Assembly: GCA_945865565.1 (NCBI GenBank)
Contig: CAMBEK010000003.1
Span: 62,001-126,000 of the forward strand
DNA from: Pseudobacteriovorax antillogorgiicola
GTDB lineage: Bacteria > Bdellovibrionota_B > Oligoflexia > Oligoflexales > RGVZ01
Direction: 5' to 3'
DNA: 64,000 nucleotides
This document shows positions 1-64,000 of this stretch, piece after piece. Both the position numbers and the translations under genes were made by a program. The notes beneath the pieces were generated by a model. It ran no database searches. It was not told where the DNA came from and saw only the letters and a program-made list of their open reading frames with translations. Position 1 is the first letter of the stretch. Every line of letters starts with the position of its first letter.

Positions 1-210
1 CGACAGCTGAGAACGGTTCAGGGTAGAAAGCTGTTCGCTGGCAGCACCAAGCGCCTGGACAGACAGTTGACTGAACAGGCCGCGCACGGTTTCCATCACC
101 TCGTCCTTTTGCTTGCCGGCCATCCAGAGGCGCAACCAAAATCCAGCGATCCCGCCAAGAACAAATGTTAACAGGGCAAATGCGCCGATTGCCCAAAAAT
201 TGCTAGTCAT
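1..210 (-). CDS. rmuC: RmuC-type DNA recombination protein, N-terminal part
   Basis: Only the first 70 residues lie in the window; the gene runs off the left edge. The protein begins with one membrane helix (about residues 5-25) followed by a basic stop and the start of a helical, coiled-coil-like region containing LFSQLSVQALGAASEQL. This helix-plus-coil start is typical of RmuC, a predicted nuclease-fold protein that limits DNA inversions at short repeats. The ATG at 210 is preceded by GGAG at a suitable distance. It is divergent from the oxidase gene that starts at 264. The call rests on the N-terminus only; another membrane-anchored coiled-coil protein is possible. Confidence 0.55.
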   Translation of the reverse strand, partial: MTSNFWAIGAFALLTFVLGGIAGFWLRLWMAGKQKDEVMETVRGLFSQLSVQALGAASEQLSTLNRSQLS

Positions 211-263
211 CGGAAACTCCGTGGGAGTAAGAAAGTTCACCTGCAATGTAACGGAAATAAGCC

Positions 264-1436
264 ATGGATCAACAAACATACGACGCAATTGTGGTGGGCA
301 TTGGTGGAATGGGCAGCGCGACAGCCTGGCATCTGGCCCGGCGCGGGATCCGGGTCTTGGGTCTGGAACAATTCGATCCAGGCCACGACAAGGGTGCCTC
401 CCATGGCGATACTCGCCTGATTCGAAAGGCTTATTTCGAGCATCCGGACTACGTCCCTTTGCTCCACCGGGCCTATGACTTGTGGGACGAACTGGAAGCC
501 GAATACGGCTACAAGCTTTTTCACCGCACTGGGCTGATTTTGGCCGGCAACCCGCAAACCAGCCAGGTGGTGGCCGGGGTTAAAAAGGCGACCGTGGAGC
601 ACTGCCTCGGGATCGAGGAGTGGACCCCCGCCCAGGCCCGCCAAATGTACCCCCAATTCCAGTTCAACGATGATTGGCAGATATTATTTGAAGAAAACGC
701 GGGATTCCTGCGGGTTGAAGAGTGCGTCAAGGCTCACACGGAGATGGCCGTAAAAAACGGCGCCAAAATCCTCTACAACACTAAAGTCGAATCGTGGAAG
801 GTCTCAGGCGATTCCCCCGCTCATGGGCCTGTCACTGTGACGACGAGCGCGGGCGAATTCCGTTGCAACCGATTGATCATCACGAGCGGACCTTGGGCGC
901 CCCAGTTGCTCAAGCCTTTGGGGCTGAACCTGCACCTGCGTCGCATCGTGCAACACTGGTTCAATGTCCCCGAGGCCTTTGATGAACGGCACGGCATGCC
1001 TTGCTTTGGATTCGACACTAGGGACGGATTTTTCTATGGCATGCCGGCAAGAGACGGGGTCGGGCTAAAGGCTGCGTCCCATTCACACGGCGTCAAATTT
1101 GACGACCCGGATTTCATGGATCGCAGCGATGTCGATCCCGACCTTCAGCATCTCACGGCCTTTTTGGGCCGACATCTTGCCGGCATGTCTGAAGTAAAAT
1201 CGATCCGCGCCAAACCTTGCATTTACACCATGTCGGCCGATGAAAATTTTATCATCGACGCTTGGCCCATGGAGGGAGGCGGCCGAAGCCAACAGATTTT
1301 CTTTGCCGCTGGATTTTCCGGACACGGATTCAAATTTGCCAGTGTGGTGGGAGAACTGCTGACAGATCTTGCCTTGGCCGGGGATGCGCGGGTACCATTT
1401 GGGTTCTTGCAATTGAGGCCAGGAATCCAAAAGTGA
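264..1436 (+). CDS. solA: Monomeric sarcosine oxidase / N-methyltryptophan oxidase family flavoenzyme
   Basis: A 390-residue FAD-dependent amine oxidase (DAO superfamily), cytoplasmic, predicted to oxidise the N-methyl group of an amino acid such as sarcosine, giving formaldehyde and hydrogen peroxide. The Rossmann dinucleotide motif VVGIGGMGSA lies near residues 11-20. The Lys in GLKAASHSHG and the Cys at about residue 319 in KPCIYTMSADENF match the oxygen-activating Lys and covalent FAD-linking Cys of the family. FSGHGFKFA near the C-terminus is the usual flavin-contact segment. Length is normal for the family. Its TGA stop overlaps the GTG start of the cytosine deaminase, so the two are translationally coupled. 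The exact substrate (sarcosine, N-methyltryptophan, pipecolate) cannot be told from sequence. Confidence 0.85.
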   Translation: MDQQTYDAIVVGIGGMGSATAWHLARRGIRVLGLEQFDPGHDKGASHGDTRLIRKAYFEHPDYVPLLHRAYDLWDELEAEYGYKLFHRTGLILAGNPQTSQVVAGVKKATVEHCLGIEEWTPAQARQMYPQFQFNDDWQILFEENAGFLRVEECVKAHTEMAVKNGAKILYNTKVESWKVSGDSPAHGPVTVTTSAGEFRCNRLIITSGPWAPQLLKPLGLNLHLRRIVQHWFNVPEAFDERHGMPCFGFDTRDGFFYGMPARDGVGLKAASHSHGVKFDDPDFMDRSDVDPDLQHLTAFLGRHLAGMSEVKSIRAKPCIYTMSADENFIIDAWPMEGGGRSQQIFFAAGFSGHGFKFASVVGELLTDLALAGDARVPFGFLQLRPGIQK

Positions 1437-1918
1437 CGAACAAAAAAAATTCACAATCCGTGGAATCCGAAAGCGATCCATTCATGAGGGCCGCCATTGC
1501 AGAGGCCCGAAAGGGACTTGCCGAAGGGGGAATTCCAATCGGCAGCGTTCTGGTAATCGATGGACGCATCATTGCGCGCGGGCACAACCGGCGCGTCCAA
1601 AACGGCAGCGCGATCTTGCACGCTGAAATGGACTGCCTTGAAGCCGCAGGAAGATTGACGCCAGACGATTACCGGCGCGCAACCCTTTACTCGACCCTGT
1701 CCCCCTGTGACATGTGCAGCGGAGCCGCCCTATTGTACAAGATTCCCCGGATCGTGATCGGCGAAAACAAATCGTTTCAAGGCCCGGAGGAATACGTTCG
1801 CAGCCGGGGCGTGGAACTCGACATCCGCGACAACGACGAATGCAAATCCCTGATGGACCAGTTGATTCGCGAAAAGCCCGAGTTATGGTTCGAGGACATT
1901 GGCGAGCAAAATGCATGA
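1433..1918 (+). CDS. Yeast FCY1-type cytosine deaminase
   Basis: A 161-residue zinc deaminase predicted to convert cytosine to uracil for pyrimidine salvage. It is of the small CDA/TadA-fold type, not the CodA amidohydrolase type. Zinc site residues are His63 and Glu65 (HAEM) and Cys92 and Cys95 (SPCDMC); yeast Fcy1 has H62, E64, C91, C94, one residue offset. Further Fcy1-like features are GGIPIGS, the RGHNRRVQNGSAILH segment, the GENKSFQGPEEY stretch and the ending WFEDIGE. I chose the GTG at 1433 because it overlaps the preceding stop as GTGA and gives Fcy1 length; a longer frame upstream exists but would sit inside solA. The stop overlaps the hslO start as ATGA. TadA tRNA deaminase is the main alternative but fits less well. 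Confidence 0.82.
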   Translation: MTNKKNSQSVESESDPFMRAAIAEARKGLAEGGIPIGSVLVIDGRIIARGHNRRVQNGSAILHAEMDCLEAAGRLTPDDYRRATLYSTLSPCDMCSGAALLYKIPRIVIGENKSFQGPEEYVRSRGVELDIRDNDECKSLMDQLIREKPELWFEDIGEQNA

Positions 1919-2844
1919 ATCATTTTTCTGAAATCGACCGGGTATACCGTTATTATTCAACCGACCTTGCCCTGCGCGCGGCCGTCGTTATCACGACCAA
2001 AGCCTCACGCCAGATCTGCAGGCAGCTCGAAACAACTCCCTCGGCAACAGTGGGCCTTTCGCGCGCCCTGACCGGGGCGGCACTGCTCGCTGCACATATG
2101 AGCGAGAACCAACAAATCGGACTTCACTTCAATGGCGACGGGCCGATTGCTGGCGTTTTTGCTGAGGCCACATACGAGGGCGAATTGCGCGCCTGGTGCG
2201 GGAATCCGCAAGTCGACGTGATCCGCCAGCAACAAGACAGCGAGGCACGCCTTGACGTCGCAGAGGCGATTGGAAAGGGCATCCTGACGGTCGTTCGTTC
2301 CGTGCCATTCGAAAAACAACCGCGCGTCAGCACCGTACAAATGGTGACTAGTCAAGTCGGGCAAGACATTGCTTATTACCTTGAGCAATCCACTCAAATT
2401 CCGTCCCTTGTCAGCCTCGGGGTCATGCTGGCGGACGATGGAACGGTCCAATGCTCTGGCGGCGTATTGATTGAATTGATGCCGGGGGTAAATGACGGCC
2501 TCATTCCCCGCCTCGAGGCACAAGCCGCAAAAGCACCAACGCTTTCCAGTCAAATCGAAAAGGTCAGCGACCCAATTGAGCTTTTGCAGCTCTACACAGG
2601 AAAAATGACCTTGGTCTCAAGCGACCTCACCCATGACCTTCAATTCCGCTGCCGATGCTCTCAAAGCAGGCTCGAGCGGTCTCTGGCCCTGCTCGGGGGA
2701 CCCGAACTTGATGAACTGATAAAAACAAGAAAAGACGTCGAGGCGCGTTGCCAGTTTTGTGGTGCTTCCTACACCATCAAGATTGAGCGGATGGAGCAAC
2801 TTCTGGCTGAAATCAGGTCTGAAGACAGCACATCTAAATCGTGA
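1915..2844 (+). CDS. hslO: Redox-regulated chaperone Hsp33
   Basis: A 309-residue cytoplasmic holdase chaperone activated by oxidation. The C-terminal zinc redox switch is complete: CxC at residues 246/248 (FRCRCS) and CxxC at 279/282 (CQFC). The substrate-binding core includes GALLAAHMSENQQIGLHFNGDG-like segments typical of the family. The start is the ATG at 1915, overlapping the cytosine-deaminase stop by ATGA. It is the third gene of an overlapped trio with a peroxide-producing oxidase, so an oxidative-stress chaperone downstream is a sensible partner (inference). Confidence 0.93.
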   Translation: MNHFSEIDRVYRYYSTDLALRAAVVITTKASRQICRQLETTPSATVGLSRALTGAALLAAHMSENQQIGLHFNGDGPIAGVFAEATYEGELRAWCGNPQVDVIRQQQDSEARLDVAEAIGKGILTVVRSVPFEKQPRVSTVQMVTSQVGQDIAYYLEQSTQIPSLVSLGVMLADDGTVQCSGGVLIELMPGVNDGLIPRLEAQAAKAPTLSSQIEKVSDPIELLQLYTGKMTLVSSDLTHDLQFRCRCSQSRLERSLALLGGPELDELIKTRKDVEARCQFCGASYTIKIERMEQLLAEIRSEDSTSKS

Positions 2845-2955
2845 TTCCGTCAAAACCATGACGCAGCGCCAAATTCATCACTCCTATCATAACCTTCCCC
2901 GTGAAGACTTAAACCGCTAAAGCTGAGCGGCCCTGCACCGAAAACACTTTAGCTC

Positions 2956-2985
2956 GGCAAGCCCTCTGGTTTGCCCGTCTAGAGG
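2956..2985 (+). promoter_or_regulatory. Leader hairpins before the envelope/TPR operon
   Basis: Just upstream of the ATG at 2996, positions 2956-2963 and 2968-2975 form a near-perfect 8-bp stem (GGCAAGCC/GGTTTGCC, one mismatch) with a four-base loop CTCT. The competing segment CCTCT (2963-2967) is complementary to AGAGG (2981-2985), which is the Shine-Dalgarno sequence of the gene. Further upstream GCTAAAG (2916-2922) pairs with CTTTAGC (2947-2953). The two alternative structures could switch access to the ribosome site; this is an inference from base pairing only. No clear promoter hexamers were identified in 2845-2955. Confidence 0.35.
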
Positions 2986-2995
2986 AACTGATGAC

Positions 2996-3721
2996 ATGAA
3001 GCTTTTCAAAAAATCAGTCGGTGCATTTACGTCGCTTTGCCTCGCGCTTATTTTTGCGCTGGGCATCGCCCCCTGCGTCAACGCACAATCGCTAGATATT
3101 GTCCCAGGATCTTACAAGCCTAAAAACAATTCACGACCAATCTCAGTGCTTCAAAACAGGTTCTTTTTGAAGTCACTCCGCCCTGAAGTGGGCTTCATGA
3201 CTGGAACAATCCTTAACGAATCCTACACCAGCACAGTTGCAACCGGATTGCGATTGGGCATGTTTATGGGAGAGTGGGCAGGCATTGAAATGCAGTGGTT
3301 GACCACCTCTGTAAGGGACTCCGCCGATCGCAAAGCCCTGAACAATTTGAAATATCGTCCACTTGATGGGGATGCCACGTCGTCCAGTACCATTGTGAGT
3401 CCCGATCCAGATGTAAACGCCGTTCACGGGATGCGTGATCTCGCAGCGGTCGCAGCCCCCTTCTACGGAAAGCTCAACTTGTTCGACAAGATGATCGTCT
3501 ATACCGATGTCTATTTGACTGCTGGATTGTCCAAAGTGGAAACGGACCAGGGCGAGAAGACCGCGATTCTTCTTGGAGCCGGTCAACGCCTTTACCTTTA
3601 TGATTCCTTCTCCGTCCGATTCGACTTTCGAAACCGCATGTTTAACGAGACACGGGCTGAGGCAAACCACCGCAGGAACAGTTGGGCCGTCGACGTCGGC
3701 GCCAGCTACCTGTTTCTCTAG
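2996..3721 (+). CDS. Outer-membrane beta-barrel domain protein (possible Glt-type barrel)
   Basis: A 241-residue secreted protein with a signal peptide (about residues 1-31, cleavage after VNA), then alternating beta-strand sequence ending SYLFL. The segment PFYGKLNLFDKMIVYTDVYL followed by a glycine-rich strand and RFDFRNRMFNE resembles the outer-membrane barrel domain common in Myxococcales and Bdellovibrio, often found next to TPR gliding-motility genes. AGAGG precedes the ATG. It is the first gene of a five-gene operon with three TPR proteins; the next start is 15 bases after its stop. A structural or transport role in the outer membrane is likely; membership of a Glt-like complex is inferred from context. 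Confidence 0.65.
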   Translation: MKLFKKSVGAFTSLCLALIFALGIAPCVNAQSLDIVPGSYKPKNNSRPISVLQNRFFLKSLRPEVGFMTGTILNESYTSTVATGLRLGMFMGEWAGIEMQWLTTSVRDSADRKALNNLKYRPLDGDATSSSTIVSPDPDVNAVHGMRDLAAVAAPFYGKLNLFDKMIVYTDVYLTAGLSKVETDQGEKTAILLGAGQRLYLYDSFSVRFDFRNRMFNETRAEANHRRNSWAVDVGASYLFL

Positions 3722-3736
3722 GAGACCAATAGCACC

Positions 3737-5173
3737 ATGCGTTACTTGATGAAAAAGACATTAACCCTCAACCTTTCGGTCCGATGGATCGCGTTGACGG
3801 CTGCTGTTCTTTTTCTTCCAATCGCAGGTGCTGCCGAAACTGAACCAACCCAAGGCTGGTCAGACTTGGCCAGAAAATCGCGGGATGCCGGATTCAGTAT
3901 CCTGCCGATTCTGGCCATCAGCAAAGCACTTGAAACCGACACGCTTTCTGCGACCGAGAAAAACCGCCTTGTCCGGCTGGCAACGCGACTCTCAGCGCAT
4001 TCAGGCACAGGTATCGCCGCCATTGCATTGTCGCAAAAAATCACAAACGAGGACCAGATCGCAGAGTGGCAATGGTTTTCTGGACTCGCCGACCTAGAAA
4101 AAGGAGATGCGAAAGCCGCAGCTGAGCACTTCAGAATGGTCCGCAAAACCAGTCGAAACTTTTCCCGGGCCCGCTATCAACTTGCGCTGATGGCGTACAA
4201 TGAAAAACGAAATGCCGAGGCAGAGGCACGATTCAAAGAAATTTTGGAAGCCAAGCCAGCACCTGACAACGACCTGCAGGATCTGATTAGACTTGCACTA
4301 GGAAGAATCTGGTATGAACAAAAGAAATTCCAGTCAGCAGCCGCAGCCTACAGAACCGTATCTCGCAGTGGACCACAATTCAAGACTGCACTCTTTGAGC
4401 AGTCTTGGGCTCTATTTATGGCGGGATTTCCAAATCACGCCCTGGGTGCAATCCACGGAATCGAAAGCCCATTTTTCAAGGATAGTTTCAATCCTGAGGC
4501 AACCCTCTTGCGTTCTATCATCCTTTATTGGATGTGTTCATACTCTGAGAGCGACCGCGCACTTCAGGAATTTATTGCCCGACACGCCGACCCCATCGAC
4601 AGGCTGGACAATTTCCTTGCTCGCCAGCAACTGACTCCGGATGCGGCTTGGGAACTATTCGAGAATATGATTGCAGGGGTAAGTGGCGAATCGCTGGGGA
4701 TCCCGCGCCCCGTCCTTTTAACCGCAGCGGCTTCTGACCGGATGATTCCCCTTCGCACTGCTCTGGCTCAGGCCACACAAGAAATCCAGAAAATCGAACA
4801 GGGAAAATTTTCCATGGGTTCGGATGCGAAAGATCAGGCTGCCAAGGCATTGCTACGAGAACACTTGACTCAACTACGCACCTCCACCGGAAAGAAATTT
4901 GTCATAGCGCTGGAGGAAATGAGATCGCAGTACGAGCAACTTCGTGCACAGGCTGATTTCCTCTACGTGGAACTTCTCACGAGCGAAAAAGACAAGCTTC
5001 TGGGAAAAGAACACCTTGCGTCAAACAAGTTCTCGGCAAAACAAGCGAACGGAAAAAGGCCTGCTGGCTGGGGTAAAAGCCAACTGGCTTGGGCACCAAA
5101 CACGAAACAAGAGTATTGGTGGGATGAGGTTGGGTTTTATATCGATCCGGCAAAGGCAGCTTGCGTAAAGTAA
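3737..5173 (+). CDS. Secreted TPR protein, GltC/GltE-like candidate
   Basis: A 478-residue exported protein: signal peptide to about residue 33 (ending AGAAE), then helical TPR-like repeats, for example GDAKAAAEHFRMV, NEKRNAEAEARFKEIL and QKKFQSAAAAYRTV. The stretch around FEQSWALFMAGFPNHALGAI followed by FFKDSFNPEATLLRSIIL is a conserved style of Myxococcales/Bdellovibrio gliding-associated TPR proteins as I recall them. The second half is coiled and charged. The tail is Trp/Tyr-rich (EYWWDEVGFY). AGGAG overlaps the previous stop codon region and serves the ATG at 3737; an in-frame ATG at 3749 is an alternative. Likely periplasmic scaffold; exact Glt homology untested. Confidence 0.6.
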   Translation: MRYLMKKTLTLNLSVRWIALTAAVLFLPIAGAAETEPTQGWSDLARKSRDAGFSILPILAISKALETDTLSATEKNRLVRLATRLSAHSGTGIAAIALSQKITNEDQIAEWQWFSGLADLEKGDAKAAAEHFRMVRKTSRNFSRARYQLALMAYNEKRNAEAEARFKEILEAKPAPDNDLQDLIRLALGRIWYEQKKFQSAAAAYRTVSRSGPQFKTALFEQSWALFMAGFPNHALGAIHGIESPFFKDSFNPEATLLRSIILYWMCSYSESDRALQEFIARHADPIDRLDNFLARQQLTPDAAWELFENMIAGVSGESLGIPRPVLLTAAASDRMIPLRTALAQATQEIQKIEQGKFSMGSDAKDQAAKALLREHLTQLRTSTGKKFVIALEEMRSQYEQLRAQADFLYVELLTSEKDKLLGKEHLASNKFSAKQANGKRPAGWGKSQLAWAPNTKQEYWWDEVGFYIDPAKAACVK

Positions 5174-5213
5174 ATTGCGTTGATGACATTGCTTTGAATT
5201 AGAGGAAAAGCAC

Positions 5214-8200
5214 ATGGATAGCAAAAAACTGTTTTCTCAGTTCTCCCTGCTGGCAGCAGTGGCCACCCTCATCGCTGCTCCTGGGGTGGATGCCGCAAAA
5301 GGCTCTTCCAGTCCGCTGGGCATGCGTGCGCCGCGGAGCAGCAATCTAATGATCCAAAGCGCCGCCGCAGCCGGAAAGAATAAATCCGGCAAGGGAAATT
5401 CCAGCCTGGCACCAAACATGGAAGACTATGCTGACTATTTCAGCAATGATCGTGAAACGTCCTCACGCGTCGACCAGAGGAAGGCCGACGAAGTCAGGCT
5501 TAAAACGATTGCATCAATAAAAAAGCTGCTAGCCGACAGGAAAGACAAGTCTGCAAGAAATTTTGAGCTGATCCTGCGTCTTGGCGAACTCTATGTAGAA
5601 CGCCACGACTACATCCGCGACCTTGAAGCCGATGCGTATGCAAAACTATATTCGGAATGGCAGGCGAAAAACGCAGATAAGCGTGGCAGCGAGCCGAATC
5701 TGACTTACAAGCTGGCCAACGCCGAACTCTCCAAGGCAGCGCTGGCATTCCGCCGTCTCGTGTCAGAATACCCTCGCCACCCGCGCACGGATATGGCCCT
5801 ATTTGCGTTGGCAAAAACCCTGGCGCGACTTGGGGATGACAATGCCGAATCCTATTTTGCACAACTCGTGAAAACATTCCCCAAGTCAACATTGATACCA
5901 GACGCCCAACTGGCCCGTGGGGAGATCTTTTTTGAGAAGCATCAGATGGCTAAAGCCATGCAATCCTACAAGGCGTGCATGCTATACAAAGACCACCCAG
6001 CCTATCCCTACGCGGTTTATAAACTCGGGTGGGCTTACTACAATTCGGATTTCGCGAAGCCAGAAGACGCCCAGGAAAACTACCGCAAATCCATCACAGC
6101 CTTTAAACTCGTCGTAAAACTCTCTGATAGCACAGTTCGCAAGGGAAATTTAAACCTGCGCAAGGAAGCAATCAAGGATCTCGTTCTTGTATGGGCAGAG
6201 ACTGAAGATGTTGAGGGTGCCTGGAAATACTTCAGAACCATTGGCGAAGAAAAATCGTTCTATACCATGCTTGAACGACTTGGCGGGATCTACTCAGAGC
6301 AAGGCAAGCAACCAAAGGCCATTGAGGTTTATGAACGCCTGGTCCGGGAATCACCTTCGCGTCTGTCAACACCCGATGTGTACGCAAACCTCATCGAGCT
6401 CTACGACATCACCAGCAGAGAGGCAGAGGCTGCAACAACCCTCCGCGGAATGCCGGATCTTTTTGATGGAACCAGTAAATGGGCAAGCGCGAACAGCTCA
6501 AATCCTGTCGCGGTAAAAGCAGCAGACGCCAGGGTCGAACGCTTGCTGCACCGGTGGGGAACCCTCTACCACAACCGGGGACAGAAATCGAAAAACCCTG
6601 CGCTTGTGGCGCTGGCGGGTGGAATCTACGAAGCCTACCTGCAGCATTTTGCGCAATCCGATGCCGCATATGAAATTCGCTTTTATCTGGCCGAGATTCA
6701 ATTTGACGAACAGCGATATGAGTCGGCATCTAAAAACTACTCGCTTGTAGCAAACGCCAGACCAAAAGATGGCAAATTCAAACGCGCCGCTGCATTAAAC
6801 GCAGTTGCGTCGATGAACAAACTTATTGAAGGCAAAAAATTTGAGAAGCTGCCACCGGCGGGGAAAGCAACCAAAGAGTATGACATCCCAAAGGAAAAGC
6901 TCGCGCTAGTCCGTTATATGGATGATTACTCGCGCCTGCTCCCAAATGATGCTGAGGGGTATCCAATGCGCTACAGCGCTGCGCAGGTCTTTTTCGACCA
7001 TGGCCATTACGGCGTTGGACTAAAGAGGTTCGAAAACATCGTCAACACTATCCCAGCCACCACCCAAGGCAAAACCTCGGCAAGAATAATGATCGGTTAT
7101 TATTATGAGCAATCCAAATGGAGCGACGTCATCTCGTGGGCATCCAAAATGACCTCCATCAAGGAACTGCGAGACGACAGTTCGCTGATGACCCTCAGAA
7201 ACACGTTATATGCTCAGGCGATATTCAACCGGGCGAACGCAGCTGAAAAGGCATCCGATTACGCAAATGCATCAGCCGACTTTCTGCTGTTCCAAAAGGA
7301 GTTCCCAAATAATCCAAGCGCCGACAGAGCTTTGTTCAACGCTTCGTTGAATCAACAAAAGTCTTCGAACCTCGAAGATTCAATGGCTACGGCAAAAAAG
7401 ATGATCGACACTTATCCCCAATCGAATCTGCGCGCTGACGCAATGGCCAATCTCGGGGACAGCTATGAGGCGCTGGCCGATCTCGGGTCTGCTGCAAAGT
7501 GGTACACCGAACTTGGCACTCGCTTTCCATCTGACAAGCGCAGTGCAACGGCGCTTTATAATGCAGCGGTTTTACAGAAGGCTACTGGTCACCTGGATTT
7601 AGCCGAGGGGCTTCTTGCTGAAATCCGCCGCAGCCACGGCACCCATGAAATTGGCCGGGAAGCCACCATGGAACTCGCTTTGGTTCAAGAGCGCCGTGAA
7701 AAATATATGGAGGCAGCAACCACTCTGGCAGCATTGGCCGGCATGAAAGGGATTGATGCCGATACGCAGATTCTAGCCATGACAAGGAAGGCCAAGATTC
7801 TTGCCTTGAATCTTAAGGATCCAGCGGGACGTCATGAATTAGACCGCATCCGGATGAGTCTTTCGAGAAAAGACGCGCCGCCTGCAGCTCTAGCAAGACA
7901 GGAACTTGCATCATGCTTATTTGAACAAGTTGAAAATGGCTTTCACCAATTTATGAACGCCCGGATCCAAGGCGGCAGGGGTGGCGACGCCACCATTCAA
8001 GCTAAACAAGGTATTCTTGAAAGAACCGCATCAGGATATGAGTCTGTGATCGCACTGGGCAGCCCGGAGCACACGGTTGCGTCCCTTTATCGCCTTGGGG
8101 AGATGCATGAGGATTTCGCGGAGAAGTTGTTTAATGTCCAGCCAGGAAGTGAAGTAAGCCAGGAGAAGGCGATGGCATTCCGCTCGCGGATGGACAAACT

Positions 8201-8420
8201 TGCTTTTCCCCTGCGTGAAGAATCCGGTAAATTTTTTGAAGTCGCGCAGAAACGCGCCAATGAGGTCGAGACGTTTAGCGAATGGACTGGCCGGGTGGAA
8301 CGTAAAATTGCTGATCTGGCGGGGAAAAAACCTGCAGCGGACGCCATGATGGTGCTTGCGCCGCAGTATGTGAGCCAAAAATTTGCGCTTAACAAGTCGA
8401 CTCGTGAGTTGATTGACTAG
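5214..8420 (+). CDS. Large periplasmic TPR protein, GltD/AgmU-like candidate
   Basis: A 1068-residue exported protein with an N-terminal signal (cleavage about residue 27, VDAAKG), a Ser/Gly/Lys-rich linker, then many TPR-type helical pairs through to the end. Clear repeat segments include HPRTDMALFALAKTLARLGD, NFELILRLGELYVERHDYI, SAAKWYTELGTRFPSDKRSA and NPSADRALFNASLNQQKSSN. No enzyme motif was seen. Very large multi-TPR periplasmic proteins beside an outer-membrane barrel and a TPR lipoprotein recall GltD of the Myxococcus gliding machine. AGAGG at about 5201-5205 precedes the ATG. A general cell-envelope scaffold of the YbgF/BamD type on a larger scale is the alternative reading. Confidence 0.62.
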   Translation: MDSKKLFSQFSLLAAVATLIAAPGVDAAKGSSSPLGMRAPRSSNLMIQSAAAAGKNKSGKGNSSLAPNMEDYADYFSNDRETSSRVDQRKADEVRLKTIASIKKLLADRKDKSARNFELILRLGELYVERHDYIRDLEADAYAKLYSEWQAKNADKRGSEPNLTYKLANAELSKAALAFRRLVSEYPRHPRTDMALFALAKTLARLGDDNAESYFAQLVKTFPKSTLIPDAQLARGEIFFEKHQMAKAMQSYKACMLYKDHPAYPYAVYKLGWAYYNSDFAKPEDAQENYRKSITAFKLVVKLSDSTVRKGNLNLRKEAIKDLVLVWAETEDVEGAWKYFRTIGEEKSFYTMLERLGGIYSEQGKQPKAIEVYERLVRESPSRLSTPDVYANLIELYDITSREAEAATTLRGMPDLFDGTSKWASANSSNPVAVKAADARVERLLHRWGTLYHNRGQKSKNPALVALAGGIYEAYLQHFAQSDAAYEIRFYLAEIQFDEQRYESASKNYSLVANARPKDGKFKRAAALNAVASMNKLIEGKKFEKLPPAGKATKEYDIPKEKLALVRYMDDYSRLLPNDAEGYPMRYSAAQVFFDHGHYGVGLKRFENIVNTIPATTQGKTSARIMIGYYYEQSKWSDVISWASKMTSIKELRDDSSLMTLRNTLYAQAIFNRANAAEKASDYANASADFLLFQKEFPNNPSADRALFNASLNQQKSSNLEDSMATAKKMIDTYPQSNLRADAMANLGDSYEALADLGSAAKWYTELGTRFPSDKRSATALYNAAVLQKATGHLDLAEGLLAEIRRSHGTHEIGREATMELALVQERREKYMEAATTLAALAGMKGIDADTQILAMTRKAKILALNLKDPAGRHELDRIRMSLSRKDAPPAALARQELASCLFEQVENGFHQFMNARIQGGRGGDATIQAKQGILERTASGYESVIALGSPEHTVASLYRLGEMHEDFAEKLFNVQPGSEVSQEKAMAFRSRMDKLAFPLREESGKFFEVAQKRANEVETFSEWTGRVERKIADLAGKKPAADAMMVLAPQYVSQKFALNKSTRELID

Positions 8421-8433
8421 GGAGATGACTAAT

Positions 8434-9522
8434 ATGAAAATTTACAAAATCGGCCCCGCAATTTTTGGATTTGTCCTGATGACTGCAGGGTGCAAAACGC
8501 TCTCTCCGGTTGCTTCCCTGGATCAAAACAGGAACGAAGTTGTTTTCGTTACGACGTCTGACGAACGGACGGCTGCCCCGGAACTTGCCGAGGACCGTGG
8601 CATCAAGGATGCCCGAGCATCCCTGTTGACTCGAATCAAGGCCAACCCGTTGGACGGCGCAGCCCTCATTGACCTTGCGCGTCTGGCACTCGTTGCTGAA
8701 AAGACGGCAGAGGCAGAGGGCTGGGCGAAAAGGGCGCTTCGCGCAGACACAAAAAATGTGGAGGCAAAAAAGATTCTGGCGATGGTTGCCCTGCAGCGGC
8801 GTCAACTTGACCTCGCCGAGGTTTTTTTGAACTCTTTGGATGGCTCACAAAGCAAAGATTCAACTGTCCTCAACTTGATCGGCCAACTGCGCCTTGCAAG
8901 GGGTCGAAATCTACTTGCTGCCGAGGCCTTCAAGAGGGCGCTTGAGCTGAATCCAAATGACATCGCGACGCGAATGAACCTTGGAGTTCTCTACCTCAAG
9001 CACCGGCAATACAATCAAGCCGGCATACAGTTTGAACGTGTCCTTTCTGTCATGCCGAAACACGACGATGCTGCCGTCCACATGGCGATGGTCGAAGCCC
9101 ACAGAGGAAAAACCAAGGTCGCCATCGACGCCCTGACTGCCGCCCTTTCACGCAATCCAAACAGCGAACTGGTGCTGTTTAATCTTGCATCTGTCGAGCG
9201 CGAGGCCGGCCAACTGGAGAATGCCAAAACCCATCTCAAGAAGTTTCTGACCGTGAGCAAAACTAAAAATGATGAGACGGAACAGGTAGCTTCGATCCTT
9301 GAGGATATTTTTCGGCAGCAATCCGCGGAGGGTAACAGGGTTAGTGACACTGAAATCATGACCCTTGCTGCAAAGATAAAGGCCGCCCCATCGGCAACGA
9401 AACCAGAAATCAACGAGCTGCCTCCGGAGCTGGTCCAGGCGCAGAAGCCTGTTGAGCCCGCAAGGGGCCCAGTTGATCCTGAGTCCAACAACGTGAGTGA
9501 GCTCGAAAGGGCGCTGCAATGA
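8434..9522 (+). CDS. TPR lipoprotein, GltE/AglT-like candidate
   Basis: A 362-residue lipoprotein. The lipobox MTAGC follows a short hydrophobic signal, so the mature protein starts at the Cys near residue 20. TPR units follow: NPLDGAALIDLARLALVAEK, GRNLLAAEAFKRALELNPND, YNQAGIQFERVLSVMPKHDD, HRGKTKVAIDALTAALSRNP. The C-terminal 60 residues are Pro/Ala/Glu-rich and probably disordered. I chose ATG 8434 because GGGAG at 8420-8424 is nine bases away; the upstream TTG/ATG choices at 8413 and 8425 have no spaced ribosome site. Its stop overlaps the next ATG as ATGA. Likely anchored to a membrane face as an adaptor in the same complex as the neighbouring TPR proteins. Confidence 0.65.
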   Translation: MKIYKIGPAIFGFVLMTAGCKTLSPVASLDQNRNEVVFVTTSDERTAAPELAEDRGIKDARASLLTRIKANPLDGAALIDLARLALVAEKTAEAEGWAKRALRADTKNVEAKKILAMVALQRRQLDLAEVFLNSLDGSQSKDSTVLNLIGQLRLARGRNLLAAEAFKRALELNPNDIATRMNLGVLYLKHRQYNQAGIQFERVLSVMPKHDDAAVHMAMVEAHRGKTKVAIDALTAALSRNPNSELVLFNLASVEREAGQLENAKTHLKKFLTVSKTKNDETEQVASILEDIFRQQSAEGNRVSDTEIMTLAAKIKAAPSATKPEINELPPELVQAQKPVEPARGPVDPESNNVSELERALQ

Positions 9523-9836
9523 GATCACGACTGGCCCTCGCCGGAATATTGACTCTTCTGTATGGTGGGGCAGCAAATGCTGCATCTACACCTGCACCTG
9601 CAAGTTCAACGGCACAGAAGGCAGGTGATGTCGCAGATCCCGGCTACATGGTCCGGTCATCCACCAAAATTGATTTTAATGAAGCGGCCATCGAAGGCCG
9701 CATGAAAGCCCCAGATGGATTTTTTTTGCAGGGCAGAAAGTCTCAGGAAATGCAAAACCTGCTAAAACTCAGGTCTAATTTTCGCAGAGAACTCTCAGGT
9801 TCAGCCTCGGCAGCAGAAAATCCACCTCAGGACTGA
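9519..9836 (+). CDS. Small secreted protein of the TPR operon, unknown function
   Basis: A 105-residue protein with a clear signal peptide (cleavage after ANA, about residue 22). The mature part has low complexity at first (STPAPASST), then a segment KIDFNEAAIEGRMKAPDGFFLQGRKSQEMQNLLKLRSNFRREL cut here into its visible features: a DFNE box, a GFFLQGR turn and a basic helix. The FNEAAIEGRMKAPDG pattern resembles the short tails seen in proteins of TonB/energy-transducer operons of Myxococcales, but I cannot name a family. It starts by ATGA overlap with the TPR lipoprotein and overlaps the convergent lipocalin gene by ten bases at the 3' end. Confidence 0.6.
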   Translation: MRSRLALAGILTLLYGGAANAASTPAPASSTAQKAGDVADPGYMVRSSTKIDFNEAAIEGRMKAPDGFFLQGRKSQEMQNLLKLRSNFRRELSGSASAAENPPQD

Positions 9837-10369
9837 GGCACCATTTTTATTTTTCTGACGTCGTATCCCTGCGCCGCAATGCGATCAATTATGGTTTGAT
9901 AGGTCTTCGGTTCCAGCCTGCTGGACCGGGCCATGATCCAAAGATAGTTGCGCGAGGGTACGCCGATTACAGTGAATGAGTAATCATCCGCAAGGTCGAT
10001 CACGAGATAATCAGCGAGAAATGGCCAAAGAAACTGAACGCGCCACTCTGCATTGGAGTTTTTGTCGTAAATGAAGGCTTTCGGATGATATTCCGCCACC
10101 GGGCCATCCGCGGATTTTTTGTTGAACCTGAACGTGATCGCAATGCTGCCATCTTTTTCCAAATCATAAGATTCAGTCGCATTGTGAGCGTCTGTTTCAA
10201 GTAAGGTTGGAATGTTGGCGATGACGTACCACTTGCCCATGAAGCGGGGGATATCAACCTTTTCAACTAATTTCAGGGGCGGGCGTTTTTCGGCAGTTTC
10301 ACACCCAGCAAGATTTAAAAAAACAGACAGACATGTTGTAAACACGACGGCGATGCGAGAAAAGCGCAT
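9827..10369 (-). CDS. blc: Outer-membrane lipocalin (Blc family)
   Basis: A 180-residue lipoprotein. The lipobox NLAGC is near residue 23. The lipocalin signature is FMGKWYVIANIPTLLE (about residues 44-58), followed by strands with YDLEKDGSIAI and the bacterial-lipocalin segment YLVIDLADDYSFTVIGVPSR and the motif LWIMARS. Blc-type lipocalins bind lysophospholipids or fatty acids at the outer membrane and are linked to envelope stress. It is the second gene of a minus-strand pair, starting three bases after the stop of the upstream lipoprotein gene. Confidence 0.88.
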   Translation of the reverse strand: MRFSRIAVVFTTCLSVFLNLAGCETAEKRPPLKLVEKVDIPRFMGKWYVIANIPTLLETDAHNATESYDLEKDGSIAITFRFNKKSADGPVAEYHPKAFIYDKNSNAEWRVQFLWPFLADYLVIDLADDYSFTVIGVPSRNYLWIMARSSRLEPKTYQTIIDRIAAQGYDVRKIKMVPQS

Positions 10370-10372
10370 GTT

Positions 10373-11086
10373 TTATTCCCCCGGCCTAACCGCGGGTGCA
10401 CGGACTCGCCCCGTCGACTCGGCAATGATTATCTTGTCAAAACTGGCAAGGCAGCGCGCAATCTCAGCTGGAACAGAACAGCTTTCAACAGGCCTCCCAG
10501 TCCGGTCAATCAGCGTGATCGCGAGGTCGGATTGGATTCCGTACTGCGTCATGTACCACGAAGCGGCATCGTCAGAAAAAATCACGATGTCACGAAGGTC
10601 CTCCTCCTTCATCTTCAAGATTTGGGCGACCTGAGCGCGCCGCGCCGAATCCTCGTCGACGATTCTTCGGGTAACAACACTGGCTGGCGCGAAAACACGC
10701 GCCGAGTCAATGGCGACAATCACGTACGATGGCGTGGCTTTCGCTTTCAATTGGCTTTGGATCCGCTCGGTCAAACCAACGACAGCCTCGCCGAGCGCAT
10801 GAGAATCGTAACCACCAAAAAATGAAAGTTTGACGGTTAAAACAACTCCCGTGGCCCGCCCAACCGGAGGAAGTCGCCCCTGAATCGATTCCAGGAAGTT
10901 TTGGCGTGTGAATGCTTCGATTCCTGCAAGAGGCGCCATTAATTCCTGGCTGGATTTACTGGATGCTTCTTTCATCGCCGAGCGATCCTTGCACCCCCAT
11001 GAGAGCGTCAGGAACACGAAAATCCATGGCAACAAACAGGTCATTTGTCGGCTTACCCCGGTAAGTGTTTTACTCGTATTTCTCAA
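10373..11086 (-). CDS. Predicted lipoprotein, unknown function
   Basis: A 237-residue protein with a long N-region, a hydrophobic signal (about residues 15-31) and a lipobox-like LSWGC, so the mature lipoprotein probably begins near residue 32. The mature domain alternates strands and helices (GVVLTVKLSFFGGYDSHALG, PSYVIVAIDSARVFAP, DIVIFSDDAASWYMTQYGI, LAITLIDRTGRPVESC), reminiscent of a thioredoxin-like or alkyl-hydroperoxide-like fold with the RTGRPVESC turn, but no redox CxxC is present. Paired in an operon with the lipocalin gene. The internal ATG at MTCLLPW is an alternative start. Confidence 0.6.
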   Translation of the reverse strand: MRNTSKTLTGVSRQMTCLLPWIFVFLTLSWGCKDRSAMKEASSKSSQELMAPLAGIEAFTRQNFLESIQGRLPPVGRATGVVLTVKLSFFGGYDSHALGEAVVGLTERIQSQLKAKATPSYVIVAIDSARVFAPASVVTRRIVDEDSARRAQVAQILKMKEEDLRDIVIFSDDAASWYMTQYGIQSDLAITLIDRTGRPVESCSVPAEIARCLASFDKIIIAESTGRVRAPAVRPGE

Positions 11087-11237
11087 TTATTTCAGGATTT
11101 TACGGAAAAATCCAATTCCCGCCCTGTTTTCTGACTGCCTGGGTCGCCAGATCCGCCTAAAAAACTAAATTTATCGGGCATTTAGCCGATCCAACCGGTG
11201 AAAGACGAATTCGGTAAATAAAGGGGTTACCAAGGCC

Positions 11238-13502
11238 GTGGCCAATCGCAACCTGGACCGGACAATCTCTTGCGCCTTGTTGGTGCCATGGCTTGCTGTT
11301 GCCGCGGCATGCGGTGCAACATCTGGCAGCCGCGGAGAAGATACCGAAGGCGGGGCCGTGGAAACCAAATTCACCAATCCTGACGGCAACTCAAAAATCA
11401 GCAGCTACCTGATCGAAAAAATTGACGGCGCACCTGTTGATTACTCCAATGCGTCGACCCTGAATATCGTGGTGACCCGGCGGAATGGCGGGTCACAAAT
11501 CAAGTACAAGGCCGCAAACTCAGACAAACTTGAATGCGTACGCAATCGCAACTGGAGCGCCCTGAGCAGGGCCGACACTCTCAGCATTGATACCTCAGCC
11601 TTGGTCGACGGCGATGCAGTGCTATGCCTGGTCGCCTACACCCCCGAAGGCAAGGTAGACTCCAATCCGATCATGGTTCAGTGGCTCCATGATGTAACAC
11701 CACCGACTGCACCGACAGCCGCGAGGATGGTCATACCCGTGCCACCTGCTACGATTTTGACGACATCGCGCATCGTCAAACTCCGCTGGGTCCCCAGCGA
11801 AGATCCCGCTCCTTCAAATGGTGCCGCACAATCCCTGATGAAGACCCAGAAAGTCCTCATAGGAACGTCCGAGGGTGCACGAGACATCTACACGCAAAAC
11901 TACAGCGTCACGGACTTTGAGGCGACGATCACCTTGCCAAAAGACGGCGATTTTTATTTTTCAGTCGCCTCTGTTGACCACGCAGGAAACGAAGGCATCG
12001 CAAAGATCAGCGGTAAAATCTCTGTTGATGGGACTCCCCCGCCAGCTCCAACCAGCATTTCATGGAATCCAGCTGGGCCAACGCGAAACACTACGGAACT
12101 CGTAGCTTCCTGGAACGCTGTGCAGGAGGACACCGCCGTTACCTATAAATATAAACTTGAAACATACGATTCCTGCACCGACACTTCGCTCATCGGGTCC
12201 ATCCAAGGGACATCCGCCGCAAACACAACCCAGACCACTTTGAGTCTCGGAGAAGGATGCCACTTTCTTTCTGTGATGGCAGTAAACTCCGGCGGACTTG
12301 AATCAGCAGCTTGGTTTAAGTCACCTACACCTTTCATTGTTGACCTCACTAAGCCCCTCATCAGCCTTGAAAGCAGCCCTGATGGCTTGGTTTCGCACTT
12401 CAACACGATTGAAATTGCAATGGCGAGTTCCGCTCAAAATCAACTTGATGTGCACGAGTACAAGTACAAGGTCATCACAGGAACTGACTGCGGCGCCAAG
12501 GGAACCTGGTCGGATTGGTTGCCGGGATCAACTCAAAAAACGGAGAACATCAAGGGACCGGCTTATGAGGGGACCATGTCCATTTGCGCCAAGGCACGAG
12601 ATGCCGCTGGCAACGAAAGCGAGCCAGACACCGTCAAAGGCTACCGCGTGGCTTCCTGGACAAACCAAATCAGCCCCGCCGCCATTCCAGATTTCAGTGA
12701 AACTTACAAAATGAAAATTGCTTTTTCGGCCAACAGCATCATCAAGTATTTGTCGTCCGAAACTGGATCGTGGTCCATTGAAACACCCAGCACTCCACCG
12801 ACTGTGAACGGCTCGTCTGCCCGAACGGTCACTGGCGCCAATGGCACCATCTATTCAGGATCCGATGCCCTTTCCTCGGGGACCTGGAAAACAACCATCA
12901 ACCGGACGCCAACTGGCAGCGCACTTGTTTCCACTGATTTATCGACGATTCCTGGGGAATCAGGCCCATGGTGCGTTGGCAATCTTTATCTGCTGGACCT
13001 CGCCACAAATCAGGATCTGATCGATAACTTCCAAGCGTTGGTTTCTTGCATCACAACCACCACTACTCCGCCGGTCCAAAAGATCCAAGTTGTCTCTTAC
13101 GACTCATCAAAGGTCGGACTCAAGTGGAGCCGCCAGGAAATATTCACGCGCAATACAGCGGTAAAATCCGCAGGGGCGATTTCCCTGGCCACATATCAAT
13201 TTGTTGCTGTTACGGACCCGACAAACAATAATATTGTCCAGACGTGCGTCAATCCGCCGGCAACCGGAGGCTGTGAGGCAGAATTGGTTTCGATTCCTGG
13301 TTCAGAAGGAACAACGGCCTTGGCTGCATTAGAACCCGCTAGCCCAGATGTCAGAGTCATTATTTCTGGAGAGATGTCCGGAACCATGCGCCTCGGCGTG
13401 GCCTCACTTTTGATCGGCGCTTTCAACCTGGAGTGGATCGCAGTGGAACTTGCGGCGCCTGAAAATTTCATCTTAAGCCCATACCTGATCGGGGTTCCGT
13501 AG
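11238..13502 (+). CDS. Large lipoprotein with Ig/FnIII-like repeats
   Basis: A 754-residue predicted surface or periplasmic lipoprotein. The signal peptide ends in a lipobox (VAAAC, Cys about residue 25). At least three beta-sandwich-type repeats are marked by Pro-rich junctions: DVTPPTAPTAARM (about 150), DGTPPPAPTSISW (about 268) and VDLTKPLISLESS (about 372); each is followed by Trp/Tyr-bearing strands and a VDHAGNEG/RDAAGNESEP loop, as in bacterial FnIII/Ig-like adhesin domains. The C-terminal 270 residues form a separate Thr/Ser-rich domain. The start is GTG 11238 after AAGGGG; spacing is long. The next gene begins two bases after its stop. Adhesion or surface structure is inferred. Confidence 0.65.
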   Translation: MANRNLDRTISCALLVPWLAVAAACGATSGSRGEDTEGGAVETKFTNPDGNSKISSYLIEKIDGAPVDYSNASTLNIVVTRRNGGSQIKYKAANSDKLECVRNRNWSALSRADTLSIDTSALVDGDAVLCLVAYTPEGKVDSNPIMVQWLHDVTPPTAPTAARMVIPVPPATILTTSRIVKLRWVPSEDPAPSNGAAQSLMKTQKVLIGTSEGARDIYTQNYSVTDFEATITLPKDGDFYFSVASVDHAGNEGIAKISGKISVDGTPPPAPTSISWNPAGPTRNTTELVASWNAVQEDTAVTYKYKLETYDSCTDTSLIGSIQGTSAANTTQTTLSLGEGCHFLSVMAVNSGGLESAAWFKSPTPFIVDLTKPLISLESSPDGLVSHFNTIEIAMASSAQNQLDVHEYKYKVITGTDCGAKGTWSDWLPGSTQKTENIKGPAYEGTMSICAKARDAAGNESEPDTVKGYRVASWTNQISPAAIPDFSETYKMKIAFSANSIIKYLSSETGSWSIETPSTPPTVNGSSARTVTGANGTIYSGSDALSSGTWKTTINRTPTGSALVSTDLSTIPGESGPWCVGNLYLLDLATNQDLIDNFQALVSCITTTTTPPVQKIQVVSYDSSKVGLKWSRQEIFTRNTAVKSAGAISLATYQFVAVTDPTNNNIVQTCVNPPATGGCEAELVSIPGSEGTTALAALEPASPDVRVIISGEMSGTMRLGVASLLIGAFNLEWIAVELAAPENFILSPYLIGVP

Positions 13503-13503
13503 G

Positions 13504-14850
13504 ATGATTGGTCAGCGAAACTCGAGCCGGGAATTTCTGGCTTTTCTTTTTTCAACCTTTATCGGTTTGGGATTTTTTCTCTTGCCAGTGCAGCTTGGCG
13601 ACCGAACGACCATTCCTTTTGATGTCTTAACCAGTTCACTGGTGACCAAATTTCCAGGGCTCGTCAAATTTTGGGCCACAGCACTCTTTGTGACCGGAAT
13701 CGTCGGATCTGTTGCGCTCCTCGCCAGCAAGTCACAGCCCGAAAGCCAGCCGTGGTTTCATTTCCTCGGTACTTCTCGCTTTATGGCAGTCACCAGAATT
13801 TTTGGCGGAATTCTTGCACTTGCGATGGGATTTGATCTTGCTCCGCAGATTCTTCTCGGCCCAGACGTCAAAGGCGTAATGTGGGGCAAACTTGGATTGA
13901 CGGTAGGGATCATCGTTCCCGTGGGCGCGATGACCGTTGCCCTTCTTCTTCACTATGGTGCCCTGGAATTTTTTGGTGCCTTGATGCGGCCCGTGATGCG
14001 GCCTGTTTTTCGACTGCCGGGCCGCTCGGCCTTGGATGACTTGATGTCATGGCTCGGGCCGTATGCCGTGGGGTTTTATTTCACCCGTAAATTAATGGAC
14101 CAAGGCCTCTACACGCGCCGGCAGACGTTTACGGTGGCGACCTGTTTCTGCACGATCAGCATCGGATTTGTGGCGGTGATTGCCTCGACTTTGGACATCC
14201 TTCACCTGTTCAGCCAGATCTTTATAACGTATTTCATTGCCGTCTATGGCCTTGCCGCGATTCTCGTCAGGATGTGGCCCATTACCGCAATTCCCGAAAC
14301 CTACACGACCACTCCACAACCAGAACCCGATGAAAAAAAGAATCTCCTGCAACTCGCCAATGAGGGCCTGCGCGACGCACTGCAGAGGGCGTCCACTGCG
14401 CCACCCTTACCCAGGATTTTCTGGGATTCATTTGTAGAGGGAATTCAGATCAGCGCGACCATCCTGGGGAGCATCGTTGGAATTGGAACCATTGCGTTGC
14501 TCTTGGCCCATCATACCGACATGTTTCATTGGCTTGGCGCGCCACTCGTCCTGCCGTTGACGTGGATCGGCGCGCCCGAACCCGCGCGGCTAGCTCCGGC
14601 CATCGTGGCCGGATTCACGGAAGTTTATGTGCCATCGTTGCTGGTGAAGGATGCGGCCATTCAGACGCGGTTTTTCATCTGCGTGATGAGCATCTCGCAG
14701 CTTTTATTCTTTTCATCAGTCGTACCAGTATTGATTGAAGTTTTCCGGGCCATTCCAGCCCGAATTCCACACCTGATCGCACTTTTTGTCCTGCGGACTC
14801 TAATTCTCATCCCGTTTCTGACGGTGGCAACAAAAATTTTCGTCCCCTGA
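13504..14850 (+). CDS. YjiH-family nucleoside-recognition (Gate) domain membrane protein
   Basis: A 448-residue integral membrane protein with about ten hydrophobic segments. The family hallmarks are GFFLLPVQLGDRTTIPFDVL near the N-terminus and RSALDDLMSWLGPYAVGFYF followed by the Gate domain around TRRQTFTVATCFCTISIGFV. The YjiH family has an inner-membrane, transport-like architecture of unknown substrate. A cytoplasmic loop at about 270-300 is charged. It is co-directional with the preceding lipoprotein, one base apart. Its stop lies in GTCCCCTGACGGG, which resembles a worn copy of the hairpin repeat that fills the following intergenic space. Confidence 0.75.
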   Translation: MIGQRNSSREFLAFLFSTFIGLGFFLLPVQLGDRTTIPFDVLTSSLVTKFPGLVKFWATALFVTGIVGSVALLASKSQPESQPWFHFLGTSRFMAVTRIFGGILALAMGFDLAPQILLGPDVKGVMWGKLGLTVGIIVPVGAMTVALLLHYGALEFFGALMRPVMRPVFRLPGRSALDDLMSWLGPYAVGFYFTRKLMDQGLYTRRQTFTVATCFCTISIGFVAVIASTLDILHLFSQIFITYFIAVYGLAAILVRMWPITAIPETYTTTPQPEPDEKKNLLQLANEGLRDALQRASTAPPLPRIFWDSFVEGIQISATILGSIVGIGTIALLLAHHTDMFHWLGAPLVLPLTWIGAPEPARLAPAIVAGFTEVYVPSLLVKDAAIQTRFFICVMSISQLLFFSSVVPVLIEVFRAIPARIPHLIALFVLRTLILIPFLTVATKIFVP

Positions 14851-14851
14851 C

Positions 14852-15237
14852 GGGAAAGCGTCATCCTGAACTAAACCCATCATCCTGAGCTACCCCGTCA
14901 TCCTAAGCCGGACCCGTCATCCTGAGCGTTAGCGAAGGATCCTCTCTTCCGCATTGAGGAAAGGATTCTTCGGCCTACGGCCTCAGAATGACGAGTTAAG
15001 AAAGGATTCTTCGGCCTACGGCCTCAGAATGACGGGTTAAGAAAGGATTCTTCGGCCTGCGGCCTCAGAATGACGGGTTAAGAAAGGATTCTTCGGCCTG
15101 CGCCCTCAGAATGACGAGGTAAGAAAGGATCCTTCGCTAACGCTCAGGATGACGGAGCGGCTCAGAATGACGGGTTAAGAAAGGATTCTTCGGCCTGCGG
15201 CCTCAGAATGACGGTGCCCGGTTCAGGATGATGAGCC
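14852..15237. repeat. Hairpin-repeat block 1 between convergent genes
   Basis: This gap of about 390 bases between yjiH-like and hpd holds no gene. It is filled with copies of two related short imperfect palindromes. Type A is CGTCATCCTGAGCG, a three-base loop, then GCGAAGGATC. Type B, mostly in reverse orientation here, is AAGGATTCTTCGGCC, a three-base loop, then GGCCTCAGAATGACG. From 14962 the B-type unit repeats with an exact 41-base period (unit starts at 14962, 15002 with one-base slippage, 15043, 15084, 15125) separated by GGTTAAGA, then again at 15181. Single arms (CGTCATCCTGA) occur at 14859, 14893 and 14914. Located 3' to both flanking genes, so a transcription-termination or REP-like role is plausible. 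Confidence 0.85.
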
Positions 15238-15242
15238 GATTC

Positions 15243-16307
15243 CTACTTAAGGTAACCACGTTTCTGTTGATCGCGCTCAATGGACCGGAATAGAGCGCCA
15301 AAGTTCCCTTCACCGAAGGAAAGATGATTCTTGCGCTGAATGATTTCGATGAAGATCGGACCAATGATGTTTTTGGTGAAGATCTGGAGCAGGTAGCCTT
15401 CATCGTCGCCGTCGACCAAGATGCTGAGGTCCTGCAAATCCTTATGGTTCTCAGTCACATTGGGAACGCGATTGAACACTTCCTTGTAATAGTCATCATC
15501 GATGTCTAGCGTCTGGATTGACGTACCCTTCATCGCCTTCAAGCTCTCAATGATGTTTGAAGATGCGAAAGCCAAGTGCTGCACACCCGGCCCTTTGTAT
15601 TCCTCAAGGTACTCGTTGATCTGGGATTTCTTGTCGGTCGCCTCGTTGATCGGAATGCAGAAGCTGCCGTCCGGCGAACGCAAGGCATAGGAAGTAAGCC
15701 CGGTTTTTTCACCCCGGATGTCAAAGTAGCGGACTTCGTAGAATCCGAAAACATTCTGGTAAAAGTCTGACCAGGCCTTCATCGTCCCCTCTTCGACGTT
15801 ATTCGTCAGGTGATCGATGACCAGAAAACCCTTGTCTTTAATCTTGGTAGGCTTGGCATGCGGAACAAAACCCATCCGCTCGTACCGTTTCGCATCATCC
15901 CAGTGATCAATGAAATAAATCAGGCTGCCACCGATACCTTCTATCGCGGGAAGCGGTTTGCCATCGGCAGTTGTGTAGTCACCCTTCTTGGCTTTTGCGC
16001 CGCGCTTTACGGCAGCCTCAACCGCCGCATGGGCATCCTTCACGCGCCACCCCATGGCAACGACGCTGGGGCCGTGCGCTTTGGCAAACTCAACTGCGTG
16101 AGATCCCACATCGGTATTCACAAGAAAGTGAATGTCATTTTGATTGTAATAATCAACGGCACGCGACTTGTGGCGCAGCAAGCGGCTAAAGCCAAACTCA
16201 GTGAACAACCGGTCCAACATCGCATGGTCACCGCTGTACTCGATGAATTCGATGCCCTGAAGCCCAACATGGTTTTCAATTTTTGCTGGAGCGTTTTGTT
16301 TTGACAT
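15243..16307 (-). CDS. hpd: 4-hydroxyphenylpyruvate dioxygenase
   Basis: A 354-residue cytoplasmic Fe(II) dioxygenase of tyrosine catabolism, making homogentisate. Two vicinal-oxygen-chelate domains are present. The iron ligands are His in VIDHLTNNVE, His in GVQHLAFAS and Glu in IFIEIIQR. The C-terminal helix (FGEGNFGALFRSIERDQQKR) covers the active site as in the family. The start is the ATG at 16307, 14 codons into the recognisable family N-terminus, with AAAGGA upstream; the longer in-frame extension to 16367 lacks a ribosome site. No homogentisate dioxygenase or other tyrosine-catabolic gene is in the window. Confidence 0.93.
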   Translation of the reverse strand: MSKQNAPAKIENHVGLQGIEFIEYSGDHAMLDRLFTEFGFSRLLRHKSRAVDYYNQNDIHFLVNTDVGSHAVEFAKAHGPSVVAMGWRVKDAHAAVEAAVKRGAKAKKGDYTTADGKPLPAIEGIGGSLIYFIDHWDDAKRYERMGFVPHAKPTKIKDKGFLVIDHLTNNVEEGTMKAWSDFYQNVFGFYEVRYFDIRGEKTGLTSYALRSPDGSFCIPINEATDKKSQINEYLEEYKGPGVQHLAFASSNIIESLKAMKGTSIQTLDIDDDYYKEVFNRVPNVTENHKDLQDLSILVDGDDEGYLLQIFTKNIIGPIFIEIIQRKNHLSFGEGNFGALFRSIERDQQKRGYLK

Positions 16308-16332
16308 GTATGTGAGTCCTTTGAAAATTGAC

Positions 16333-16362
16333 TCTATAGTTGTTCCCGCCATTGCCGGACAA
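16333..16362 (-). promoter_or_regulatory. Promoter of hpd
   Basis: On the minus strand a -35 box TTGTCC (16362-16357) and a -10 box TATAGA (16338-16333) are separated by 18 bases and lie just upstream of the hpd start at 16307. The same -10 variants TATAGA/TATAGT recur before other genes of this window. Confidence 0.5.
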
Positions 16363-16379
16363 GTCAACCCTGTTTGAAT

Positions 16380-17708
16380 TTAGCGCACCCGGACCAATCG
16401 AAAACCAGTCCCCTCATCCCTCAGGTTAGCGATGGCCAAGCCCCGGGTGGCGCATTTTGCCATGCCATCCGGATCGCGCCAACCACCGCCGCGGGAAATT
16501 TGACCATCCCCGTCTGCAATCACAGGGTCGCTCACGGGATCGGCCTCATAGGCGGCAAAGGCATCTTGCACCAGCTCACGGACATTGCCGTGCATGTCAA
16601 ACAACCCGAAACCGTTCGGACGAAGCCTTGCGACGGTACTGGTCTCCCGCTCTGAATTTCCGAGGAGCCATGCAAAAGTTTTGGAATCGCCATCGATGCC
16701 ATAGTTTCCCGTCTGGCGCGCACGACAGGCGTATTCCCACTCCGCTTCGGTAGGCAGACGGTAAAGGTACCCATCAGATTTCAGGCGTGCGTTTAGTCGC
16801 GGAAGAAATTCCAAAGTCACTTCCTCATACGTTACTTTTTCTACAGGATTTCCCGGTGCAATGAATTGAGATGGATTTCGCACCATCACCGCCATCCACA
16901 TGGCTTGGGTTACCTCCGTTGCCATCAATTCAAAATCGCTGGTCAAGACAACTTGGTGCTCCGGTTGTTCTTCTCGATTTTGCGCCGGATTTCCCTCATT
17001 TGCTGGGGCACCCATGATGAACCCCCCGGCAGGGATCTCACAAAAAACCATGCCCAGTTCGTTACGTTTCACGCACGAACCCCGGGCGATATTGCGGTCG
17101 TGACTTTTTTTCGGTTCAAATGGGGCCAAGGCAGCCTGTTGGTCGATCCCAGGTCCAAAGAATCGCGTGCTTGTCGTATTTTTAAGGCTTTTCATGATGC
17201 GATCAAACTGGAAACTGCGGGATCTCGCCGCAACCAGTTTGGCACGAAGATCCAAACTGTGGGCCTCCGCACGAATGATTTCGGGGACGATCGTTCCATC
17301 GTCGACGCGCCCGGCCAATCGAATATCGAGCAGGGATTTTTGTAGTTTTGCCAGAGCCTCTTCGTTTCTCTCAACTTCGATCTCAGACTTGGTCATCACA
17401 TCGGTCGAACGAATACTGAGTGACTTTGCCAACCGGGACTTGTAACTCGCAACGGCTATTGGAGCGATGTTGAGATCGATATTGCACTGGACCTTTGCCA
17501 CGACTCCGGCCGGTGGTACTGCAAAGATTGCTGGACAACCACGAACGTGGACTTTGCCCCGATCCTCAAACAACACGCGGGCGGGAGCGCCATCGATACC
17601 GGGTAGTTCCAGACCGTGAAGTTTTGCAATCGAATCCGGCCGGTGCCTGCATGCGGGGGCAAGGCTCATCAAGAAGATGATCGATAAAATGATCCGGTCG
17701 ACACGCAT
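16380..17708 (-). CDS. Lipoprotein with C-terminal SUMF1/FGE-like domain
   Basis: A 442-residue lipoprotein: lipobox SLAPAC (Cys about residue 20), an N-terminal region of about 190 residues with a coiled-coil-like helical part, then a SUMF1 (formylglycine-generating-enzyme-like) domain from about 215: GMVFCEIPAGGFIMGAPANE, TEVTQAMWMAVM, YRLPTEAEWEYACRA, GLFDMHGNVRELVQD, ISRGGGWRDPDG and the end GTGFRLVR. Catalytic FGE needs two Cys before the C-terminus; here only the Cys of MAKCATRG aligns, so it is probably not a formylglycine enzyme but a binding or structural SUMF1 domain. Start ATG 17708 is preceded by AAAGG. Confidence 0.75.
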   Translation of the reverse strand: MRVDRIILSIIFLMSLAPACRHRPDSIAKLHGLELPGIDGAPARVLFEDRGKVHVRGCPAIFAVPPAGVVAKVQCNIDLNIAPIAVASYKSRLAKSLSIRSTDVMTKSEIEVERNEEALAKLQKSLLDIRLAGRVDDGTIVPEIIRAEAHSLDLRAKLVAARSRSFQFDRIMKSLKNTTSTRFFGPGIDQQAALAPFEPKKSHDRNIARGSCVKRNELGMVFCEIPAGGFIMGAPANEGNPAQNREEQPEHQVVLTSDFELMATEVTQAMWMAVMVRNPSQFIAPGNPVEKVTYEEVTLEFLPRLNARLKSDGYLYRLPTEAEWEYACRARQTGNYGIDGDSKTFAWLLGNSERETSTVARLRPNGFGLFDMHGNVRELVQDAFAAYEADPVSDPVIADGDGQISRGGGWRDPDGMAKCATRGLAIANLRDEGTGFRLVRVR

Positions 17709-17835
17709 GAATGAACCTTTAAATCACGAGAACTGAAGGGTCTCTGGACCTCTTCGACAGATCCTGCACATGCGGTGAGCAATCTTCATTGTTGAAACCG
17801 AAAAAAAAATCATTTTTTTCAGGAGTTCCGGTAAG

Positions 17836-18570
17836 ATGGGCCTCATGGATTCACAAACAAAAATAGACATCAACGCAGACATCGGCGAAGGGTGGAATGA
17901 TGCCGCCCTGGTTCCCTTTGTGGATTCGGTAAACATTGCGTGCGGAGGCCACACCGGAGACGAGGCGAGCATGCGCACGGCACTTGAACTCGCTGCGCGT
18001 CATAAACTTCGCTCTGGCGCCCACCCGTCTTATCCTGACCATGACTCCTTCGGTCGACTGCCGATGGCGATGGCGCATGATACGTTTTGCGCTGTGATCG
18101 GCGCGCAAATCACTGCCTTATCAACGCTGGCAAAATCCGGCGGGGTTACCTTGACGCACGTCAAGGCACACGGAGCCCTCTATCACGCTCTCTATGTCGA
18201 CGCCTCGCTGGCACGTGCTTTTACCAGCCTGATTCCAAAATCGTTGGCGGTCGTCACCATGCCTGGCGGCGCTCTTGCCGCCTCGTGTGCAGACGCTGGA
18301 ATCCCGGTTTGGTTTGAAGGCTATGCCGACCGCGGATACACCAAAAATGGAAATCTTGCCCCGCGCGGAACTTTAGGCTCCCTGATCACGGATCCGGAGC
18401 TGGCCGCACGACAGGCACTCCTACTGGCCAATGGAGAACCATTTCCGGCAATTGATGGCGGCCAGGTTGCTCTGCCCCGCCTCAATACGATTTGCATCCA
18501 TTCGGACACCCCAGGTGCAGCCGCCATCGCCAAAGCCGTCGCCCATGCACTGCGAAGCAAGTCACCGTAA
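17836..18570 (+). CDS. pxpA: LamB/YcsF family 5-oxoprolinase subunit A
   Basis: A 244-residue cytoplasmic protein beginning KIDINADIGEGWNDAALVPF, the family signature, with SVNIACGGHTGDEASM, LRSGAHPSYPDHDSFGR, HVKAHGALYH and a GYADRGYTKNGNLAPRG segment. PxpA works with PxpB and PxpC to hydrolyse 5-oxoproline to glutamate. Neither partner is present here, so this copy is an orphan. AGGAG at 17821-17825 fits ATG 17836 (ten-base spacing) better than ATG 17845. It is divergent from the SUMF1 lipoprotein gene. Confidence 0.87.
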   Translation: MGLMDSQTKIDINADIGEGWNDAALVPFVDSVNIACGGHTGDEASMRTALELAARHKLRSGAHPSYPDHDSFGRLPMAMAHDTFCAVIGAQITALSTLAKSGGVTLTHVKAHGALYHALYVDASLARAFTSLIPKSLAVVTMPGGALAASCADAGIPVWFEGYADRGYTKNGNLAPRGTLGSLITDPELAARQALLLANGEPFPAIDGGQVALPRLNTICIHSDTPGAAAIAKAVAHALRSKSP

Positions 18571-18615
18571 TTACTGATTTTAGGTCAAATCGGGTGCCTT
18601 TTTTCGGATTTTGGC

Positions 18616-18644
18616 TGGATTTGGCTGCCTCAACAATGTATAGA
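18616..18644 (+). promoter_or_regulatory. Promoter of the secreted-protein/patatin pair
   Basis: A -10 box TATAGA (18639-18644) follows a weak -35 TGGATT (18616-18621) at a 17-base spacing, about 47 bases before the ATG at 18691. No terminator with a T-run was identified between pxpA and this site. Confidence 0.4.
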
Positions 18645-18690
18645 AGTCGTTACATTTCTTAATAAGCCTTAAAAGTTTTGGGAGTTTTTA

Positions 18691-20091
18691 ATGAAAAACC
18701 CAGTCCTAACCGCCCTTCTCGCGGCCGTCTCCATTGCCACCGGCGCCACCGCCGCGACCAGGGAACCTGCGACGACGCCTGGGATGTCGGTCAAGATTTC
18801 TGCAGAAACCATCAGTAAGTTGCTGAACACGTCCATCCAAGACAGCCGCACCATCGCCGACTGGGTGTCGGGGACTTTCATTAAGGGAACGACCCTGACC
18901 AATGCCACCGCCACGTTGCGGGTTCGTCCGGACACGGAAAATGCGGCCATTGATATTGTCATTGATTCCGAGACGACCGCCGACACCGTTGGTTACAACC
19001 AGCCAATACCGAGCATTGGTATCGATGTAAGTTTTTCCAGCTTTACCAGGGCTCAGACGATCAAGACCATTTATGTCGATCCCAACCGCGGAATTCTCGT
19101 CACTCCAGCCCACTCAAGCTCTGCGACTTCCATGACCATTCACGATGTGAACGCATGGGCGGGCGGACTTTTTCGTAACTTAAAGCGCCGCATGGCGATC
19201 AAAGCCGCATGGCGCAAACTGATGGAAGAAAAAGCCAATCAGGAATACCAGATTTCGATGCGCGTAAACTCCGAGCTAAATGGCATGGCTGACACCAAAG
19301 CCAAGGAGATCCTCCACCCCGCAAATATCGCTTTCAAAAAGTATTTCGTGCGCGGCTTCCTGAAGAAAAACCGCATGCCCGGAGCCGTCCTGGCGAAAAC
19401 CACCGAAGCCGGTACATGGCTGACGGCATGGGCTCCACAAGCCTCGATTGGAACGCCCGACCCGCGCCTTACTGACCCGGCTCGCGGCGGATTGTCGGTT
19501 CACTTGAACGGTGCCGTGCTCAATCATACCTTTGAAACCCTGTTGGGCGGCGTCGAATTCACGTCGGGTGAGATGGCTGAAATTGTCGCCTTTGCTAACG
19601 GATTTGCAGATCCAGTGCCACGCAACGGCTACTTCAAGATTCACTTGCGTGAAAATAACCCCATTGAACTCTCGTTCAACGAAGGTGTCCTGACCGTGCG
19701 CATCGTCACCACCAAAGTTACGATTGAAGACGGCAATGAGGAGCCAGGCACCATTGCTGAGGCAAAATTTGCGATCACCCGCGAAGCCAACGACACCATC
19801 CGCATCAAACGCGAAGGCGAAGTCGCAGTGTTGCCATTACCACCTGCGCAGCGCCCTTCGGCCACGGTCGTGCGAGCCATCGATTACTATTTCAATGGCG
19901 ACAATAAAGGCTTGGACAAGCAAATCAAACTCGGTCAACTGCCCGGCAATCTGGCCAAACTCGGGTCTTTGGAATTGCTGGACCTCGATCTGAGAGACGG
20001 CTGGTTGATGCTTGAATCGAAACTGAATCCTCCTTCTTCTTCTTCTTCTTCTGCAACGATTGCTAAAACAAGCGAAAGGGGCCAAAAATGA
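18691..20091 (+). CDS. Secreted protein of unknown function coupled to patatin-like gene
   Basis: A 466-residue exported protein with a signal peptide ending ATAA near residue 24. I do not recognise a family. The N-terminal third is Thr-rich beta-type sequence (KGTTLTNATATLRVRPDTEN), the middle has a basic helix (GGLFRNLKRRMAIKAAWRKL), and two similar-looking beta regions follow (GGVEFTSGEMAEIVAF, PIELSFNEGVLTVRIVTTKV). The tail is a Pro-Pro followed by a run of serines encoded by tandem TTC/TCT triplets. Its stop overlaps the patatin-like ATG (ATGA), so the two products are made together; a shared envelope or export role is inferred. Confidence 0.6.
   Translation: MKNPVLTALLAAVSIATGATAATREPATTPGMSVKISAETISKLLNTSIQDSRTIADWVSGTFIKGTTLTNATATLRVRPDTENAAIDIVIDSETTADTVGYNQPIPSIGIDVSFSSFTRAQTIKTIYVDPNRGILVTPAHSSSATSMTIHDVNAWAGGLFRNLKRRMAIKAAWRKLMEEKANQEYQISMRVNSELNGMADTKAKEILHPANIAFKKYFVRGFLKKNRMPGAVLAKTTEAGTWLTAWAPQASIGTPDPRLTDPARGGLSVHLNGAVLNHTFETLLGGVEFTSGEMAEIVAFANGFADPVPRNGYFKIHLRENNPIELSFNEGVLTVRIVTTKVTIEDGNEEPGTIAEAKFAITREANDTIRIKREGEVAVLPLPPAQRPSATVVRAIDYYFNGDNKGLDKQIKLGQLPGNLAKLGSLELLDLDLRDGWLMLESKLNPPSSSSSSATIAKTSERGQK
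20033..20053 (+). repeat. TTC/TCT trinucleotide microsatellite
   Basis: A run of about seven TTC-type triplets encodes the serine tract near the C-terminus of the secreted protein. Because the unit is three bases, slippage would change the number of serines without a frameshift. Confidence 0.8.
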
Positions 20092-21335
20092 GCCGCTCTC
20101 AACCATCAAAGGCAAAGACTTTCATCTTGAGCGCCGCAATTGTTGGTCTGGCCCTGGCGGGTGCAGCAGGCAGCAGTTCGCTGCGCGCGACACCGGGTTC
20201 CTCTGATCCATCGGGCGGCGACTTGATTCACCTGTCGTTTGCCGGCAAGGGAACTTCGATGGCCTGGGATGTCGGCGTATTGCGCGCCGCATACGAAGCC
20301 CTGCCTGCCCTGCGCGAAGGTCGCGCGCTCGTCTCCGGTTCGAGTTCCGGCGCGGTCCTTGCGACGGCATTGGGCTGCCGTGGGTTCAGCGAAGATTCTT
20401 TGGCTCACATCGAAGAAAACTTCCGGAAGTTTGATCGTACGATTGTCACCGAGACTCCGGCCAAAAATGCGATGGTTCTTCTCGGATTGCCAACCGAGGC
20501 CGATCACTCGTCCCTCGATCACTTGCTCGATGTGATTCTGGACGGCGATAAATGCCGGCCGAATTTCCCGATGCTGATCCCTGCAGGAAACTATGAATTA
20601 CTCAATATCCGTTCGAACAAGCCGCTTCTGGGCATCAAGGACCGGACCTTTAATGTTGCCGACTTTACCGTCACCAAAGACGGACAAAATCTAGGCAAGG
20701 TCTGCACCTACTTTGTCGACAAGAAAATGATGGGCATCTTGAAGGCTGTTCCACGCAAAGAACTCCTTTGTGACCTGCGCCTGATCGAAACCAACAAGGA
20801 CATGCGCATGGCCCTTCTGGCATCGGTGTCAGAACCAAGCTACTTCGAGCCCTTTGTGGATCCAGCTCCCGAAAAGATCATTCGCTCTGGCGACGCATCT
20901 CTGCCCCGATTGACCAAGCGTTCCTATTGGGGCGGCGCCTCGGTGGACGTCCCGGTCCAAGACATCAAACGCGCCCTGCCGCAGATCTATACGATGAGCA
21001 CGGGTCGCGCGCCGTTCCTTCAGATGGTCGACAAGCTGATGTCCCAAATGAGCCTCGTGGAATTGACGCCGCTGGCTGACCGCGCCAAGTGGTTCCTGGA
21101 CCTGGAAGCCACGATGACGGCAGAGATGGGGAATTACCTGAATCAACCGCAATTTGATTTCCCGGAACAAATCACCAAGGGCTACGAAACAGCAAAGGCC
21201 TGTCTGGAGAGTGATGCTTGCCAGCCCGATATCACGATCCAACCAGAGGCGCACACGATCCCCGCCAACCACCCGAGCGGCCTGAGCGGCGACCTTGCGC
21301 CCTACACCCGGCGCGGTTTGCGCGGGCTGAACTAA
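20088..21335 (+). CDS. Patatin-like phospholipase-fold protein lacking the catalytic Asp
   Basis: A 415-residue protein with an N-terminal signal/anchor helix (about residues 11-30). The patatin fold is visible: oxyanion-type loop FAGKGTSMAWDVGVLRA (residues 51-67), nucleophile elbow GSSSG with Ser86, and the segment LLASVSEPSYFEPF (243-256) typical of patatins. The usual Asp of the DGG motif is replaced: the aligned stretch is SYWGGASVDVPV (279-290) with Trp281 in the Asp position. Either another Asp (for example D287) substitutes or the protein is not a lipase. The C-terminal third holds two Cys (about 373 and 378) in ACLESDACQPD. Translationally coupled to the upstream secreted protein. 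Confidence 0.75.
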   Translation: MSRSQPSKAKTFILSAAIVGLALAGAAGSSSLRATPGSSDPSGGDLIHLSFAGKGTSMAWDVGVLRAAYEALPALREGRALVSGSSSGAVLATALGCRGFSEDSLAHIEENFRKFDRTIVTETPAKNAMVLLGLPTEADHSSLDHLLDVILDGDKCRPNFPMLIPAGNYELLNIRSNKPLLGIKDRTFNVADFTVTKDGQNLGKVCTYFVDKKMMGILKAVPRKELLCDLRLIETNKDMRMALLASVSEPSYFEPFVDPAPEKIIRSGDASLPRLTKRSYWGGASVDVPVQDIKRALPQIYTMSTGRAPFLQMVDKLMSQMSLVELTPLADRAKWFLDLEATMTAEMGNYLNQPQFDFPEQITKGYETAKACLESDACQPDITIQPEAHTIPANHPSGLSGDLAPYTRRGLRGLN

Positions 21336-21373
21336 GAAATCATTAGAGTTAGGACATTGAAACAGCGTTGTTT

Positions 21374-21856
21374 TTACGCGACATCACGAACCAATGACCA
21401 TTCAAGGCGGTAACCCAAAACCGCCAGTAACCTGACCATTTCATCAATCGACTTGCTGGAATTCGATGAATCTAGCAGGCGGTAGAGCTGACTTGGGGAC
21501 GTGTTCAGGCGACGGACGATCTCATGCTTGCTTAGGCTCTTTTTTTCAACCAATCGAATCGCCTCAACGGTAAGCTGATGAAGGGCAGCCTGCCTGAGGA
21601 AATCAGGATCACGGTTGTATTCAAGGAAGGCATCCAAGTGCACTGAATCACCTTTCCCTGAGGCCAAAAGATACGTGATCGCTTGTCGACCAAGCTCCGG
21701 ATCAACAACAACTGAAACGATTGGATCTTTCACAGATGGTCGAACCGCCAAGCGAGTCAAGGGAAGCGACATCGCCCTTTTACCGGATACAATTTCAAGA
21801 CAACGTTTTCTTCGGTTGAGTGCCACAGACTTGATCGTCGCCGTTTTCACCCTCAC
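21374..21856 (-). CDS. HTH antitoxin-like protein partnered with DUF4160
   Basis: A 160-residue protein with an N-terminal beta domain (about 1-65; DUF2442-like appearance with KRCLEIVSGKRAMSLPLTRL) and a C-terminal XRE-type helix-turn-helix (LSKHEIVRRLNTSPSQLYRLLDSSNSSKSIDEMVRLLAVLGY, cited here by its parts). It overlaps the upstream DUF4160 gene by four bases, a toxin-antitoxin arrangement. The HTH could bind the palindrome at 22070-22095. The stop codon is at 21374, 39 bases from the convergent patatin-like gene. Confidence 0.68.
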   Translation of the reverse strand: MRVKTATIKSVALNRRKRCLEIVSGKRAMSLPLTRLAVRPSVKDPIVSVVVDPELGRQAITYLLASGKGDSVHLDAFLEYNRDPDFLRQAALHQLTVEAIRLVEKKSLSKHEIVRRLNTSPSQLYRLLDSSNSSKSIDEMVRLLAVLGYRLEWSLVRDVA

Positions 21857-22047
21857 AAAACTCCCTCAACAACAAGCTGTTCAATAATCTGAATGACCTT
21901 ACGATTAAATTTACCCCTCATTACAAGCCCGTTTTCAAGATCCCACTTCAAAATCTCGACCCCACCTTTGAAGACATGCACATGTTTTGGTTCATGATCG
22001 CCAAGCCAGGTAATAAAAATATATCCACCGCGACGAATTTTACCCAC
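21853..22047 (-). CDS. DUF4160 family small protein (possible toxin)
   Basis: A 64-residue protein with the DUF4160 core: GGYIFITWLGDHEPKHVHVF then a WDLENG turn and a C-terminal helix (NRKVIQIIEQLVVEG). The conserved DHxPxHVHV box is intact. DUF4160 genes are usually paired with a DUF2442 or HTH protein and are regarded as toxin-antitoxin-like; activity is not established. First gene of the two-gene minus-strand operon. The ATG at 22047 has no strong Shine-Dalgarno. Confidence 0.75.
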   Translation of the reverse strand: MGKIRRGGYIFITWLGDHEPKHVHVFKGGVEILKWDLENGLVMRGKFNRKVIQIIEQLVVEGVL

Positions 22048-22069
22048 GATCTGTCCAACCTAATACGCA

Positions 22070-22095
22070 AACTATTACCTTGCAAGGTAATAGTT
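22070..22095. promoter_or_regulatory. Perfect 26-bp palindrome, probable operator of the DUF4160/HTH operon
   Basis: The two 13-base halves are exact reverse complements (left half AACTATTACCTTG, centre between 22082 and 22083). It sits 23 bases upstream of the DUF4160 start. With no loop it fits a dimeric HTH-protein operator better than a terminator. The lower GC of 22050-22100 fits a promoter. Confidence 0.65.
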
Positions 22096-22232
22096 AACTG
22101 AGTGACTGCGGCCTGCCACTGGACAGGCCTCCCAATCAGCTGAATTCATCAGGTTTTGGCAGAAATAGGAAATGACATCTCATTTCCTATCAGAAAAAAA
22201 TCTTAGAATACCCCGCGCAATAACTTCGACCA

Positions 22233-23954
22233 TCAAGCCGCGTTACGCTTTCCCCCGACAACGGCGAGGCCCCCTGCCCCCGCCACTTCAGCGACTGGAA
22301 CCCGCAGTTCCTTGCGCAGGATTTTTCCGACATTCGACTTTGGCAGCTCGGTCCTGAACTCAAAATGCTTCGGGCATTTGTAACCAGTCAGGTTCGCTTT
22401 CGCGAAGGCAATCAACTCGGCCTCCGTCAACGACGGATCCTTCTTCACCACAAAGAGCTTCACAACCTCGCCCGAGTGGTCATTTGGAACGCCAACGGCA
22501 GCACATTCCAAGATTTTAGGATTGGTGATCATCACCTCTTCCACTTCGTTTGGATAGACGTTGAAGCCCGAAACTAAAATCATGTCTTTCTTGCGATCGA
22601 CAATCTTCACATACCCGTCCGCATTCATGAAGCCGAGATCACCCGACTTGAAGAACCCATCGCTGGTCATGACCTTGGCTGTTTCATCGGGACGGTTCCA
22701 GTACCCGCGCATGACTTGTGGACCACGGATGCAGATCTCGCCCACTTCACCGTATTTACAGTCCTCGTTGTCGTCATTGCGAATCGCAACTTCAGTGGAG
22801 GAAATAGGCAAGCCAATTAGGCCGTTGAATTGGGTGTTGGTCATCGGGTTCACGCAGGCAGCTGGTGCCGTTTCGGTCAAGCCATAGGCCTCGATGATCG
22901 GACACTTGGTCAACTCCGCCCAGCGTTCTGCCACCGGCCTCTGAACGGCCATGCCACCACCCAACGTCAAGCGCAGCTGACTGAAGTCCACCGACTTCAC
23001 ACTTTCTTCGTTAAGCAGAAGGTTGAACAGGCTGTTGACGCCAGTGATCGCCGTGAATTTCCACTTCTTCAGTTCTTTCACAAAACCCGGCACGTCGCGG
23101 GGATTGGTAATCAGGACGTTCAAACCACCGAGGGAAGAGAAAATGAGGAAGTTCGCCGTCAATGAAAAGATGTGGTACAGCGGCAGCGGCGTGATGATGA
23201 CTTCCTCGCCCGGGCGCAGCTGGCCTTTGATCCAGACAAACGCCTGCATCATGTTGGCCACCACGTTGCCGTGGGTCAATTCCGCGCCCTTGGAGACTCC
23301 GGTCGTGCCGCCGGTGTACTGCAGAAATGCTAAGTCCTTGTGGGTCAATTTCGGGACCCGCAATCGTCCGCTGTTGCCTTTCGCAAGGGCAGCGTTAAAT
23401 GTAACCGTCCCTGACAGATTCCATTCCGGAACCATCTTCTTCACTTTTTTGATTACAAAATTAACGATCAGGTTTTTCGGAAAGTTAAGCCGGTCGCCAA
23501 TCTGGGTGGTGATCACGTGTTTCACTGAAGTATTGGCAATAACCTTTTCCAAGGTCGTCATTGCATTCTCAAAAATAACGAGAGCTTTGGCTCCGGAGTC
23601 CTTCAATTGAAATTCGAGCTCGCGTGGCGTGTAGAGCGGATTGCAATTCACCACGACACAACCAGCATGCAAAGCCCCAACAATGGCTACGGGATATTGC
23701 AGAATATTCGGCAGCATGATGGCAACGCGGTCGCCACGCTGCAGTTTCAGTTCGTTCTGCAAATAGTCGGCAAATTTAAAGCCCTGATCACGCAGATCAC
23801 CGTAGGTGATGGTGGTACCCATATTGGCGAATGCCGGAAGTGATTCGTAACTTTTGAAAGACTCGTCAAAGACCTGAAGGATCGAGCTATAGCGATTCGG
23901 ATCAATGGTTTCCGGAACCCCTGCCTCATAGTGCTTCAGCCATGGCTTCTTCAT
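22233..23954 (-). CDS. fadD: Long-chain fatty acid-CoA ligase
   Basis: A 573-residue AMP-forming ligase that activates fatty acids to acyl-CoA at the inner membrane. Motifs: YTGGTTGVSKGAELTHGN (P-loop-like AMP-binding signature), EAYGLTETAPAACVNP, GEICIRGPQVMRGYWNRP, KSGDLGFMNADGYVKIVDR and DMILVSGFNVYPNEVEE, with the C-terminal Lys in KSNVGKILRKELR. N-terminus MKKPWLKHYEAGVPETID is typical of FadD. Length is normal. Likely the entry enzyme for the beta-oxidation genes scattered through the window. Confidence 0.93.
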   Translation of the reverse strand: MKKPWLKHYEAGVPETIDPNRYSSILQVFDESFKSYESLPAFANMGTTITYGDLRDQGFKFADYLQNELKLQRGDRVAIMLPNILQYPVAIVGALHAGCVVVNCNPLYTPRELEFQLKDSGAKALVIFENAMTTLEKVIANTSVKHVITTQIGDRLNFPKNLIVNFVIKKVKKMVPEWNLSGTVTFNAALAKGNSGRLRVPKLTHKDLAFLQYTGGTTGVSKGAELTHGNVVANMMQAFVWIKGQLRPGEEVIITPLPLYHIFSLTANFLIFSSLGGLNVLITNPRDVPGFVKELKKWKFTAITGVNSLFNLLLNEESVKSVDFSQLRLTLGGGMAVQRPVAERWAELTKCPIIEAYGLTETAPAACVNPMTNTQFNGLIGLPISSTEVAIRNDDNEDCKYGEVGEICIRGPQVMRGYWNRPDETAKVMTSDGFFKSGDLGFMNADGYVKIVDRKKDMILVSGFNVYPNEVEEVMITNPKILECAAVGVPNDHSGEVVKLFVVKKDPSLTEAELIAFAKANLTGYKCPKHFEFRTELPKSNVGKILRKELRVPVAEVAGAGGLAVVGGKRNAA

Positions 23955-24004
23955 TGTCTAATATCCCCTGTGCGGCTCCAGTGCCGACTTGGTAAACTTC
24001 GGCC

Positions 24005-24040
24005 AACCGACGAAAAGGTTTAGATAAAAGATCGTCGGTT
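24005..24040. promoter_or_regulatory. Inverted repeat upstream of fadD
   Basis: AACCGACG (24005-24012) and CGTCGGTT (24033-24040) are perfect 8-bp arms separated by 20 bases, about 50-85 bases upstream of the fadD start. On the fadD strand the spacer contains a TTATCT hexamer that could be a -10 box. A fatty-acid-responsive repressor site is possible, but no regulator is identified. Confidence 0.4.
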
Positions 24041-24072
24041 ACGCCCTGACCCACCTAACCCACCGTTCCCAA

Positions 24073-24102
24073 TAAGAAAAAGGCGCGGATTCGGACCGCG
24101 CC
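24073..24102 (-). terminator. Rho-independent terminator after the hydrolase/barrel operon
   Basis: On the minus strand a perfect 7-bp GC stem (GGCGCGG/CCGCGCC, arms 24096-24102 and 24082-24088, seven-base loop) is followed by TTTTTCTT. It lies 60 bases past the stop of the alpha/beta-hydrolase lipoprotein. Confidence 0.85.
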
Positions 24103-24161
24103 TCTCTCGAACCATCCATGGTTCATGTCACGCCACCATCATGTGGCGTAATGCCGATTTA

Positions 24162-25841
24162 TTACGGTGTGCACTGCTCCGTTAGCCAGTTCGTCAAAAC
24201 AGTCTCCGGGGTTGCACTGAGGTAGCTGGTCTTGTTCATAAAACCAGCCGCACCAAAGCCACCAAGGGTCGTGTCGCTCAGGGTATCAAACGCGGCAGTC
24301 GCTACGTAACTGGCAGGGTAAGTACTGGTTGCACCGCTAAAATATGCCGTATCAAAATGACCTGAACCGGTAAAAACCCGGGAGGTCAGGTTCAGGCCGG
24401 GGAAGGACGCCGTGCCGCCCCCAACGAAGGTGCTGATCTGTAACGCGGTGATACCGGCCATAACGTTGTAGGACAGCTGCGTGTCGGTCACTGGAACTAC
24501 TGTGTCAGCGTCGCCGTGCAAATAGAGCAAACGACCGCGCGGAGACTGCGACGTTGGATCGGGTATAGCCGTGTAGGCTTTCCAATTCCGGAGTGCTCCC
24601 TGAATAAGTGGGGACGTCAAGGTCACGTCGCGCTGAACCACGCGCATTTTTGCAACGTCTGCCGTTACCTCACCCGCAATATAATCGGTAAACAGGTCCT
24701 TCAACTTGCGAAGTCCAGGCAAGTTGATAAACGCTGAATTCTCGATTGTCCCCTTCACGAGCAATTCAAAATAAATCCGTGCCTTGCCCACCGACGGCCC
24801 AACTGGACCGGCCATGTTGACGGCACAGCTGAAATAGGATCCTGCGCCGTAAGATGTGCCAAGGGCAAGTGTTCCAGCACCAGCGCTAAGGTGGGCACCC
24901 ATCCGGCCTGCAGCCACCAAGGCAACTAGTCCACCACGGGATGCACCAGCGAGAACCGACAACGGAAGGGGATGCATCGGCCTAGGCGAGCCGCCGTTTG
25001 GCTTGAGGCGCGTCGCATAACCGGTTGCTGCACTCAGGTTAAACGGTGCGGCATTGAGACCCGTGTAGGCACGAATGACGCAGTCGTACATACCCAAAAG
25101 ATCATCGGCATCGTTATCGTACGGAAGTGCCGTGCCGACGCCATCAGCTAGGTTACCAGACGAGTCACACGCCTTGTTGTCTCCCGTTTTCGCGTTACAC
25201 ACGGCTTCCGACGGAAACGCAGGCGCAACAATCACGTTGCTGGCCTGAAGGGCGCCCCAGTTTGCCGCGAGGTCGTCATAGGAAAGGCCGGAATCGCCGC
25301 CGTGGCCATAGGCCACCAGGCGCGAGGTCTGAGTTCCGGCATCCGGAACCACAAGCAAGCCAGAGCGAACAATATCCTCGGCAGTACCAGCCGAGTCTGT
25401 CTGGAGCTTGTATTTCATCAGATAGACTTTTGCAGCAACCGCAGTACCAGTGGAATCGTAAGCTGCCTTCCACTCGGTTACGGAATCAATTGCAGCACAA
25501 CGCGCTTTATTCGCCGTGGCTGCGTACTGCGTAACCAGGGTCGTCATCAGCCCAGGAAGGCCTGCCGTATTGGTTGTCAAATAAGTCGACGGAGTTCCAA
25601 GCTGCGTCAGCAGCTCTGCCGAGGTTGAGGCTTTGTTATTGCCGATACCAAGGGCCGTTGCCATCTCGTCCCACTTGGCCTGACGTGCGATCACGCCTTC
25701 ATCGGAGATGTCGTCGGTGGTGAGTTCGTCGGCTGGCTTAGGAATGTTTTCGTTGGAAACAGCCTTGCCGCAACCTTGGGTCATCAGGATCGCCGCCGAG
25801 ACGGCGCTCCAACGGGACAGTGATTTTTTATCAAATCTCAT
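24162..25841 (-). CDS. Alpha/beta-hydrolase lipoprotein (lipase/esterase-like)
   Basis: A 559-residue exported protein with a signal ending in a plausible lipobox (MTQGC, about residue 24). The alpha/beta-hydrolase triad is visible: nucleophile elbow GASRGG (Ser of VLAGASRGGLVALVAAG), Asp of YLHGDADTVVPV and His of GSGHFDTAYF. An early YGHGGDSGLSYDD segment supplies the oxyanion loop. Several Cys (CNAKTGDNKACD) suggest a disulphide. It is the second gene of an operon with the outer-membrane barrel 48 bases upstream. A large lid or insertion around 190-270 fits a secreted lipase. Substrate unknown. Confidence 0.78.
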   Translation of the reverse strand: MRFDKKSLSRWSAVSAAILMTQGCGKAVSNENIPKPADELTTDDISDEGVIARQAKWDEMATALGIGNNKASTSAELLTQLGTPSTYLTTNTAGLPGLMTTLVTQYAATANKARCAAIDSVTEWKAAYDSTGTAVAAKVYLMKYKLQTDSAGTAEDIVRSGLLVVPDAGTQTSRLVAYGHGGDSGLSYDDLAANWGALQASNVIVAPAFPSEAVCNAKTGDNKACDSSGNLADGVGTALPYDNDADDLLGMYDCVIRAYTGLNAAPFNLSAATGYATRLKPNGGSPRPMHPLPLSVLAGASRGGLVALVAAGRMGAHLSAGAGTLALGTSYGAGSYFSCAVNMAGPVGPSVGKARIYFELLVKGTIENSAFINLPGLRKLKDLFTDYIAGEVTADVAKMRVVQRDVTLTSPLIQGALRNWKAYTAIPDPTSQSPRGRLLYLHGDADTVVPVTDTQLSYNVMAGITALQISTFVGGGTASFPGLNLTSRVFTGSGHFDTAYFSGATSTYPASYVATAAFDTLSDTTLGGFGAAGFMNKTSYLSATPETVLTNWLTEQCTP

Positions 25842-25889
25842 GGTAATTACCTTTTCCTATGAGAGTGTATTTAGTTCGCCAGCCAAGAA

Positions 25890-27230
25890 TTAAAACTTGT
25901 AGTACAACTCGGTCACAACAGCGTTACGGACAGCAGCCACTGCTTTATTGGCACCAGCAACCGGCGCATCGATATCCCAGGTCACGCGAACCGGAACGCG
26001 ACTTTCCAACTGGAAGCCGTCAAACACGAGGCCAAGACCGAGGGTCTGCTGGCTGGAGCGTTCCGTTGCGCCGCGGAAACCGTTGGAGACAGCATCTTCC
26101 ATTTCTTCAACACGGACCGAGGTGTCAAAATCGTAACCGTAGCGGAACTTTCCGCCCATCGATGCCAGCATCGGACTGAAACGGGCGAAGCTCGTCTTGA
26201 CGTCGACGAAACCACTGGAGCGGATGCCTGGACGTTCGAACTCGTTGCTGTTGGCGAAACCGTCGGCAAAGCTGCCTTCTGCAGCCGTTGCATCAACGTC
26301 ACTCAGTTCGGTGTTTTCCAGCAGCTTGGAGCGCTTGATCTTGCCTTTGCCAACCGCGTAGTCGATCGAGTGCTGCCAGCCGGCAATGAAATCTTCGTTG
26401 ATCTGGTAATCGAAGTTGGAGCGAAGTGCGATCTCCATGATCCCGCGGCCCGTTGCGCGCTGGGACAGGGTTACGTCCTCATACTTGCCCGTCGGCGTGT
26501 GCAGAACGAGGCCCACAGCGTGACCCATCGTGTCATTTTTGAACCAACGGTATTTGACACCAAGGTCAATGTCGCCCATGCCGGTTGCGCCGGATTCTGG
26601 CTTGGCCGAGTTGGCGATCAAGTGATGAACGCCCTGGTTCAGGGGCACACCAGCTGGAACCGTCAGCGGCTCACCAGTGGTCAACTGAACCGTGAGGTCA
26701 TAGGGAAAGGCATAGCCAGTTTCGATGAGAGCAAAGCAAGAATCGTTATTGGTACAGATGCCTTGCTTCATCATCAGTGCACTGGCAGATTCGTAAAAAT
26801 TACGTTTGCTATTGAAGTAGCCACGCTGATTTTTGAAATTGTCTGCATCCATGCCCAGGTCATTTTTCATGACGTACGGAATGAGCAATCCAAAGCTTAG
26901 CTCATCATTGATCCCGTACTCGAGGGCGAGGCCGGTGGCAACGATGTTTGCCGACAGACCACCGTTAACTTTCGTGCCATCGATGTCGTAGGCAGCGCCG
27001 GAGGACGTTGCAGAAACATATGGAATCCGCGCGCGGAGGACTTTTTCCGGAAGCGTGCCGGACTCTGGAGCAACGGCGTAGTGCGTGGGGCGTTTCGTGG
27101 TTGTCGGGAGAACATCAGATACTTCTTGAGCCATAGCCTGAACCGAAACCGCAACGCCGGCAATGCCAGTGATGCAGACAGCAGCACCAAGCTGCTTCCA
27201 TGAAGTCGAGCGCTTGCCAATAATGGTCAT
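25890..27230 (-). CDS. Outer-membrane beta-barrel channel, FadL-like by context
   Basis: A 446-residue exported protein. The signal peptide is about residues 1-35 (cleavage after AMA). The rest is beta-strand-rich with many Gly-Asp turns and ends ELYYKF, a typical barrel C-terminal Phe. Segments such as GLALEYGINDELSFGLLIPY and MGDIDLGVKYRWFKN resemble phenol-degradation/transporter-type barrels of the FadL class. A Cys pair (CTNNDSC) may form a loop disulphide. First gene of the operon with the hydrolase lipoprotein; together with nearby fadD this suggests uptake of a lipid or ester (inference). Confidence 0.68.
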   Translation of the reverse strand: MTIIGKRSTSWKQLGAAVCITGIAGVAVSVQAMAQEVSDVLPTTTKRPTHYAVAPESGTLPEKVLRARIPYVSATSSGAAYDIDGTKVNGGLSANIVATGLALEYGINDELSFGLLIPYVMKNDLGMDADNFKNQRGYFNSKRNFYESASALMMKQGICTNNDSCFALIETGYAFPYDLTVQLTTGEPLTVPAGVPLNQGVHHLIANSAKPESGATGMGDIDLGVKYRWFKNDTMGHAVGLVLHTPTGKYEDVTLSQRATGRGIMEIALRSNFDYQINEDFIAGWQHSIDYAVGKGKIKRSKLLENTELSDVDATAAEGSFADGFANSNEFERPGIRSSGFVDVKTSFARFSPMLASMGGKFRYGYDFDTSVRVEEMEDAVSNGFRGATERSSQQTLGLGLVFDGFQLESRVPVRVTWDIDAPVAGANKAVAAVRNAVVTELYYKF

Positions 27231-27271
27231 GTTGTTCCTCGCGAATGCAATAATTGAAAGTCACTATTGTT

Positions 27272-27301
27272 AGAATAGCAGCCATAGAATTTGATTTGCA
27301 A
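27272..27301 (-). promoter_or_regulatory. Promoter of the barrel/hydrolase operon
   Basis: On the minus strand TTGCAA (27301-27296) and TATTCT (27277-27272) are separated by 18 bases, about 40 bases before the ATG at 27230, which has GAGGA as its ribosome site. Confidence 0.5.
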
Positions 27302-27380
27302 TATTGCCGGCCAAAAAGTGTCGCTGCCCGATGTTTTGGAAAAAAGCCAAAAATCTCTGGGTAACAATGACAACGGGAGA

Positions 27381-28253
27381 TTAATCCGCAGATGCCTCAG
27401 AAGATTTGCGAACGGTTCGTGATGGCGCAGATTTTGATTTTGATGATTCTGTTTTCCTGTTCGACTTGGACAGGCGAAGGAGCCCCGCGAGTTGATTGAA
27501 CTCGGAAGCAAGTTTATGGGACGGCTTGTAGAAAACAAGCGGGACACGGGCAGCGTGACTTTCACGCATGACCACCGACGGTGACAGGTAGGGCTTCAAA
27601 AGCGGGTAGCCAAGGCGGCTGATGGCCTCGATGGCCCCCTTGTGGTGATTCGCTTGGGCTTGAAAGTGATTGATAATGATCCCTTCGATGGCCAGGGTTG
27701 GCCTGTGGTCCATGGCAACTTCCTTCACAATCTCACCCACCTGTTCCACGGCCGACGCGCTAAAGGCGTCGCAATCAAATGGCACGAGAACGCGGTCCGA
27801 GGCCATGAGGGCGCTCATACTATAGAAGTTCAAGGAGGGCGGAGTGTCGATGAAGACTGCGTCAAACTTTTGACTCTCGATCAGGCTGTCGAGTGCCTGG
27901 GACAGCTTGAATATCTTGTAACGGGCTTCCAGCTTGGGCTGGATCTCGGCCAGGCGCGAGTCCGCCGGCAGGACCCAAAGGTTTGGGAAGTCGGAACGAT
28001 ACAGGCAATCAGATATGGGCTGACCGAAAATTTTAAGGGTGCTCAGAGTCGATTCAAAAAAATCGGTCACCGTTTTTCCACCGATGGCCCCATCGCACAG
28101 CAAATAGTGACTGCTGTTGGCCTGGGCGTCCAGATCGACAACCAGAGTTTTCTTGCCGGCGGCGGCAAAGGCGGCAGCCAGATTACAAGTGATGGAGGTC
28201 TTGCCGACTCCGCCCTTTTGATTGAAGATAACGCGACGGATGCACTGTGTCAT
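27381..28253 (-). CDS. ParA/MinD-type ATPase
   Basis: A 290-residue cytoplasmic ATPase of the ParA/Soj class with a deviant Walker A motif (FNQKGGVGKTSITCNLA), Walker A' region DLDAQANSSHYL and Walker B FIDTPPSLNF. The C-terminal 30 residues are Ser/Lys-rich. There is no parB or parS-like site next to it, so it may position another cargo (chemosensory arrays, flagella or plasmid-like DNA) rather than the main chromosome. ATG 28253 has GTGAGG nine bases upstream; a GTG 15 bases earlier overlaps that site and is less likely. Divergent from the alcohol dehydrogenase gene. Confidence 0.85.
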   Translation of the reverse strand: MTQCIRRVIFNQKGGVGKTSITCNLAAAFAAAGKKTLVVDLDAQANSSHYLLCDGAIGGKTVTDFFESTLSTLKIFGQPISDCLYRSDFPNLWVLPADSRLAEIQPKLEARYKIFKLSQALDSLIESQKFDAVFIDTPPSLNFYSMSALMASDRVLVPFDCDAFSASAVEQVGEIVKEVAMDHRPTLAIEGIIINHFQAQANHHKGAIEAISRLGYPLLKPYLSPSVVMRESHAARVPLVFYKPSHKLASEFNQLAGLLRLSKSNRKTESSKSKSAPSRTVRKSSEASAD

Positions 28254-28330
28254 GGCTGGAATCCTCACTGGTCGTGGACGTTGGCAAAAGGTTACAATGC
28301 CGTCATCGACACGTAAAGGGGACCCCGAAA

Positions 28331-29374
28331 ATGATCACGACAAAAGCCTACGCCGCAAAAAATGCCACCTCGCAACTCGCTCCATTTTCATTGACGCGCC
28401 GCGAGGTCGGAGCCCACGACGTTTTGATTGAAATCGCCTATTGCGGCGTCTGTCACTCTGACATCCATCAGGCGAGAGACGAATGGGGCGGCTCGATTTT
28501 CCCGATGGTCCCGGGGCACGAGATCGTCGGCAAAGTGACCAAGGTTGGCGCAAGCGTCGCGAAATTCAAGGTTGGGGATCTCGCCGGGGTGGGCTGCTTT
28601 GTTGATTCATGCCGGGTTTGCCCAAGCTGCAAAGACGGCGTCGAACAATATTGCGAGGGCAACAGCGTCATCACTTACAACGGCTTGGAAAAAGACCGCA
28701 AGACACCGACCTATGGCGGATACTCGAGCCATATTGTGGTCGATGAAAATTACACACTGAAAATTCCCGCTAACTTGGAACTCTCTGCAGTGGCGCCACT
28801 TCTCTGCGCCGGGATCACTACATTTTCCCCGTTGCGCCATTGGAAAATTGGCCCAGGTCACAAAGTCGGCGTCATGGGCCTTGGTGGCCTTGGACACATG
28901 GCAGTGAAACTGGCCGCATCGTTTGGTGCTGAAGTCACAGTGATCAGCACAACGAAATCAAAAGAGGCTGATGCGAAAAGATTGGGAGCCAAAGGATTCA
29001 TTGTATCCGCCGATCAAGACGCGATGAACGCGCACGGGCGAACCCTGGATTTCATCATCGACACCGTGTCTGCACCCCACGACATCAACGCATTTTTGAA
29101 TCTGCTGAAGCTGGACGGAACCCTGGTCATGGTTGGTGTCCCACCGGAAGCCTTGCCAGTTCAAGCCTTCAGCCTGATCACAAAACGCAGGCGCCTTGCA
29201 GGGTCGTTGATTGGCGGGATTAAAGAGACGCAGGAGATGCTGGATTATTGCGGTAAACACGGGATTACATCTGACATTGAATTGATCCCCATCAAAGATA
29301 TCAACGATGCCTACGAACGTATGATTGCCGGAAAAGTCCGGTACCGGTTCGTGATCGATATGAAAACGCTATGA
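28331..29374 (+). CDS. Zinc-dependent NAD(P) alcohol dehydrogenase (YahK/cinnamyl-ADH type)
   Basis: A 347-residue medium-chain dehydrogenase. Catalytic zinc ligands are the Cys of CGVCHSDIHQ and the His-Glu of PGHEIVG; the structural zinc loop is CRVCPSCKDGVEQYC. The nucleotide motif GLGGLGHMAVKLA and the subgroup features NGLEKDRKTPTYGGYSSHIV and LLCAGITTFSPL identify the YahK/CAD group of broad aldehyde reductases. ATG 28331 is nine bases from AAGGGGA. The gene is divergent from parA-type gene and convergent with the CheA-like gene. Confidence 0.9.
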   Translation: MITTKAYAAKNATSQLAPFSLTRREVGAHDVLIEIAYCGVCHSDIHQARDEWGGSIFPMVPGHEIVGKVTKVGASVAKFKVGDLAGVGCFVDSCRVCPSCKDGVEQYCEGNSVITYNGLEKDRKTPTYGGYSSHIVVDENYTLKIPANLELSAVAPLLCAGITTFSPLRHWKIGPGHKVGVMGLGGLGHMAVKLAASFGAEVTVISTTKSKEADAKRLGAKGFIVSADQDAMNAHGRTLDFIIDTVSAPHDINAFLNLLKLDGTLVMVGVPPEALPVQAFSLITKRRRLAGSLIGGIKETQEMLDYCGKHGITSDIELIPIKDINDAYERMIAGKVRYRFVIDMKTL

Positions 29375-29384
29375 GGTAGACGAA

Positions 29385-30671
29385 TCAGGCAGCCGGCTTG
29401 AGGGATTCGGGGCGGAACTTACGCGCGTCGATGACCATGATCACGCGACCATCCGAATCGACAGCACCGCCCATGACTTCGGGACGGGTGGTCAGGCTGC
29501 CGCCAAGAGGGCGCAGGGCCAAATCGCGATGCTCGATCAATTCATCTACCAGCAGACCGAAACGCTGATCCGACGAGGAAACGATCAACGCATACCGGGC
29601 TGTTGCGGCATTAGAGGTTTTTCCGAGGATGTGTGTCAGACGGACGAGAGGCAGACTACTAGAACGGAAATTCAAAAATTCCTGCCCTCCGATCACTTGA
29701 ATCCGGGCTGGATCAAGGCGCATGGTCTCGACAATTCCGTGTACAGGCAGGGCATAGGTTTCTCCACCCGCCTTGACCACGATTCCCTTCATCGAACGAA
29801 GGGATGATGGAACTTCACAAATCAGGGACGGAATGCTTCCGACACCCTGAAAAATCTGGCCTTTAAGTTGAACAAACTTTTCAGCCAGCGCATCAAGATT
29901 CAACCCTTGGGTCGACAGCGAGGCTTCCGTGCGCAAAACAACGCGAACAAGCCCCGATGTCTTGCGCCCCTCGATCAAAATGACAGGAAACGTATCGCCC
30001 GAAGTTATGGCACTTACGGCCAGCAATTGAGCGGTCGCCGCGAGCGCATCCCCCAACCCGTCCAACTGGTCATGGTCCAAGTCAAATTCTGAGAAATCTG
30101 ACTTCACTTCATAACGCAGCCCGGCATCGACCACATTTTCTGCCACGACCTCCGCAAGCCGCTTGACCAGCTCTGATGATGGACTTTGTTTCAAAGCATC
30201 GACGACTCCCCGAACCCCTTCGACGTCCTCCGCAAACCGCCTGGCGAGTCCATGAAGATCTTGAAAAAGATCGGAATCCATCTGATTTTGCGCGATTAAT
30301 TGGACCACCGACTGCAGACGCAACTGATCGGAATCGAGCAAATCAACGTGCTCCACCAGCGCATCCAGCAAAGACGTATCCAATATAAAATGGTCTTTGC
30401 GACGCGGACCGGCACCGGAGCCATTTGGATCCGCCGTAGGAAAATCTCTCCCGAGCCACTCACCCAGCGTTGCAAAAAGATCGAGTGCTTCCACAACCAG
30501 ATGACGCGTGGATTCGTCGCAGGAGCGTTGGCCGGCTGGTCTGCTTGAAATCGAGAAAAGTTGATCCTGAAGGGCGGGAAGCACTTCATCGACGAGGCGG
30601 TTAATGGCCTTGCCGGTCAAATTTTCCGTCGATTTTTCCGTCGATTTTTCAGTCGATGTGTTCATCGCCAT
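29385..30671 (-). CDS. CheA-like protein lacking phosphotransfer and kinase domains
   Basis: A 428-residue protein whose C-terminal 140 residues are a CheW-like (CheA P5) domain: KGIVVKAGGETYALPVHGIVETMRL, PLVRLTHILG, SSSDQRFGLLVDELIEH, PEVMGGAVDSDGRVIMVIDARKF. The preceding SLICEVPSSLRS matches the end of the CheA ATPase domain, but the nucleotide-binding N, G1 and G2 boxes and a phosphorylatable His are not seen. The N-terminal part is a helical region with two short repeated STEK motifs. Start ATG 30671 follows GAGG by 11 bases and lies 13 bases after the upstream stop; a longer extension would overlap that gene. Likely a coupling or scaffold protein of a chemosensory system. Confidence 0.68.
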   Translation of the reverse strand: MAMNTSTEKSTEKSTENLTGKAINRLVDEVLPALQDQLFSISSRPAGQRSCDESTRHLVVEALDLFATLGEWLGRDFPTADPNGSGAGPRRKDHFILDTSLLDALVEHVDLLDSDQLRLQSVVQLIAQNQMDSDLFQDLHGLARRFAEDVEGVRGVVDALKQSPSSELVKRLAEVVAENVVDAGLRYEVKSDFSEFDLDHDQLDGLGDALAATAQLLAVSAITSGDTFPVILIEGRKTSGLVRVVLRTEASLSTQGLNLDALAEKFVQLKGQIFQGVGSIPSLICEVPSSLRSMKGIVVKAGGETYALPVHGIVETMRLDPARIQVIGGQEFLNFRSSSLPLVRLTHILGKTSNAATARYALIVSSSDQRFGLLVDELIEHRDLALRPLGGSLTTRPEVMGGAVDSDGRVIMVIDARKFRPESLKPAA

Positions 30672-30684
30672 CCGATTCAACGCC

Positions 30685-31197
30685 TCAGGAAGCCTTGGAT
30701 AATTTACCGCTGACAAACATGAAATAGGCGTCCTCGAGCGCATCGAAAACGAGTTTTTCCTTGCAATGATCGCACTGCATATCCGGTGCTATATTTTCAG
30801 AAATCTCTTTCGCATGGTCTTTTGCCATAATGAGACGGCTGGTTTCACCATGCTCGTCGCACGCATACGGAGCATAAAAGGATTCCACGACACCGTTGCC
30901 GAGTGAATCAGGAACCATGTTGATCTGATCGACCATGGTGACCGAGCAACGCTTGAAACACAGGCTGCCAAGGGCGCTCAAATCGCGGACTAAATAAACC
31001 CACTCTCTGATTCCAACAGAGTTGAAGTTGTTTACGTTTTCGAGGATGAAATTGATTTGCTTTGCACCAACGCGCGGAACGTCTTTGTGACGAAAGTTTT
31101 CGTCGACATCTCCCTCGAAGGTATACGTAACCGAATCGATCGCCTTTGAAAGGGTGATCTTCAGCGCACCAAAATTGATCGTATCTGATTCGCTCAC
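30685..31197 (-). CDS. STAS-like protein with Cys pairs, chemosensory neighbour
   Basis: A 170-residue cytoplasmic protein. The first 100 residues look like a STAS/anti-sigma-antagonist fold (ALKITLSKAIDSVTYTFEGD, INFILENVNNFNSVGIREWV). The last 70 contain CFKRC, YACDEHGE and CDHCKEKLVF, a possible zinc-ribbon. The start is the GTG at 31197, nine bases after a strong GCGGAGG; the longer frame beginning 31230 includes that site and is not favoured. It sits 13 bases upstream of the CheA-like gene, so the two probably work together. Function not known. Confidence 0.6.
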   Translation of the reverse strand: MSESDTINFGALKITLSKAIDSVTYTFEGDVDENFRHKDVPRVGAKQINFILENVNNFNSVGIREWVYLVRDLSALGSLCFKRCSVTMVDQINMVPDSLGNGVVESFYAPYACDEHGETSRLIMAKDHAKEISENIAPDMQCDHCKEKLVFDALEDAYFMFVSGKLSKAS

Positions 31198-31274
31198 GGC
31201 CGCCGACCTCCGCACAGGATGGGTTTCCACTGACTCAGGGTCATCCCCATGTCTTCTCCATGGTGTTCGGTAGT

Positions 31275-33597
<2,323 letters not shown>

Positions 33598-33631
33598 TTA
33601 AAATCTGCATTTTTTATATAGAAATGGACCC

Positions 33632-33661
33632 TTGCCTGCCAGAGAATTTCATCAGTATAGT
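33632..33661 (+). promoter_or_regulatory. Promoter of pepA
   Basis: TTGCCT (33632-33637) and TATAGT (33656-33661) with an 18-base spacer lie about 47 bases before the pepA ATG. On the other strand TATATA at 33616-33621 could be the eno -10 box without a convincing -35. Confidence 0.5.
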
Positions 33662-33708
33662 TCGGAATCAAGTGAATCACTGTCCCTAGCCGATGAGGGT
33701 AACCAAAC

Positions 33709-35277
33709 ATGTTGAATACCGGTTTCCAAAACGAGTCCTGGAAAAATTTTCTCCCCGAAGTTTACAACTGGCTTGGGAAGGTTGAGTTTGGCACGAGTCA
33801 GAATCCCGTTGCCGGAGCGCACCACGTCGTTGCGGTGACCACTGCCGACGACTCTGCAGGATCCAGTGACCATTGGGACATCGACGCGCCCCAATTGAGC
33901 GCTGACTTCAAAGCCAAATTGATGGCGGCTGGCAAGTCTCTTGGGTGGAAGGGCGGATCCGGCAGCTTGCACGTCGTGATCGACGGCCATGCGTTCCTTA
34001 TGGTGGTCCCCGTAAAAACCAAGACCAGCGACAAGCAGCGCGCCCGCGCCCTCGGGATTGACGCTGCAAAAGCTCTGAAGGATCTTAATTGCGAGGCGAT
34101 CGCCATTTGCGCCCCCCGTAATTTCAATGTGATTGATATTTTTGAAGGCGCAACCTACTCGCTCTATTCTGCGTCTGGTTTCAAGGGCAAGAAAAAAGAC
34201 TCTAAAAACAGCAAAACCGACCAAAACGGAAATGGCACAAAGCTGCCGGGCAAGATCCATTTTATCGGTGTAAATCCGAATGCGCAGGAACTTGAGGGTG
34301 CCCGCCACCTGTGCCGTTCAATCGCTTTCACCCGCATGCTACAGGATGCGCCGGCCAACTGGCTGGATCCCGTTCGCTTTGGCGACATCGCCCGCGACGT
34401 TGCCAAGGAAGCCGGAATAAAATGCACGCTGCGCACCAAAGAAGAAATGGTGGCGATGGGCATGGGATCTTTTGTCAGCGTTGCCAACGGCAGCCAAATT
34501 GAACCACGCCTAATCACCCTTGAAATCGAGGGTGTTGACAACAGTCGGACTGTGGCGCTGATCGGAAAGGGCCTGACGTTTGACTCGGGCGGCATCAGCA
34601 TCAAACCATCGGGCGGCATGGAAGAAATGAAGTACGACATGTCGGGCGGAGCCGCCGTACTCGGCAGCGCGATGTTCTTGGGTTACAAGAAACCCCCGAC
34701 TAAAGTTGTTTGCATCATTGGCGCGACCGAAAACATGCCGTCTGGCAGCGCCACCAAACCGGGCGACATCGTGGTCGCCATGAACGGCAAGACCATTGAA
34801 ATTCAGAACACGGACGCCGAAGGGCGCCTCGTCCTGGCAGACTTGCTGCACTATGCCGCAAGCACCTATGCACCAGAACTCATGATCGACATCGCCACAT
34901 TGACGGGTGCCGTTTTGATGGCCCTCGGCACGGCTGGCGCAGGGCTGATGACCAACGATCAGGATGCTGCCGATTTCGTTCTGGGTGCTTCGAAAGCAGC
35001 GGGTGAGCCGATGTGGCAGCTGCCGATGTGGCCGGAACTCGACAAAGAAACCAAAGGCGACTACGCGGACTTGAACAACATCGCAAAGCCGAATGTAAAG
35101 GCTGGAACCATCATGGGTGCGATGTTCCTCAAGCATTTTGTGGGCGACCGCAAATGGGTTCACCTGGACATCGCCGGCACGGGTTGGAATACCAAAGCGA
35201 CGGGATTTCCCGGCAGCGGTGGCTCTGCCTACGGCCTTCGCACGATGGTCGAGGCATGCCTGCGCTTTAACCGTTAA
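33709..35277 (+). CDS. pepA: Leucyl aminopeptidase, M17 family
   Basis: A 522-residue cytosolic dizinc/dimanganese aminopeptidase. The N-terminal macro-like domain is about residues 1-190 with a Lys/Asn-rich linker at 165-185. The catalytic domain has GKGLTFDSGGISIKPSGGME (metal ligands Lys/Asp), MPSGSATKPGDIV, the family signature NTDAEGRLVLADLL and the C-terminal GTGWNTKATGFPGSGGSAYG. GAGGG precedes the ATG at 33709. It is followed by a strong terminator at 35292-35339. Confidence 0.95.
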   Translation: MLNTGFQNESWKNFLPEVYNWLGKVEFGTSQNPVAGAHHVVAVTTADDSAGSSDHWDIDAPQLSADFKAKLMAAGKSLGWKGGSGSLHVVIDGHAFLMVVPVKTKTSDKQRARALGIDAAKALKDLNCEAIAICAPRNFNVIDIFEGATYSLYSASGFKGKKKDSKNSKTDQNGNGTKLPGKIHFIGVNPNAQELEGARHLCRSIAFTRMLQDAPANWLDPVRFGDIARDVAKEAGIKCTLRTKEEMVAMGMGSFVSVANGSQIEPRLITLEIEGVDNSRTVALIGKGLTFDSGGISIKPSGGMEEMKYDMSGGAAVLGSAMFLGYKKPPTKVVCIIGATENMPSGSATKPGDIVVAMNGKTIEIQNTDAEGRLVLADLLHYAASTYAPELMIDIATLTGAVLMALGTAGAGLMTNDQDAADFVLGASKAAGEPMWQLPMWPELDKETKGDYADLNNIAKPNVKAGTIMGAMFLKHFVGDRKWVHLDIAGTGWNTKATGFPGSGGSAYGLRTMVEACLRFNR

Positions 35278-35291
35278 GTTGGAAATCGCTG

Positions 35292-35339
35292 CGCACACCA
35301 CCATTCTGAAATGGAATCTAGAAGGTGGTGTGCGTTTTT
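35292..35339 (+). terminator. Rho-independent terminator after pepA
   Basis: An 11-bp perfect stem (CGCACACCACC at 35292-35302 with GGTGGTGTGCG at 35324-35334) and a 21-base loop, itself with a small inner stem, are followed by TTTTT. It starts 15 bases after the pepA stop and ends 20 bases before ppa. Confidence 0.9.
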
Positions 35340-35358
35340 GCGAAAAAGGAATGACGCA

Positions 35359-35895
35359 ATGAATCCATGGCATGACGTTTCGATCGGCGAAGGCACACCC
35401 AATCTAGTTCAAGCGGTGATTGAGGTCCCCAAGGGATCGAAGATCAAGTACGAACTGGACAAGGATTCTGGGATGATCAAAGTGGATCGAATCCTGTTCA
35501 GCAGCGTTCATTATCCTGCCAATTACGGATTCATTCCGCAGACCTATTGCGACGACAAAGATCCCCTCGACATCCTGGTTCTTGGCCAGGAAACCGTCGT
35601 TCCCCTCTGCATCATGTTGGCAAAACCGATTGGCGTGATGCGCATGATCGACCAAGGTGAGGGCGACGACAAAATCATCGCGGTCCATGCGCATGATCCC
35701 GAGTATAACCACTACAATTCCATTAGCGAGCTGCCGCCACACCGGATCAAGGAAATCCGCCGTTTCTTTGAGGACTACAAGACTCTTGAAGGCAAAAAGG
35801 TCGTGGTAGAAGATTTTGCGGACCGCACGGCGGCACTGAAAATCATCGCCGAGTCCATTGCGCTCTACGCGAAAGAATTTCCTTCAGAAACCTGA
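35359..35895 (+). CDS. ppa: Inorganic pyrophosphatase (family I)
   Basis: A 178-residue cytoplasmic enzyme splitting pyrophosphate. It has [40 protein letters not shown] (signature DDKDPLDIL with metal Asp residues) and a C-terminal [12 protein letters not shown] helix. ATG 35359 has AAAGGA eight bases upstream; a longer reading frame starting in the terminator loop is not used. The last 31 bases overlap the end of the convergent purine nucleoside phosphorylase gene. Confidence 0.95.
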
Positions 35896-36721
35896 TGGCT
35901 GGCAGCCAAAGCGGCACTCAAAACGGAATTTATTTTTCCAGCCATCTTCCTGCCGGCATCGAGCACTTCCGCGTGGCTTGTGGCCCCGAAACCGGAGGCG
36001 CCTTGATTGGCGTCAACACCGAGTCCACCTGACATATTGGTCACTAAAGACAGGCCAAAAACTTTCATGCCAAGGGTTCTCGCAGCGATACTTTCCTGAA
36101 CCGTGCTCATACCAACAACGTTTGCACCATGGAGAGCGAGCATCCGGGCCTCCGCAGGAGTCTCATAGCTGGGCCCGACAACACCGGCATAAATTCCCTC
36201 CGGAATTCCGGTCGCAGCAATGACTTGTTTGCGCCAGTCGCGGTCATAGGCATTGGTCATGTCAGTGAACTTTGCCGGCACGCCAGGAGTTGTTGCCTCG
36301 CAATTCTGTCCCGTGAGATTGATCTGATCGCTGATGGCAATCAAACTTCCCGGCGGGTAACGCAAATCAACGCTGCCTGCGGCATTGGTTAAAATCACGG
36401 CCCGGCACCCAAGCTGGTGAGCCAGACGTGTCGCAAAGACCACGTCATTGGCGCTGTAACCTTCGTAAAGATGAACCCGACCCGTGGCGATCAGCACAGA
36501 CTTCTGATTGCGGGTGCCAAAAATCAAATCGTCCCCGTGTCCGGCAACGGCAGGAGAAGGAAAATGGGGAATGGCACTCATTTTGATTCTAACCGGATTT
36601 TCCAGGTCGGGCAGGGCCTCGCGAAATCCGCTGCCCGCCACCAGAAAAACATCCACAGATTCCGCCTTGATGTGCGTGGCCAGAATCTTTGCTGCGAGAT
36701 CGAGTTTTAACTTATCGGACA

Positions 36722-36722
<1 letters not shown>
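35865..36722 (-). CDS. Purine nucleoside phosphorylase, class I trimeric type
   Basis: A 285-residue salvage enzyme that phosphorolyses inosine/guanosine. Features: [12 protein letters not shown], phosphate-site [75 protein letters not shown] and the base-selecting Asn in LVTNMSGG. The start is ATG 36722, sharing one base with the hemB stop (TAATG). Overlaps ppa tail-to-tail by 31 bases. Confidence 0.92.
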
Positions 36723-37798
<1,076 letters not shown>

Positions 37799-37859
37799 TT
37801 CCAAGAAGCCTTGTCCAAATCAACCCTGCAGCCCATTCATCCACGGGATTTCCACAGGC

Positions 37860-38411
37860 ATGAAGGCACCACAAAAATCAACGCAGTCCTCTGATTTTCC
37901 AGTGATTATTGGGATTGACCCCGGATCTCGCGTGGTTGGCTTTGCAATCCTGCGCAGCAAGATCGCACGGCCGCGAATGCCAAGGGACTTTGAAGTAGCC
38001 GACGCCGGCGTGATCAAGACCAACGTTGACCTGTCCATTCCAGAGCGCCTTGGACACATTCACGATGCTGTCCATAGCCTGACCGGAGAACTTTCTCCAA
38101 CCCACTGTGCCATTGAGAAGGCCTTCTACGGGGTGAACGCCTCGTCTGCGCTGAAACTTGGCGAGGCCCGCGGCGCCATTGTATCGGCGGTCAGACGCCA
38201 TGGCCTTTCGGTTTTTGAAATCACCCCTGCTGAAGTCAAGCGAACCATCGCCTGTGCGGGGGCTGCGTCGAAAGAAGACGTCTGTCGCGCCGTCACTGCA
38301 CTACTTGGATTCGACCGCGGCAAATTGCCATTTGATGCCACCGATGCTGTGGCCATCGCCCTCGCGTGCGGCCTTAACTTGAACTATGCCCCGCCGGTAT
38401 CAAAAAGATGA
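37860..38411 (+). CDS. ruvC: Holliday-junction resolvase RuvC
   Basis: A 183-residue endonuclease. The catalytic acidic residues are visible: Asp in IIGIDPGSRVVGFA, Glu in CAIEKAFYGVNASSALKLGEARG (read in two parts) and the Asp pair in DATDAVAIALACGL. About 13 extra residues precede the usual start. ruvA and ruvB are not adjacent. Its stop overlaps the MFS start (ATGA). Confidence 0.94.
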   Translation: MKAPQKSTQSSDFPVIIGIDPGSRVVGFAILRSKIARPRMPRDFEVADAGVIKTNVDLSIPERLGHIHDAVHSLTGELSPTHCAIEKAFYGVNASSALKLGEARGAIVSAVRRHGLSVFEITPAEVKRTIACAGAASKEDVCRAVTALLGFDRGKLPFDATDAVAIALACGLNLNYAPPVSKR

Positions 38412-39679
38412 TCCAGCGACGCAGGGCCCTCCTCACGTCAGCCTTTCTTCTGATGCTCGCCGCGGCGTTTATCGACAACCTTCGCGGTAGTCTTATTCCG
38501 TTGCTTCACGATCACCTCGAACTTGACTTCGCCCTTGCTGGTGCAATGCTGCTCACAGTGGCAGGGATCTCCGGCGGCCTTTTCAACTCGCAGCTCCTAA
38601 ACATTGAACGATGGGCTGGCATTCGTGGCCTGATTATTTTTTCAGTCGGCTTGACGGTAATCATGGCCATCCTGGCGACTCAAGTTAGCGGGCCATTAAG
38701 CCTTGGTATGATGGCCATATTCCTGGGCGGCGCCATCACTTCTATGGGAACCATTTCCAACCTTCTGCTGCTCATGGCCAGCGAAGGAAAAATCCCATCG
38801 TCCGACGAAGCCAGCCGCACCAACCCTCTGAATAGTTTGGACGTCAGGTCTGCCCGTCGAGCTAAAATGATGGCCGGGTTGCACTTGATGTACGGCCTCG
38901 GATCTTTGGTGGCCCCTGCCGTTGCGACCATCTCCGTCGGCCGAGGCTGGCCTTGGCCATCGATGTTCATACTCCCTCTGGCGATGCTCGTGCCCGTCAT
39001 GATCATGACTTTGCCAATGGATGAAAAACATTCGGGCACCTCGCCGGGAATGAAACCCCCGGGACTTCCACCAGAGAAAAAAACGCATGGAATTTGGCAC
39101 AATGTTTCGAGCGGTGAATGGTTTGTCGTGGCTATATTTCTTGCCTATGTGACAGGCGAGGTTCTCACTTCGATGTGGATGCCGGCATTTCTGATCGCGC
39201 ATTTCGGTCTCAGCTATGAAAATGCGAACCAGAAGGCGGCGGGATTTTTCATGGTTTTTTCTTTGGCCAGGCTTGGCGTTTTGATTCTGATGCGGGATAA
39301 ATTCCATAAACCATTTATCTACGTTCCCCTTTTTGCTGCTGCCACTGCCATGATCGCAGCAACCGTAATTTCACAACCGGGACATGCCGACTCTGCATTA
39401 GTCTTTTTGTTTCCTGCAGCAGGGATGATCGGTCCATTTTTCCCGATGATGTTGGCCCGGGTTTGCACCATTTATAACAAATCATGGCAACGCCTGACGG
39501 TGATCATCCTGACCACCATGCAAGTCGCCCTGGCCCTGTCGCATTTGATTTTAGGGGCCGTGTTTGATCATCTCGGAGCGCAACGGGCGTACCTGATTCC
39601 ACCGTTGTTGCTTTTGATTGCCGGGGTTGGAGCTTGGGCTTTTTTAAGAAAGGATTCTTTCTTGGACCCGTCATCCTGA
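38408..39679 (+). CDS. MFS-type transporter with repeat-derived C-terminus
   Basis: A 423-residue membrane protein with about 12 hydrophobic segments and an early FIDNLRGSLIPLL loop, resembling major-facilitator transporters; the substrate is unknown. A long cytoplasmic loop lies at about 205-235 (HSGTSPGMKPPGLPPEKKTH). The final ten residues (RKDSFLDPSS) and the stop codon are read from the hairpin repeat that begins at 39656. Coupled to ruvC by ATGA. Confidence 0.8.
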   Translation: MIQRRRALLTSAFLLMLAAAFIDNLRGSLIPLLHDHLELDFALAGAMLLTVAGISGGLFNSQLLNIERWAGIRGLIIFSVGLTVIMAILATQVSGPLSLGMMAIFLGGAITSMGTISNLLLLMASEGKIPSSDEASRTNPLNSLDVRSARRAKMMAGLHLMYGLGSLVAPAVATISVGRGWPWPSMFILPLAMLVPVMIMTLPMDEKHSGTSPGMKPPGLPPEKKTHGIWHNVSSGEWFVVAIFLAYVTGEVLTSMWMPAFLIAHFGLSYENANQKAAGFFMVFSLARLGVLILMRDKFHKPFIYVPLFAAATAMIAATVISQPGHADSALVFLFPAAGMIGPFFPMMLARVCTIYNKSWQRLTVIILTTMQVALALSHLILGAVFDHLGAQRAYLIPPLLLLIAGVGAWAFLRKDSFLDPSS

Positions 39680-39835
39680 GCCTGAGTGCAACGAAGGGGA
39701 AGGATCCTTTCTTACACGTTGAGGAAAAGATTCTTCGGCCTACGGCCTCAGAATGACGAATTAAGAAAGGATCCTTCGCTAACGCTCAGGATGACGGAGC
39801 GCACTCAGGATGACGGACAGCGCTCAGGATGAGGG
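39656..39835. repeat. Hairpin-repeat block 2 between convergent genes
   Basis: The stretch between the MFS gene and the HAD gene is made of the same type A and type B units as block 1: forward CGTCATCCTGAG arms, a B unit (AAGATTCTTCGGCC...GGCCTCAGAATGACG, 39727-39759), an A unit in reverse (AAGGATCCTTCGCT...GCTCAGGATGACG) and three trailing single arms CTCAGGATGACG or CTCAGGATGAG. Both flanking genes take their last residues and stop codon from it. Confidence 0.85.
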
Positions 39836-40828
39836 GACTGCGAAATCGCGTTTCTTGCGTCCAACGCCCTGACATACGAGGCGCGTCTCGTCGCGTTGAA
39901 AGGCAACATCTGACTCGCTGAAAAGTTCGCGCCCCTTCGCCCGCAAATCTTTTGCGGCTCCGCCCAAGTACCGATCGAGAGCATGACGCGTCGAAAAAAT
40001 ATATTCGCAGTGAACTACCAGTGGATTAATCTGGAATGCGCGAAACTCCGAGCAGCCGGTAATTTTCAGCAGGTCTGCACCATGTTCGTAGCGCATCCAA
40101 TGTAAAAAATTACGAACGATATTTTCGTCGGCACAAGTGGCCATGACGCGGTACCGCCATGGGCCATCCTTCGCCTGCTGCATCCTGGAAACGAGATCAA
40201 ACAAGTCTGACACCACCAAATCAGGTGACGTTATTTCAGCCTCGCGGGCGGATCCGCCTCCGGGTCGCGGAATGAAACAGGTTTGGATTCCCCTCTGCTG
40301 GCATGGCTCGAGGTCAAAAAAAGTGAACGCACTAACATGCAGCCACTGCGATTTTTCCAGGCCAAGATTTTTTTGGACATGATGCAGTGCAAAATCCCAA
40401 GCCGTGCTGTGGGGCTTCCACGACTTCATTTGATCCACCGTCAGGCAAAGGTCCCAAGGAAAGTTCAGGGTTCGCTGAACATCGTGCTGATGGACCATGT
40501 CCGAGTTGGAGATACACCCGACCTGGGCCAGAAGCCGCAAATCAAGCAAAGCCCGCACATCAGGAAAGGCAGGAGCGGCGCCAAATTCTGCAGAAAAACG
40601 GTCTAATTCGGCTGCATTGATCGCAGGATTTATTTCGAAGCCCACCGCCTTCAAGTGCGAGGCATAAGAGAGCGAGGCCGATCCGCCTTGATTTTGATGA
40701 GCCTCCGAAATCCGGGAAAATTGCAGAAACTTCCCCGGAAAAAAAGACTCCACGGGGGCGCGCCAATCCAGCAGCGTCCCAAAGACGTCAAATGTAATGA
40801 GCCGGATGCCGGACAGGGAAATGGTCAT
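39824..40828 (-). CDS. HAD phosphatase/dehalogenase fused to a DUF4286 domain
   Basis: A 334-residue cytoplasmic protein. Residues 1-205 form a HAD hydrolase: nucleophile Asp14 in ITFDVFGTLLDW, CISNSDMV (motif II Ser) and KPHSTAWDFAL (motif III Lys). Residues about 215-325 resemble DUF4286 (MATCADENIVRNFLHWMRYE then EHGADLLKITGCSEFRA and a YLGGAAKDLRAKGRELF helix). I know DUF4286 as a stand-alone domain; this fusion is unusual. The C-terminus VPSS and the stop come from the hairpin repeat. ATG 40828 lies 13 bases after the prlC-type gene stop; the longer frame is not used. Confidence 0.72.
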   Translation of the reverse strand: MTISLSGIRLITFDVFGTLLDWRAPVESFFPGKFLQFSRISEAHQNQGGSASLSYASHLKAVGFEINPAINAAELDRFSAEFGAAPAFPDVRALLDLRLLAQVGCISNSDMVHQHDVQRTLNFPWDLCLTVDQMKSWKPHSTAWDFALHHVQKNLGLEKSQWLHVSAFTFFDLEPCQQRGIQTCFIPRPGGGSAREAEITSPDLVVSDLFDLVSRMQQAKDGPWRYRVMATCADENIVRNFLHWMRYEHGADLLKITGCSEFRAFQINPLVVHCEYIFSTRHALDRYLGGAAKDLRAKGRELFSESDVAFQRDETRLVCQGVGRKKRDFAVPSS

Positions 40829-40841
40829 ACGAATATCACGC

Positions 40842-43022
40842 TCACAACCAACCCTCGTGTCGCAGCAGTGCTTCAGGTTCAGGTTTTCTGCCGCGGAACT
40901 CAACGAACAGTTCCATGGGATGACGGCTGCCACCCTGCGCCAAGATCACCTTGCGGAACTTCTGTCCTACGGCAGCCAGACTGACTTCGTTGTCCAGGCC
41001 AGCCTCTTCAAAGGCAGAGAAGGCATCGGCACTGAGGACCTCGGCCCACTTATAACTGTAATACCCGGCCGAATATCCTCCGGCAAAAATATGGCTGAAC
41101 GAGCACAGGAACTTGTTTTCCGGGTGAGGCGGCATGACACCCGCACGTGTCATATGGCGGTTTTGAACTTCAAACGGGCTCGCCTTGCCGGCCGGATCGA
41201 ACTCCTCGTGCAGTTCCAAATCCGTCAAAGCAAATTGCAACTGACGAATGGCCATGGAACCTGAACGGTATGTGCGCGATGCCAGAAGTTTTTGAATGTA
41301 GTGGTCAGGCAAAATGGCCCCGGTTTGATAATGGCGGGCCAGCCCCTTCAAGGTCGGAACATGAAACAACCAGTTCTCCATGAACTGGCTCGGCAGTTCC
41401 ACGGCGTCCCACTCAACATTGTTGATGCCAGCCGCCTCGATATAAGGGACCTCTGTCAGCATGTGATGGATTCCATGGCCAAACTCATGGAACAAGGTTC
41501 GCACCTGATCAAAGGTCATCAAACTGGGGGTTTCGCCGACTGGTGGCGTGCCGTTGCAAACGAGATGTGCCACGGGAATTTGAAGGCCGCTTGTGGACTG
41601 CCATCGATCAAGGCAACCAGCCATCCAGGCGCCGCCCTTCTTATTCTGCGGACGCGAATAGGGATCGAGAAAAAATGACGCAATGTGCTTGCCGGAGTCA
41701 TCGTGGATTTTGAAAAAACGAACGTCTTGATGCCAAACAGGCGCCTCTCCGTCGGCGCGCCGAACCTCGACCCGAAAGGCCTTCTTCACCAGGCTAAACA
41801 GCCCGTCGAGCGCGCGCTCCAACGGGAAATACGGACGAAGTTCCTCTTCGGAATACTGAAATTTGGCCTCTTTTACCCGCTCCGCCCAAAAGGCGACGTC
41901 CCAATGGGCAAGATCCGCCGTGGCTTTGCCGTCTGGGCGTTGGCCATCAAGATCCGGATGCGCCGTCCTGAATGCCTTTAATTCGTCTAGGTCACGGCGG
42001 GCGGCAGGCAGTGCGGCTGCCAATATTTTTTCAAGCAGGGCCCGGACATCTTCCACCGAGGCAGCCATCTTGGTGGAGAGGCTGAGCGCAGCAAAAGTCT
42101 TGAAGCCGAGAAGTTTCGCCTTTTCCTGACGCAGGCGTAAAAAAGACGAGATTAAAGGGGTGTTATCACGTTCGCCAGATGACGCCCTTTTTATGTTCGC
42201 CAGATAAAGTTTCTCCCGCAAATCGGGGCGCTTGCTGAATTCCATGAAGGGAATGAAACTGGGACCATCAAGGGTAAACGCCCACGGTCCATGGGTGGGG
42301 TCTACTTGAGAGGTTGATTCGGTCTTGTTTCGCCTTGCCCATTCGTGAGCTGCAAGTTCAAGTAAATGATCTGGCAGGCCGTCCACTTCGGCTTTACTGG
42401 AAAGATTCAATGCAAACTCTTTGGTGGCATCGAGGAGTTGATTGGAAAATTTCGTGGCGAGTTGCGACAATTCCCGTTCGATTTCATTGAACCGATCACG
42501 GGCCGCACCGGCAAGGGCAACACCGGTGTGTTCCGCGGCCAAAAGCCTTTTCTCAATGATTCTCTGCTGGGCCTTGTCAAGCTTGGCCCATGCACCAACA
42601 TCCGACTGCCAGGATTTAAGCCCGCGATAAACAGCCTCGTTTTGGCCGAGCTTCAAATCCAGATCCACCATCAGTGGCAGGGCTTCATCGTATGCCTTGC
42701 GCAGTTCAGGCGAGTTGAGCACGCCGAACAAGTGGGTAACCGGTGACCATGTGGCATTGATCGTCGCGGCAACACCCTCAAGCGGACCCATGATCGCGGG
42801 CCATGATTTCTCTGATTTCTCTGATCTCTCTTTGCCGGCCGCCAACACAGACTCGACGCTGGCCATTTTTTCTTCGATTTGATGCACGAGCCATTTGACG
42901 GCTGGGACAACGTGTTCAGGGGTTATGAGCGGGTAGGCTGGCAACTGGCCAGGCCCACTTGCGGCTGCCTCTATCAAAGAATTAACGGGGTTGCTGGAAA
43001 TCGAGTGACCTGAGTTGTCCAT
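40842..43022 (-). CDS. prlC: M3-family oligopeptidase (oligopeptidase A-like)
   Basis: A 726-residue cytoplasmic zinc metallopeptidase that degrades short peptides. The zinc motif is HEFGH in TLFHEFGHGIHHMLTEVPY with the downstream Glu (VEWDAVELPSQFMENW). Other family marks are LARHYQTGAILPDHYIQKLL and GGYSAGYYSYKWAEVLSADAF cut in two: AGGYSAGYYSYKWAEVL then SADAFSAFEE. Length fits OpdA/Dcp. GCGGAGG precedes the ATG at 43022. First gene of a two-gene operon with the HAD-DUF4286 gene; divergent from the acyl-CoA dehydrogenase. Confidence 0.92.
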   Translation of the reverse strand: MDNSGHSISSNPVNSLIEAAASGPGQLPAYPLITPEHVVPAVKWLVHQIEEKMASVESVLAAGKERSEKSEKSWPAIMGPLEGVAATINATWSPVTHLFGVLNSPELRKAYDEALPLMVDLDLKLGQNEAVYRGLKSWQSDVGAWAKLDKAQQRIIEKRLLAAEHTGVALAGAARDRFNEIERELSQLATKFSNQLLDATKEFALNLSSKAEVDGLPDHLLELAAHEWARRNKTESTSQVDPTHGPWAFTLDGPSFIPFMEFSKRPDLREKLYLANIKRASSGERDNTPLISSFLRLRQEKAKLLGFKTFAALSLSTKMAASVEDVRALLEKILAAALPAARRDLDELKAFRTAHPDLDGQRPDGKATADLAHWDVAFWAERVKEAKFQYSEEELRPYFPLERALDGLFSLVKKAFRVEVRRADGEAPVWHQDVRFFKIHDDSGKHIASFFLDPYSRPQNKKGGAWMAGCLDRWQSTSGLQIPVAHLVCNGTPPVGETPSLMTFDQVRTLFHEFGHGIHHMLTEVPYIEAAGINNVEWDAVELPSQFMENWLFHVPTLKGLARHYQTGAILPDHYIQKLLASRTYRSGSMAIRQLQFALTDLELHEEFDPAGKASPFEVQNRHMTRAGVMPPHPENKFLCSFSHIFAGGYSAGYYSYKWAEVLSADAFSAFEEAGLDNEVSLAAVGQKFRKVILAQGGSRHPMELFVEFRGRKPEPEALLRHEGWL

Positions 43023-43136
43023 GATGGCCTCCGCTGTGCATAATTCTGCCCAATATTCAGGCAGTTGCTCCCACCATTATGCCAAACGACGGGATACCCG
43101 ATAAGATAAGTGAATATGAACGGAGGCACTAGACCC

Positions 43137-44885
43137 ATGAGCAAAATCGACAAAAAAACAGCCAGCTTTATGCGCTCACTTTGTATGGGAAAGATCGAAG
43201 AGGACGTTATCGTTCCTTTTCCGGTCATGAAAAAAGAAGAGGCTGAGTCACTGCGGACAATATTTGACTCTCTTAGTGGATGGCTAAAGGGCAAGGAAAA
43301 GGATTTCCGCGAGTGGGACGTTAAGGGCGAAATGCCCCAGACCTTCATAAACGAGATGAAAGAATTCGGTCTGTTCAGCCTGATCGTCCCTGAGGAATTC
43401 GGCGGACTAGGCCTCTCTGCAACAGGCTACTCAAGGGCCTTGCAGCAGCTCTCGACGTATGACGGATCCCTTGCAATCACGGCCGGAGCTCACAGTTCGA
43501 TCGGACTCAAGGGCCTGCTGCTCTCTGGAAACGACGCGCAAAAAACAAAATACCTGCCAAAACTTGCCAGCGGCGAAATGATTGCGGCCTTTTGCCTGAC
43601 CGAGCCCGGAGCTGGATCTGATGCAGCAGCGATCCGTACCAAAGCCGAGCGCAAGGGCGACAAGTGGGTCATCAATGGCGAGAAACTTTGGATCACAAAT
43701 GGGGGTATCGCCGATTTCTTCACAGTGTTTGCTGCCACGGATACGTCCGAGGGCAAGATTACAGCGTTTATTGTCACCAAGGACATGAAAGGCGTTCGCT
43801 CCAGCCCCCACGAAGACAAGATGGGCCTGCGCGCAAGCAGCACCACGAGCATCTACTTTGAAAATGTGGAAGTCCCTGACGAAAACGTCCTGGGTGAAGT
43901 TGGCAAGGGCTTCAAGGTCGCCATGAAAATCTTGAACAACGGTCGTACGGGCCTCGGTGGCGGATGCGTCGGCGGAATCAAAAAGGCCATCGCCTTGTCG
44001 ACCAAGCAAGCCAAGCAACGCAAGCAGTTTGGACGCGCGATCTCTGAGTTTGGTCTGATTAAACAAAAAATCGGTACCATGGTAGTCGACTGCTATGCCG
44101 CCGAATCCGTCGTGTCGCTCGTGGCCGGAATTATCGACGACGGCTACGAAGACTACGGCGTCGAAGCCGCCATCAGCAAGGTGTTCGCAACGGAAGCCCT
44201 CTGGAGGTCTCTCGACGAGGCGCTGCAGATCGCCGGCGGCAACGGCTACATGCGGGAATTCCCCTACGAGCGAGCCATGCGTGATGCCCGGATCAACCGA
44301 ATTTTTGAGGGCACCAACGACATCCTGCGCCTATTCATTGCCTTGACCGCGATGAACGATGTGGGACGCCAACTTAAAGATGTCGCAAGCTCTCTAGGCA
44401 ACGCCATGAGCGATCCGATCAAAGGCTTCGGCGTGATTTCAGAATACGCCAGCAAGCGTATCACCACGGCAACAGGAATCGGTCACGACAAATTTGGCAA
44501 GATCCACCCTTCACTTAAAAGTCATACCGAAGCCTACGAAACGATGACGGCAAATTTGACGGCCGCAGCCGACCGGATTTTGCGCAAACACGGCAAAAAT
44601 ATCATTGAAAAGCAATTTGCGACCCGTCGTCTGGCCGACATCATGATCGACATGTTTGTCTTGGCTTGCGTGATCAGCCGCGTGAGCTCTGCTGTGTCAG
44701 AAAAGGGCGAGAAAGGCTCTGCCCGCGAACGTGAAATTTTGGACGCTTTTGGCTGGCAGGTGAAACGCCGGGTGGCCGATAATTTCAGTAAAATCGACGA
44801 CAACGACGACGAAGCCATAAAATCCCTTGCCGATCATGCCTTAGAAATGGAAGGTTTCGGCTGGGACAACCTCCCAAAATCATAA
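43137..44885 (+). CDS. Acyl-CoA dehydrogenase, VLCAD/ACAD9-type
   Basis: A 582-residue FAD enzyme, longer than the usual 380-residue dehydrogenases because of a C-terminal helical extension, as in VLCAD. Motifs: FCLTEPGAGSDAAAIRTKAE, KLWITNGGIADFFTVFA, FENVEVPDENVLGEVGKGF, ALQIAGGNGYMREFPYERAM and the catalytic Glu in RIFEGTNDILRLFIAL. It oxidises acyl-CoA in beta-oxidation. The start is ATG 43137 with CGGAGG ten bases upstream; an earlier ATG at 43110 lies before that site. Confidence 0.92.
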   Translation: MSKIDKKTASFMRSLCMGKIEEDVIVPFPVMKKEEAESLRTIFDSLSGWLKGKEKDFREWDVKGEMPQTFINEMKEFGLFSLIVPEEFGGLGLSATGYSRALQQLSTYDGSLAITAGAHSSIGLKGLLLSGNDAQKTKYLPKLASGEMIAAFCLTEPGAGSDAAAIRTKAERKGDKWVINGEKLWITNGGIADFFTVFAATDTSEGKITAFIVTKDMKGVRSSPHEDKMGLRASSTTSIYFENVEVPDENVLGEVGKGFKVAMKILNNGRTGLGGGCVGGIKKAIALSTKQAKQRKQFGRAISEFGLIKQKIGTMVVDCYAAESVVSLVAGIIDDGYEDYGVEAAISKVFATEALWRSLDEALQIAGGNGYMREFPYERAMRDARINRIFEGTNDILRLFIALTAMNDVGRQLKDVASSLGNAMSDPIKGFGVISEYASKRITTATGIGHDKFGKIHPSLKSHTEAYETMTANLTAAADRILRKHGKNIIEKQFATRRLADIMIDMFVLACVISRVSSAVSEKGEKGSAREREILDAFGWQVKRRVADNFSKIDDNDDEAIKSLADHALEMEGFGWDNLPKS

Positions 44886-44886
44886 G

Positions 44887-47202
44887 TTGATCACTCCACC
44901 CTGGTGGAGCCTCGAGGGAGACGGACAAATTAAGTTGCAGATCTCGGTTCACGATCTTTTGATCGACCCGGCACCCACCGGGAATATCAACGAAGGTCCG
45001 GACGACAGTTTTGGCGACCCGGTCCTCGGCACTGAAATCCATGAGGCGATTCAGGGGCAGATGAGGGCAGATGTTCCCGGGTACCGGGTCGAGGTTCCGC
45101 TCCGCAAGTCGATTGAGGTCGATAAATGTAGTGTCGCGATCAGCGGCCGAGTCGATGGGATACATCCCGATGGCTCGATCGATGAAATCAAAACCACCTT
45201 CCGCCCGGCACGGTTGATCAGAAATCTTGAACTGAACCCGGAACATCCGTACTGGCTGCAATTGGCCTGTTACCGTTGGATGTCAGGCACGTCATGCGAA
45301 ACGCCGGACCGCATTCTTGTTGTCGACGCCCGCTCCATGGAATCGGAATCCATTGAATCCCAGCATTGGACGCCGGAGTCTTTTGACGCATGGGCCAAGG
45401 TCCGCATCGAGGCGATCATTGAACGTGAAAAAGACCGTCGCGCATTCGTAAAGCGTCAGAAAAAATTGGCAAGCCAGATCCGCTTCCCATTTTCAGACAT
45501 CCGCGATGGGCAACTCGGCTTCATAGAAGAAATTCGAAGCACTTGTGCCGCGAAAGGCCGTTTGTTGGGCCAGGCGCCCACGGGCATTGGCAAATCCCTT
45601 GGCAGCCTTTTTCCAGCCCTTGAGGTCGCTCTGGCGGCCGGGACGAAGGTCGCATTTCTGACGCCAAAGAATAGCCAGTTTAACGTCGCCGAAAAAGCAG
45701 TCCAGCAAATCGCAACCGGCAGCAAAGCCAATCTGAGATCGATCACACTCGGGGCCAAGTCTAAACTTTGCCTGAATGTTGAAGTCAACTGCACGGCTGA
45801 CGCCTGTCCCTACGCCAAAGGGCATTACGACAAGGTCCGGCAGAATGATCTTCTGAAAAAACTTTCAAGACGTGCCGTTTTGACGGTAGACAGCCTCAGG
45901 GCGGCTGGAAAAAAGTACGAAGTCTGTCCCCACGCCCTTTCCCTGCAACTTCTGCCTCGGCGCGACGTCCTGATTGGGGACTACAATCACGCCTTCAGTC
46001 CCGACGCTAACCTGCGAGCAAAGATGTCTGGATCCGATCTTGTGGCCCCACGTCCCGTTGTCCTCATTGACGAGGCCCATAATTTACCGGATCGTGCGCG
46101 GGATCACTGGAGCGGTGCATTGGCTGTTGCCGATGCCGCCGGAACAAAGTGGGAGAGGGCGCTGAAGCGCATTCTGACTGGAACCAGTAAAGGCCCTCCA
46201 AGTCAAAAAAAGTTAGAGGCTCTGCGCCAGAAAATAATGGATGCCATTTTAGACCAAAAAGAAACCGAGCCTTCTGATCTAAAACTTTTTTTTACCGTCA
46301 ATGGCTTTACGTCACTTCTCGACGCAGCAAAGCGCAACGATCATTTCTTTTTGCGCAATCCAGAAGCAGGATGCTGGGAGATACACTGCCTTGATGCCAG
46401 CGAATTCACGGCGCAAAAATTCGATGACTTCGACAGTGTTGTGGCTTTCTCTGCAACACTGAAACCACTTGAGTTTTATCGCAACGAGATTGGACTGATC
46501 CGCGACAATGATCAGGCCATCGAATGGCCCTCACCGTTTGATGTCAGCCACCAAAAAACTATTGTCATTCCCCAGGTCTCAACACTTTGGCGTAACCGAA
46601 GTCAAAACTATGAAAAGATCGCGGGCGCAGTGCTCCGCATCGCAGCATTGAAGTCTGGACACTACGTCGCTTTTTTTCCAAGTTTTTCATTCCTCAATTC
46701 TGTCGCTTCGATCCTGCACGAGAAATCTTCCGGGATGGAAGTCTTGACCCAGACCGCTGGCCAATCTTCGCAGGTCACGGAATCCATTCTCAGCCGAATG
46801 CGAACTCCACAACCAGGGGTGAGCGCCCTGTTATTGGCAGTCCAAGGCGGGACATTTGCCGAAGGCATTGACTTGCCAGGGGATCAATTGATCGGTGCTT
46901 TTGTTGTTGGCCCAGGACTCCCCGCTGTGTCACCGGTTCGGGAGAAAATGCGCGAATACTTTGACGCGAAATATGGCTGTGGTTTCGATTATGCCTATAC
47001 GTACCCGGCCATGGCAAAATCCGTGCAGGCAGCCGGGCGTGTGATCCGCACAGCGGAAGATCGGGGAATTGTGGTTTTCATGGATTCAAGGTTTCTTGAG
47101 CCTGCCAGTCAAAGCGCAATGCCGTCCCAATGGATCGATCACATCCACGAAGCCCGACACGGCGAGAGCCTGAACGCGCATATAAATACCTTTTGGAGCT
47201 GA
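44887..47202 (+). CDS. PD-(D/E)XK nuclease fused to XPD/DinG-type Fe-S helicase
   Basis: A 771-residue protein predicted to unwind and cut DNA. Residues 30-170 look like a Cas4/RecB-type nuclease: His in GTEIHEAIQ, Asp90 in GRVDGIHPDG, Glu100-x-Lys102 in DEIKTT, and the Gln-Tyr helix LQLACYRW. The helicase part has Walker A APTGIGKS (Lys236), four Cys in an Fe-S arrangement (KLCLN, NCTADACPY, EVCPHAL), DEAHN, VAFSATLKP and QAAGRVIRT. The TTG at 44887 is one base after the dehydrogenase stop and lacks a Shine-Dalgarno; TTG 44935 after GGGAG is an alternative start. Confidence 0.78.
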   Translation: MITPPWWSLEGDGQIKLQISVHDLLIDPAPTGNINEGPDDSFGDPVLGTEIHEAIQGQMRADVPGYRVEVPLRKSIEVDKCSVAISGRVDGIHPDGSIDEIKTTFRPARLIRNLELNPEHPYWLQLACYRWMSGTSCETPDRILVVDARSMESESIESQHWTPESFDAWAKVRIEAIIEREKDRRAFVKRQKKLASQIRFPFSDIRDGQLGFIEEIRSTCAAKGRLLGQAPTGIGKSLGSLFPALEVALAAGTKVAFLTPKNSQFNVAEKAVQQIATGSKANLRSITLGAKSKLCLNVEVNCTADACPYAKGHYDKVRQNDLLKKLSRRAVLTVDSLRAAGKKYEVCPHALSLQLLPRRDVLIGDYNHAFSPDANLRAKMSGSDLVAPRPVVLIDEAHNLPDRARDHWSGALAVADAAGTKWERALKRILTGTSKGPPSQKKLEALRQKIMDAILDQKETEPSDLKLFFTVNGFTSLLDAAKRNDHFFLRNPEAGCWEIHCLDASEFTAQKFDDFDSVVAFSATLKPLEFYRNEIGLIRDNDQAIEWPSPFDVSHQKTIVIPQVSTLWRNRSQNYEKIAGAVLRIAALKSGHYVAFFPSFSFLNSVASILHEKSSGMEVLTQTAGQSSQVTESILSRMRTPQPGVSALLLAVQGGTFAEGIDLPGDQLIGAFVVGPGLPAVSPVREKMREYFDAKYGCGFDYAYTYPAMAKSVQAAGRVIRTAEDRGIVVFMDSRFLEPASQSAMPSQWIDHIHEARHGESLNAHINTFWS

Positions 47203-47209
47203 CCTGTCG

Positions 47210-47551
47210 GTAAATTAGAACCGTCATCCTTAGCCGCACCCGTCATCCTGAGGCCTGGTCCGTCATCCTGAGCGCAGCGAAGGATCCTCTCTTATTCCGT
47301 CATCCTGAGCGCAGCGAAGGATCCTCTCTTATTCCGTCATCCTGAGCGCAGCGAAGGATCCTCTCTTATTCCGTCATCCTGAGCGCAGCGAAGGATCCTC
47401 TCTTTCGCGTTGAAGAAAGGATTCTTCGGCCTACGGCCTCAGAATGACGAGACGATCCGTCATCCTGAGCGCAGCGAAGGATCCTCTCTTTCGCGTTGAA
47501 GAAAAGATTCTTCGGCCTACGGCCTCAGAATGACGAGACGACCCGTCATCC
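47210..47551. repeat. Hairpin-repeat block 3
   Basis: The gap of about 470 bases between the helicase and usp genes holds no convincing gene start until 47676. Four A units begin at 47261, 47298, 47335 and 47372 with an exact 37-base period. The fourth A unit and the following B unit form an 86-base composite that repeats once (47372 and 47458), each an A copy facing a B copy so that the pair could also fold into one long stem. Single arms occur at 47222 and 47241. The end of the gap, 47552-47675, is plain upstream sequence of usp. Confidence 0.87.
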
Positions 47552-47675
47552 TTCGCCGCCGGACCGGAGCTTAAGGGCACTGGACGAGGCAGCTCTCCGT
47601 CCCATTTTCAGGACGGTATCAATCTTGCTACTTCGGCAGAGGGCAACCTACGTCGCCCCGCCGGGAGGCAACACC

Positions 47676-48662
47676 ATGTCCGATCCCAAACGACTAAAAC
47701 ACAGCCCGATTGTAGTTGCCGTTGATTTCGACTCAAGTCTGGTAAACGCCATAAAGGTTGCAGGTGAGTTGGCAAGGCGCAGCCGCTCAAAACTGATCCT
47801 TCTGCATGCTGTAAGAGAGTGGAGCACGTATACGACGTCCAGCCTCGAGGGAAACATGAGCTTGCCACTCGGCGAGGTCATGGCAGCAAATCTTCAGACT
47901 GAGATTGAAGATGCAAGGCAGCAGCTCAACGATACCGCGGCCGCGCTGCGAAAAGATTTGCAGGTTGAGATCAAGGTGGTTGCTGGAATTCCAAACCAGG
48001 TGATCGTTGCAGAAGCTGTGCTGACCCAAGCACAGGTTTTGATCCTCGGATCACCGGTTGATTCGTGGCGGCGAAAAGAGCACCGACTTAGCACACTGCT
48101 CAGCGTTCTGAGCGAGGCTCCGTGCCCCGTTCTGGTTGTTGGGTCTGAGCCATTGGACGAAAAAATTGAAGCGGTTGCCATCGCAGATGATCTCACACCC
48201 TGGTCAAAGCCAGCTGTGACCGCAGCATTTTATTTTGCCGAAGCCATGGATGCCCCACATGTGTATCACTTGCACGTGAACCCACTGCAGCGCGAACGTT
48301 TCGCCCAGGCCCTGCGGCGTTATGCTATGCGTCAGGGAACCCAAGTGAGGCCAGAGGCCGCCAGCGAATTTTTTAAGGATCTCGAACACGACCTTTCGCT
48401 ACAGCTTCGCGAACGGGCCGGCGAAGAAACTGTCTGGTTTCCGGAGCGCGAAGGCCGATACACGGCCTCGGTCCTGCATGGGCCGGTCCTCGACACGATT
48501 GAGAGCGCGATCAGCAAGGATCAGGGGTGGAATGCCGGTCTAATCGTTTTTGGCCAGCACCGGAGTTTTCACCGGAGGCCATTCCGGGCCGGCAATGTTC
48601 CGTTTAGTGAGATGGCACGTCTTGGAAAACTAGCACTGATCGTACCTCCGGAGGCTGCTTAA
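47676..48662 (+). CDS. Tandem universal stress protein
   Basis: A 328-residue cytoplasmic protein with two Usp domains. The first (about 10-160) begins PIVVAVDFDSS and has LLHAVREW and the nucleotide-loop-like ILGSPVDSWRRKEHRLSTLLSVLSEAPCPVLVVGS (read in parts). The second (about 165-325) begins AVAIADDLTPWSKPAV and ends GLIVFGQHRSFH...GKLALIVPP. Start ATG 47676 follows GGGAGG; a longer frame that begins inside the hairpin repeats is rejected. Followed by the flavin-binding gene two bases after its stop. Confidence 0.82.
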   Translation: MSDPKRLKHSPIVVAVDFDSSLVNAIKVAGELARRSRSKLILLHAVREWSTYTTSSLEGNMSLPLGEVMAANLQTEIEDARQQLNDTAAALRKDLQVEIKVVAGIPNQVIVAEAVLTQAQVLILGSPVDSWRRKEHRLSTLLSVLSEAPCPVLVVGSEPLDEKIEAVAIADDLTPWSKPAVTAAFYFAEAMDAPHVYHLHVNPLQRERFAQALRRYAMRQGTQVRPEAASEFFKDLEHDLSLQLRERAGEETVWFPEREGRYTASVLHGPVLDTIESAISKDQGWNAGLIVFGQHRSFHRRPFRAGNVPFSEMARLGKLALIVPPEAA

Positions 48663-48664
48663 AT

Positions 48665-49171
48665 ATGACAACAGGACGCCTTGACGCAACCCACTGCGAG
48701 ATTTTGTTAAAGACTGAACATATTGGCAGGTTGGCCTGCCATGCCGCCGGTAAAACGTATGTGGTGCCAGTCACCTATGTTTTTGACCGGGGCGCCATCT
48801 ATGGGCATACCAACCCGGGGCTGAAAGTTGAAATGCTCCGCTCAAACCCTGCCGTTTGTTTTGAGGTGGACCACCTCGACAATATGGCCAACTGGCGCTC
48901 CGTAGTCGCCTGGGGAACCTTTGAAGAACTCACGGGAACCGCAAAGACCGAGGCGCTCGATATTCTTTTTCAACACCTGACACCGGTGATTCGAAGCCAG
49001 ACCAGCTTGCCCACAAAGGGAGCTATCTCCGACGATCTCACCAAAGAAGAAATCAAGGAAAAGGGGACATCCAGAGCGATGGATGAAATGAAAATCAGGC
49101 CCCAAAAAGGCATCGTGTACCGGATCAGAGTGACTGAAATGACCGGTCGATATGAAAAGGGATACCACTGA
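48665..49171 (+). CDS. Pyridoxamine-phosphate-oxidase-fold flavin-binding protein
   Basis: A 168-residue cytoplasmic protein of the PNPOx-like split-barrel family: IGRLACHAAGKTYVVPVTYV, GAIYGHTNPGLKVEMLRSNP, CFEVDHLDNMANWRSVVAWG. Such proteins bind FMN or F420-like cofactors; the substrate is unknown. CCTCCGGAGG at 48645-48654 gives a self-complementary Shine-Dalgarno just before the usp stop and this ATG, so the two genes are coupled. Pairing with a stress protein suggests a redox-stress role (inference). Confidence 0.82.
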   Translation: MTTGRLDATHCEILLKTEHIGRLACHAAGKTYVVPVTYVFDRGAIYGHTNPGLKVEMLRSNPAVCFEVDHLDNMANWRSVVAWGTFEELTGTAKTEALDILFQHLTPVIRSQTSLPTKGAISDDLTKEEIKEKGTSRAMDEMKIRPQKGIVYRIRVTEMTGRYEKGYH

Positions 49172-49253
49172 TTCATTGATAAGAAATCAACAACCGGGCA
49201 CAATTCACGGAGGATATTTTTTTAAAAATTCAGTGCCTCAAGGAATTCCCGGT

Positions 49254-51407
49254 ATGTCAAACCAATCCCAACTCCGGAAAGCCTTTGAGGCCAAAGAATC
49301 TTCAATCGTTATCGCGTATCCCAACGGGACCATCCGCGGCCAAATTACGGCAATTTTTAAAGAGCTCGGTTTCAAATCAATCCTTGGTGCAAGTGAGATT
49401 TCCGACATCGTCGCAATCCTTCAAGAGTCGATCGCGAGCGGAAAGCCACCCGCCTGGATTCTCACCTGCATGTATCTCGACGGGAAAGCCAATGCGCTTC
49501 AACTTCAACAACTGCTCAATTCCACACCCGAGCTCAAACAAATCGCCTGCTCATTCATCACCACGGCGGAGGAAGAATTTACAATCCCGCTCGCCGTCGA
49601 GCGCGGCCTGCTGTCGTGGCACCCGGCAGAATCCTTCACTCAAGGCGATGCAATCAGAAAGGAATTAAATTCCTTTTTCTCCATCATCACCCGGCATGAT
49701 TTTAATCCAGAAATGGTCGCCATGACCTATGCCTGTACAATGCTGCGCAGCAAAGCAAAATATGCGGAATTAAAACGTCTCAGTGGTGTGATGCTCGAGT
49801 TCAAGTCGGACAATCCATACGCACTGCTTGGTTATGCGGATGCCTTAGCCCTTAATGGCGACCTTGCTGGAGCCAGGCGCTACGCAACCCAAGCCGTGTG
49901 GTCAAATAAAGAACTTCTTTCACAGTTGGGCTGGCTAAAAAGCCTGGACCAGACGCCCGTCTTCACACCTTCGGAAATCCAGGCGATGGAGGCAAAGGGC
50001 ACTTCGCTCTTTAGCGCTTTTGGCATTCAAAATTGCATCATCCTGGATCCAGATGCGGCTGCAAGAAAGCATTTGCGAAATGTACTCACCGGGATGGGAG
50101 TCCAGGAAATCATCGAATTCGAAAACGGGCTTTCGGCCTGGGAGCATCTTGAAAAAAACCACCGCAACACAATTATGATTTGCGAGTGGAAATTACCGGG
50201 CCTTTCAGGAATGGCGCTGCTGCAGCGCATGCAGCAGGCCGGAATTCACGACGTACCGGTCATTATTTCCAGTGCACAACTGGGGCAAATGGACGTCGGG
50301 CTGGTCGAGGAACTTGGAAGCGCCGTACTTCTGCAAAAGCCCCTGACCATGGAATCTCTTGAAAGCGATATCCGGACAGCGATGAAAGAAGAGCATCTGC
50401 CGTCGTCCTTCAAAGGCGTGATTCGCAAGATTCGACATCTATTACGTAAGCATGACATTCAGTCTGCAAAAAAAATCTGGGAGGCCTCGGCTGCTCAGAT
50501 GGTCATCCCAGATCTCCACCGCCGTGTGGTCTCCGCAGAAATCCTATTGGCAGAAGCAAAACTAGAGGATGCCTACGGGGAGGCAATTGCTGCAGAAAAG
50601 CTTGGAGCAAAGGGGGCTTACTTTTTCAACCTTCTCGGGAAAATTTCATTTGCATTGGGCGACTTCGACGGATCTGCCAGCTGGTTTGAAAAAGCAAACG
50701 AAGAGGTCGCGATCAATATTGAACGCTTGACCGACATGGCAACCGTCGAGCTTCACCGGGGAGATACCGGCAAGGCCGCCGAAGTGACGGCGAGTGCAGC
50801 CAGCATCGATGCCATGAATCCAAAGGTCCTAGAGGCACAGGCCATGGTCGCACTGGAAAAAGGCCACTCCGAAGACGCCTCGGCCGCCATGGCCCAGCTC
50901 AATGACTTGATGAACATTGTTGGCCACCTAAACAACCGGGCAGTGGCCATGGCTTGGAAGGGTGATCATGACCGCGGAATTTCACTCTACCGCGAAGCGC
51001 TTTCAGCAGCGCCAAAAGCTGCACCCAAAGACCAGAAATCTTTTGCTCCATTCGTCACCTACAATCTGGCATTGGCCCTTGCACGCAAGGGGGACCTGGA
51101 ATTGGCAGAAAAGACAGTCGCCGGGTTGGACCCACTGGCACTGGCAACCGCTGAAGGTCGACTTTCCATGAAGGTCAGCGGCTTTAAAAGTCGGATCAAA
51201 GACGCGATTAAGACGGGCAAGAAACTTGAAATTGACACTCCCAAGACCAGCGATGTCTCTAAAAAAAGAATTTTAAATCTTCACAAGAATGCCACCGCCG
51301 CCAAGGCAGCAAGTCTCGTCAAGGAATTGAAAGTTCTTGGAACGATTGATTACCGGGCTTTGAAACTCGTCGAAAAACCGCTCCGGTTTAATCCAAAAAA
51401 AGCATGA
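49254..51407 (+). CDS. Double pseudo-receiver plus TPR protein
   Basis: A 717-residue cytoplasmic protein. A first receiver-like fold (about 15-140) begins SSIVIAYPNGTIRGQITAIF; its phosphorylation site is lost (WILTCMYLDG, residues about 71-72). A second receiver (about 262-385) has NCIILDPDAAARKHL and the conserved Lys in VLLQKPL, but the acceptor Asp is Glu311 in ICEWKLPGLSG. TPR repeats lie between (FKSDNPYALLGYADALALNG) and after (LGDFDGSASWFEKANEEVAI, ALARKGDLELAEKTVAGLDP). The start is ATG 49254 with AAGGA nine bases upstream. Likely a phosphorylation-independent adaptor. Confidence 0.8.
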   Translation: MSNQSQLRKAFEAKESSIVIAYPNGTIRGQITAIFKELGFKSILGASEISDIVAILQESIASGKPPAWILTCMYLDGKANALQLQQLLNSTPELKQIACSFITTAEEEFTIPLAVERGLLSWHPAESFTQGDAIRKELNSFFSIITRHDFNPEMVAMTYACTMLRSKAKYAELKRLSGVMLEFKSDNPYALLGYADALALNGDLAGARRYATQAVWSNKELLSQLGWLKSLDQTPVFTPSEIQAMEAKGTSLFSAFGIQNCIILDPDAAARKHLRNVLTGMGVQEIIEFENGLSAWEHLEKNHRNTIMICEWKLPGLSGMALLQRMQQAGIHDVPVIISSAQLGQMDVGLVEELGSAVLLQKPLTMESLESDIRTAMKEEHLPSSFKGVIRKIRHLLRKHDIQSAKKIWEASAAQMVIPDLHRRVVSAEILLAEAKLEDAYGEAIAAEKLGAKGAYFFNLLGKISFALGDFDGSASWFEKANEEVAINIERLTDMATVELHRGDTGKAAEVTASAASIDAMNPKVLEAQAMVALEKGHSEDASAAMAQLNDLMNIVGHLNNRAVAMAWKGDHDRGISLYREALSAAPKAAPKDQKSFAPFVTYNLALALARKGDLELAEKTVAGLDPLALATAEGRLSMKVSGFKSRIKDAIKTGKKLEIDTPKTSDVSKKRILNLHKNATAAKAASLVKELKVLGTIDYRALKLVEKPLRFNPKKA

Positions 51408-51428
51408 TTAAAAAAGGAGCCTCACCCG

Positions 51429-52424
51429 ATGCGCGCTGCAATCCTTAACTCATTTTCCGGACCGGCTGGCATCCACATCGGTGAAGTGCCAACGCCGCAG
51501 CCGAAACGCGGTGAGATTTTAATCAAAGTGATTTGTTCGCCGGTAAACCCGTCGGACGTCCTTTACTGCAGTGGCCTTTACGGAAATCCCCCAAAATTGC
51601 CGGTGACCCCGGGGTTCGAGGGTTGCGGGACAGTCGTTGCCTCCGGCGGGGGGTTCATGGCGGACCGCATGATCGGCAAACGTGTCGCCGGCAGCGTGCA
51701 GACAGGGCATGGATTTTGGTCTGAATTTGTTGTCCTAAAGGCCATGGAAACACTTATTATTCCCGAGCATATCGCCAATGAATCAGCGGCATCTGCCTTG
51801 GTCAATCCACTCACTGCAGTTGCATTGGTACGCCCGGTCCTCGAAGGAAAACATCGGGCCATGGTCCAAACGGCGGCTGCATCGCAACTCGGACGGATGA
51901 TCATCCGATTGAGCATCCGGCATGGTTTTCCCCTGATCAACATCGTGCACCGCAGTGAACTCGTCGATGAGCTGAGGGGGCAGGGCGCCCAACACGTTCT
52001 CGACAGCAGCTCTGTTGGCTTCAAAGAAAAACTTGGCACCCTTTCCCGTGAACTCGGCGCAACATGGGCCGCAGATGCTGTGGCGGGTGACCTGACCGGC
52101 ATCCTGGCCGCATCAATGCCGCACGGAAGCACGATTTCAGTTTACGGAGTGCTCTCGGGACGAGAATCCACCGTCAATCCTGGGGATCTTATTTTTCGCG
52201 GGCAAACAGTAACCGGTTTCTGGCTGTCCAATGAATTCAAGGACCGCAGCCCCCTTGGACTCCTCCGGATTGCGAGGCGAATGAAATCGGCAACAAAACT
52301 TCTTGATTCAGATTTAAAGACACTCGCCCAGGCGCATTTGAAACTGGACGAATTGGCAGTCCGTCTGCCAGAGCTACTCAAGTCGACGAGCAAAGGCAAA
52401 ATTTACGTCACGCCGAACGCTTGA
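51429..52424 (+). CDS. MDR-superfamily quinone/enoyl reductase
   Basis: A 331-residue zinc-free medium-chain reductase. It has PTPQPKRGEILIKVICSPVNPSDVLYCSGLYG (read as PVNPSDVLY after the GroES-like start), PGFEGCGTVVASGGGFM, a nucleotide-binding domain around MVQTAAASQLGRMIIRLSI and the C-terminal VYGVLSGRESTVNPGDLIF. The shape fits quinone oxidoreductase or trans-2-enoyl-CoA reductase (MECR-like). AAAGGAG precedes the ATG. It overlaps the convergent FliN-like gene by 17 bases. Exact substrate unclear. Confidence 0.78.
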   Translation: MRAAILNSFSGPAGIHIGEVPTPQPKRGEILIKVICSPVNPSDVLYCSGLYGNPPKLPVTPGFEGCGTVVASGGGFMADRMIGKRVAGSVQTGHGFWSEFVVLKAMETLIIPEHIANESAASALVNPLTAVALVRPVLEGKHRAMVQTAAASQLGRMIIRLSIRHGFPLINIVHRSELVDELRGQGAQHVLDSSSVGFKEKLGTLSRELGATWAADAVAGDLTGILAASMPHGSTISVYGVLSGRESTVNPGDLIFRGQTVTGFWLSNEFKDRSPLGLLRIARRMKSATKLLDSDLKTLAQAHLKLDELAVRLPELLKSTSKGKIYVTPNA

Positions 52425-52740
52425 ATTCAGAGTTTGGCGTTAATGCCTTCTTGCCAATCACTTCCGTAATCCGGACGGCAAGCTTGCCATTTACTTCAAC
52501 GGCTTCTCCAAAAGCAAAAAGCTTGTCGTTCACAAAAATTTTGAGCGGATCTTTCGCGTCGCCCGACAAGGCAATCATTTCGCCGATTTTAAGATTTAAA
52601 ATATCAGCGATTGGCATCCTGGTCTGACCAACTTCGACTGTAATCTTCACGCGAACATCCATCAGGGATTCAGCAATGTCAGGGTTGACCCGGGAGTTTA
52701 TTGCTGTGGTGCCGTCAGTTTTTTTCTTGATGATGGTCAA
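52408..52740 (-). CDS. FliN/SpoA-domain flagellar switch-like protein
   Basis: A 110-residue protein with a single SpoA domain (about 27-100): LMDVRVKITVEVGQTRMPIA, DILNLKIGEMIAL, IFVNDKLFAFGEAVEVNGKL and RITEVIGKK, the C-terminal domain of FliN or of type III secretion C-ring proteins. The likely start is the TTG at 52740, whose Shine-Dalgarno AGGGG is part of the 3' arm of the hairpin at 52747-52779. No other switch gene is beside it. It could be a second FliN, distinct from the one in the flagellar operon. Confidence 0.75.
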   Translation of the reverse strand: MTIIKKKTDGTTAINSRVNPDIAESLMDVRVKITVEVGQTRMPIADILNLKIGEMIALSGDAKDPLKIFVNDKLFAFGEAVEVNGKLAVRITEVIGKKALTPNSEFKRSA

Positions 52741-52746
52741 AAAAAT

Positions 52747-52779
52747 CCCCTCTCTTCAGATTTATCGGAAGAAAAGGGG
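52747..52779 (-). terminator. Terminator-like hairpin that contains the FliN-like ribosome site
   Basis: On the minus strand CCCCTTTTCTTC (52779-52768) pairs with GAAGAGAGGGG (52757-52747) with one bulge/mismatch, followed by ATTTTTTTG. It can terminate the thiolase transcript, but the GGGG of the 3' arm is also the Shine-Dalgarno of the FliN-like gene and the T-run leads into its TTG start. Confidence 0.65.
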
Positions 52780-52836
52780 AAATCTTTAGGAAAATCAGAA
52801 TCAATGCCTGATCAATGCCTGATAAACTCCTGAGGA

Positions 52837-54012
52837 TTAAACGACCTCGACAATCACTGCGCTGGCCTCGCCCCCACCAATGCACAAGGTGGCCAAACCG
52901 CGACGTTTTCCAGCAGCGCGAAGGGCATGGATCAGGGTGACTAAAACACGTGTCCCACTGGCGCCGATTGGATGACCAATGGCCACCGCACCACCATGGA
53001 CGTTCACTTTGTCGTGAGGAATTTCAAGATCACGCATGGCTGCCATTGGAACCACGGCAAAAGCCTCATTGATCTCAAACAGGTCGATATCACTGGCCGA
53101 CAATTTCGCCTTGTGCAACACCTTGCGAATGCACTCGACCGGTGCCGTCGTGAACCATGACGGATCCTGCGCATGGGACGCTTGGGCAACGATTCGAACC
53201 AGCGGCTTCAAGCCCAGCTCTTTGGCTTTTTCTTCACTACACGCTACAACGAGGGCGGCACCATCATTGATCGAAGATGCGTTACCGGCCGTGATTGTTC
53301 CCGTCTTGTCAAAAGCAGGGCGCAACTCTGGCAGCTTTGCCAGATCTGCAGCAAATGGCTCCTCGTCCTTGTCCACCATGACCGGGCCCTTGCGACCAGG
53401 AACTTCAACCGCCACAACTTCATTTTTGAAGTGACCGCTCTCCCAAGCATTGCGAGCCCGGGCGTAACTTTCTTGAGCGTATTTATCCTGATCTTCGCGG
53501 GAGAACTTGTATTCCTTCGCACAAAGTTCGCCACAATTTCCCATGGCCACGCTTCCGTACGGATCCCACAGGCCGTCCCACTGCATGTGGTCCTTGACCT
53601 CTACTGAACCAAACTTGTAACCGGCCCGCGAATTCATCAAAAGATGCGGCGCCAATGTCATATTTTCCTGACCACCGGCGAAAACAATCTTGGCATCGCC
53701 CAAGCGGATTGCTTGATCTGCCATCATCACCGCCTTAAGGCCGCTGCCACAGACGCGGTTGATCGTTGTTGCACAAACCGATTTGGGTAGACCACCGTAG
53801 ATGGCGGCCTGACGGGCTGGAGCCTGTCCAACCCCTGCCGAGAGCACATTACCCATGACAATCTCATCGACCTTCGACGGATCAATCTTGGTTTTAGCGA
53901 GTGCATCTTTGACCAGGGTTGCACCAAGGCGCGGTGCGGGTAAATTGGAAAACGCTCCGCTTAATTTGCCTACCGGCGTGCGACCTGCGTAAACAATAAC
54001 AGTGTGAGCCAT
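52837..54012 (-). CDS. Acetyl-CoA acetyltransferase (thiolase)
   Basis: A 391-residue thiolase with the nucleophile Cys in TTINRVCGSGLKAVMMAD, GGQENMTLAPHLLMNSR, the His in VHGGAVAIGHPIGASGTR and the second Cys in TLCIGGGEASAVI. It condenses or cleaves acetoacetyl-CoA; AtoB-type. ATG 54012 is preceded by GGAGG; the upstream extension to 54045 lacks a site. Divergent from the DUF2892 gene. Fits the beta-oxidation set (fadD, VLCAD-type). Confidence 0.93.
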   Translation of the reverse strand: MAHTVIVYAGRTPVGKLSGAFSNLPAPRLGATLVKDALAKTKIDPSKVDEIVMGNVLSAGVGQAPARQAAIYGGLPKSVCATTINRVCGSGLKAVMMADQAIRLGDAKIVFAGGQENMTLAPHLLMNSRAGYKFGSVEVKDHMQWDGLWDPYGSVAMGNCGELCAKEYKFSREDQDKYAQESYARARNAWESGHFKNEVVAVEVPGRKGPVMVDKDEEPFAADLAKLPELRPAFDKTGTITAGNASSINDGAALVVACSEEKAKELGLKPLVRIVAQASHAQDPSWFTTAPVECIRKVLHKAKLSASDIDLFEINEAFAVVPMAAMRDLEIPHDKVNVHGGAVAIGHPIGASGTRVLVTLIHALRAAGKRRGLATLCIGGGEASAVIVEVV

Positions 54013-54125
54013 AATGAACCTCCGGCTGAAAAATCCTGTCCACAAAGTTACTTTGATGGCATCCCGATTGCTACTCCGAACCTGAGGAAAACATCAACGC
54101 CGGACATCCGGGGGGGAGGCCTGAA

Positions 54126-54479
54126 ATGAACTTTGAAGGAATAAAAAGCAAGGGACTGGAAATGGGGCACGACATCCAGCATCGGGTTGTCGATCAGTGG
54201 CAATCTGATTCCGCTTTACGCCGCGCCAGCATCAACGTCGGCCGGCCAGAGCGGATTGTCAGCGGGGTAGTGGGATCACTCCTGGTCCTGCTTGGAATGC
54301 GGCGTCCCGGCACCGTCAATCGACTGGTAAGTCTGGCCGGTGCGGACCTCGTACTCCGCGCTGCCTGTGGGCACTGTAACGTCTATAAAGCACTAAACTT
54401 TTCGACGGTTTCCCCACATGAAAAAGAGGGCCGCCGGACCCTCTCTGAACCAAGGCTGGCACGCAAGTCAGCCGCCTGA
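54126..54479 (+). CDS. DUF2892 (YgaP transmembrane-type) protein
   Basis: A 117-residue protein. After a 35-residue soluble lead comes ASINVGRPERIVSGVVGSLL, a short membrane hairpin (about 44-72) and the conserved Cys-containing end AACGHCNVYKALNF. This is the YgaP-like two-helix domain of unknown role. The C-terminal 25 residues are basic. GGGGGAGG precedes the ATG. Confidence 0.75.
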   Translation: MNFEGIKSKGLEMGHDIQHRVVDQWQSDSALRRASINVGRPERIVSGVVGSLLVLLGMRRPGTVNRLVSLAGADLVLRAACGHCNVYKALNFSTVSPHEKEGRRTLSEPRLARKSAA

Positions 54480-54556
54480 TTGGCTCTTGACTTTTAAGCC
54501 CCCTCGCCATAATCCAACCGCTTGCGATGTTGCGCCCGCAACACTGCAAGTGGCCT

Positions 54557-54633
54557 GGCGAGGTAGCTCAGATGGTTAGAGCGGTGGATTCATAACCCAC
54601 AGGTCGGGAGTTCGATTCTCCCCTTCGCCACCA
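54557..54633 (+). tRNA. tRNA with CAT anticodon (tRNA-Met; tRNA-Ile2 not excluded)
   Basis: A 77-base cloverleaf with encoded CCA. Acceptor stem GGCGAGG pairs with CTTCGCC (one G-U), D-arm AGCTCAGATGGTTAGAGC, anticodon loop TTCATAA, T-arm with GTTCGATTC, discriminator A. The anticodon stem has one terminal A-C mismatch (A before the loop). It resembles elongator Met; a CAT tRNA modified to lysidine (Ile) cannot be excluded. Divergence of the stem is unremarkable. Confidence 0.9.
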
Positions 54634-54658
54634 TTCCCTTTTCTGACACAATCCCCTC

Positions 54659-56686
54659 ATGCAAACCAACTTTCAAAACCAGGCACAAGCTGCCAGCACT
54701 TCGTTTTTTCGCATTGCGACGTTTTGCGCGGTTCTGTTCCTTTGCCACCGGCTGACCTCCTTTGGGATCTTCGCCCGGGGATTTCCCGACATGGGGCTGC
54801 TTCATCTTGCCCAAAGTTTTCTCACGGGAGCGGCCAGCGACCTGTGGGTGGCAACCCTTTTAGGGATTATTGGGGCCCTGCCTGCTTTCGTTTTATCGGA
54901 GCGGTTTGCCAAATGGCTTGCCATCTCGGGTCTGTTCGCCCTCTCCATTCTCTTTGCAGCCCACCAGGGCTACATCGAGTTCTACCGGACGCCGATCATG
55001 GCCTTCCACCTGCGCTATCTCCTGGACCCAGAATTTCTCGGGGCTAGTGTCACTACCGCGTGGTCACCACTGATTGCAGTGAATATCCTCGCCGCCGTCC
55101 TGGCCGCTTTTTTAAGCACAAAAACCATCAAGAGTCCGAACCATTTGGCCATCCCGCTGCTGATCCTTTTAGCCGTGGCAATCCATGGCTTGCAGATTCG
55201 CTACCGCATCCAGTGGTTTGTCCCTGGCCCGATGCAGTTCAATCCGATCGAAAAAATCGCCCTGGACCTGCAACACACGATATTAATCCCGCCGCCGACA
55301 AGGTCAGAGGGCGAAAGATTTTCCAGGATGCGGCAGGCAGCCCGCAAGGCCGAATCGGAAAGCACCTCAGCGCGCAGCCGTCTACGCAGCCGACTCCGTG
55401 CCTCATTTCAGAAACTTATTTCAAACGGAAAAAAACCAGTGATCGCCGTGATGGCCCTGGAAACTTTCCGCCCGACTGAAATTGGCGCTTACCGCACTGG
55501 CCCGACATCATCATCATCAACAACAACCACCCCCGATGTGGATCTAACCCCAAACTTTGATCGCCTCAGCCGGATAGGGTTACTCTTTCGAGAAGCCTGG
55601 AGCAGCGGCACAGTCACCTGTGCCGGCCAAGAGGCCCTCTGGTGTGGCTATCCATCCGGGCTATTTACCTCGCTCATGCGATTTCGTACCGAATTTATGG
55701 TTTCGTGCATCCCCCAGGAAATCAAGTCATCTGGCGGGGATTCCATATGGATACATAATGGTCAGGGGAAGTTCGACAATCAGGTGAGTTTCTGGCTGCG
55801 GCACGGCGTCTCAAAAACAATTTCAGCCGCCGATTACCCGCCAGGAACACCGGGGAACAGTTGGGGGTTGAGTGACCTTGCCCTTGCCGATCGCGCCATC
55901 AGTGAAATCGCAATGGCTCGGGCACCGCGGGAACCCTTCCCCGATCGACGTGATGAAAAATCCTTCATTGCCCCATTTATCCTTACGGTCAGCAATCATA
56001 TTCCATGGGATCTCCCAGCCGACGCAAGTCCTGACATCTTGAACCTGATCGCACCGCCCGACCAAAACCAAAAAATGTGGAGAACCACCGCCTATACCGA
56101 CCAGGCCATTGGGAAGTTTGTCGCCGGGGCAAAGGCGCAAGGGTTATGGGAAAACATGATTCTGATTTTGGTCAGCGATCACGGAAATCTGGAACCAGGA
56201 AAGCACAATACAGGCGCTTCACCTGAGATGATCGATCCGCCAGCGCGCCGCCAGTCCCATATTGCATTGCTTTTGACGGGTGGCATTGTCGAATCGAATA
56301 TGGACGACCTGTCCCCGGTCCATGAACCGGTAGGACAAACTGGCGTTGCAGAACTAGTCCGCTGGATCACTTCGCCAGAGGGACGTGAGGTCCAACTGGA
56401 AACGCCTGACATCCTTTCATGGACACCACAGTGGCCGGTTTTAAGCGATCAGAATGAATCGCTGTTCCTTCCGGCACTTCACCAGAGCATCAACAAAAGT
56501 GATCTGAGTGTGGACCTGACTGAACCGCAAAACACACACGGCGATCTGCTCCCTGATGTGGATCCCTACGCCAGAGACGCCGCAATCGTTTATAAAGTCC
56601 TGACCGAATCGCCGGTGAGAGAGCCGTCAAGGGAGGGTGATCAAGCGCCCTTCAAAAACCGCCCCTCGTCGCGTGATGCGGACTGA
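54659..56686 (+). CDS. LtaS/phosphoglycerol-transferase-family membrane sulfatase
   Basis: A 675-residue inner-membrane protein with about five N-terminal membrane helices, then a periplasmic alkaline-phosphatase-fold domain from about residue 255. Metal and catalytic residues: Glu in AVMALETFRPTE, Thr in WSSGTVTCAGQEALWCGYPS, His in VSNHIPWDLP and Asp-His in LVSDHGNLEPG. The family transfers phosphoglycerol or phosphoethanolamine to envelope glycans (LtaS, MdoB). No clear Shine-Dalgarno precedes ATG 54659, which is 25 bases after the tRNA. Its 3' end overlaps the convergent flagellar gene by 46 bases. Confidence 0.82.
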   Translation: MQTNFQNQAQAASTSFFRIATFCAVLFLCHRLTSFGIFARGFPDMGLLHLAQSFLTGAASDLWVATLLGIIGALPAFVLSERFAKWLAISGLFALSILFAAHQGYIEFYRTPIMAFHLRYLLDPEFLGASVTTAWSPLIAVNILAAVLAAFLSTKTIKSPNHLAIPLLILLAVAIHGLQIRYRIQWFVPGPMQFNPIEKIALDLQHTILIPPPTRSEGERFSRMRQAARKAESESTSARSRLRSRLRASFQKLISNGKKPVIAVMALETFRPTEIGAYRTGPTSSSSTTTTPDVDLTPNFDRLSRIGLLFREAWSSGTVTCAGQEALWCGYPSGLFTSLMRFRTEFMVSCIPQEIKSSGGDSIWIHNGQGKFDNQVSFWLRHGVSKTISAADYPPGTPGNSWGLSDLALADRAISEIAMARAPREPFPDRRDEKSFIAPFILTVSNHIPWDLPADASPDILNLIAPPDQNQKMWRTTAYTDQAIGKFVAGAKAQGLWENMILILVSDHGNLEPGKHNTGASPEMIDPPARRQSHIALLLTGGIVESNMDDLSPVHEPVGQTGVAELVRWITSPEGREVQLETPDILSWTPQWPVLSDQNESLFLPALHQSINKSDLSVDLTEPQNTHGDLLPDVDPYARDAAIVYKVLTESPVREPSREGDQAPFKNRPSSRDAD

Positions 56687-57054
56687 AATGCCCCAAGACG
56701 AACCTTCAGCCTGCCCGCCGCCCTGCCCCGTTCTTCAATTTCGGTCATGGCTTGAGTGATCTGCTGCTGAAGGATGCGCGAAGACTCCTGACAGGGCAGA
56801 ATCCAAGTACGAACAAGACCCCGTCTGGCAGATTCCTGCTCTGCCAACCCAGATCCAAAGTCCTTTTCAAATTTCGAGACCATGGCATCAAGGTTGGCCC
56901 AAGCCATGCGTTGCAACTGAAAATATTCGTTAAATCGATCGTAATCCTGCTTATCAAGCGAATCTGCGGCAATGACACAGCGGGAACAAAAAAGATCCAC
57001 CACCTTTTTGATTGCATCGATGGCGCGATTCATTTTGGAGTCCAAATCAGCCAT
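56641..57054 (-). CDS. FliT/FlgN-like flagellar chaperone candidate
   Basis: A 137-residue, mostly helical cytoplasmic protein (MNRAIDAIKKVVDLF, YDRFNEYFQLQRMAWANLDA, EKDFGSGLAEQESARRGLVR). No firm family motif is visible, but size, charge pattern and the position directly after fliD (eight-base overlap) fit the export chaperone or FliS/FliT-type partner of the filament cap. A Cys pair (CSRC, residues about 23-26) is unusual. The 3' end overlaps the convergent sulfatase gene by 46 bases. Confidence 0.6.
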   Translation of the reverse strand: MADLDSKMNRAIDAIKKVVDLFCSRCVIAADSLDKQDYDRFNEYFQLQRMAWANLDAMVSKFEKDFGSGLAEQESARRGLVRTWILPCQESSRILQQQITQAMTEIEERGRAAGRLKVRLGAFQSASRDEGRFLKGA

Positions 57055-58411
57055 TTATTTTAGCCGCCATGCCATCTTGCTGTGACTGCATCATCTGCAT
57101 TTTTCCATTGAGATCGGCGAAGGTCTTCTGCAGGCGCTCATGTTTCTGATCCACGAGTCGCTGCTGACGCTCAATATTCTGGTCCTGCCGGCGGATATTT
57201 TGCTCAAGGCTCTTTTGCCGAAGGGAAATGACGCCAGAATCCCGATCCTGAAGTCCCTTGACTGCATTGCTGAGCTTTTCTGCAATGCCAGGCCCGCCTT
57301 CAGAACTTGCAAAGACCTTCATCACACCGTCGTAGTTGCTGGCCAGTGCTTTCTTGAGCTTGTCCTCGTTGATTTCCAACTGACCTGATTTTGCATTGGT
57401 CATCACACCCATATCAGCCAGCGACAACCCGCCACTGCCGGGAGCTGATTTTCCTCCGCTGACTTCAGATTGCAGGGAACTTATCGCTTGTCGCATGGAC
57501 GATGCCGCGCCAAGTGAAAGTTTTTCGCCTTCCTTGGGTGTCATCTGGTCCGACATGGCAGAGAAAACCTTGTTGTACTTGTCGACAAAATCCTTGACGC
57601 CCGTGGAAGTCGCATCCACATCCTGCGTGATGTTCAAACTGACGCTGGTTCCCGGCATTGCTTTTTTTGCAGTCAACTTAACGCCGTCGATCAGGTCCGA
57701 AAAACTGTTCTCAGCCCGTGAAACGTCGACGTCCTCGAATTTCATCGCGAGGTTTTTACCTTTCCCAATTTCCTTGAAATCAAGAAAGGTAGAATCAGGA
57801 TCAATTTTTATTTTGGCTTCTTCGCCGGTCTTTTCTGCACGCACCAAGAGTTTGTACGGTTCATCACCAATTCCCGTATTGACGATGGAGGCTTGAACCC
57901 CACCCGCCGTCGCATTGATCTTGTCGGCAACATCCTTCAGGGTGGACCCTGGTTCCAGCGTCACATCCAGATCGGGCAAACCCTTACCCCGCTCGATGGC
58001 CATGAATCCAAAACCTACTGATTTGCTTGCATCAGCAAAACCCTGCTCTAAAAATTTTGCCGAACCAGCTAGTTCCTTGACCTCGAAGTTGAACTGACCA
58101 GGCTTCAAGTTTTTTGCGGATTCAAGAAGTTCCGCTCCAATCACGTCGGGGTGCGAGGATTCAACCTTCAAACGCTGGAATTTTTCTGGCGCGCTTAAGC
58201 CACCAAGCTGCGTCGAAAGTTCGCCGAGGGCCGAGGTAAGTGCCGAATAGCCATTTTTTTCCTTGGCGAGGGCATCGCGTTTCTCGGTAAGAGAATCCAC
58301 GGCGGCCTTATCGCCGACCATGATTTTGTCGACAATCCCCATATCAACACTGCCTGGGCCCGCAGCACCGGCAATGGCATTCATGGGCGATCCTGATCCC
58401 TGGATCTTCAT
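57047..58411 (-). CDS. fliD: Flagellar filament cap protein FliD
   Basis: A 454-residue protein, exported by the flagellar secretion system, that caps the growing filament. N-terminal helical part with GIVDKIMVGDKAAVDSLTEK, the conserved ELAGSAKFLEQGFADASKS and a D2/D3-type middle (VSLNITQDVDATSTGVKDFV), then the C-terminal coiled coil (SLEQNIRRQDQNIERQQRLV, DLNGKMQMMQSQQDGMAAKING read as its ends). The start is ATG 58411 after GGAGG; the longer frame is rejected. No flagellin gene is in the window. Confidence 0.92.
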   Translation of the reverse strand: MKIQGSGSPMNAIAGAAGPGSVDMGIVDKIMVGDKAAVDSLTEKRDALAKEKNGYSALTSALGELSTQLGGLSAPEKFQRLKVESSHPDVIGAELLESAKNLKPGQFNFEVKELAGSAKFLEQGFADASKSVGFGFMAIERGKGLPDLDVTLEPGSTLKDVADKINATAGGVQASIVNTGIGDEPYKLLVRAEKTGEEAKIKIDPDSTFLDFKEIGKGKNLAMKFEDVDVSRAENSFSDLIDGVKLTAKKAMPGTSVSLNITQDVDATSTGVKDFVDKYNKVFSAMSDQMTPKEGEKLSLGAASSMRQAISSLQSEVSGGKSAPGSGGLSLADMGVMTNAKSGQLEINEDKLKKALASNYDGVMKVFASSEGGPGIAEKLSNAVKGLQDRDSGVISLRQKSLEQNIRRQDQNIERQQRLVDQKHERLQKTFADLNGKMQMMQSQQDGMAAKING

Positions 58412-58559
58412 CGTTTCGTTCCTCCAAGTGCAGGGCATTGTTGCCCCAGGGAGATGACGGCCGTCGGCCCACACGCTCCTGTCTGGCTTTCGGAGGATCG
58501 ACTGATTGGTTTAGAGAAAAATGATGGAGGGGGGCGTTACCGGAATCAAAAAAATTCAA

Positions 58560-58577
58560 ATACACTAATGAGTGCAT
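58560..58577. promoter_or_regulatory. Small dyad in the fliD upstream region
   Basis: ATACACT, the four-base spacer AATG, then AGTGCAT form an almost perfect dyad (one mismatch) 149 bases upstream of fliD. It lies in AT-rich sequence (58540-58620) next to an A/T-run region, as expected of a promoter or operator. The rest of the 58412-58648 stretch holds nothing else I can support. No sigma-28 or sigma-54 box was recognised. Confidence 0.3.
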
Positions 58578-58648
58578 AACCTTGGCTTGATAAAAAAAAT
58601 TTATGGATTGACAAAAATCGACGAAATTCTGAGTCGAAGCCGGTCATT

Positions 58649-58843
58649 ATGAGGCCTTAGCCCGTCATTCTGAGTCTCCGCCCGTCATTCTGAGTCTCCG
58701 CCCGTCATTCTGAGGCCGAAGGCCGAAGAATCTTTTCTTCAACGCGGAAGAAAGGATCCTTCGCTCCGCTCAGGATGACGAACAGCGGCTCAGGATGACG
58801 AACAGCGGCTCAGGATGACGTGATGCGACGCTCAGGATGAAGG
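58649..58843. repeat. Hairpin-repeat block 4
   Basis: The same repeat family between fliD's upstream region and the small lipoprotein gene. It starts with forward B arms, including a 20-base tandem CCCGTCATTCTGAGTCTCCG twice, then a full B unit (58700-58731), a reverse A unit (AAGGATCCTTCGCT, 58754-), and a 20-base tandem containing GGCTCAGGATGACG twice, then a final single arm. Confidence 0.83.
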
Positions 58844-58863
58844 TTCTATTTCTTCGAAAGAAT

Positions 58864-58892
58864 TGCCCCGCATGGCAAGACACCAAGCGGGG
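58864..58892 (-). terminator. Terminator-like hairpin after the small lipoprotein gene
   Basis: A perfect 7-bp GC stem (GCCCCGC 58864-58870 with GCGGGGC 58886-58892) and a 15-base loop lie 32 bases past the lipoprotein stop. On the minus strand it is followed only by AATTCTTTCG, a weak T-run, so the call is moderate. Confidence 0.55.
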
Positions 58893-58924
58893 CGTTAATT
58901 AGGGCGGCGCGCAATTATTAACGA

Positions 58925-59494
58925 TTAGAAGCCGTCGTTTTCTTCTTGTGCGACCATTTCTTCGGTTCGTTCTTCTTCTAGTTTCTGATTAAGGTACTCT
59001 TCATCATAGTACTCCCTGTCCGCTTGATGACCTCGCGGTATGGTAGCACTTTCAGGACTGGGAGCTTCATTATAACGACTTGGGTGAAATGGAGAGGCGA
59101 AGGACTCGGAACCGTTATTACTGGGTTGATTCATAGCCATAAAGGTATTCTGGCATGTCCGTAGGTCAGCGCCCAAAGTACGATCCGCCAGATCAACGCA
59201 ACCCGCCACCCTCCCCTCGAAAATTTCTTGAGCAAGGGGCGAGCTAGCGGCATAACTCCTCATTGCTTGGCAGACTTGGATTTGCTGCTCTTTTGCCGCA
59301 AACGCTTGCTCCCGACATTGTTCACGGGCTGCCTCCGCTCTCTCTTGGTTGGCGGCGGCCGAATTAGAGTAGTCTTTGAGCCCCCCGGTATTTTGATTCT
59401 GCGCTTTGCAGGAAACGGTGGCAGCAGCTGCGAACGTGCACAGGATTTGAAGAGCCAACCTGCGAGTCGTACTACATTTGCTCAATTGATTCAT
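58925..59494 (-). CDS. Small Cys-containing lipoprotein, unknown function
   Basis: A 189-residue predicted lipoprotein with a signal ending ATVSC (Cys about residue 29). The mature part is helical and Ala/Glu/Gln-rich (NQERAEAAREQCREQAFAAK, IQVCQAMRSYAA, GCVDLADRTLGADLRTCQN) with four Cys that could form two disulphides, then an acidic C-terminal tail (EEYLNQKLEEERTEEMVAQE). I do not recognise the family. The ATG 59494 lacks a strong ribosome site; a longer ATG at 59530 is possible. The upstream 59495-59669 region is AT-rich and probably carries its promoter. Confidence 0.6.
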   Translation of the reverse strand: MNQLSKCSTTRRLALQILCTFAAAATVSCKAQNQNTGGLKDYSNSAAANQERAEAAREQCREQAFAAKEQQIQVCQAMRSYAASSPLAQEIFEGRVAGCVDLADRTLGADLRTCQNTFMAMNQPSNNGSESFASPFHPSRYNEAPSPESATIPRGHQADREYYDEEYLNQKLEEERTEEMVAQEENDGF

Positions 59495-59669
59495 AATTGT
59501 GAGCACCCCAATATGGTTGTAATGAAACACAACTATCTATTCGGAATTTTTATAAATAAACTGACAATCAGAGCATTTCCGTCAAGATTTCGCGTAGATG
59601 GGCGAGGTCATTTCGAGCTCAAGCAGGCAAAGTCCCGTGCTGAAAAATCTCCGTCTCCAGGAGTGGGGC

Positions 59670-61313
59670 CTACGGAACCCGAAAAATCGTTTGGTTATCA
59701 AACGAAATAAGTGGCTTGAAGGATCGGTTCAGTTCATCGAACCCGATTTTAACGCTGCCCCCCAAATCCGGCACTGCGATGTGGGTGATTCCCATGCCTC
59801 GCATTGCATCTAAGCTCGCCGCAGGCTTCTCCAGCATGATCGAAATCCGGGACTGCAGTGGCTCCACAGAAAGTCCATGGGTCCAAATCCAGCCGCCGTA
59901 GGCTTGCACGTTGGTGCGACCCGTCAGTGAAAAGGACCAATACCTGTGATCCTCGTGGGAAGGGGACAGGATCAGCGCATCGAGTCGCAAGTGGCTGCGG
60001 GCCCACCCGGCAATGACCTGCTCTCCTGACGTCCAAAGCACAAGGGGTGCTTTCGGCGCGACAACCTGACCAATAAGGTTTGTGACACCGTCTAGTGAAA
60101 CAATAACCAGTGCTACGGCTGCGGTAGGCTTGAATTTCAACTGCGAAAAAAAACGAACCAATGGAATCGAAAATAAAAGCAGGGCCCACATCAGAAGTTT
60201 ACTGTTGTCCCAAGCCCAGGGCTGCAATTTGAATGCATTCATTGCGGCAAAGATAATAGCACCAGCAAGAAAACATGGATCTCGCCTGAATTCTTTTGAC
60301 GTGATGGCTGCGATCACGACGAGAGGCACGATCACGTTCCAGTTCACAATCCAAAATAAAAAAATCGATTGCCCTGTTTCGGACGCCATCCATCCAGGTG
60401 CCCAATCAAGACCAGAAACCTTGCTGCCAATGGCCGGCATGGTGATCAAAATCATCAACATGGCCACGATCAGCCCCGGCCCTGCGATGGTCATCCAATG
60501 ACGCAAAACGGCGCGGATGGCAGGGGGCGAGTGCCCGACATCAGTCACGCCATCAGTCACGATCATGACCAAAATCACCAAACTTAAAACCATGAATGAA
60601 TACACATGGGCCAAGGCAAGGCCAGGCAACAGGATCAGCAGGGCGACCATGGCTGCGCGAATCGAAAAACGATGAAAATGACGATGACGATGACTATGAC
60701 CCATGTGCAAGACGACCAGAAGAGTCGCAACCCCCAAGGCCAGTCCAGCCAAAAAAGTTCGCTGTGGCAGCAGCAATGAAAAAAGGGGAGTCAGCCAAAC
60801 TTGAGATAGTGGCCCAGACTTGATTCCACCCGATGCCGCCTCGAAAAGACTTGGGATGGCACCAGACACAAGGGCAGCAATAACGCGGGTTCCGCCTGCC
60901 AAGAATATCAAGACTGATAATACGCCGGCGGCCCAGGGACTGGCCCCCGCCCCGCGAAACAAGAAGTTCAGAGAAAAGCCTAAAATGGCGACGAACAACA
61001 GGCACGGCAAAAGCATCGACGCCTGAAAACCAAATCCGGAGCGAAGCAACAGTCCGGACAGGAGATTGATCAGCGGAGGATAAGAAAAAGTTTCATCAAA
61101 ACGAAGGATCCTTGGATCAAACCATCGCAAAAAAGGCTGCTCGGCAAACCACCAGGAGTGAGCCGCATGGAGTGACCAGTCTCCCCAAACATCAGGGAAA
61201 TCCGTCGCAATGGATCCGTCAGGAAGAAAAAAAAGACAGCGGGAAATGCACCACACAAGCAACAAGAGGACGAGGCTGCAGGGAATTAGCCCCATCCATC
61301 TTGACCGGGTCAA
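59670..61313 (-). CDS. GT-C-like multispan membrane protein
   Basis: A 547-residue inner-membrane protein with about ten hydrophobic segments and a soluble C-terminal domain (about 420-547). The early loop SIATDFPDVWGDWSLHAAHSWW and the C-terminal domain style (HEDHRYWSFSLTGRTNVQAY, MRGMGITHIAVPDLGG) fit lipid-linked-sugar GT-C glycosyltransferases; an exact acceptor is not identifiable. A His-rich loop (HMGHSHRHRHFHRF, about 215-228) is unusual. The likely TTG start at 61313 overlaps the upstream stop (TTGA); ATG 61295 is an alternative. Last gene of the rib-nusB chain. Confidence 0.6.
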   Translation of the reverse strand: MTRSRWMGLIPCSLVLLLLVWCISRCLFFLPDGSIATDFPDVWGDWSLHAAHSWWFAEQPFLRWFDPRILRFDETFSYPPLINLLSGLLLRSGFGFQASMLLPCLLFVAILGFSLNFLFRGAGASPWAAGVLSVLIFLAGGTRVIAALVSGAIPSLFEAASGGIKSGPLSQVWLTPLFSLLLPQRTFLAGLALGVATLLVVLHMGHSHRHRHFHRFSIRAAMVALLILLPGLALAHVYSFMVLSLVILVMIVTDGVTDVGHSPPAIRAVLRHWMTIAGPGLIVAMLMILITMPAIGSKVSGLDWAPGWMASETGQSIFLFWIVNWNVIVPLVVIAAITSKEFRRDPCFLAGAIIFAAMNAFKLQPWAWDNSKLLMWALLLFSIPLVRFFSQLKFKPTAAVALVIVSLDGVTNLIGQVVAPKAPLVLWTSGEQVIAGWARSHLRLDALILSPSHEDHRYWSFSLTGRTNVQAYGGWIWTHGLSVEPLQSRISIMLEKPAASLDAMRGMGITHIAVPDLGGSVKIGFDELNRSFKPLISFDNQTIFRVP

Positions 61314-62023
61314 TGGTAAACAAAAACGTTGAGTTCATCGCCTTCAAGCTCCGCCTTCAAGCGCAGAGCTGTGTTCAGTACGCCGTTGAAACTGTGCCGG
61401 CCAACCAAAAGATGAAACGCAATCGTATTGGGCATTGTCGAAATCAACTCACGCAGAACTTGAGCCAAAATCTCGTGGGATTCGTTGGCCATGATCAATT
61501 CCGGGGCAAGATAAAACCCTGCTGCGAGCGGAGACCATGCCCGCACCGTGGACACCACCGAGGCAATCCATGCAGTCGTTTCGCGGAAGTCATTGCCCGG
61601 ACGCGGCATCAGAAAAATGTAACGCGGAGGCTGGGTCATGGTATCGGTCAGCATCACCGACTCATGATCCGAAATCCCACGAATTGCTGCCTCGTTAAAG
61701 AGGTCTTCCATCGCGATGTGGTTCAGGAGCGAAGGCGCCTGAATTTCACCGCGACTGGAAATCCCGATCCAAAATGGACATTCTTTTACGGTCTCGCCCG
61801 AGGAAATATGAAAGTTGACCATTCGGCGATCTGGAATGCCAAGGGTTGGATCTCCGCCAGACGTGATCGCCCTTGAATCACCAGACTTGATGCTGATCTT
61901 GATATTTTCGAAGTCGGAACCGGACGCAGCAGATGATTTTGAGTCTGAAGGAGAAATCGATGGACCAGAGGAACTTGCCTCTTCAGGAATTCTTGGCCTG
62001 TCCGCTGACGGATTGACGATCAT
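61310..62023 (-). CDS. Unknown protein between nusB and the GT-C-like gene
   Basis: A 237-residue protein. The first 60 residues are Ser/Pro-rich and probably disordered. The rest is a compact alpha/beta domain (RRMVNFHISSGETVKECPFW, MEDLFNEAAIRGISDHESVM, ATRYIFLMPRPGND-like PPRYIFLMPRPGNDFRET, TIAFHLLVGRHSFNGVLNTA, ELEGDELNVFVYH). I do not recognise the family. The ATG 62023 has GGGAG seven bases upstream and lies inside the 3' end of nusB (41-base overlap), so it is translationally coupled. Confidence 0.6.
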   Translation of the reverse strand: MIVNPSADRPRIPEEASSSGPSISPSDSKSSAASGSDFENIKISIKSGDSRAITSGGDPTLGIPDRRMVNFHISSGETVKECPFWIGISSRGEIQAPSLLNHIAMEDLFNEAAIRGISDHESVMLTDTMTQPPRYIFLMPRPGNDFRETTAWIASVVSTVRAWSPLAAGFYLAPELIMANESHEILAQVLRELISTMPNTIAFHLLVGRHSFNGVLNTALRLKAELEGDELNVFVYH

Positions 62024-62450
62024 TCCCGTCTCCCCCGGCTTGGCCGGATTTGATGATGGCATCCAAAACACCATTGACGAATGCCCCGGACTGTTCGTTG
62101 CCATAGCGCTTCGCCAACTCAACAGCCTCGTTCAATATTACCTTAACCGGGGTATCAAAGGCTTGCAATTCGGCAAGAGCCATTCGCAAAACTGCCCGGT
62201 CGGTTACCGAAAGGCGGGTGAGCTTCCAATTTTTGGTGAAAGTCTCAATAAGCGGATCATTGTCATTACGTTTATCGAGGGTTGCGCGAACCAATTCCCT
62301 CATCATCTTGAGGGAGCTTTGGGGCACATTGAAATTTGCGGTGAAAGTCTCAAAGTGCGACGGGCTGAAGTAGTAAACCTTCTCCGACTCGCACTGGTAA
62401 AGAAACTGGACCGCAAAATCACGGGCAATGGTATTTCGATTGTCGCTCAT
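61983..62450 (-). CDS. nusB: Transcription antitermination protein NusB
   Basis: A 155-residue RNA-binding protein of rRNA antitermination. Family marks: ARDFAVQFLYQCESEKVY, RELVRATLDKRNDNDPLIET, KNWKLTRLSVTDRAVLRMAL, LQAFDTPVKVILNEAVELAK, RYGNEQSGAFVNGVLDAI. It overlaps ribH by four bases (ATGA), the common ribH-nusB linkage. Confidence 0.94.
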   Translation of the reverse strand: MSDNRNTIARDFAVQFLYQCESEKVYYFSPSHFETFTANFNVPQSSLKMMRELVRATLDKRNDNDPLIETFTKNWKLTRLSVTDRAVLRMALAELQAFDTPVKVILNEAVELAKRYGNEQSGAFVNGVLDAIIKSGQAGGDGNDRQSVSGQAKNS

Positions 62451-62890
62451 GCCTTGCCTTCCAATTGAGCCAGAACCTTGATCATCTCCAGGGCCGCCTG
62501 GGCTGCATCGCGCCCCTTGTTGCCCCCCTTGATCCCGCTCCGAGCCAATGCCTGTTCAATAGTGTTTGTGGTCAAAATACCAAAAATAACGGGGACCCCG
62601 GTTTCAACCGTGAGGTTCATGATTCCACTGGCAACCGGACCGCAGACATAGTCAAAGTGGGGGGTCTCACCCCGAATAACCGCACCAAGACAGATCACTG
62701 CTGAATATTTGCCGCTCCGGACAGCCTTGGCAGCAACCACAGGAATCTCAAAGCTGCCTGGAACCCAGACCACCGAAACCAGGGCATCCTTGATTCCGCT
62801 GTCACGCAGACAGTCTGTCGCCCCGACCAAAAGGGAACGGGTGATCATGTCGTTGAACCTTGCCACGACGATTAGAATCTTTTTTTCCAT
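62447..62890 (-). CDS. ribH: 6,7-dimethyl-8-ribityllumazine synthase
   Basis: A 147-residue riboflavin-pathway enzyme. It has VVARFNDMITRSLLVGATDC, VVWVPGSFEIPVVAAKAVRS, AVICLGAVIRGETPHFDYVC (active-site His in TPHFDYV) and PVIFGILTTNTIEQALAR. GGGGGTGACGC precedes the ATG. Its stop overlaps nusB. Confidence 0.96.
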   Translation of the reverse strand: MEKKILIVVARFNDMITRSLLVGATDCLRDSGIKDALVSVVWVPGSFEIPVVAAKAVRSGKYSAVICLGAVIRGETPHFDYVCGPVASGIMNLTVETGVPVIFGILTTNTIEQALARSGIKGGNKGRDAAQAALEMIKVLAQLEGKA

Positions 62891-62926
62891 GCGTCACCCC
62901 CGGGGAACAATGCCGCTCAAAAAAAG

Positions 62927-64000
62927 TCAGACAGGAATCACGACCAAATCGACAATTTCAAGACCGAATCCAGCCAGACCCTTGAGGGAACGCTGGGTGG
63001 AAACATGGGTCCGCATTCTGCGGATGCCAAGTTGGCGCAGGATTTGGGCGCCAATTCCGTAAAGCCGCGGATCCATAGAACGCCAATGGTTCATCCCCGA
63101 AGCGGCGCCAGTGCCTGGTGTCGACTCGTCGGGCCTTTGCATTTCCATCACATCGTCCACGAACGCTTGAGAGCCTCCCGGATGAGACAGGTACAAAACA
63201 ACCGCATGCTCTGAAGATTGGAGCAGCTTGAGCCCATAATCCACCAATCGCCGCCCCGTCTCCCCGCTGCTGAATACATCGATCAGCGGCCGTTGCCGGT
63301 GCACCCGGACATCGACCACCTGTTCGGCTTGAAATGGACCTCCCTTGACCAGGGCGACGTGCTGCGCGCCATCCACAAGGCTTCGGAAGCAGTACGCATC
63401 AAAAATACCGCCCGGCGTTTGAACGGGCTCCATGGCAATTTGGACCACCAGGGAATCGCGCAAAAGTCGAAATTCAATCAGGTCGGCAATCGATACAACC
63501 GGCATGTTATGCCGTTTTGAAAACTGCTCAAGGTCGGGCATCCGGGCCATCGTGCCGTCGTCTTTCATGATTTCGCAGATGACGGCCGCCGGTTTCATTC
63601 CAGCTAGCCGTACCAGATCGACAGACCCTTCGGTGTGGCCAGACCGTTCAAGCACACCGCCATGCTTTGCCTTCAAGGGAAACACATGACCGGGCACCAC
63701 GATGTCATCCGGTGTCGACTTGTCGTCAATGGCCACGCGAATCGTTTCCGCGCGGTCTGCAGCACTGATCCCCGTTGAAACACCGTGACGGGCCTCGATG
63801 GAAACCGTGAATGCCGTCGATCTCGAGCTACCCTGTTTGGCGTTGTCGCCCATCATGGGCAACTGCAGCCGATCGATCATTGCGGGAGCGACGGACAGGC
63901 AAACAAGACCACGTGCCTCGCGCACCATGAAGTTGATCTTGTCTGCCGCAACGTGTTCTGCTGCAAAAACAAGGTCACCCTCGTTCTCGCGGTCCTCGTC
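62927..64000 (-). CDS. ribB: DHBP synthase with degenerate GTP cyclohydrolase II domain (RibBA-like), N-terminus beyond window
   Basis: The gene runs off the right edge; 357 residues are visible. It begins in the DHBP-synthase active site (DEDRENEGDL) and continues with ARHGVSTGISAADRAETIRV, PGHVFPLKAKHGGVLERSGHTEGSVDL (read in parts) and MPVVSIADLIEFR. The C-terminal part has the RibA order but without the three zinc Cys: the stretch reads RVHRQRPLIDVFSSGETGRR, with Arg, Thr and Arg where Cys is expected. DHBP synthase activity is likely; GTP cyclohydrolase II activity is not. Followed by ribH after 36 bases. Confidence 0.88.
   Translation of the reverse strand, partial: DEDRENEGDLVFAAEHVAADKINFMVREARGLVCLSVAPAMIDRLQLPMMGDNAKQGSSRSTAFTVSIEARHGVSTGISAADRAETIRVAIDDKSTPDDIVVPGHVFPLKAKHGGVLERSGHTEGSVDLVRLAGMKPAAVICEIMKDDGTMARMPDLEQFSKRHNMPVVSIADLIEFRLLRDSLVVQIAMEPVQTPGGIFDAYCFRSLVDGAQHVALVKGGPFQAEQVVDVRVHRQRPLIDVFSSGETGRRLVDYGLKLLQSSEHAVVLYLSHPGGSQAFVDDVMEMQRPDESTPGTGAASGMNHWRSMDPRLYGIGAQILRQLGIRRMRTHVSTQRSLKGLAGFGLEIVDLVVIPV

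Follow-up and report, generated by a model that had tools for sequence, protein, structure and literature searches.

In Myxococcus xanthus, the AglRQS motor contacts the Glt complex via GltG and, via NfsG, also powers the paralogous Nfs complex (PMC3858216). The outer-membrane barrels of this organism bind GltC and belong to the motile complex (PMC4488436). A bacterium encoding AglRQS together with GltA-G has been proposed as a potential glider (PMC3169522), and a 2026 review called the gliding machinery of the Bdellovibrionota unidentified (PMC13104615).

The locus described here was found in a 64,000-nucleotide stretch of DNA (the window, by which we mean the whole stretch analyzed) from the 90% complete metagenome genome of an uncultured member of the Oligoflexales. 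It represents a known kind of system, a Glt set, in a variant without motor and GltG at its own locus. As in the M. xanthus Agl-Glt system (PMC3169522, PMC4488436), homologs of a barrel, GltC, GltD, GltE, and GltF are present, and AglRQS and GltG are encoded elsewhere in the genome. In contrast to Agl-Glt, the window locus has one barrel instead of two, no GltG, GltH, GltI, GltJ, or GltK gene adjoins it, and most of its profile matches fall under the NCBI equivalog cutoffs. Another parallel is the Nfs complex (NfsA-H; PMC3858216), which acts in M. xanthus sporulation: it, too, is paralogous to Glt and lacks an AglRQS motor of its own, but unlike the window set it includes a GltG homolog, NfsG, that binds AglR. 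Several Glt-type sets per genome also occur in a related lineage, as the expanded core complexes of Bdellovibrio bacteriovorus (e.g., Bd0828-0838; PMC3169522); by the published description, however, AglRQS and GltA-G are found together in Bd0828-0838, whereas GltF of the host lies apart from the motor and GltG.

A five-gene Glt-type operon

The operon occupies positions 2996 to 9836 of the window and consists of five tightly spaced open reading frames on the + strand, with products of 241, 478, 1068, about 362, and 105 amino acids, all five of which begin with a signal-peptide-like N terminus. The intergenic distances are 15, 40, about 13, and -4 bases; the third assumes that gltE starts at ATG 8434, which is preceded by GGGAG 9 bases upstream (ATG 8425 being an alternative), and the last reflects an overlap of the 5' end of gltF with gltE by 4 bases. 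A preliminary description had read these genes as one operon with short gaps or overlaps, and the coordinates and sizes it gave proved accurate. The operon lies between an upstream Hsp33-like gene and a convergent lipocalin-like gene on its downstream side (both named by sequence reading). A promoter and terminator scan was uninformative, as its counts were close to the shuffled expectation.

The first gene (2996 to 3721, +) encodes a member of the myxobacterial GltA/B family of outer-membrane barrels. Its product, which carries a signal peptide, scored 84 bits against TIGR04565 (OMP_myx_plus) in an NCBIfam profile search, above the cutoff of 60, and its AlphaFold model (pLDDT 85) has eight beta-strands, with OmpA, Ail, OmpW, and OprF as the best Foldseek matches. 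The motif PFYGK, quoted in the preliminary description, is present in this barrel, and its P, Y, G, and K residues are invariant among the window-type barrels, the motor-type barrels considered below, and those of myxobacteria.

The 478-residue secreted TPR protein (3737 to 5173, +), in which the second quoted motif, WALFMAGFPNHALGAI, was also found, matched the GltC model NF033756 with an E value of 1.3e-35 and 123 bits, under the NCBIfam equivalog cutoff of 450. On the strength of this match and of the gene tree, it is a GltC homolog, though not a proven equivalog. For the 1068-residue secreted protein (5214 to 8420, +), TPR models were the only profile matches, NCBIfam having no GltD model. 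It is homologous to, and syntenic with, the protein in the GltD position of three Myxococcales loci (L132 to L134), which identifies it, by homology and synteny, as a GltD (AgmU) homolog. The fourth product, a putative lipoprotein of about 362 residues (8434 to 9522, +), is GltE-like: it scored 42 bits against the GltE model NF033758, which generic TPR models outscored, its lipobox Cys is conserved across orthologs, and its position in the operon agrees with GltE.

The small secreted protein of 105 residues (9519 to 9836, +) matched no Pfam model and reached an E value of 4.3e-12 and 45.9 bits with the CglF model NF033764, under the NCBIfam cutoff of 90. By this match and the conserved motif IDFxxAxIDGKMKAPxGFxLQ...LRxxF, it is a GltF/CglF homolog. 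From its size and position, we take CglF to be the GltF (MXAN_4868) of PMC3169522. A structure model of the window protein was of low confidence (pTM 0.23) and showed one long helix. The profile searches against the Glt families thus returned OMP_myx_plus, GltC, and CglF/GltF, and the gene order matches that of a myxobacterial glt cluster, both of which bear out the resemblance to the Glt gliding machine first suggested for this operon.

Orthologs of the 1068-residue GltD-like protein were found across the order at 37 to 89% identity, and most of the order retains the set as an operon distinct from the motor cluster. The order barrel-gltC-gltD-gltE-gltF, without a nearby motor gene, is repeated in more than 20 loci of related genomes, which named records place in the Oligoflexales and, for the more distant group, in the Silvanigrellales; since the same order recurs so often, the arrangement is not due to chance. 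In two genomes (G012 and G026), no more of the set than gltD and gltE was seen at the locus. In the Myxococcales contig L132, two barrel genes are followed by gltC, gltD, gltE, gltF, and then gltJ; this matches the window, and the order is thus shared with myxobacteria. Neither a motor gene nor GltG was found at the window locus or at any ortholog locus. A gene whose matches to matrixin-like metallopeptidases are weak flanks the operon in 13 relatives (e.g., L067:5023-5742) and is absent beside the window operon.

The motor-bearing set and other Glt-like loci of the host

The preliminary description had stated that the window contains no motor gene, which is correct, and had suggested a reduced or relocated version of the machine or a separate envelope scaffold. 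A search of the remaining genome revealed matching AglRQS and GltG genes. The idea of a reduced or relocated version needs refining: the locus is a conserved second set, in this lineage never with a motor or GltG of its own, and it coexists with a paralogous set that is complete and carries the motor.

At the left end of host contig C6, aglR, aglQ, and aglS, which encode an ExbB and two ExbD proteins with a membrane Asp, are followed by a barrel gene and a truncated gltC. The right end of contig C26 carries the second half of gltD, then gltE and gltG. Because these genes form one intact run in relatives (aglR-Q-S-barrel-gltC-D-E-G), the two contig ends are most simply explained as a single cluster split by an assembly gap. 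The membrane Asp is retained in both AglQ and AglS of the host; in M. xanthus, AglQ D28 is required for proton flow (PMC3858216). The GltG encoded on C26 has an FHA domain and an AgmX/PglI tail, and matched NF033760 at 9.6e-35, under the equivalog cutoff of 650. GltF is present in the window set and absent from the motor set. When the 90% complete host genome was searched for tails of the GltJ type (NF033768), only this GltG-like protein, a tail protein encoded on contig C1, and a weak TonB-like match were obtained.

Further motor and Glt-like genes occur elsewhere in the host genome. A separate motor cluster on contig C1 (119012-124321; L022:4013-9322) encodes an FHA/GAF/HD-GYP protein, an ExbB-like protein, two ExbD-like proteins in which no ExbD domain could be recognized, and a further protein whose C-terminal tail is of the GltG type. 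A third Glt-like set, with neither barrel nor motor, is located on contig C20 (L035:3194-10717) and was also seen at L105; its products are proteins of 275 and 792 residues and TPR proteins of 1032 and 415 residues, the last of which scored 77 bits against GltE. A third OMP_myx_plus barrel gene stands alone on contig C3 (264025; L017:8855-9706), adjoining an acetyltransferase-like gene. On contig C5 (128542; L016:10447-10791), a solitary GltF/CglF-like gene adjoins an outer-membrane-protein-like gene, and its product might supply the GltF that is missing from the motor set.

History and co-occurrence of the two sets

Window-type and motor-type sequences fell apart in each of the trees built for GltD, GltC, and the barrel; these trees were quick, unrooted, and supported by SH-aLRT values only. 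Both types were found in the Oligoflexales as well as in the Silvanigrellales group, and the duplication therefore predates the split of these lineages. By branch length in the unrooted tree, myxobacterial GltD is closer to the window type, and GltC has changed faster in the window set than in the motor set. We also considered whether the window and motor barrels correspond one to one to the two myxobacterial barrels; the barrel tree does not support such a pairing, as the myxobacterial barrels cluster together.

For co-occurrence, we compared 46 genomes that were at least 85% complete, all from the class to which the window belongs. The window set was present in 29 of these, every one of which also had motor-type GltD (in the host, the motor set was seen directly). 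In nine genomes, two of them of the same genus, the motor set stood alone, and eight lacked both. That all 29 would fall within the 38 motor-set genomes has a chance of about 1e-4 if genomes are treated as independent, which they are not. Full-length GltG occurred once per genome, at the motor set; it was not found in G013, which is a fragmentary assembly.

Probable coupling of the window set to the motor

We consider it most likely, with a probability of roughly 60%, that the five genes specify an outer-envelope module of the Glt type which is linked, for some or all of the time, to the one AglRQS motor and one GltG of the second locus and carries force to the cell surface. By analogy with M. 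xanthus, the GltA/B-type barrel would reside in the outer membrane with the periplasmic TPR protein GltC bound to it, GltD would form a large periplasmic TPR rod, GltE would be anchored as a TPR lipoprotein in the inner leaflet of the outer membrane, and GltF would act as a small secreted factor of the module. Having neither a motor nor an inner-membrane adaptor of its own, the module would dock on AglRQS/GltG from the second locus, and force from the AglRQS proton motor would be passed through it to the cell surface, where the cargo may be a gliding adhesion or a surface polymer that is moved. Both docking and force transmission are suggested by the constant association of the window set with the motor set (29/29) and by the one motor-linked GltG per genome, as well as by the precedent of M. 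xanthus, where one AglRQS powers both Glt and the paralogous Nfs (PMC3858216). The chief difficulty for sharing is that the window set lacks a GltG homolog, which in this precedent every cargo set keeps, and that the motor locus is complete with its own barrel, GltC, GltD, and GltE and does not need the window set. Moreover, the co-occurrence counts are tied to phylogeny, and no MglA-like GTPase was recognized in the host (PF00025, searched without a positive control). Tentatively, the window set may be an exchangeable surface head on the shared AglRQS/GltG motor, kept since before the Oligoflexales/Silvanigrellales split, and would move a surface polymer or an adhesin in some role distinct from gliding of the Myxococcus type.

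M. xanthus requires two paralogous barrels that stabilize each other (PMC4488436), and each set here has one. The two sets might then form one larger machine, in which the window and motor-locus barrels are paired like GltA and GltB and the window GltF serves the motor set, consistent with GltF being encoded in the window set only and with the window set never occurring alone. Such a joint machine is nonetheless unlikely given the nine genomes with a motor set but no window set (including the two of the same genus), the second, solitary GltF-like gene of the host, and a barrel tree that joins the myxobacterial pair together and not set by set. Still more doubtful is a static envelope scaffold, uncoupled from proton motors and serving in outer-membrane tethering or polymer organization: the absence of motor and GltG from every window-type locus and the faster change of window GltC would suit it, but the window set never occurs without the motor set, and homologous Glt sets are motor driven (PMC3858216). 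Very improbable is powering by the C1 cluster, which does offer a motor and a GltG-type tail without periplasmic TPR or barrel genes, but whose ExbD-like proteins failed to match any ExbD model and show no Asp in their first membrane segment. A specific partnership was rejected because the cluster is present in genomes that lack the window set (G002, G003, G022, G034, and G037), and because no full-length match to its FHA protein was obtained in those Silvanigrellales that have the set.

Our literature search, judged from titles and the openings of abstracts, returned no report of gliding in the Oligoflexales or Silvanigrellales. In the PF00025 search for MglA-like GTPases, run without an MglA as positive control, a protein of about the size of IF-2 was the sole match in the host. 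Candidates in relatives were discarded on reading their sequences, the strongest match reading as a SAR1-like GTPase and two others as Rab/Roc-like. A small GTPase gene, SAR1-like by sequence reading, lies downstream of a transporter-like gene at L138:1441-2064 in the metagenome genome G026 of a relative, where contamination or transfer is possible.

The host genome encodes homologs of AglRQS and GltA-G, though with one barrel per set, and by the proposal cited above (PMC3169522) the host would be a potential glider. A lineage counted among the Bdellovibrionota by the NCBI taxonomy keeps two Glt sets, one with motor and GltG and one with GltF and neither of these. As genomes of a single genus differ in the presence of the second set, its contribution could be assessed through comparison of such genomes and through deletion mutants.
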